Below are positions 1 through 21,527 of a stretch of 21,527 nucleotides of DNA, piece by piece. Position numbers and translations under genes: made by a program. The stretch is from a virus, in IMG/VR virus record IMGVR_UViG_3300037264_009539, positions 1 to 21,527 of that record. One strand, 5' to 3'. Numbering within the stretch: the first letter of the stretch is position 1; every line of letters starts with the position of its first letter. Under the pieces are notes generated by a model. It saw nothing but the letters and a program-made list of their open reading frames with translations, did no database searches and was not told the origin of the DNA.

Positions 1-1
1 C

Positions 2-439
2 ACTACCAATATCGGGAATATAACCACCGGCTCCGATCCTACGCACACCTACACGTTCCCGGCCAATACGCTGGCGGTAGATGGAGAGTCGATCGAGGCA
101 GAGTTTTTGCTCCTGTTTGCAGCCAATGGCAATCTCAAACGGGTGAATCTCGAATGGGATTCAATCAATGACCTGATCGATACCGGCCTCGTCGCGCAAA
201 ACGGCGGGACGATGTTGGTTAAGACGCGCATCGTACGTTTGAGCGCAACCACCCAACGAGTTCACACGCAAGCCTTCTTCGAAGCTACGACACCGTCCTT
301 TCAGTCGGTTTATTCCAAGTACATAGAACCTGGGGCCACCCTTACCGGTGCGGTCACCCTCACCATGATGGTTGAAGGCACCGCAACCGATGACGTCGTG
401 TGCAGGTATTCTCGATCAGTCTGGTCCCCCGCACCGTAG
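2..439 (+). CDS. C-terminal part of a virion (tail/appendage-type) protein, truncated by the window edge
   Basis: The reading frame is open from the first bases of the window to a TAG at 437-439, so the N terminus lies outside; a TTG at 107 is only an internal codon. About 145 residues are visible. The segment PANTLAVDGESIEAEF followed by LLLFAANGNLKRVNL resembles a pattern common in C-terminal domains of phage structural or appendage proteins (an 'anthropogenic-looking' beta-rich stretch: PANTL...dG...i...FAAN.N.K.l.l). This is recognition by pattern, not a domain hit. The residues are beta-prone with many Thr, Val and Gly and no membrane segment. Its position just upstream of the lysis genes fits the end of a late structural operon. 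The exact virion role cannot be told from this fragment. Confidence 0.6.
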   Translation, partial: TTNIGNITTGSDPTHTYTFPANTLAVDGESIEAEFLLLFAANGNLKRVNLEWDSINDLIDTGLVAQNGGTMLVKTRIVRLSATTQRVHTQAFFEATTPSFQSVYSKYIEPGATLTGAVTLTMMVEGTATDDVVCRYSRSVWSPAP

Positions 440-451
440 CCCGATTGCGAT

Positions 452-480
452 TTGACAAAGTAGTCCTCTTGCGCTACGTC
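452..480 (+). promoter_or_regulatory. Weak sigma70-like promoter candidate before the lysis region
   Basis: A perfect -35 box TTGACA (452-457) is followed by a 17-nt spacer and a poor -10 box TACGTC (475-480, only the first two bases match). It lies in the 64-nt gap between the virion-type gene and the gene at 504, where a lysis-operon promoter would be useful. The poor -10 makes this a low-confidence call. Confidence 0.25.
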
Positions 481-503
481 TGAACTCCGGAGGTCAAACA
501 CAA

Positions 504-1022
504 ATGCCGGATGAACAAGAGCCCACGAAGAAAGAGTCGGTACCAGAACAGCCTGCAGTGAAAAGCGAGGCTGCAGCGTCCGAAGCGCCCACAGCTCAAC
601 TAGGTGCCAATCGCCAGATGCGGTCCTTCTACGACCGTGAGCTAGCCATGCTCACGGGATACCTTCTCGACAACGTCTCTCCGAAGAACCTGCGGCAGCA
701 GAACGATCTCAATACGACGTTTGAGCAGCTCGACCTCGAGCGGTTTATCCAGAAATCGGGGTCGGTCGATCTCTCGAAAGTAGCAACGCGCCTCACCCCT
801 TATGCCGTAAGTACCGGCGTAGTCGCCTTCGTCATCGAGGCTCTCAACAATCCGATGACGGGCCGCACAGCTCGGATCATCGGAGCTGGTAGTAGCTTCT
901 GGACCCGCCTACTTACGGATCTCGCGCCCGTGCAGTCCGATGGAAAAGGCCGCAAGGAGGCGGTTCCGCAAGAAGTGGTTCCCGCAGAAGTCCCGCCTGC
1001 CGACCCACCGCCGTCGAACTGA
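504..1022 (+). CDS. Unknown acidic protein with disordered ends (172 aa)
   Basis: ATG 504 is preceded by a strong Shine-Dalgarno sequence (GGAGG at 490-494, 9 nt before the start). I do not recognise the family. Residues 1-35 are Glu/Pro/Ala/Lys-rich and look disordered. Residues 36-145 look folded and mostly helical (FYDRELAMLTGYLL, then VSTGVVAFVIEAL at about 102-114, which is hydrophobic but short for a membrane span). Residues 150-172 are Pro/Val/Glu-rich. It sits between a virion-type gene and the endolysin, with 6 nt to the next start, so it probably belongs to the same late transcript. A virion accessory or lysis-associated role is possible but unsupported. Confidence 0.8.
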   Translation: MPDEQEPTKKESVPEQPAVKSEAAASEAPTAQLGANRQMRSFYDRELAMLTGYLLDNVSPKNLRQQNDLNTTFEQLDLERFIQKSGSVDLSKVATRLTPYAVSTGVVAFVIEALNNPMTGRTARIIGAGSSFWTRLLTDLAPVQSDGKGRKEAVPQEVVPAEVPPADPPPSN

Positions 1023-1028
1023 CGCTAC

Positions 1029-1748
1029 ATGGAACTCCGTCTTTTTAAGCTTCCACCGAAGAGGGTTCGGGGCACCTACGACCTGAACCACAACAACGTC
1101 AGCGACGATTTCCTGCCCGACAGGATGTGCTACTTAGCTGAAGACGCCGCACAGTCCTACCTCGCGATGGACAAGGTGATCGTCTTCACCGACCTCTTCC
1201 GATCAGCCGCAGAAAGTTTGGAGGCCCGCGCGAGGAAACGCGGTGTGCAACCGCCGGCCTACAGCGCGCACAATTTCGGTCTCGCCTGGGACGTCGACGT
1301 CGATCGGACCCTTCAGCTGAACAAGTGGACCTACGCTGAACTCCTGACTTACATGGAGGCTCGTCAGTGGTGGTGTCACCGCCGCGACGGTAAGCGCGGG
1401 ATGGAGGACTGGCATTTCTCCTACCTCGGTCCGACGCCTTCCTCGATTCTTTCCCAGATCAACGTCCAGTCTCCAGGAACTTGGGCTCGAGGTGCTGAGC
1501 TCGCTATTCAACAACGATACGCCGGCCAGTTTAACCTCACTCCGTCGCAGGTTCAGGCCTGCTTGAAAAGCCTCAAGCTTTACAGCGGCGGCATCGACGG
1601 AAGCATCGGCCCTATCAGCATGCAGGGCGTGAACCTTTTCGCGAGGACCTGGGAAGTCCCAGCCGTTCCTGGGAACCCGGTTTTTCAGCGCACACTTGCC
1701 TACGTCGCCGCGGAAAAGGTCATCGTGAACACGCCCATCGGGCAGTGA
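1029..1748 (+). CDS. Endolysin: M15 (VanY/D-Ala-D-Ala carboxypeptidase-like) peptidase with C-terminal peptidoglycan-binding-like domain
   Basis: A zinc peptidase that should cut peptide cross-links or stems in peptidoglycan at the end of infection. The M15 signature S-x-H-x-x-G-x-A-x-D is present as SAHNFGLAWDVD (zinc ligands H81 and D88), and the E-x-W-H motif as EDWH, with E126 the likely catalytic base and H129 the third zinc ligand. Residues 165-205 (NLTPSQVQACLKSL, then SGGIDGSIGP) match the two-repeat helical peptidoglycan-binding fold, where 'G.iDG..Gp.t' is typical. At 239 aa it is normal for a two-domain phage endolysin. No signal peptide is seen, so release to the periplasm would depend on a holin. 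There is no clear Shine-Dalgarno; the ATG is 6 nt after the previous stop, so translation is probably coupled. Confidence 0.9.
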   Translation: MELRLFKLPPKRVRGTYDLNHNNVSDDFLPDRMCYLAEDAAQSYLAMDKVIVFTDLFRSAAESLEARARKRGVQPPAYSAHNFGLAWDVDVDRTLQLNKWTYAELLTYMEARQWWCHRRDGKRGMEDWHFSYLGPTPSSILSQINVQSPGTWARGAELAIQQRYAGQFNLTPSQVQACLKSLKLYSGGIDGSIGPISMQGVNLFARTWEVPAVPGNPVFQRTLAYVAAEKVIVNTPIGQ

Positions 1749-1752
1749 TAGA

Positions 1753-1776
1753 CTGTCGGAGTTCACAACCCGACAG
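1753..1776 (+). promoter_or_regulatory. Hairpin next to the holin-like gene's ribosome binding site
   Basis: CTGTCGG (1753-1759) and CCGACAG (1770-1776) form a perfect 7-bp stem with a 10-nt loop, in the 39-nt gap between the endolysin stop and ATG 1788. The last bases of the right arm overlap the start of the AGGAG ribosome binding site (1775-1779). The hairpin could damp translation of the holin-like gene; there is no U-run after it, so it is not a normal terminator. A regulatory role is inference. Confidence 0.4.
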
Positions 1777-1787
1777 GAGACCGTTCT

Positions 1788-2153
1788 ATGCACGCAATCG
1801 TTGACTGGTTCAAACTCGGTTCGTACTTCGGAGTACCCCGCTGGGTATTCGCGGCCCTGACCTTGATGGCGATCGTCGAATGGGCGTTGGGCCGATCGAA
1901 ACACCCACAGGCACGTTCGTTGGCGGCCATGGTCGCAAACGTGCTCCGGTTCCTGGTTGTCAAGAGCAAGGTCGGCATGATTCCGGTTGTCGGCGGTTTG
2001 CTCGTCACGATCCTCGAGTTCGTCGCGGGGACGGACCTCGACGGTGATGGTCAGGTCGTCGGAGTGTCACCCACCCCTCCCGCCGTCACCCCCACCGCGA
2101 GTGACCCCACCGTCCCGAACGTCACGCCGCCTGAGACTCCCAAGGGCCCATGA
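1788..2153 (+). CDS. Holin-like small membrane protein with acidic DxDxDG loop and Pro/Thr tail (121 aa)
   Basis: ATG 1788 has AGGAG 8 nt upstream. Two hydrophobic stretches are visible: about residues 18-34 (WVFAALTLMAIVEWAL) and about 64-80 (MIPVVGGLLVTILEFVA), joined by a basic, Ala-rich segment. A short D-x-D-x-D-G sequence (D83, D85, D87, G88) follows the second helix, then a Pro/Thr/Val tail (95-121). Size, two membrane helices and position immediately after an endolysin fit a holin, but no named holin family is recognised. It overlaps the next gene by ATGA, so the two are translationally coupled. Confidence 0.7.
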   Translation: MHAIVDWFKLGSYFGVPRWVFAALTLMAIVEWALGRSKHPQARSLAAMVANVLRFLVVKSKVGMIPVVGGLLVTILEFVAGTDLDGDGQVVGVSPTPPAVTPTASDPTVPNVTPPETPKGP

Positions 2154-2482
2154 ACGCCGTCTGGATTCGGCTGAAGCAGGCCGGCAAGATCCTCTGGTGG
2201 GTCTTGCCCTTCCTTCTCATCGGAGTCGCCTGGCTCGTTTGGCGAGCCTTGAAGCCGCAGGCCAAGGTAGCCCTGCCAACGGAGGGAGCAGATTTGCTGC
2301 AAGCATCCGTCCTCTCTGTCCGGGACTCCATCGCGGCCGTCAACGCGCAGGCGGCAGTTGAAATTTCGGTGGCGCGGACCAAGGACGCCGCCGTTCAGAC
2401 AGAACTCAAAACCATCCTCGACGACACCGACGCCAAACGTCGACGCCGAGCCCTCATCGCCCTTTCCGGTCGTCTCCAGTGA
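2150..2482 (+). CDS. Small single-pass membrane protein, inner-membrane-spanin-like (110 aa)
   Basis: The start ATG at 2150 overlaps the preceding stop (ATGA). One strong membrane helix spans about residues 14-32 (ILWWVLPFLLIGVAWLVW) after a short basic N terminus, so the N terminus should be cytoplasmic and the remaining 75 residues periplasmic. The periplasmic part is predicted helical and Ala/Val/Asp/Thr-rich, with a basic RRRR cluster at 97-100. This layout (N-terminal anchor plus helical periplasmic domain) resembles i-spanins (Rz type) or a second holin/antiholin. It overlaps the next gene by GTGA. The role is inferred from topology and neighbours only. Confidence 0.65.
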   Translation: MNAVWIRLKQAGKILWWVLPFLLIGVAWLVWRALKPQAKVALPTEGADLLQASVLSVRDSIAAVNAQAAVEISVARTKDAAVQTELKTILDDTDAKRRRRALIALSGRLQ

Positions 2483-3006
2483 AGAAGGCACTGGTCTTCC
2501 TGCTGGCTCTGGGTTGTAGCGGGCCTGCGGTACAGGCTCGCAAGCCGTTCCGCGTTTCGATGCTTCCGCCCACGATTGAAGTCGAAAGTCTCGCAGAGCC
2601 GGCAGGCGCGTTGCAGTTGCCGGCCTCGAAAGGCGAGCGGTTTCCCGACGAACCGATCGATGGTGGTGAGTACTGCGAAGGCGCTGCCCCGAAGAAGGAT
2701 TGCCGGACCCTGAAGCCAGGCATCCTCATCGACGAGACGCACTACGCGGAGACCATCAGCGATCGATCGACGCGGAAGCGGGTTGAATCCGAACTCGCGA
2801 TCTACCGAAAGCTCCGTCTCTCAGAACGCGCTGCGGTTGCGAAAGCTGAAGCGGCGTACCAGGAACGCTTGAACGAACTCGAGAACGAGAATTTGGTTTT
2901 GCAGCAACCGGATCTTTGGAGTCGTCTTCGATTCCCAGTCGGTTTTCTTCTTGGAGCAACGCTTACGGTTGTGACGGTGTACGCGACCGCTCAAGCAATT
3001 CGTTGA
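2479..3006 (+). CDS. Lysis-cassette protein with signal peptide and C-terminal membrane helix, spanin-like (175 aa)
   Basis: The GTG start overlaps the previous stop (GTGA). The N terminus is a typical export signal (MKKALVFLLALGCSG). Two processing routes are possible: lipidation at Cys13, although A-L-G-C is not a canonical lipobox, or signal peptidase I cleavage after VQA at residue 20. Residues 90-142 are charged and probably form a coiled coil (ESELAIYRKLRLSERAAVA, then YQERLNELENE). A membrane helix occupies about 153-171 (PVGFLLGATLTVVTVYATA). An exported N terminus, periplasmic coiled coil and C-terminal anchor is the layout of u-spanins such as T1 gp11, which fuse outer and inner membranes in lysis. 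C66 and C75 could form a disulfide. Its 3' end overlaps the opposite-strand transglycosylase gene by 44 nt. Confidence 0.7.
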   Translation: MKKALVFLLALGCSGPAVQARKPFRVSMLPPTIEVESLAEPAGALQLPASKGERFPDEPIDGGEYCEGAAPKKDCRTLKPGILIDETHYAETISDRSTRKRVESELAIYRKLRLSERAAVAKAEAAYQERLNELENENLVLQQPDLWSRLRFPVGFLLGATLTVVTVYATAQAIR

Positions 3007-3724
3007 GACAGGTTTGGCCGCGAGGGACTTTGTTCTTCTGGAGGGCGCGGAGGAGCAACTGAACCCGTCGGGGAGGTTGGCCCACCAGGTTCACGGCTCC
3101 TTCAATCTCCGGCGCAGCGGCGCATCCAGTGATATCAGTGAGGGCCTGGGTGATGGTGGCAACGCGTTCGTCGTAATCGCGACCAACGCCTGTTTTGATG
3201 ACCTGCTGGCCCCAGTTGTAGTGAGCAAAGAACGCGTGGTCGCGATGGGGGCAACGCCGGGGACGTCTGTTGACCCAGATCACCACGGCCTGGTCACGAA
3301 GCTTCGCGAGCATGCGAGCTCCAATTTGGACGTTGAGCTCGATCTCTCGTAGCCGGCGAAATTCGACGCCGCGGACTGGGACGTTCAGACACCGACGGTG
3401 AGGCTGCAAGTCAGCTACGATGCAACGGATGCCCATGAGACCCGTGTCGATCGCAATCGTCCCGTCTGGCAGGGGGTGATGCGCGGTTACAAACGGATTC
3501 AAGTCGGATTCCCAGATCGCAACGGCAAGCAAAAATTCCGGAGTCAGGTTCGTAGCGATCGAGGACTTTGCAATCGCGCTTGCGATGCGATCGGAATCTT
3601 GACGGGTCCGCGTGTTGGCGGAGATCGAGTTACGAATGTCCGCGACCGTTTCTCGCAAACACCCGTTCTCCATCGGAACGACGTGGATCGCGGTGGCGAC
3701 CCAGAGAAACAGTAAGGCGGCCAT
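2963..3724 (-). CDS. Membrane-anchored lytic transglycosylase (SLT-like)
   Basis: A soluble-lytic-transglycosylase-type domain that would cleave the glycan chain of peptidoglycan. From ATG 3724 it has 253 aa: a hydrophobic N terminus (MAALLFLWVATAIHVV), then the catalytic Glu in AIWESDLNPF (E72), GLMGI (95-99; GLMQI in most relatives), the helix ELNVQIGARMLAKL and HYNWG (168-172, family AYNxG). A longer form from GTG 3832 adds 36 residues, many of them Arg. That would suit a cytoplasmic anchor but overlaps the primase gene by 100 nt. Neither start has a strong ribosome binding site, so the start is uncertain. It is the last gene of the minus-strand replication operon and lies tail-to-tail against the lysis cassette. 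Confidence 0.8.
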   Translation of the reverse strand: MAALLFLWVATAIHVVPMENGCLRETVADIRNSISANTRTRQDSDRIASAIAKSSIATNLTPEFLLAVAIWESDLNPFVTAHHPLPDGTIAIDTGLMGIRCIVADLQPHRRCLNVPVRGVEFRRLREIELNVQIGARMLAKLRDQAVVIWVNRRPRRCPHRDHAFFAHYNWGQQVIKTGVGRDYDERVATITQALTDITGCAAAPEIEGAVNLVGQPPRRVQLLLRALQKNKVPRGQTCLNELLERSRTPSQP

Positions 3725-3732
3725 GATGATTA

Positions 3733-4977
3733 CTAGCCTGGTGGTAAGAAGTTCGCGACGCGTAAGCGACCATGCGCGTCTTTGATTTCTACGCGCAGTC
3801 GTCGTCCCTCTAGTCGTTGCAAATGCGTCCACTCAAACGGCGAACCTTGGAAACGGGTGGCTGTTACGAAAGCCCCCCACCGAACGTCGAACGCGCGTTT
3901 CTGAACTGCATACGGGTTGGGAATCACGATCCATTCGTCGATGCGCTGCGGGGTGGGCCCCAGAAGTCGCATCCGAAGATGTACCTTGCAGCTGTGCCCA
4001 CTGCTGGATGTAGGATCGTTCGCAATGAGACTCGCCCCAACAACCTCACTTTCGTAGATCTCGCCCATCCGTTCCGCGACGTTGCGCCGTCCTTTCACAA
4101 GGTCGTACTCGAGCGAACTACCACCGTCGAGGCGGTCCACGTAATGCTGGCCGATTGCCAGCGTTCGGAACGCTGCGGTGATCTGTTCGTCGGACCATCC
4201 CAGGAGCACCGCGGTCTGCAAGAAGTCGAGGCAGCGTTCAGACCGCGTACCTTTGACCGCGGGCTGGGCGTAGTAGTTCCACAGCTTGTCATCCATGGTA
4301 CGGGCAGAACCACCCAGAGCCGGCAGATGACTCGGCGGGAGAATCAGCTTGGGAGCTTCAACCGCCGCGAGCTCGGGCCACGTTGCCACCACGGCCGAGT
4401 TCAGCTGTCTGAGAGTGTACCGCTTACTCTCCGTGAGCCAGGCCAGGTAGACCTCGTGGGAATTGACGGCGCCCCATGAAATGGTTTCTGGGATTCGAAG
4501 CACGCGGGCGGGGTCGTGGACAGCGTCAGAGCGTAACCCTACCTGTAGCCGTCGGACCGCATCGCGCGTGTCCGTGTTGATCGCTTCAGGTTCCTTGAGG
4601 AACCAATACAGATGCACGCCGCGTGCGGTGCGTACACAGGCCGAAGGTTCACAGCCTGCTTTGGCAAGCTTCGTGATCCGGCCCCACGAAAGGTCGATGT
4701 TGTCGATGTCGGCGATTGCGGCGGTATAGGCACTGACGTCCTGGTTACGGCCACGGTGTACGAGGCGGGGGTTGACGCCGAAGTAGGCGTTACGCCCCTG
4801 TCGATTCGTGCGTTCGATCCATTCGAAGGCGAGTTCAAGATGGCGAGGCTTGATTGGGACCGGCAAGAAGTACGGCGTCAACGGCGGCTCGCCCTTTTTC
4901 AGCATCCGAACTTCGCCCCACCCCGGCATCCCGGTCCAGAGGATGTTCAACAGTCGAGCGGCGTCGTTAGCTGGCAT
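3733..4977 (-). CDS. Primase with archaeo-eukaryotic-primase (AEP / RepB-like prim-pol) domain
   Basis: Likely makes primers for phage replication. AEP motif I is D-x-D in AIADID (D90, D92), motif II is the G-V-H-L-Y-W segment (H122), and motif III/after is DAVHDPARVLRIPET (D151/D155, R158, R161), the pattern 'D..aRvlRiPgT' seen in RepB-like prim-pols. Residues 242-305 (RSERCLDFLQTAVLLGW and following) resemble the helical primase C-terminal segment that follows such domains. The last 90 residues are not recognised. ATG 4977 is chosen because AAGGA (4986-4990) lies 8 nt upstream; a TTG at 5019 would only add 14 residues inside the methyltransferase gene. It overlaps the upstream gene by 11 nt. 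Length 414 aa. Confidence 0.8.
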   Translation of the reverse strand: MPANDAARLLNILWTGMPGWGEVRMLKKGEPPLTPYFLPVPIKPRHLELAFEWIERTNRQGRNAYFGVNPRLVHRGRNQDVSAYTAAIADIDNIDLSWGRITKLAKAGCEPSACVRTARGVHLYWFLKEPEAINTDTRDAVRRLQVGLRSDAVHDPARVLRIPETISWGAVNSHEVYLAWLTESKRYTLRQLNSAVVATWPELAAVEAPKLILPPSHLPALGGSARTMDDKLWNYYAQPAVKGTRSERCLDFLQTAVLLGWSDEQITAAFRTLAIGQHYVDRLDGGSSLEYDLVKGRRNVAERMGEIYESEVVGASLIANDPTSSSGHSCKVHLRMRLLGPTPQRIDEWIVIPNPYAVQKRAFDVRWGAFVTATRFQGSPFEWTHLQRLEGRRLRVEIKDAHGRLRVANFLPPG

Positions 4978-5833
4978 TCGTGTTTTCCTTTGGGGCGAAG
5001 TACGCGTCGAGAGCAGCAATCGGCGTCGGAGATTCAGCCTCAGTTCCCCAACGTACCCACCCGGCGCTGTAAGGCGTAGGGTTGGCGCGGGCGAAGAGTT
5101 CTGCGTAGGGGCCGGGGCTTTTCCGCGCGATCAGTTCGTATGCCCACTCCGGTTTCCGCGAGTGCGCGATCCACGGCGAAACGAAGCTCGTGCGTTCGTT
5201 GTTCGGCGCGTTGGTGCGGAGCTTGCCCCGGACGGCGAAGAGGATGTGCTCGGTCGAGTTGCGGTAGTAATTTCCGACGCCGAGACGTCCGGTCTTCGTC
5301 CACGTGAGAATCGTTGTAGGTCTGAATCCCCACGCCTTGCACACGATACCTGCAGCGCCCGAAGCTAGGAAGAAATTCGTTGTCCACAGGTACAGGTGGG
5401 CGTTCGCCGTCACGATCTGGGCGACGGGCATCCCGACGATCGCGTCAAGAGGAAGCGTTGCGTAATGTTTTCCGGCGGCGCCCTTCGCCGCTTGGTTTCC
5501 GTATTGCCAAGGTGGGTCAGCCACAATCGTGACGAAAGGCGGGCCCGCGGTTACGACCGGCTTTGCCGCACCGTTCGTAAGGGGTGGGAGTTTCAGCAGC
5601 CGCCCGAGCGGATCTTGCCGTACGACCGGGAGGTCTTGCAGGGCAAGCAGGGCGCCGGAACTTTCCAGCGCGCGGGCGATGATTGCCCGGAGCGACACTT
5701 GGTAAGGCATGTCAAGGCCGAGGGCTTCCTTGCACCCTACTGGTGCGTCGAGCGTAGGGAATACCGGTGTGAGGATTTCTTCGTTCTCTTGCCACACAGC
5801 TTCGGCCAGGACGTTGAGCTTGCCTTGTTCCAC
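4967..5833 (-). CDS. MT-A70 family DNA adenine methyltransferase
   Basis: Transfers a methyl group from S-adenosylmethionine to adenine N6, probably in phage DNA. The catalytic D-P-P-W motif is at 106-109 (IVADPPWQYG). Other MT-A70 landmarks are HLYLWTTN (146-153), the ILTWTKTGRLGVGNYYRN stretch (175-192) with the following TEHILFAVRGK, and HSRKPEWAYELIARKSPGPY with ELFAR toward the end. Residues 1-98 are an unassigned N-terminal extension. The GTG start lies 3 nt after the polymerase stop, with AAGG upstream. No restriction nuclease is adjacent, so an orphan enzyme for protection against host restriction or for marking phage DNA is likely; the target site cannot be read from sequence. Confidence 0.9.
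   Translation of the reverse strand: MEQGKLNVLAEAVWQENEEILTPVFPTLDAPVGCKEALGLDMPYQVSLRAIIARALESSGALLALQDLPVVRQDPLGRLLKLPPLTNGAAKPVVTAGPPFVTIVADPPWQYGNQAAKGAAGKHYATLPLDAIVGMPVAQIVTANAHLYLWTTNFFLASGAAGIVCKAWGFRPTTILTWTKTGRLGVGNYYRNSTEHILFAVRGKLRTNAPNNERTSFVSPWIAHSRKPEWAYELIARKSPGPYAELFARANPTPYSAGWVRWGTEAESPTPIAALDAYFAPKENTNAS
4986..4990 (-). promoter_or_regulatory. Ribosome binding site deciding the primase start
   Basis: AAGGA on the minus strand, 8 nt before ATG 4977, inside the 3' end of the methyltransferase gene. It supports ATG 4977 over the upstream TTG at 5019. Confidence 0.7.
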
Positions 5834-5836
5834 GGG

Positions 5837-7846
5837 TTACACCTTCTGCCAGTCGCGGGAAATGGCGGGGTCAGCCTCGAGCATCACGTGCCCGGCCGGC
5901 CCCTCGATCTTGTGCGTCATCTTCTCTTTGATGATCTGTGCGATCGTCTCGGCATCCGCCTCGTCGCACTCAGCAACGATCTGATCATGGACATTGAGGA
6001 TCACATGTGCTGTTGGAAATCGCTCTCTGAGGATCTCGTCGATCGCTAGTAAAGACAGGTTCTGAAAATCTCCTGCCGCGAACTGAATCGGGTTGTTCGA
6101 GGTCTTCGTGATCTCGACGGGCACCACGGGGTGAAATCGCTTTCGGCCCAACGGAATGATGTCCTGGTAGCCGAGCTTGTTCGCCCGGTCCCATTCGCGT
6201 TCGCACCACTCCCCGATCTCAGGGTAGTGCCTGTCGAAGTTCCGGGCGATCATGGCGATGAAGGCCGGCGTCAACGTACTTCGGACCGCCGCCGGCGTGT
6301 CCGGGTCGTTGCGTAGGTTTTCGCAGATCGTCTCTGGCGACGCGCGGTAGTTCCTCGCGTACACGACGCGCTTCGCGATGTCGCGAAGGTTTTTCCAAGC
6401 TGGTGACTTGGGCACGAGATTCGTGAAACTTGGCCCGAAGACTTCTGCACAAACCTCGTTGTGGACATCACGTGTTGGGTCGGCGAAGATTTCGATGAGC
6501 TTCCGGCACCCTGACAAAGCCACGATGACCCGGTACTCGATTGCCTTCGAGTCCGCGCCGACCAGCGTCCGCCCCGGCTTCGTCATACAGATCGCACGGA
6601 GCGGGTGGGGCCAGTTCTGCAAGTTTGGATTTTCCGACGACCACCGGGAGCCGACAGTGCCGTAGCTTTTCCATCGGATGTGCAATCGTCCGTTGTCGTC
6701 TACGAGGTCGGGAAGCTTTGAAACAAACGTCGCGAGCCGCTTGGCTGTCTCGTCGAACTTCACGAGCGCCCGGACCGCGTCGATGTCGAGATGCTCGACC
6801 ATCGCCGCAACGCCCGTGGCAGGCTCACCACGTTTCTCGGTGTAATGTCGCACCGGCAGCTTCAACCGTTCGTAGAGCAGCTCTTTGCGGTGGGCAGGCT
6901 TGCGGGGTTCGAACTCGGGCCACTTCAGCTGGCTCCGGATGAAATACAACGCACTGTCGCGCTTGGTTCGTAGCTTCTCGGCGATGGCAATTCGCCGTTC
7001 CTCGTTGATTGGGATACCGACTCGGCCCATTCGTCCGGCAAGTTCCATCAGCCGAGTTTCGAGCTCCGCGATGTGGGTTTGGCCTCGCTCCACAATTCGG
7101 TCCATCAGGATCGGCGTCAGCTTCTGCGTCGCGAGCGTATCCTTCGCGTTGTAGTGCAGGAGCCGGTCGAGCGTCCCGAGTCCGGCCCGTTCAACTGATC
7201 GGTACTCTACCTTCCAGGGTTCGATGTCGAGGAACTGCTGACTGACGAAACCTAAGTCGTGATCGATCTCGGGATCGGTCACGTGATGGTTGACGAGGTT
7301 GTCGTAGATGGGGCCCGCTACACCAAGGCCATGGCGCAATAGGACCTCGACGTCGTAGCTCGCGTTGAAGAAGATTTTTGGAATGTCCGGCGCTTGCATG
7401 ACCGCGCGACAGGCGGCGAACAGCCGCTGGGTCTGTTCGTGGCCGATCGAACCGTCGGCAATGAAAGCAAGCGCCTCGTCCGACGGGTAGAAAGAAATGC
7501 CGAGCGCGTGCAGCTTACAAGTGTACTGATCAAGTGCGTCTCGCTTCCCAACCCCGTAGCATTCCGTGTCTACCGCCGCGGCCCGTTTCATCCGGAAGTT
7601 CTCGTCGAGCCAGTTAACGGCCTGGTCGACGGAGAAGTTGCCGCCGCCGTTCGGGAGAATCTTGTAGAGCGTTCCAGTTGGTGCCCAGCCGTCACGCGCG
7701 ATTCGCACCGCGCGCTGCATGTCCGCCACGACGACTTCGTGGTAGTGCTGCGCTCCGCGAAGTAGGAAGGCAGGGTGATAGGTCGGGATAAAATACGCCT
7801 TCGTACTGAAGGCTTCCGGATCGAACGCGAGAGCGGGTTGGCTCAT
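5837..7846 (-). CDS. polA: Family A DNA polymerase (PolA-like) with 3'-5' exonuclease and an N-terminal UDG-tail segment
   Basis: The phage replicative polymerase. From ATG 7846 it has 669 aa. Residues 15-50 are not polymerase: TYHPAFLLR (22-30) followed by VVVADMQRAVRIA is the C-terminal signature of family-4 uracil-DNA glycosylase. The 3'-5' exonuclease has DTE (93-95), NASYD (161-165) and YNAKD (232-236). Polymerase motif A is ADSKAIEYR (D432, E437), motif B runs R488-xxx-K492-xxx-Y496-xxx-Y500, and motif C is VHDQ (619-622; HDE in bacterial Pol I). There is no 5'-3' exonuclease domain. The same frame stays open upstream to 8122, but those 92 Arg-rich residues are a shadow of the UDG gene. 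ATG 7846 overlaps the UDG stop by ATGA. Confidence 0.93.
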   Translation of the reverse strand: MSQPALAFDPEAFSTKAYFIPTYHPAFLLRGAQHYHEVVVADMQRAVRIARDGWAPTGTLYKILPNGGGNFSVDQAVNWLDENFRMKRAAAVDTECYGVGKRDALDQYTCKLHALGISFYPSDEALAFIADGSIGHEQTQRLFAACRAVMQAPDIPKIFFNASYDVEVLLRHGLGVAGPIYDNLVNHHVTDPEIDHDLGFVSQQFLDIEPWKVEYRSVERAGLGTLDRLLHYNAKDTLATQKLTPILMDRIVERGQTHIAELETRLMELAGRMGRVGIPINEERRIAIAEKLRTKRDSALYFIRSQLKWPEFEPRKPAHRKELLYERLKLPVRHYTEKRGEPATGVAAMVEHLDIDAVRALVKFDETAKRLATFVSKLPDLVDDNGRLHIRWKSYGTVGSRWSSENPNLQNWPHPLRAICMTKPGRTLVGADSKAIEYRVIVALSGCRKLIEIFADPTRDVHNEVCAEVFGPSFTNLVPKSPAWKNLRDIAKRVVYARNYRASPETICENLRNDPDTPAAVRSTLTPAFIAMIARNFDRHYPEIGEWCEREWDRANKLGYQDIIPLGRKRFHPVVPVEITKTSNNPIQFAAGDFQNLSLLAIDEILRERFPTAHVILNVHDQIVAECDEADAETIAQIIKEKMTHKIEGPAGHVMLEADPAISRDWQKV

Positions 7847-8367
7847 GTCGGTTGCGTTCCTGAACTCGGCGTCCCGGCCCCGGCCAGATCGATCACGTGA
7901 ACGGCGCCGCGCCGGCCCTTCATCGAAGCTTTGGAATCGTAGACGGATCTGATCGCCTGGCCTCCAAGCCCGATGATCACGATGGGGCGCACGATTCGCA
8001 GCTCGGCCTGCAAACGAGACCGGCAATGCTCTGCGGCGATCTTGACTACCTTTTCTGGATTCAACCGGACGCCGTTCACAGTGGCCGACTTCGGTTTGCA
8101 CAGGGCGCTGTTCGTGATCCAAACCTCATGGCGGCTTATGCCGGCCTGCTCGAGAAAGACGTTGAGCAGCTTTCCAGACAACCCTACGAACGGGCGACCA
8201 TCTTGCGCTTCACGACCGCCCGGCGCTTCACCCACGAGCGCGATCCGTGCGCGCGGATTTCCTTCGGGCGGTACGATCCGTTCACCCTGCAAGGGGCAGT
8301 GCGTGCAGTCCGGCTGTGCGAGCAGCCCGCTCACGAACTGATGTACTGCCCCGCTCTCATCGTCCAT
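7843..8367 (-). CDS. Family-4 (SPO1-related, Fe-S) uracil-DNA glycosylase, lacking its C-terminal motif
   Basis: Removes uracil from DNA. Family-4 features: four cluster cysteines in the family arrangement (C21-x2-C24, C90, C115), the active-site motif GEAPGGREAQDGRPFVG (46-62), and ITNSALCKPK (84-93). The protein ends at 174 aa after GRRGAVHVIDLAG, before the conserved 'TyHPa.lLR' segment; that segment is in the first 30 residues of the polymerase encoded next. SPO1 DNA polymerase is known to carry a UDG domain of this family at its N terminus, so this pair looks like a split version of that fusion. ATG 8367 has no clear Shine-Dalgarno. The gene is separated from the SSB-like gene by a strong hairpin. 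Confidence 0.9.
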   Translation of the reverse strand: MDDESGAVHQFVSGLLAQPDCTHCPLQGERIVPPEGNPRARIALVGEAPGGREAQDGRPFVGLSGKLLNVFLEQAGISRHEVWITNSALCKPKSATVNGVRLNPEKVVKIAAEHCRSRLQAELRIVRPIVIIGLGGQAIRSVYDSKASMKGRRGAVHVIDLAGAGTPSSGTQPT

Positions 8368-8409
8368 CCGGCACGACCCATCTGCTGGCTCTGCGAACTG
8401 AAACCGTTA

Positions 8410-8439
8410 CCCCACCCCGAGCAGAGTCTCGGGATGGGG
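8410..8439 (-). terminator. 12-bp hairpin between the SSB-like and UDG genes (attenuator or partial terminator)
   Basis: CCCCACCCCGAG (8410-8421) and CTCGGGATGGGG (8428-8439) pair around a 6-nt loop. In minus-strand RNA the one non-Watson-Crick position is a G-U pair, giving an unbroken 12-bp stem, whereas in plus-strand RNA it is a C-A mismatch. This suggests it works in the minus-strand transcript. The downstream sequence is TAACGGTTT, not a real U-run, so full termination is doubtful. Confidence 0.5.
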
Positions 8440-8459
8440 TCTGTCAACAGACGGTCGGG

Positions 8460-9065
8460 CTACTTGGCGCCGACCGGCTTGGCAGGCGGGGCCGCGGGCG
8501 AAGGCCCACCGAATCCCGGTGCGGTCCCGGGAGCACCGGGCCAGCCCACATTCGGGTTCCAGCCTTGGCCCTGTTGACCACCGTTCGGCGGGGCGGCGAA
8601 CCCGGCCTGCGGCGGTGGGGCGAAGCCAGTCGGCGGTGGCGCTGCGTACCCACCGGCTGTCGGGGGGCCACCTTGCGTCGCCGGCTGTTCGTTGCCGACC
8701 CGGTTGTAGTTCTTGCCCTGGTACATCTCGTTCGAGATGGTGGCCCGGATGACGCGCCCGAGGAACTGCGAGTCATCGAAGTCCGCCATTTGTTCCTTGG
8801 GCACCCCGCAAGCCGCGATCAGCTTGGCGATCCGGAACCCCGCCTTCTGTTGCAGCGAGTAGGAGCTGAAGAGCTTCTTCCCCGCGTACTCGGGCGAGCC
8901 GTTCGGGCCGTCGAGCAGCTCGAAGTTCACCGTCAGTTTCAGTTCCCCGGAAGCCTTCGCGACTTCCTGTCGAACGTCGATGATCCGCAAGGTGTACTCG
9001 CCCGGCGGATATGGATCGAAGCCCTTGTCCTCGATTTTGCTGAAGTCCAGAGGTATGCGTGCCAT
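8460..9065 (-). CDS. ssDNA-binding-like protein (DUF669-like) with Gly/Pro-rich tail
   Basis: Residues 1-125 look like a compact beta-rich domain: PPGEYTLRIIDVRQE, LKLTVNFELLDGP, GKKLFSSYSLQ and GRVIRATISNE. This resembles DUF669-type phage proteins that occur with recombinases and are thought to bind single-stranded DNA. Residues 126-201 are low-complexity Gly/Pro/Ala/Gln, as in the flexible tails of SSBs, although the usual acidic tip is missing (it ends KPVGAK). ATG 9065 is supported by GGAGAG (9071-9076) 5 nt upstream; an upstream in-frame start at 9119 has less support. It lies directly downstream of the Sak4-like ATPase and nuclease, consistent with a recombination/replication role. Function is inferred. 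Confidence 0.7.
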   Translation of the reverse strand: MARIPLDFSKIEDKGFDPYPPGEYTLRIIDVRQEVAKASGELKLTVNFELLDGPNGSPEYAGKKLFSSYSLQQKAGFRIAKLIAACGVPKEQMADFDDSQFLGRVIRATISNEMYQGKNYNRVGNEQPATQGGPPTAGGYAAPPPTGFAPPPQAGFAAPPNGGQQGQGWNPNVGWPGAPGTAPGFGGPSPAAPPAKPVGAK

Positions 9066-9154
9066 GGTCTCTCTCCGTTGTCTTTCTGTCAGTTCGCCTA
9101 CCCGATCACCGAGAAGCACGATGCGATCCCGGTCGGGGAGGTTTTTTCTCTAAG

Positions 9155-9883
9155 CTAAGGTTTTGTGGGAACGGGTTCGCCGATATAGGGGCCAATCCGT
9201 TCTGCGATGGCACCGAAGTGCGAAACAATCAGGCCATCGGCAAAGGCGTTTCCGAACCGGCCCCCAGCGGGAGCGCCATCGATCGGAATGGTTCGGAGAA
9301 AGAATTGCGCGGCGTACTGACCGTTGGGGGCTCGTGAAGTCTGTACGTGCGAACGCACGATCAGGTCACACGCGCCTGGCAACTTGGAACTCGTCTTGCC
9401 GTAGAGCATCGGCCGGTACCCGATGACCTTGCCCTCGTCCCCCTTGTCGGGTTCCTCGTTGGCGATCCAGACGACGTGCATAGGTAAGGCACGCAATGTG
9501 GGCAGCAACCACTTCTGCAGGTGGGAGTCGAGCATGCCCCAGTCGCGTTGGTTCATGGGCTTCTCACCGTTGTTGGTGAGCTCCTGAATCACCTGATCCG
9601 CGTAGTAGGTGACGGAATCGACGACCACGGTGCGCCAGCCGCGGGTGGCTGCGTTCGCCCGGACGAAGGCGACGGCCTCTTTCATCTCCTTCAAGTTTCC
9701 AATCTGGATCACGTCGACGTCGAAGAAGCGGAGCGACGTGTCGCCACCTTCCGTGCCTGACGAAAGAAAGATCGGTTTTGGAAAAGTTGCGGCTAACGAA
9801 GTCTTGCCGGAACGGAGCGGACCGTACACGAAAGTATGGAGCGGCCGAGGGGCCATCTGATTGGATTTTTGTACGACGGTCAC
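9155..9883 (-). CDS. Sak4/RecA-like recombination ATPase (AAA_24-type P-loop protein)
   Basis: A single-domain P-loop ATPase of 242 aa. Walker A is GPLRSGKTS (21-29) and Walker B is TVVVDSVT (85-92). LPMHVVWIANEE (133-144) is the strand that normally carries the sensor residue. This domain order and size match phage single-strand annealing/RecA-like Sak4 proteins, which work with an SSB in recombination. The start is GTG 9883: it overlaps the previous stop as GTGA and has GGGAGG 6 nt upstream. Upstream codons to 10009 are shadow of the nuclease gene. Flanked by the PD-(D/E)XK nuclease and the SSB-like gene. Confidence 0.8.
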   Translation of the reverse strand: MTVVQKSNQMAPRPLHTFVYGPLRSGKTSLAATFPKPIFLSSGTEGGDTSLRFFDVDVIQIGNLKEMKEAVAFVRANAATRGWRTVVVDSVTYYADQVIQELTNNGEKPMNQRDWGMLDSHLQKWLLPTLRALPMHVVWIANEEPDKGDEGKVIGYRPMLYGKTSSKLPGACDLIVRSHVQTSRAPNGQYAAQFFLRTIPIDGAPAGGRFGNAFADGLIVSHFGAIAERIGPYIGEPVPTKP

Positions 9884-10881
9884 GGAGTGCCTCCCTGCTT
9901 TGTAGGGGGTTTCTTCCACGAAGAAATTTCGTAGAGGTTTTCCTGCGCGCCATGCGACGAGCAGAAGTCGAAATACTTGCAGAGGCCGTACCCACGGGGG
10001 CTTTTGCATACGCCAAAGTTCATGGGCCAGCTCTCGATATCTTGGGCTAGGGGTCCTTTCGCATTGAGGTCAATCTCGACGACAGCCGGAGTGATTTGCG
10101 CGATGAACCGGTCGACGTCGGCGTCGCTGATCGCGATATCAACCCGACGGCACTCAGGTTGTTTCGTCTTCGTGATGACGTTGATGATGAAACCGTTGAG
10201 CTTACCGAGAATCGCGTCGAGGCCTTGCTGGCGCCAGAGGTACGCCATCAACAAGAACTGGCCGTCCATCTTGTACCCCTCGGTGAGATCGTAGGACATC
10301 TTCGCCATGCACTTGTGGTCGACGATGTAGACGCCGTCGGGGCAAGGGCCGTAGGGATCGGGAGGCGCACCAGCAGCCTTCTTGCGGATCACCAAGTCGA
10401 AACGACATGAGAGCTGTGCCGTGTGTTCCTTTTTCTTCTTCGGCAGCTTGGCCGAGACCGTGCCGATGACCTCGCGCTCGACGGCACGAATGTCCCAATG
10501 CTGTGCCTCTTCTTGCTGGTAGATTGCAAAGTAGGCTTGGAGTAACCGGGCAACTTCCTGCGCAACATCAGGAATCTCATTCGCTACAGCGAACAGTGGC
10601 TCGTAGGTCTTCTGCCCGCCGGTCAGGTAGTGTGCGGCCATGCACGCGTGAAAAAGCGTGCCAATATCGAGTGCCGGCGACTGCCTCTTCGGTCGCATCT
10701 TCTTGATGGACTCGAGGTAGTACATGCGACGGCAGATGGCGTAGGTCGAGATCTTCGACCAGCCACGGACGCTGGGCCCGCCGAGGTACTCCTGGCCGCC
10801 GAGCTTGGCGTCGAGGATGTCCGCTACGTGCGGCTTGACGGTGTCCAGATCTTGCGCGAGTGCTTGTGGTAGTTTAGCCAT
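9880..10881 (-). CDS. PD-(D/E)XK nuclease (RecB/Cas4/AddB-like exonuclease)
   Basis: Likely a phage exonuclease for recombination. From ATG 10881 (333 aa): SKISTYAICRRMYYLESI (42-59) is the usual N-terminal helix with Cys50; GTLFHACMAAHY (74-85) carries the conserved His78; RFDLV (160-164) gives D162; VDHK (187-190) is the D-x-K catalytic motif; and GQFLLMAYLW (207-216) is the Q-x5-Y motif. Cysteines 292, 301 and 307 (GVCKSPRGYGLCKYFDFC), with Cys50, could bind a [4Fe-4S] cluster as in AddB/Cas4, although the spacing C-x8-C-x5-C is not the canonical one. The start overlaps the helicase stop by 8 nt, with AAGGAG upstream. An upstream TTG/GTG start to 10968 is a helicase shadow. Confidence 0.88.
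   Translation of the reverse strand: MAKLPQALAQDLDTVKPHVADILDAKLGGQEYLGGPSVRGWSKISTYAICRRMYYLESIKKMRPKRQSPALDIGTLFHACMAAHYLTGGQKTYEPLFAVANEIPDVAQEVARLLQAYFAIYQQEEAQHWDIRAVEREVIGTVSAKLPKKKKEHTAQLSCRFDLVIRKKAAGAPPDPYGPCPDGVYIVDHKCMAKMSYDLTEGYKMDGQFLLMAYLWRQQGLDAILGKLNGFIINVITKTKQPECRRVDIAISDADVDRFIAQITPAVVEIDLNAKGPLAQDIESWPMNFGVCKSPRGYGLCKYFDFCSSHGAQENLYEISSWKKPPTKQGGTP
9890..9895 (-). promoter_or_regulatory. Ribosome binding site deciding the Sak4-like GTG start
   Basis: GGGAGG on the minus strand, 6 nt before GTG 9883, lying inside the 3' end of the nuclease gene. It favours the GTG over the in-frame ATG further downstream. Confidence 0.7.
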
Positions 10882-12646
10882 CGAATTCGAAGGACTCCTT
10901 TGCAGCCTTCGCCTGGATTGCTGCGATGAACGTATCCAGGTCGTCGATCGGAGCGCTTGACGCCCCAATTATTTTGGCAAGAGCTTTTCCGTCATCAACC
11001 AGACCCACGGTCGCCGTGGCGTCTGCCTTCTTGCTTATCGCTTCGAGCAACGACTCGTCAATGGAATTCTTCACGACGACGTAATTTACGTGGACGGAAC
11101 CTTGTTGCCCGCCGCGGTGCAGCCGACCTTCGGCTTGCAGCAGCACGAGCGGCTTCCAGTAGAGATCGCTGATCACCAGCTCTTGCGCCGCAGAAAGTTG
11201 ATTGATCGATTCAGACGCTGACGCGAGTGTCGCTACGAACGCTGCGGGCGACTTGTGATCCGCAAAGGCTTGTGCCGCGCTGATTCGTTTGGCGATCGGC
11301 ACTTCCCCGTTGATTGGACCGAAGACGTCGATCTTCGCGAACTTCAGTTCGTCAGCGATCGTTGCTGCGGAATTCTTGAACCAGGTGAAGACGACGACCT
11401 TTCCGGCAGCTAACGCGGCTTCTTTCGCGATCGAGATCGTAGTTGGCAGCTTCAAGCGCGAGAGTAGAGCAAGCAATTTCGTGATCTGTACGAGCCGTTC
11501 GTTACCGACCCCGGCGGGGAGACCGGTTCCTTCCGCCGCCAAGAACTTCCGGATGTCTTGCTCGGCTGCCTTGTACTGTTCGTATTCCTTGGCGCCGCCT
11601 TCCTCGAGTTCGATCTCGGTGCTCTGCCGCATGATCGGTGGTAACTGACTCAAGACCTCTGCCTTCGTGCGTCGAATGAGTAACGTCTCGAGTCGGGCTT
11701 TGAGTTCTCCGTTGTGCGTCTGTTCCTGGTAGATCCACCCATGCTCGCCGTGAACACCGCCGCAGAAATGGATCCCAAACTGGTGCCGGCTGCCGAATGC
11801 GTCTGGTGCCGCTAGGTTCAAGATCGGCCAGAGATCGATGCGCTTGTTTTGAATCGGCGTTGCCGACAACACAATGCGTTTGCGGATCTCCTTGAATCGC
11901 GAGATCGACGCGGCGGCCCGACCGCGTTGCGTTCGTGGAGACGCGTTGTGCGCTTCATCGAAGACCACGGCCCGGGGCCGCATGAAATTGAAGATCCACG
12001 GAAGCCAGGCGTTCAAGATGTCGTAATGACAGAAGAACCAGCGGCTCTCGGCTTCCTGGAAAATCTCCGGGCCGGCGTTCTTTCGCGACTCGAGCGGGAT
12101 GACGTCGTGGCCGAGCCACTTCATCGTCTCGCCCTTCGGACCGCACCAGACGCTCTTCGTCAAGAGTGTGCCAACCACCAAGACCGGGGCTAGCCCTGTT
12201 GCGTAGAGCGCCGCCAGCGCTTGGATGGTCTTACCAGTGCCGAGGTCGTCCGCGTTGACGAGGCCTGGCTTTGCCGCGGCGAATCTTAGGAATTCCAGCT
12301 GGTAGGGCCGCAACGCCCCGAGCAACGAGGACGCGTCCAGGTTCGGGGGCTGTTGGCCCCGACGCCAGAGTTCGGGATCGTTGTAGACAATCCTGAACCG
12401 AGGGTCGGTCTCAACGAGCGAATGATGAATCAGCATCCGTCCGTTCTCGACGAGGACCCCAGGAAGGTCCGTAAGGACGGTTGTGTCGTCGTCAGACGCG
12501 GCGACGAGGTAGTACCACCCCGGTCGGCCATCACTGGCGACTTGTACTTCCGAAGACACGATTGCGCTTACGCTCGTTGAGTTCGAGGCCACGTCCGAAT
12601 TTGTAGGTAGCACACGCCGAAAGTTTTCGTCAAGAAAGTCTTGCAA
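10874..12646 (-). CDS. SNF2-like SF2 helicase/translocase (SMARCAL1/HepA-type)
   Basis: A DNA-dependent ATPase likely to remodel forks or strand-exchange intermediates. Motifs: LRPYQLEFLRF (112-122, Q-like), ADDLGTGKT (132-140, motif I), VVFDEAHN (227-234, motif II DEAH), LSATPIQN (260-267, motif III), VVVFTWFKN (417-425, motif IV) and QAEGRLHRGGQQ (504-515, motif VI, typical 'R.hR.GQ' of SNF2). Residues 1-105 are an unassigned N-terminal region. The start is uncertain: TTG 12646 has no Shine-Dalgarno and would put an inverted-repeat arm (12587-12603) inside the gene, while GTG 12559 is an alternative. It is the first gene of the minus-strand replication operon and divergent from the DnaB-like gene. 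590 aa from TTG. Confidence 0.85.
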   Translation of the reverse strand: MQDFLDENFRRVLPTNSDVASNSTSVSAIVSSEVQVASDGRPGWYYLVAASDDDTTVLTDLPGVLVENGRMLIHHSLVETDPRFRIVYNDPELWRRGQQPPNLDASSLLGALRPYQLEFLRFAAAKPGLVNADDLGTGKTIQALAALYATGLAPVLVVGTLLTKSVWCGPKGETMKWLGHDVIPLESRKNAGPEIFQEAESRWFFCHYDILNAWLPWIFNFMRPRAVVFDEAHNASPRTQRGRAAASISRFKEIRKRIVLSATPIQNKRIDLWPILNLAAPDAFGSRHQFGIHFCGGVHGEHGWIYQEQTHNGELKARLETLLIRRTKAEVLSQLPPIMRQSTEIELEEGGAKEYEQYKAAEQDIRKFLAAEGTGLPAGVGNERLVQITKLLALLSRLKLPTTISIAKEAALAAGKVVVFTWFKNSAATIADELKFAKIDVFGPINGEVPIAKRISAAQAFADHKSPAAFVATLASASESINQLSAAQELVISDLYWKPLVLLQAEGRLHRGGQQGSVHVNYVVVKNSIDESLLEAISKKADATATVGLVDDGKALAKIIGASSAPIDDLDTFIAAIQAKAAKESFEFDG

Positions 12647-12686
12647 GGTTTTTCAGTTTTGTTTACGGTGCAAATCGGACGTGGCC
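12587..12686. repeat. Imperfect 16-bp inverted repeat flanking the divergent helicase/DnaB-like promoter region
   Basis: GGCCACGTCCGAATTTG (12587-12603) and CAAATCGGACGTGGCC (12671-12686) are reverse complements except for one extra A in the left arm, 67 nt apart. Within and next to it are two copies of TTGCAAGG (12641-12648 and 12706-12713). Paired arms on either side of a divergent start region suggest operators for a shared regulator or an origin-binding site. The left arm lies inside the helicase frame if that gene starts at 12646. Confidence 0.65.
12641..12669 (+). promoter_or_regulatory. Weak promoter candidate for the DnaB-like gene
   Basis: TTGCAA (12641-12646, 4 of 6 to TTGACA), a 17-nt T-rich spacer, and TACGGT (12664-12669, 3 of 6 to TATAAT). 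It lies between the arms of the inverted repeat, about 50 nt before the TTG start. Confidence 0.3.
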
Positions 12687-12710
12687 GCTCGAGCGCAAGC
12701 ACGAGTTGCA

Positions 12711-12716
12711 AGGAGG
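12711..12716 (+). promoter_or_regulatory. Strong ribosome binding site deciding the DnaB-like TTG start
   Basis: AGGAGG, 5 nt before TTG 12722. It fixes the start well downstream of the in-frame TTG at 12641, whose product would carry an unconserved Ser/Arg/Gly-rich leader. Confidence 0.85.
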
Positions 12717-12721
12717 TTCCT

Positions 12722-13828
12722 TTGTCTGATCATTACGACCCCGCAGCAGTACCGGCTCAAAACGCGTACTCAATCTTTCTAAATCGCCAGAAGCTGCCCT
12801 TCATTGAGACATTCAGCGACAAGCTGAACAAGGTTCTCGGTGGTGGGCTACGCGCGACGGGGACGTACGTGTTGACCGGTGGTCCTGGCGCGGGAAAGAC
12901 TACTTTCGCCTTGCACCTAGCCGACGCTGCGATCGACGCTGGCTACCCGGTAATCTACGTCAGCGCCGAACTCCTACCGCAGCTGGTCCTTGCTCGGTAT
13001 GCGTCACGCAAGCTTGGGCTTGGTTGGTTGGAAGTCGTGGACCTTGAGGATCCCGAGAAAATAGCGCAATACGAGTCGTTTGCTCGAAGCCGCGGCGACC
13101 TATTGTGGATTCTCGATCCCGAACAATCCGCGCGATACCAGGATCACATTGTAGCGATCCGCCAATACTTAGACGGCTTGGCCGGCTTTCGCGTACCGGT
13201 TCTGATCATCGTTGACTACATCCAAGATCTCGCTCAGACGCGGATCGTTCATGGTAAAGATCCGCGGGCTGCTGTAGCCGAGCTCTCGCGAGAGATTCGC
13301 ACTTTCGCGCAGCAGCAGTTCTGTCCCATCCTTGTGGTCTCGTCGACGAGTCGATCGTTCTACAACGGCGAAGACGAGAAGAACGACGCGTCCTTGATCG
13401 CTTCAGCGAAAGAAGCGGGCGAGATTGAGTACAACGTGAACGCCGTGATCTACTTGCGCCGCCATTCAATCGGGCAGCAAGTGAATATTGAAGCTGTCAT
13501 CGCGAAGAACCGTTTCGGAGAACACCCACTCTCGGTTGTCTTCGGCACCGACCCAAAGACCGGCGAAATCTACGATAGCGAGATCCAGGGCGACTTCTTG
13601 AAGATGTCCGCGCTGATCATGCGTGTCTACGAACTGATCAAGGTGAACCCGGGCAAGTTCACGAAGGCGGCGGGGATTGGGAAAACCTTGGGCATCAAGA
13701 TCCACGACGCGCAGCACGCAATCGATGCCTTGCTACAAGGCGTGTTGACGTATCAGATCTGCGAAGGGTGGCACGGTCAGCCGGGCTACTTCCCCTTCGA
13801 GGGGGCTGCAGTCGAAGCCTTGGCGTGA
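12722..13828 (+). CDS. DnaB-like replicative helicase ATPase (RecA-fold, no N-terminal DnaB domain)
   Basis: Predicted ring helicase motor for the phage fork. Starting at TTG 12722 (368 aa). Walker A GGPGAGKT (53-60), YVSAEL (79-84) with catalytic Glu83 (S-x-E in DnaB), Walker B LIIVDYIQDL (161-170), VVSSTSR (205-211; SQLSR in most DnaB), then GEIEYNVNAVIYLRR (233-247) and KNRFGEH (262-268) with the likely Arg finger R264. The ATPase begins almost at once after the N terminus, so the DnaB primase-interacting N-terminal domain is missing. Residues 298-345 (IMRVYELIKVNPGKFTKAAG and after) look like a winged-helix C-terminal extension. A loader-type or RadA-like ATPase is the main alternative. 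It is the only plus-strand gene between two minus-strand operons. Confidence 0.8.
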   Translation: MSDHYDPAAVPAQNAYSIFLNRQKLPFIETFSDKLNKVLGGGLRATGTYVLTGGPGAGKTTFALHLADAAIDAGYPVIYVSAELLPQLVLARYASRKLGLGWLEVVDLEDPEKIAQYESFARSRGDLLWILDPEQSARYQDHIVAIRQYLDGLAGFRVPVLIIVDYIQDLAQTRIVHGKDPRAAVAELSREIRTFAQQQFCPILVVSSTSRSFYNGEDEKNDASLIASAKEAGEIEYNVNAVIYLRRHSIGQQVNIEAVIAKNRFGEHPLSVVFGTDPKTGEIYDSEIQGDFLKMSALIMRVYELIKVNPGKFTKAAGIGKTLGIKIHDAQHAIDALLQGVLTYQICEGWHGQPGYFPFEGAAVEALA

Positions 13829-14019
13829 CGAGCACGCAGTTCCCAGAGTGCCGGCAACGGAGAGACCACTACACTGCGTACGCCGATTGCTCCCACTTGA
13901 GCAACACCAATCCAATGGTCGTTGTGATCTTTTAGCGCGAGCTCAACGAGCAAGGCGGGGCCTGATCGTTGCGCGATGAAGTCGCCTGCTTCGAGACTTT
14001 GCCAAACCTGTTCAGTCAT
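13786..14019 (-). CDS. Small unknown protein (77 aa)
   Basis: ATG 14019 has GAAGGA about 6 nt upstream, a convincing ribosome binding site. The composition is protein-like: SLEAGDFIAQRSGPALLVELAL, an aromatic centre (DHWIGVAQVG), and PLPALWELRARHA, with a Lys/Ala/Ser tail. No family recognised; no membrane helix or Cys motif. It is the last gene of the second minus-strand operon, and its 3' end overlaps the end of the DnaB-like gene by 43 nt on the opposite strand. Confidence 0.6.
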   Translation of the reverse strand: MTEQVWQSLEAGDFIAQRSGPALLVELALKDHNDHWIGVAQVGAIGVRSVVVSPLPALWELRARHAKASTAAPSKGK

Positions 14020-14183
14020 GGTGTTCCTTCGGGGTAGATCCTGCAGAGCCAGCAGGTGCGTCGAGTTTTGCTTCTTGTCTTTCCTTGACCTCGTTGATCC
14101 ACAATGGTACCAATAGTTGCCGCCTGCGGGAGAGAGACCCGTTGCAGTAAGACCAGCGCCCGATCGTTGAAGGCCACGTCCAT
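14012..14183 (-). CDS. Possible small gene with a frame break (about 55-57 aa)
   Basis: From ATG 14183 the frame reads MDVAFNDRALVLLQRVSLPQ and on to TIVDQ, plausible protein, then turns Arg/Lys/Cys-rich (ending at 14016). In the +1 frame the sequence becomes plausible exactly there: EVKERQEAKLDAPAGSAGST, ending with TGA at 14012. Skipping one base at 14093 would join them as VDQEVKERQEAK. Both frames end at the ATG of the 77-aa gene. A base error, a real frameshift or two independent small frames cannot be told apart here. No family recognised, and the ribosome binding site is weak (AGG). Confidence 0.4.
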
Positions 14184-14225
14184 GACCTACAACATTGTGC
14201 GCCGCAGCTTACGGGGCGGCTTCTT

Positions 14226-16184
14226 TCATTCGCCCTTGTGGACCGGCAACCCGGCCTGGGCAATGAACAAAGACGGTTTGCCCTCGAAGACCCCCGTCGC
14301 CGTTACGACCTTGTCGTAGAACGACGCCTGGAAGCGTTTGCGGGCGCGAGTCAGGCAAACGTACGCCAGTCGGCGTTCCTCGTCGGGGTCGGGGTTCAGC
14401 GCGTGCGGAAGGATGCCCATGTTCCAGCCGACCCCGTAGACATGGTCCCATTCGAGACCCTTGGATTTGTGGATGCTTGAAAGCACGACCGCGTTCGCAT
14501 CCCGATTCTTGCGGGCACCTGCGGCCTTCGCAACAATGTCGTCGACGAAGTCGAGAAAGTTCGAGACGTCTGAGAACTCATCGGCGAGATCGACGAGTTG
14601 ATGGACGTTCGGCGCCTTGCCCCCTTCAGGATCCGGGCCACCTTCGCCCTCTTCGAGATTGAGGTACGCGAGGTACTTCGTCTCGCTCAGGATGTACTCG
14701 AGAATCTCTTTGGGCGGCTCGTCCTTGCTAACCATCTGGTTCAGGTCGGCAAGCAACAAGTAGAAGTCGCGAACCGTCGTTTCCTGTTGGGGCTTGAAGC
14801 CGTTGTAGTTTCGGAGCACGTCTAGGAATGCAACACCTTTGTTCCGGCTGTGGTCCTCGATATCCGAGATCGATGCCTTACCGATGTAGCGGAACGGTGC
14901 GTTCAACGCTCGCTTGACGTTCGATTCATCTGGGTCGCGAAGTGCGGCTACGCGAAGGTAGGCGACAAGGTCTTTCACTTCACGACGCTCGAAGAAGTTC
15001 ATCCCACTCCAAACCGTGTAGGGAATCTGCGCGTTCATGAGCGCCCGTTCGAGCGGGATCAGCAGCCACGTTACTCGGTAGAGAATCGCGATGTCTCGCG
15101 GCTGTGCGCCGAGTAGCAACTTGGTTTTGATGTCGGCGGCGATTGCCAGAGCTTCCGCCTCAGCATCAGGAAACTGCACCGCCTGCGCAGAAGCCGGGTC
15201 ATCAGGAGCTCCAGGTGCCGGCAAGGTTGCGCCGGTCAAGTTCCATTCCTTGTCTACGACCAGGTTCGTAGCAAAGTTGCAGATCTGCACCGTGGAACGG
15301 TAGTTGACGGGCAAGGTCAGCAGCGTCGAGTCCTTCGCGGCTTTCAGGAAGTCTTTCGGCTGCGCGCCTCGCCACGAGTAGATCGACTGACAAAGATCAC
15401 CGATCAACATGAGGTTGTTGTGCTTCTTGGCGAGCAGCTCGACGATCGCGTTCTGTACCCGCGAGGAATCCTGAGCCTCGTCCACGAGCAGGTAGTCGAA
15501 GCGGCTTTGCCACTTCGCCAGGATCTCGGGATTCCGAACCAACGTGAGCCAAGCGAGGACGAGCATGTCTTCGAAGTCGACGATCTTCTCCGCGGTCCTG
15601 AACTGTTCGGCAGCTTGAAAGACGTCGACGTACAGGTTCGCGAGCCACGGCTTGTCGGCGAACCGCTTGAACAGCTCGATGATCTCCGGCTTGTACTGCG
15701 TCCCGACTTTCGGGTGAAGGCTGAGACAATGCGCTTTCGCGAGGCCGATCAGCTTGCGAGCGATTGAAGGGTCGAGCCCGCGGCGCTTGAACTGGAAGTT
15801 GATGACCGTTTTGACTTGGTAGTAGGTCTTCGTCTCGTTGACCGTCAGCTGGGGCCCGTCGAACTCATGCCCATCGTTCTGGACGATTTCCCAGCAGAGC
15901 GAGTGCAGCGTTCCGATTCGAAGATCCTTTGGGAACCCAAAAGTCTCCCCGCGTTCCTGCATCTCCCGAGCGGCGTCCTTCGCAAACGTGAACGCTCCGA
16001 TCCTTCCAGGTGGCACGCCGCTCATCAGCAGGTTCAGCATCCGCAGGACTACAACGCGGGTCTTCCCGGACCCGGCGCAGGCCGCCAGCACACTAGGGCC
16101 CTGCAGGTGGTTGATCGCCTTGAGCTGGTGCTCGTTCAACGAGTTGAAAACGTCGTCCTTCCTGCCGGCTCTGGGGAGATTCAT
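14226..16184 (-). CDS. UvrD/Rep-type SF1A DNA helicase
   Basis: A 3'-5' DNA helicase of 652 aa, similar in length to UvrD. All motifs are present: Q motif LNEHQLKAI (16-24), motif I ACAGSGKT (35-42), Ia FTFAKDAAREM (65-75), GTLHSL (91-96), motif II LLVDEAQDSS (232-241), motif III LMLIGDLCQSIYSWRG (258-273), motif IV LPVNYRS (291-297), motif V LSSIHKSKGLEWDHV (568-582) and motif VI RRLAYVCLTRARK (604-616). Phages use such enzymes in fork progression or recombination. ATG 16184 has GAGG 6-7 nt upstream, and the gene begins 8 nt after the SF2 helicase stop, so they share a transcript. Confidence 0.93.
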   Translation of the reverse strand: MNLPRAGRKDDVFNSLNEHQLKAINHLQGPSVLAACAGSGKTRVVVLRMLNLLMSGVPPGRIGAFTFAKDAAREMQERGETFGFPKDLRIGTLHSLCWEIVQNDGHEFDGPQLTVNETKTYYQVKTVINFQFKRRGLDPSIARKLIGLAKAHCLSLHPKVGTQYKPEIIELFKRFADKPWLANLYVDVFQAAEQFRTAEKIVDFEDMLVLAWLTLVRNPEILAKWQSRFDYLLVDEAQDSSRVQNAIVELLAKKHNNLMLIGDLCQSIYSWRGAQPKDFLKAAKDSTLLTLPVNYRSTVQICNFATNLVVDKEWNLTGATLPAPGAPDDPASAQAVQFPDAEAEALAIAADIKTKLLLGAQPRDIAILYRVTWLLIPLERALMNAQIPYTVWSGMNFFERREVKDLVAYLRVAALRDPDESNVKRALNAPFRYIGKASISDIEDHSRNKGVAFLDVLRNYNGFKPQQETTVRDFYLLLADLNQMVSKDEPPKEILEYILSETKYLAYLNLEEGEGGPDPEGGKAPNVHQLVDLADEFSDVSNFLDFVDDIVAKAAGARKNRDANAVVLSSIHKSKGLEWDHVYGVGWNMGILPHALNPDPDEERRLAYVCLTRARKRFQASFYDKVVTATGVFEGKPSLFIAQAGLPVHKGE

Positions 16185-16192
16185 CGTTTACC

Positions 16193-17626
16193 TCAAGGGG
16201 ACATCAGGGTTCGGGCGAGAGTGCAAAGAGTACCGAGGGCGACCCAAAACCAAGTAATTTTCCCCCATGTTAGCCAAGGACCAGGGACGTTAACCTCGGG
16301 GGTAGACGCCTCGTTCGGGAACGGATGACGAACGTTCCAGCCGGCGAGCTGATAGGCGTTGAACCGATCTTCCGTGTGCTTCCGGAGCCAATGGTGGCCG
16401 TAGTCTGCTACGTCGTAGATATGACAGGCAGTCTTGCCTTCGTGGATGCGGGTTCCACGTCCGATTCGTTGGATCGCTTCGATTGCACTGGAACCGCCGC
16501 TAGCGATGATGACCGAAGCGACTTCGGGAATGTCGACGCCTTCGTAGAAGACAGCTGTAGCGACGATGACTTTTGTCTCTCCGCTCCGCGTTCGCTCGAT
16601 GACCCCTTCGCGTTCCTTGGTTGAGCAGTCGCCATTGACCAGCTCCACTGCGTTGTCCGAGGCTAGAGCCGCCTGGATTCCTTCCGTCAGCAGTTGAGCG
16701 TGTGCGCGTTTCTTGGCGAAGACGATCGCCGGCTTGGGGGCACGGACGGCAGCCTGAATGATCGCCGTGTTGCGATCGTGGCTGTTGACCACCGCTTCGT
16801 CGTAAAACTTCTGCCAATCCGCAGAACCGCTGAACCAGGGCAGGGCGACCGGTAGCCAGTGGAATACAAGGTCGGTAAGGAACCCTTGTTCGACGAGTTC
16901 TTGTGCTCCTACTTCGTGGATGACTGGACCGAACAAACCGATTGTTTGAATGTCGCGCGTGTCGGTACGTAAGAGCGGTGTTGCGCTGAGCCCGATCCGG
17001 TAGTACGCCTTCTCGGTATTTACGAGACATGCCAGAGCCGTTGCAGTCGGTGCGCGATGGACCTCGTCGACGATGAGGCCACCAATCCTGTCGAGAATGT
17101 AGGATGCAAAGCGATGGCTGCGGAACGAGTCAAAGGTCGCACAGACGATGCGGGCATCGTCAAGGCGGTCTACCCCGCCGCGGATTTCAGCGACGGGTTC
17201 ACTTAGAAGTTCACGGAGCTTCTTCGCGGTTTGCGCCACGAGATTCGGACGATGTACGAGGTAGAGCCAGGCGACTTCGGCGCCGGTACACAACCCCGCG
17301 GTCATGAGCGTTTTCCCCGCTCCGGTTGGCGCAGAGAGAATCCCACGCGTTGCGAGGAATCCGGTTTCAACGGCCTCGCCTTGGTAGGGCCGAAGAAACT
17401 TCGCCAGTGCTTTTGGTTCGGCTACGGGCTCACGTTCATCGATGAGTTGACAGTGGAGTTCCTTCGCCACGTGCCCAGCGATACCCGAGAGGAACGAGCG
17501 GCCGTCGACGTTGCACAACCCTGGGCCCCCTTCGAGCGGAGATTCCAGGCCCTTTACGAACTCGAGGACCCGCGTGGGGTCCCCGTCGATCGAGGTCCAG
17601 ACGTTATTCAGACGGAGTACCGACAT
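16193..17626 (-). CDS. SF2 DEAD/H-box helicase (UvsW/XPB-like)
   Basis: A helicase/branch-migration type enzyme of 477 aa. Motifs: LRPYQGEAVETGF (78-90), APTGAGKT (99-106), LVHRPNLVAQ (123-132, Ia), VDEVH (186-190, motif II), LSATPLLR (213-220, motif III), VIVATAVFYEGVDIP (353-367, motif V) and QRIGRGTR (386-393, motif VI). The closest general resemblance is to phage T4 UvsW and XPB-type SF2 proteins. The last 20 residues are strongly hydrophobic (ITWFWVALGTLCTLARTLM), like a tail anchor, which is unusual for a helicase. ATG 17626 has AAGG upstream; 9 nt from the preceding stop. Confidence 0.88.
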   Translation of the reverse strand: MSVLRLNNVWTSIDGDPTRVLEFVKGLESPLEGGPGLCNVDGRSFLSGIAGHVAKELHCQLIDEREPVAEPKALAKFLRPYQGEAVETGFLATRGILSAPTGAGKTLMTAGLCTGAEVAWLYLVHRPNLVAQTAKKLRELLSEPVAEIRGGVDRLDDARIVCATFDSFRSHRFASYILDRIGGLIVDEVHRAPTATALACLVNTEKAYYRIGLSATPLLRTDTRDIQTIGLFGPVIHEVGAQELVEQGFLTDLVFHWLPVALPWFSGSADWQKFYDEAVVNSHDRNTAIIQAAVRAPKPAIVFAKKRAHAQLLTEGIQAALASDNAVELVNGDCSTKEREGVIERTRSGETKVIVATAVFYEGVDIPEVASVIIASGGSSAIEAIQRIGRGTRIHEGKTACHIYDVADYGHHWLRKHTEDRFNAYQLAGWNVRHPFPNEASTPEVNVPGPWLTWGKITWFWVALGTLCTLARTLMSP

Positions 17627-17635
17627 GGTGCCTTT

Positions 17636-17911
17636 TCAATCGTTGAGCGAGTCGTAGGTTTCCTGCGCGTGTTTCGCTAGCCTCTTCTCCTTGAGGGGCT
17701 CCGCATTTTTGCCGTACTGCAGGCGTCGGGCGTATTTGACGTAGTGCGATTTCGGGGTGGGGTCAGCTTCGCTCACCAAGCCCGCGGCCTTCTTTTCTTC
17801 ACACTTCACGCACCCCGGCGAGAAGAAACGTGCTGGTGCGGAAGGTGGCTTCCCATTGCGGTGCCAGGAACAGAGCAGCGCCGACGGGCTGCGGTAAGTT
17901 GGGCTCCTCAC
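17636..17911 (-). CDS. Small Cys/His zinc-finger-like protein (91 aa)
   Basis: Start GTG 17911 overlaps the previous stop (GTGA) and is chosen because the Cys motif begins soon after it; an upstream start at 17980 would overlap the previous gene by 73 nt. The pattern C14-x2-H17-x16-C34-x2-C37 with Phe29-Phe30 resembles treble-clef/zinc-ribbon modules common in small phage proteins. The rest is basic and helical (SHYVKYARRLQYGKN and after), suggesting nucleic-acid contact. No family named. It lies directly upstream of the SF2 helicase in the same operon. Confidence 0.65.
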   Translation of the reverse strand: MRSPTYRSPSALLCSWHRNGKPPSAPARFFSPGCVKCEEKKAAGLVSEADPTPKSHYVKYARRLQYGKNAEPLKEKRLAKHAQETYDSLND

Positions 17912-18144
17912 TCGGGAAGCGGCGACCCTATTCGGAGTTTCTTGCGGTGGTTTGTGGCTTCGTTGAATGCGTCCAGACACGTGATCAAGTACCTCGCGAG
18001 AACGAAGTCGGGCGTGTTCGAAAAGTTTTCAAGGGAGTGTCGATTCAAAAGAGTTGTGAGGTCTCGTTCGAAAAGGGCCAGACGCCCTTCTTTCGTTATC
18101 GTGGGTGTCTTTGTACTGGCGTGTTGCTTGGCTTTTTTCTTCAT
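17908..18144 (-). CDS. Small unknown phage protein (78 aa)
   Basis: ATG 18144 has GAAGG about 6 nt upstream and lies 9 nt after the preceding stop. The N terminus is Lys/Thr-rich. The centre, SNTPDFVLARYLITCLDAFN (42-61), is a pattern I associate with conserved small phage proteins of unknown function ('NTPDF.LA.yL..CL..f'). No catalytic motif seen. It ends in a GTGA overlap with the zinc-finger-like gene. Confidence 0.7.
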   Translation of the reverse strand: MKKKAKQHASTKTPTITKEGRLALFERDLTTLLNRHSLENFSNTPDFVLARYLITCLDAFNEATNHRKKLRIGSPLPE

Positions 18145-18153
18145 CAGTACCTT

Positions 18154-18471
18154 CTAAGCAGGGTGAACAGCCGGGTGGTCCTGCGCCAGCAGAGCTCGAA
18201 TGGCGCTGAGCGCGCTGATCGCCGACGTAGGCATTTTCTGAATGTCCGCAAGCCCTTTGCCTTCGACGTCTTTCGTTTCGTTACATTTGCTACGGACAGA
18301 TCGCCAGCTGAGCCACTTGACTCCGAACTCGCAGAGGCTCGCTATGTTGTTTTTTGTCGCCCACCGGCTAGTCCCCGAAACTGTTTTCCGTAATAGGACC
18401 GCAACCAGTGAGACGCGTACGTAGCCGCTGGAGGCGAACAGTTCGTCACGGTTGTCTGAAACTCGTGCCAT
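18154..18471 (-). CDS. Unknown basic protein, first gene of the second minus-strand operon (105 aa)
   Basis: ATG 18471 has AAAGGG about 6 nt upstream. The product is basic, with a hydrophobic patch YVRVSLVAVLLRK (17-29) too short for a clear membrane span, and an Ala/Ser-rich C terminus. No family recognised. It starts the operon that runs to 13786 and is divergent from the terminase genes, a position often taken by early regulators, but no helix-turn-helix is evident. Confidence 0.6.
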   Translation of the reverse strand: MARVSDNRDELFASSGYVRVSLVAVLLRKTVSGTSRWATKNNIASLCEFGVKWLSWRSVRSKCNETKDVEGKGLADIQKMPTSAISALSAIRALLAQDHPAVHPA

Positions 18472-18481
18472 GGTTACCCTT

Positions 18482-18508
18482 TCTATACGATGCTGTCCCA
18501 GTTGTCAA
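18482..18508 (-). promoter_or_regulatory. Sigma70-like promoter candidate for the 18471-13786 operon
   Basis: On the minus strand TTGACA (18508-18503) is a perfect -35 box; TATAGA (18487-18482) follows after a short 15-nt spacer. The spacing is below the 16-18 optimum, and the transcript would start only a few bases before ATG 18471, giving almost no leader. The same bases read TTGTCA on the plus strand, toward the terminase genes. Confidence 0.4.
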
Positions 18509-18566
18509 TCTTTTCATAAGTTGTTTAACGCGTAAATGCGGAAGAACCTGTTACACTCGGAGAGCG

Positions 18567-19337
18567 ATGCTTCGTCAGCCAGCCGGTCGGCAGCTTGAGA
18601 CCAACCCGGAAACGCGGCACGCCTACGAAGGCGTCACGCCGCCGAAGTATGCGGCGATGCTGAAGGCTTTCATCGAGTTGCCCGATCCAACAATCCGTTC
18701 GATCGCAGAGCGCTCCGGCGCCGGCAAGAAGATGGTGAACCGGGCGTTGACGGAAGGCTGGCCGAAGCTCGGCTTGCCTCCGTTGGGGGAGGCCGGGCTC
18801 GCGCTCACGAACCCGGTTGAAGTTCATAAGCGGATGACGGGAATGTACGACGCCAAGAGGGAAATTGTCGAGAACCTCTTCGGTGATCTGCCGTCGCAGA
18901 TTCAGGAGGCCGAGCTTCTGCCGCCGGAAGTTGTCGACGAAGCAAACGCTCGCGCTGCCGAGTCCGGCATGGCCGCGCGGGTTTCGATGTCGACGGCAAC
19001 CTACACGGCGCGGGCCGTCGAGGCGATAGCGCGAATCTTCCTCGAGAAGATTCGGAATGGAGACATCGAGGTCCCCGACAAGATCAGACCGGAGCATGTC
19101 TTCCTACTCACCAAGATGGCTGATGCTTCGGCGAACACCGTTCACAAGGCGTTGCAGACCGAGCGACTGCGGCTTGGACAGCCTGAGACGATCGCCGGCA
19201 CACAGATCGCACAGATCATCGTCAACGCGACGCCGGCGGAACTTGAACATATCGCCCGCACCGGGTCTCTTCCTCCACGGATCATGGGCGTACCGCCACC
19301 GCAGAGCCCGCGGGATTTGCCAGCTGAAGACGAATGA
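18567..19337 (+). CDS. terS: Putative small terminase subunit
   Basis: ATG 18567 has GGAG 4 nt upstream. An earlier in-frame start at 18408 would encode an Arg/Trp/Cys-rich leader overlapping the divergent gene, so it is rejected. 256 aa: residues 24-66 contain a likely helix-turn-helix (LPDPTIRSIAERSGAGKK, then MVNRALTEG), which would recognise packaging DNA. Residues 145-205 are helical and could drive oligomerisation, and the tail (236-256) is Pro/acidic, where TerS usually contacts TerL or portal. Identification rests mainly on the HTH and on the ATGA overlap with the large subunit. Confidence 0.7.
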   Translation: MLRQPAGRQLETNPETRHAYEGVTPPKYAAMLKAFIELPDPTIRSIAERSGAGKKMVNRALTEGWPKLGLPPLGEAGLALTNPVEVHKRMTGMYDAKREIVENLFGDLPSQIQEAELLPPEVVDEANARAAESGMAARVSMSTATYTARAVEAIARIFLEKIRNGDIEVPDKIRPEHVFLLTKMADASANTVHKALQTERLRLGQPETIAGTQIAQIIVNATPAELEHIARTGSLPPRIMGVPPPQSPRDLPAEDE

Positions 19338-21073
19338 GCGACGACCCGACCAATCCTCGACCGCCTTCTGGGTGGGTTGAACGGGCGGTACGTGACTTCG
19401 ACATCATCGAAGCCAGACGCGTCCGGGGGCGAAACTCTCGTGCTGAGCGAGCTAAAGCAGAGACGGCGGTGAAGATCCAACGTCACGAAGAGGCTCAACT
19501 ACAGGCTGAGCAGGAGATCGTGAACCAGGCTAAAGCTACGGCGGCGACCAAGGCTACTGTTGCGGCAGAGAAGGCCGACCCCACGAAGATCCCCATCACC
19601 GCGTTGCAGGACGCAGAGCAGATCCAGGTCTCCGCGATGGCGAAGATCGTTCACCGGATTCGGATGGCCCAGAAAGACCCGGCGGCCTTCATCGAGTTCG
19701 CGATTCGGACTCCTATGGGTGAGGAGATCCATCTCGCAAAGTTTCATCACGAATGGCTTGCGGCTTTTGAGTCCCACCCGCTGACGCTCATCGAAGCGCC
19801 GCGGAGCCACGGAAAGACTTCGATCGTTGTTGCTTACGCTCTCTGGCGGCTTGGACGGAACCCGAATCTCCGCATCAAGTGCGTCTGCCAGAACGACAAC
19901 AAGGCGAAGGAACGTCTCTACGAATTTCGTATGAACCTGGAAACCAACCCGGCTTTCAAGCTGGTGTTTCCGGACCTCAAACAAGCGGACGTAGGCGACT
20001 GGACGAAGACCAAACTCTATGTCGAACGTACAGCTCGGACCCGCGATCCCTCATTCGAGGCGGTTGGAATCATGACTGCGATCACGGGTGGCCGTATTGA
20101 CCTGTTGCTCTGCGACGACGTCTGCGATCTTCGAAATAGTATTCTCTACCCCTCGATGCGAGAACAGGTGAAACAGAAGTTTCACGGCGAAATTCTGGGT
20201 GCTCTTGAACCTGACGGTCAGATTGTCTACATCGCGACGCCGTATTCGACCAACGATCTGACCGCGGTGCTGAAGGTGAACCCCGAGTGGAAGTATCTTC
20301 ATTACGGGATTGGTACCGACGACGATCCGATGAAGCCGCTTTGGCCCGAGAAGTGGACGCGAGATCTTCTAGCTGAACGTCGACGGCAGATGGGTTCGAT
20401 TGAATTCGATCGCGCCTTCAAGTGCGTCGCCTTGAGTGGGAACACCGTACCCTGCCGGCCCGACTGGATCCGGTACTACACCGCAGAGTTGATCGGCGAT
20501 CCCGAAGATATGATCTGCATCAACGGCTACGACCTCGCGATCTCCAAGAAGTCGTCGGCGGACTATTTCGCGTGCGTCACGGTCCTGTTCGACCCGAAAC
20601 GAAACCTCATTTTCGTCGCTGACGCCTACAAGGATCGTTACAGCTTCGCGGAGCAAGGCGTGCGGGTCATCGAAGACTTCAAGCGGTGGAACAGCGACAA
20701 GCTTGTGATCGAACGCGTCGGCCTGGGCGGTGGGCTTGAAAGCTTCTTAACCGAGAAAGCGCCTGGGCTACCGATCTACCCGTACTACCCCCGAGGGGAT
20801 AAGCAGCGTCGGTTCATGGAAGTTACGCCTCTTCTCGAAGAAGGGCGAATCTTCTTTCACCCCAACCTCGACCCTGCGAGGAACGTACTGATCTCCGATC
20901 GAGGAGATTTGATTTCTGAGCTGCTCGAGTTCCCGATTGGGCGACACGACGATCTCGTCGACGCTTTCGTCACGGCGATTGCCGGGCTCGGTGAGTACAG
21001 GATGCCCGATTCTTCGGAATCGGACTGGGATGAGGGCGACGGAACTCGAATCCGAATGACGGTCATCGGCTAG
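19334..21073 (+). CDS. terL: Terminase large subunit (packaging ATPase/nuclease)
   Basis: The phage DNA-packaging motor, 579 aa. ATPase: Walker A-type EAPRSHGKT (154-162), Walker B LLLCDD (257-262), coupling motif ATP (301-303). RNase H-like nuclease: NGYDLAI with D400, VIERVG with E460, and HDDLVDAF with D539/D540/D543 as metal ligands. Residues 35-85 are a charged, Ala/Glu/Lys-rich coiled-coil-like N-terminal extension. The start overlaps the TerS stop by ATGA. The cutting mode (cos or headful) cannot be told. Overlaps the 3' end of the opposite-strand gene by 4 nt. Confidence 0.95.
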   Translation: MSDDPTNPRPPSGWVERAVRDFDIIEARRVRGRNSRAERAKAETAVKIQRHEEAQLQAEQEIVNQAKATAATKATVAAEKADPTKIPITALQDAEQIQVSAMAKIVHRIRMAQKDPAAFIEFAIRTPMGEEIHLAKFHHEWLAAFESHPLTLIEAPRSHGKTSIVVAYALWRLGRNPNLRIKCVCQNDNKAKERLYEFRMNLETNPAFKLVFPDLKQADVGDWTKTKLYVERTARTRDPSFEAVGIMTAITGGRIDLLLCDDVCDLRNSILYPSMREQVKQKFHGEILGALEPDGQIVYIATPYSTNDLTAVLKVNPEWKYLHYGIGTDDDPMKPLWPEKWTRDLLAERRRQMGSIEFDRAFKCVALSGNTVPCRPDWIRYYTAELIGDPEDMICINGYDLAISKKSSADYFACVTVLFDPKRNLIFVADAYKDRYSFAEQGVRVIEDFKRWNSDKLVIERVGLGGGLESFLTEKAPGLPIYPYYPRGDKQRRFMEVTPLLEEGRIFFHPNLDPARNVLISDRGDLISELLEFPIGRHDDLVDAFVTAIAGLGEYRMPDSSESDWDEGDGTRIRMTVIG

Positions 21074-21507
21074 CCCGATCCGCTCCGCCAGTACTTGTCA
21101 CGAACGGTGACCCCAACGTGGTGTGGATACTCCGGCTCGCTGGTCTCTGGGCCGACAGGTGACGTAGGATCAACCGGTAGATCATGTAGCCCCGCGGCGA
21201 TGAATGGTGGAACCACGTCGGGCATTTCACGGATCGTGACGCTGCCGTAGTTCGCCGCGCTTGAGTCGTTGAAATTCCAGAGCAACGAGTCCCGGCGAAA
21301 GGACCGGTAGTAGCTCCTTTCCTCTCGAGACTCCAGAAGGCGCGAAGCTGTGACGTACGCTTCGGCCAGTTCACGCGTTGAGAACAACGCAACGATTGCT
21401 TCATGCTCCGCGTTCGCAAAGTTCCCGTTGGCCAGGATGGTGAATATGCCCGAGCCACCGGACTTTTGTGGTCCCATGTTTCGTTCGATCCATTTTTCTA
21501 CTCTCAT
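21070..21507 (-). CDS. Unknown protein (145 aa)
   Basis: ATG 21507 has AAGGAG about 9 nt upstream, so it is very likely translated. No named family. FSTRELAEAYVTASRLL (42-58) and FRRDSLLWNFND (69-80) with YGSVTIREMP (86-95) resemble a type of conserved small phage protein of unknown function. The C-terminal third is Pro-rich. It is convergent with terL, with a 4-nt overlap, and may begin another minus-strand operon continuing from outside the window. Confidence 0.7.
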   Translation of the reverse strand: MRVEKWIERNMGPQKSGGSGIFTILANGNFANAEHEAIVALFSTRELAEAYVTASRLLESREERSYYRSFRRDSLLWNFNDSSAANYGSVTIREMPDVVPPFIAAGLHDLPVDPTSPVGPETSEPEYPHHVGVTVRDKYWRSGSG

Positions 21508-21527
21508 GGCTTTGGCTCCTTCGTTTC

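What the first reader, a model, noticed from the sequence alone, without database searches (positions are those of the whole stretch)
7757..8367. A SPO1-type UDG-DNA polymerase fusion split into two coupled genes inside the UDG fold
Seen: the UDG frame has the Fe-S cysteines and GEAPG motif but stops (TGA 7845-7843) before the family's 'TyHPa.lLR' segment. That segment, TYHPAFLLR, is encoded at 7783-7757 in the polymerase frame, just after its ATG (ATGA overlap). Known: SPO1 polymerase carries a family-4 UDG domain, and this His-Pro motif is needed for UDG activity. Inference: an ancestral fusion was cut within the glycosylase domain, so the UDG fragment would work only by pairing with the polymerase N terminus in trans, physically coupling uracil excision to the replisome. 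Protein-like character switches frame exactly at the ATGA, which argues for a real start/stop rather than a random indel. No canonical X-XXY-YYZ slippery heptamer is visible in the last 20 UDG codons.
Basis: partly seen in the sequence, partly recalled or inferred. Interest (0 to 1): 0.8.

Follow-up and report, generated by a model that had tools for sequence, protein, structure and literature searches.

The report
DNA-repair enzyme split onto phage polymerase
In a lineage of uncultured phages, a uracil-removing DNA-repair enzyme is cut through its active site into two genes, one of which carries its missing piece (with the catalytic histidine) on the front of the DNA polymerase, so the repair enzyme can probably be completed only by docking onto the polymerase.

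Summary
The window's UDG frame (7843-8367, -) stops before motif B. The missing strand, HPAFLLR motif and helix open the polymerase product (5837-7846, -), with an ATGA overlap. It is not an indel or a frameshift. Ten further viral contigs show both halves of the same break (two of them identical here). Junctions are GTGA, TGATG, TAGTG or a 30-nt gap. In others whole genes, up to 3.5 kb including a vault-protein-like gene, lie between the halves. In the L002 relative the pol frame is closed 10 nt upstream. Every half checked in this clade keeps its residues: four Fe-S Cys, GE.PG, F and N on the UDG half; HPA..R on the polymerase half. The UDG half diverges no faster than the polymerase. A polymerase tree needs two changes between fused and split; the second split pair is sister to a fused gene with a ~100-residue loop at the same point. 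AlphaFold on L008, with intervening DNA read as a linker, places the pol segment confidently. Trans assembly and uracil excision are inferred, not shown. Split phage enzymes and UDG-polymerase fusions are both known; a glycosylase split through its active site, half carried by a polymerase, I did not find described.

The parts
7843..8367 (-). UDG N-terminal half (174 aa): Fe-S cysteines C21/C24/C90/C115, motif A GEAPG, F60, N86; lacks motif B and the last strand and helix
5837..7846 (-). Family-A DNA polymerase (669 aa; exonuclease + polymerase) whose N-terminus is the C-terminal part of the UDG fold
7697..7801 (-). Pol residues 16-50: last UDG strand (KAYFIPT), motif B HPAFLLR with the presumed catalytic His24, and C-terminal helix
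   Evidence: strand and helix in the L008 model
7757..7783 (-). Motif B TYHPAFLLR
7843..7846 (-). ATGA: polymerase start overlaps UDG stop
8218..8232 (-). Motif A GEAPG (UDG residues 46-50)
8460..9119 (-). Neighbour: DUF669 protein (same gene order in L002)
9155..10009 (-). Neighbour: AAA_24 ATPase (same order in L002)

Best explanation
The two genes encode a naturally split family-4-like uracil-DNA glycosylase. An ancestral SPO1-type UDG-polymerase fusion was divided in the surface loop between the RG-containing segment and the last core strand. The upstream gene makes most of the fold with the Fe-S cluster and motif A. The downstream gene makes the polymerase, whose first ~50 residues supply the last strand, motif B with the catalytic histidine, and the closing helix. 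The most likely mechanism is that the UDG half docks onto the polymerase N-terminus and rebuilds the fold and active site, so that uracil recognition or excision exists only on the polymerase. Shown: split genes, conserved break, residues kept on both sides, two changes on the tree. Inferred: assembly in trans, catalysis, replisome coupling.
For: Same break in L002, L011, L041/L042, L038, L008, L036, L015, L025 and L039 and independently in L033/L034. All eight contigs found from the pol side also hold the UDG half upstream. C21/C24/C90/C115, GE.PG, E53, F60 and N86 are kept in all checked clade-A UDG halves; HPA and R30 in all checked pol segments. Mean pairwise identity: UDG half 48%, pol HP segment 47%, rest of pol 45%, so no sign of decay. 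No other UDG in the 95- and 111-kb records. Tth UDGa H155S lowers k2/Km from 2.4e5 to 9.4e1 (PMC5387724), so the half without this His should be nearly inactive. The AF2 model of L008 puts a confident strand and helix from the pol segment after a disordered linker; matches to solved UDGs spanning ~290 columns reach TMt 0.65-0.74, against mostly 0.46-0.60 for the window half alone, whose tail is disordered.
Against: No experiment and no two-chain prediction. The AF2 model used a read-through linker and an alignment that includes four fused relatives, so docking is partly built in; Foldseek rmsd values are large, and the half-alone control is from a different sequence. Some relatives have GEEPG, which may alter catalysis. 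All split examples are metagenome contigs; no isolate.
Confidence: 0.8

Rival explanations
1. The halves assemble in trans, but as a non-catalytic module: a uracil or modified-base sensor, or a processivity or docking factor for the polymerase.
For: Some fused relatives lost the motif A Glu (GMNPG, GLFPG, GQDPG), and poxvirus D4 shows that a UDG can serve as a polymerase processivity subunit (title/abstract of PMC10253040).
Against: The window and its whole split clade keep the full set of catalytic residues checked.
Confidence: 0.2
2. The UDG half is a decaying relic and the polymerase segment a leftover leader.
For: The UDG half cannot be a complete family-4 enzyme (below the TIGR00758 cut-off).
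Against: The half diverges no faster than the polymerase over 45 pairs, and all key residues are kept.
Confidence: 0.05
3. A sequencing or assembly indel broke a single gene.
For: Only assembled contigs are available, no reads.
Against: Independent contigs with different junctions; L002 leaves 10 nt of overlap; L008, L036, L039, L015 and L025 have whole genes between the halves; L041 and L042 carry the identical junction in two records.
Confidence: 0.01
4. Programmed -1 frameshifting makes a fused product.
For: Pol lies in the -1 frame in all five adjacent cases; one canonical heptamer (TTTCCCT) in L042.
Against: None in W, L002, L011 or L038; impossible where genes intervene.
Confidence: 0.02

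Closest known systems
SPO1-type family-A DNA polymerases with N-terminal UDG domain (phage phiLo polymerase PDB 9qhs, PaBG gp205, Rctr197k, phrog_17)
   Same: Same UDG, exonuclease and polymerase order; window polymerase aligns to phrog_17 from within the part before the exonuclease
   Different: Those are one chain; here the UDG fold is cut and completed by two gene products
Family-4 UDG (Tth UDGa 1ui0, TM0511 1vk2)
   Same: Fe-S cysteines, motif A GEAPG, F54/N80 equivalents, motif B HPA..LR
   Different: Motif B, last strand and helix lie on the polymerase; in TM0511 the two parts are about 7 residues apart
Genes-in-pieces phage enzymes (Aeh1 NrdA, phage 25 gp43A/B, T4 gp39/60; PMC2988022)
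   Same: Enzyme split into two genes whose products reassemble
   Different: No homing endonuclease recognised here; the C-terminal fragment belongs to a second enzyme, so the split ties two activities together
Poxvirus D4 UDG with A20/E9 polymerase
   Same: UDG acting as part of a polymerase holoenzyme
   Different: D4 is a complete family-1 fold linked through A20; no shared fold fragment (own knowledge and PMC10253040 abstract)

Membership tests
Family-4 UDG | Four Fe-S cysteines | tested here: met
   C21, C24, C90, C115 in the window and all checked split halves
Family-4 UDG | Motif A GE[AG]PG plus Phe, Asn and Glu of the uracil pocket | tested here: met
   E47, A48, E53, F60, N86 in the window (residues per PMC5387724)
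Family-4 UDG | Motif B HPxxxxR with catalytic His | tested here: met
   Only on the second chain: pol H24 to R30
Family-4 UDG | Motif 3 Asn (Tth N89) | tested here: inconclusive
   Window N98 aligns with it across a 3-residue gap; not kept in all relatives
Family-4 UDG | Complete domain in one chain, above curated score | tested here: not met
   TIGR00758 93.1 bits against cut-off 125.3, profile 1-131 of 173
Family-4 UDG | Uracil excision | not testable with these tools
   Needs a biochemical assay
SPO1-type UDG-polymerase fusion | UDG domain and polymerase in a single ORF | tested here: not met
   Two ORFs, ATGA overlap
UdgX | GEQPG motif A and KRRIH R-loop | tested here: not met
   Motif A is GEAPG and there is no KRRIH in the sequence (motifs per PMC10359453)
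Genes-in-pieces split enzyme | Two ORFs homologous to consecutive parts of one chain | tested here: met
Genes-in-pieces split enzyme | Homing endonuclease at the split | tested here: not met
   None in the window; no Pfam nuclease among the ten intervening ORFs scanned and no Rfam RNA family, introns included, in the ten loci scanned
Genes-in-pieces split enzyme | Fragments reassemble and are active | not testable with these tools
   Only AF2 support with a linker device

The most novel reading that the evidence does not exclude
An obligately two-protein DNA glycosylase whose active site is completed only on the replicative polymerase. Base recognition or excision is thus switched on exclusively at the replisome and the UDG half is a detachable polymerase subunit. 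The arrangement was reached at least twice and kept over deep divergence, even with whole genes inserted between the halves.
Probability: 0.5. Interest if true: 0.85.

Novelty: new variant of a known kind. Interest (0 to 1): 0.76.

Why it matters
It would make the question of why SPO1-type phage polymerases carry a UDG domain directly testable: the domain can be supplied, withheld or mutated separately from the polymerase. It would also be a natural split enzyme in which one half belongs to another enzyme, enforcing coupling between base recognition and replication, and a ready-made split glycosylase for engineering.

Tried and rejected
Pattern scans with single-sequence queries found few or no relatives; small alignments gave the clade; a last scan with clade B gave nothing new. 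The genome-contig scan gave none; isolate phages gave only distant matches. Group I/II introns at the gapped junctions: no Rfam hit. Frameshift signals: none shared. Second UDG in the large records: none. Literature searches found no description of a split UDG, within an open-access library only. An alignment call failed on a wrong L008 start and was corrected to 4290.

Full report
What is in the window. The window is a 21,527-base IMG/VR virus record. On the minus strand, a 174-aa UDG ORF (8367-7843) is followed by a 669-aa family-A polymerase ORF (7846-5837) with an ATGA overlap. Pfam UDG stops at profile position 101 of 141. The UDG product has all four Fe-S cysteines and GEAPG but no HP. 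The polymerase opens with the missing part, KAYFIPTYHPAFLLRGAQHYHEVVVADMQRAVRIA. Searching solved structures with both products end to end gives T. maritima UDG in two collinear pieces, the second being the pol segment (profile version). In that single-chain enzyme the pieces are only about 7 residues apart, so the break falls in a short loop before the last core strand.

Not an artefact. L002, on an independent 94.8-kb contig, is 61% identical in the UDG half and 60% in the polymerase. It has the same break with GTGA, and its pol frame is closed 10 nt upstream, leaving no room for an indel or slip. Further contigs break at the same point: L041/L042 (TGATG, identical sequence in two records), L038 (TAGTG), L011 (30 nt apart). 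In others genes intervene: L008 (86-aa ORF), L036 (87 aa), L039 (121 aa), L015 (0.8 kb), L025 (3.5 kb). L012 has the half with the contig ending before the polymerase. No group I/II intron or other Rfam family was found in ten of these loci.

Selection. Across the checked split halves of this clade the cysteines, G-E-x-P-G, Phe, Asn and R-G are invariant on the UDG half, and P, HPA and R on the polymerase. Over 45 pairs mean identity is 48% (UDG half), 47% (pol HP segment) and 45% (rest of pol). All eight contigs found from the polymerase side contain the UDG half. The records of L002 and L008 hold no other UDG. In Tth UDGa the motif-B histidine is the most important residue: k2/Km falls from 2.4e5 to 9.4e1 in H155S (PMC5387724).

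Origin. A polymerase tree without the UDG part puts ten split sequences in one branch (100/100) and another split pair (L033/L034) as sister to fused L031 (100/100): two changes. Changes on an unrooted tree cannot tell fission from fusion, but fused relatives are spread over the tree, and L031 and L030 carry long insertions (about 100 and 55 residues) at exactly this loop. Loop expansion followed by fission, then gene insertion, is the simplest series (inference).

Structure. L008's two halves are in the same frame, so the intervening DNA was read with TGA=W as an artificial linker (a modelling device, not a natural protein). AF2 gave pTM 0.71. The linker is disordered (224-272), and the pol segment forms a confident strand (277-280) and helix (297-312). 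Matches to solved UDGs spanning about 290 columns reach TMt 0.65-0.74. The window's UDG half alone is disordered at the break and reaches mostly TMt 0.46-0.60. Caveats: four fused relatives are in the alignment, Foldseek rmsd is large, the two models are of different sequences, and this is not a two-chain test.

Mechanism. Best supported: the polymerase N-terminus completes the UDG half in trans, tethering uracil recognition or excision to the polymerase. The overlap favours coupled translation in adjacent cases but is not needed, since inserted genes are tolerated. The main rival is a composite but non-catalytic sensor or processivity module.

Known versus new. UDG-polymerase fusions (phiLo polymerase structure 9qhs; PaBG gp205, PMC7412058) and split phage enzymes (PMC2988022) are known. 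I found no report of a DNA glycosylase split through its active site with one half on a polymerase, within an open-access library only. PHROGs gave no match for the UDG half.

Noticed in passing
L002 / L007 (IMGVR_UViG_3300031576_000013): Four adjacent replication genes carry intein-like insertions (PDDEXK, AAA_24, UDG half, polymerase); the UDG one (355 aa) sits directly before the third Fe-S cysteine (NSAL|C).
   Followed up: partly
L025 6609-9326: A 905-aa protein with major vault protein shoulder and repeat domains (Pfam 1.4e-15) on a viral contig, between the two UDG halves.
   Followed up: partly
L048 (Caulobacter phage Kuura): UDG match in a 370-aa ORF and the DNA polymerase in a separate ORF about 0.6 kb on: possibly a different split of the same type of gene.
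   Followed up: no
L038: About 970-nt insertion inside the polymerase gene, probably another intein.
   Followed up: no
L031 / L018: Fused UDG-polymerase with a repeated KEKRRKLL tract in the loop where relatives are split.
   Followed up: partly
L008, L036, L015, L025, L038, L039: Motif A is GEEPG rather than GE[AG]PG, possibly altered specificity.
   Followed up: no
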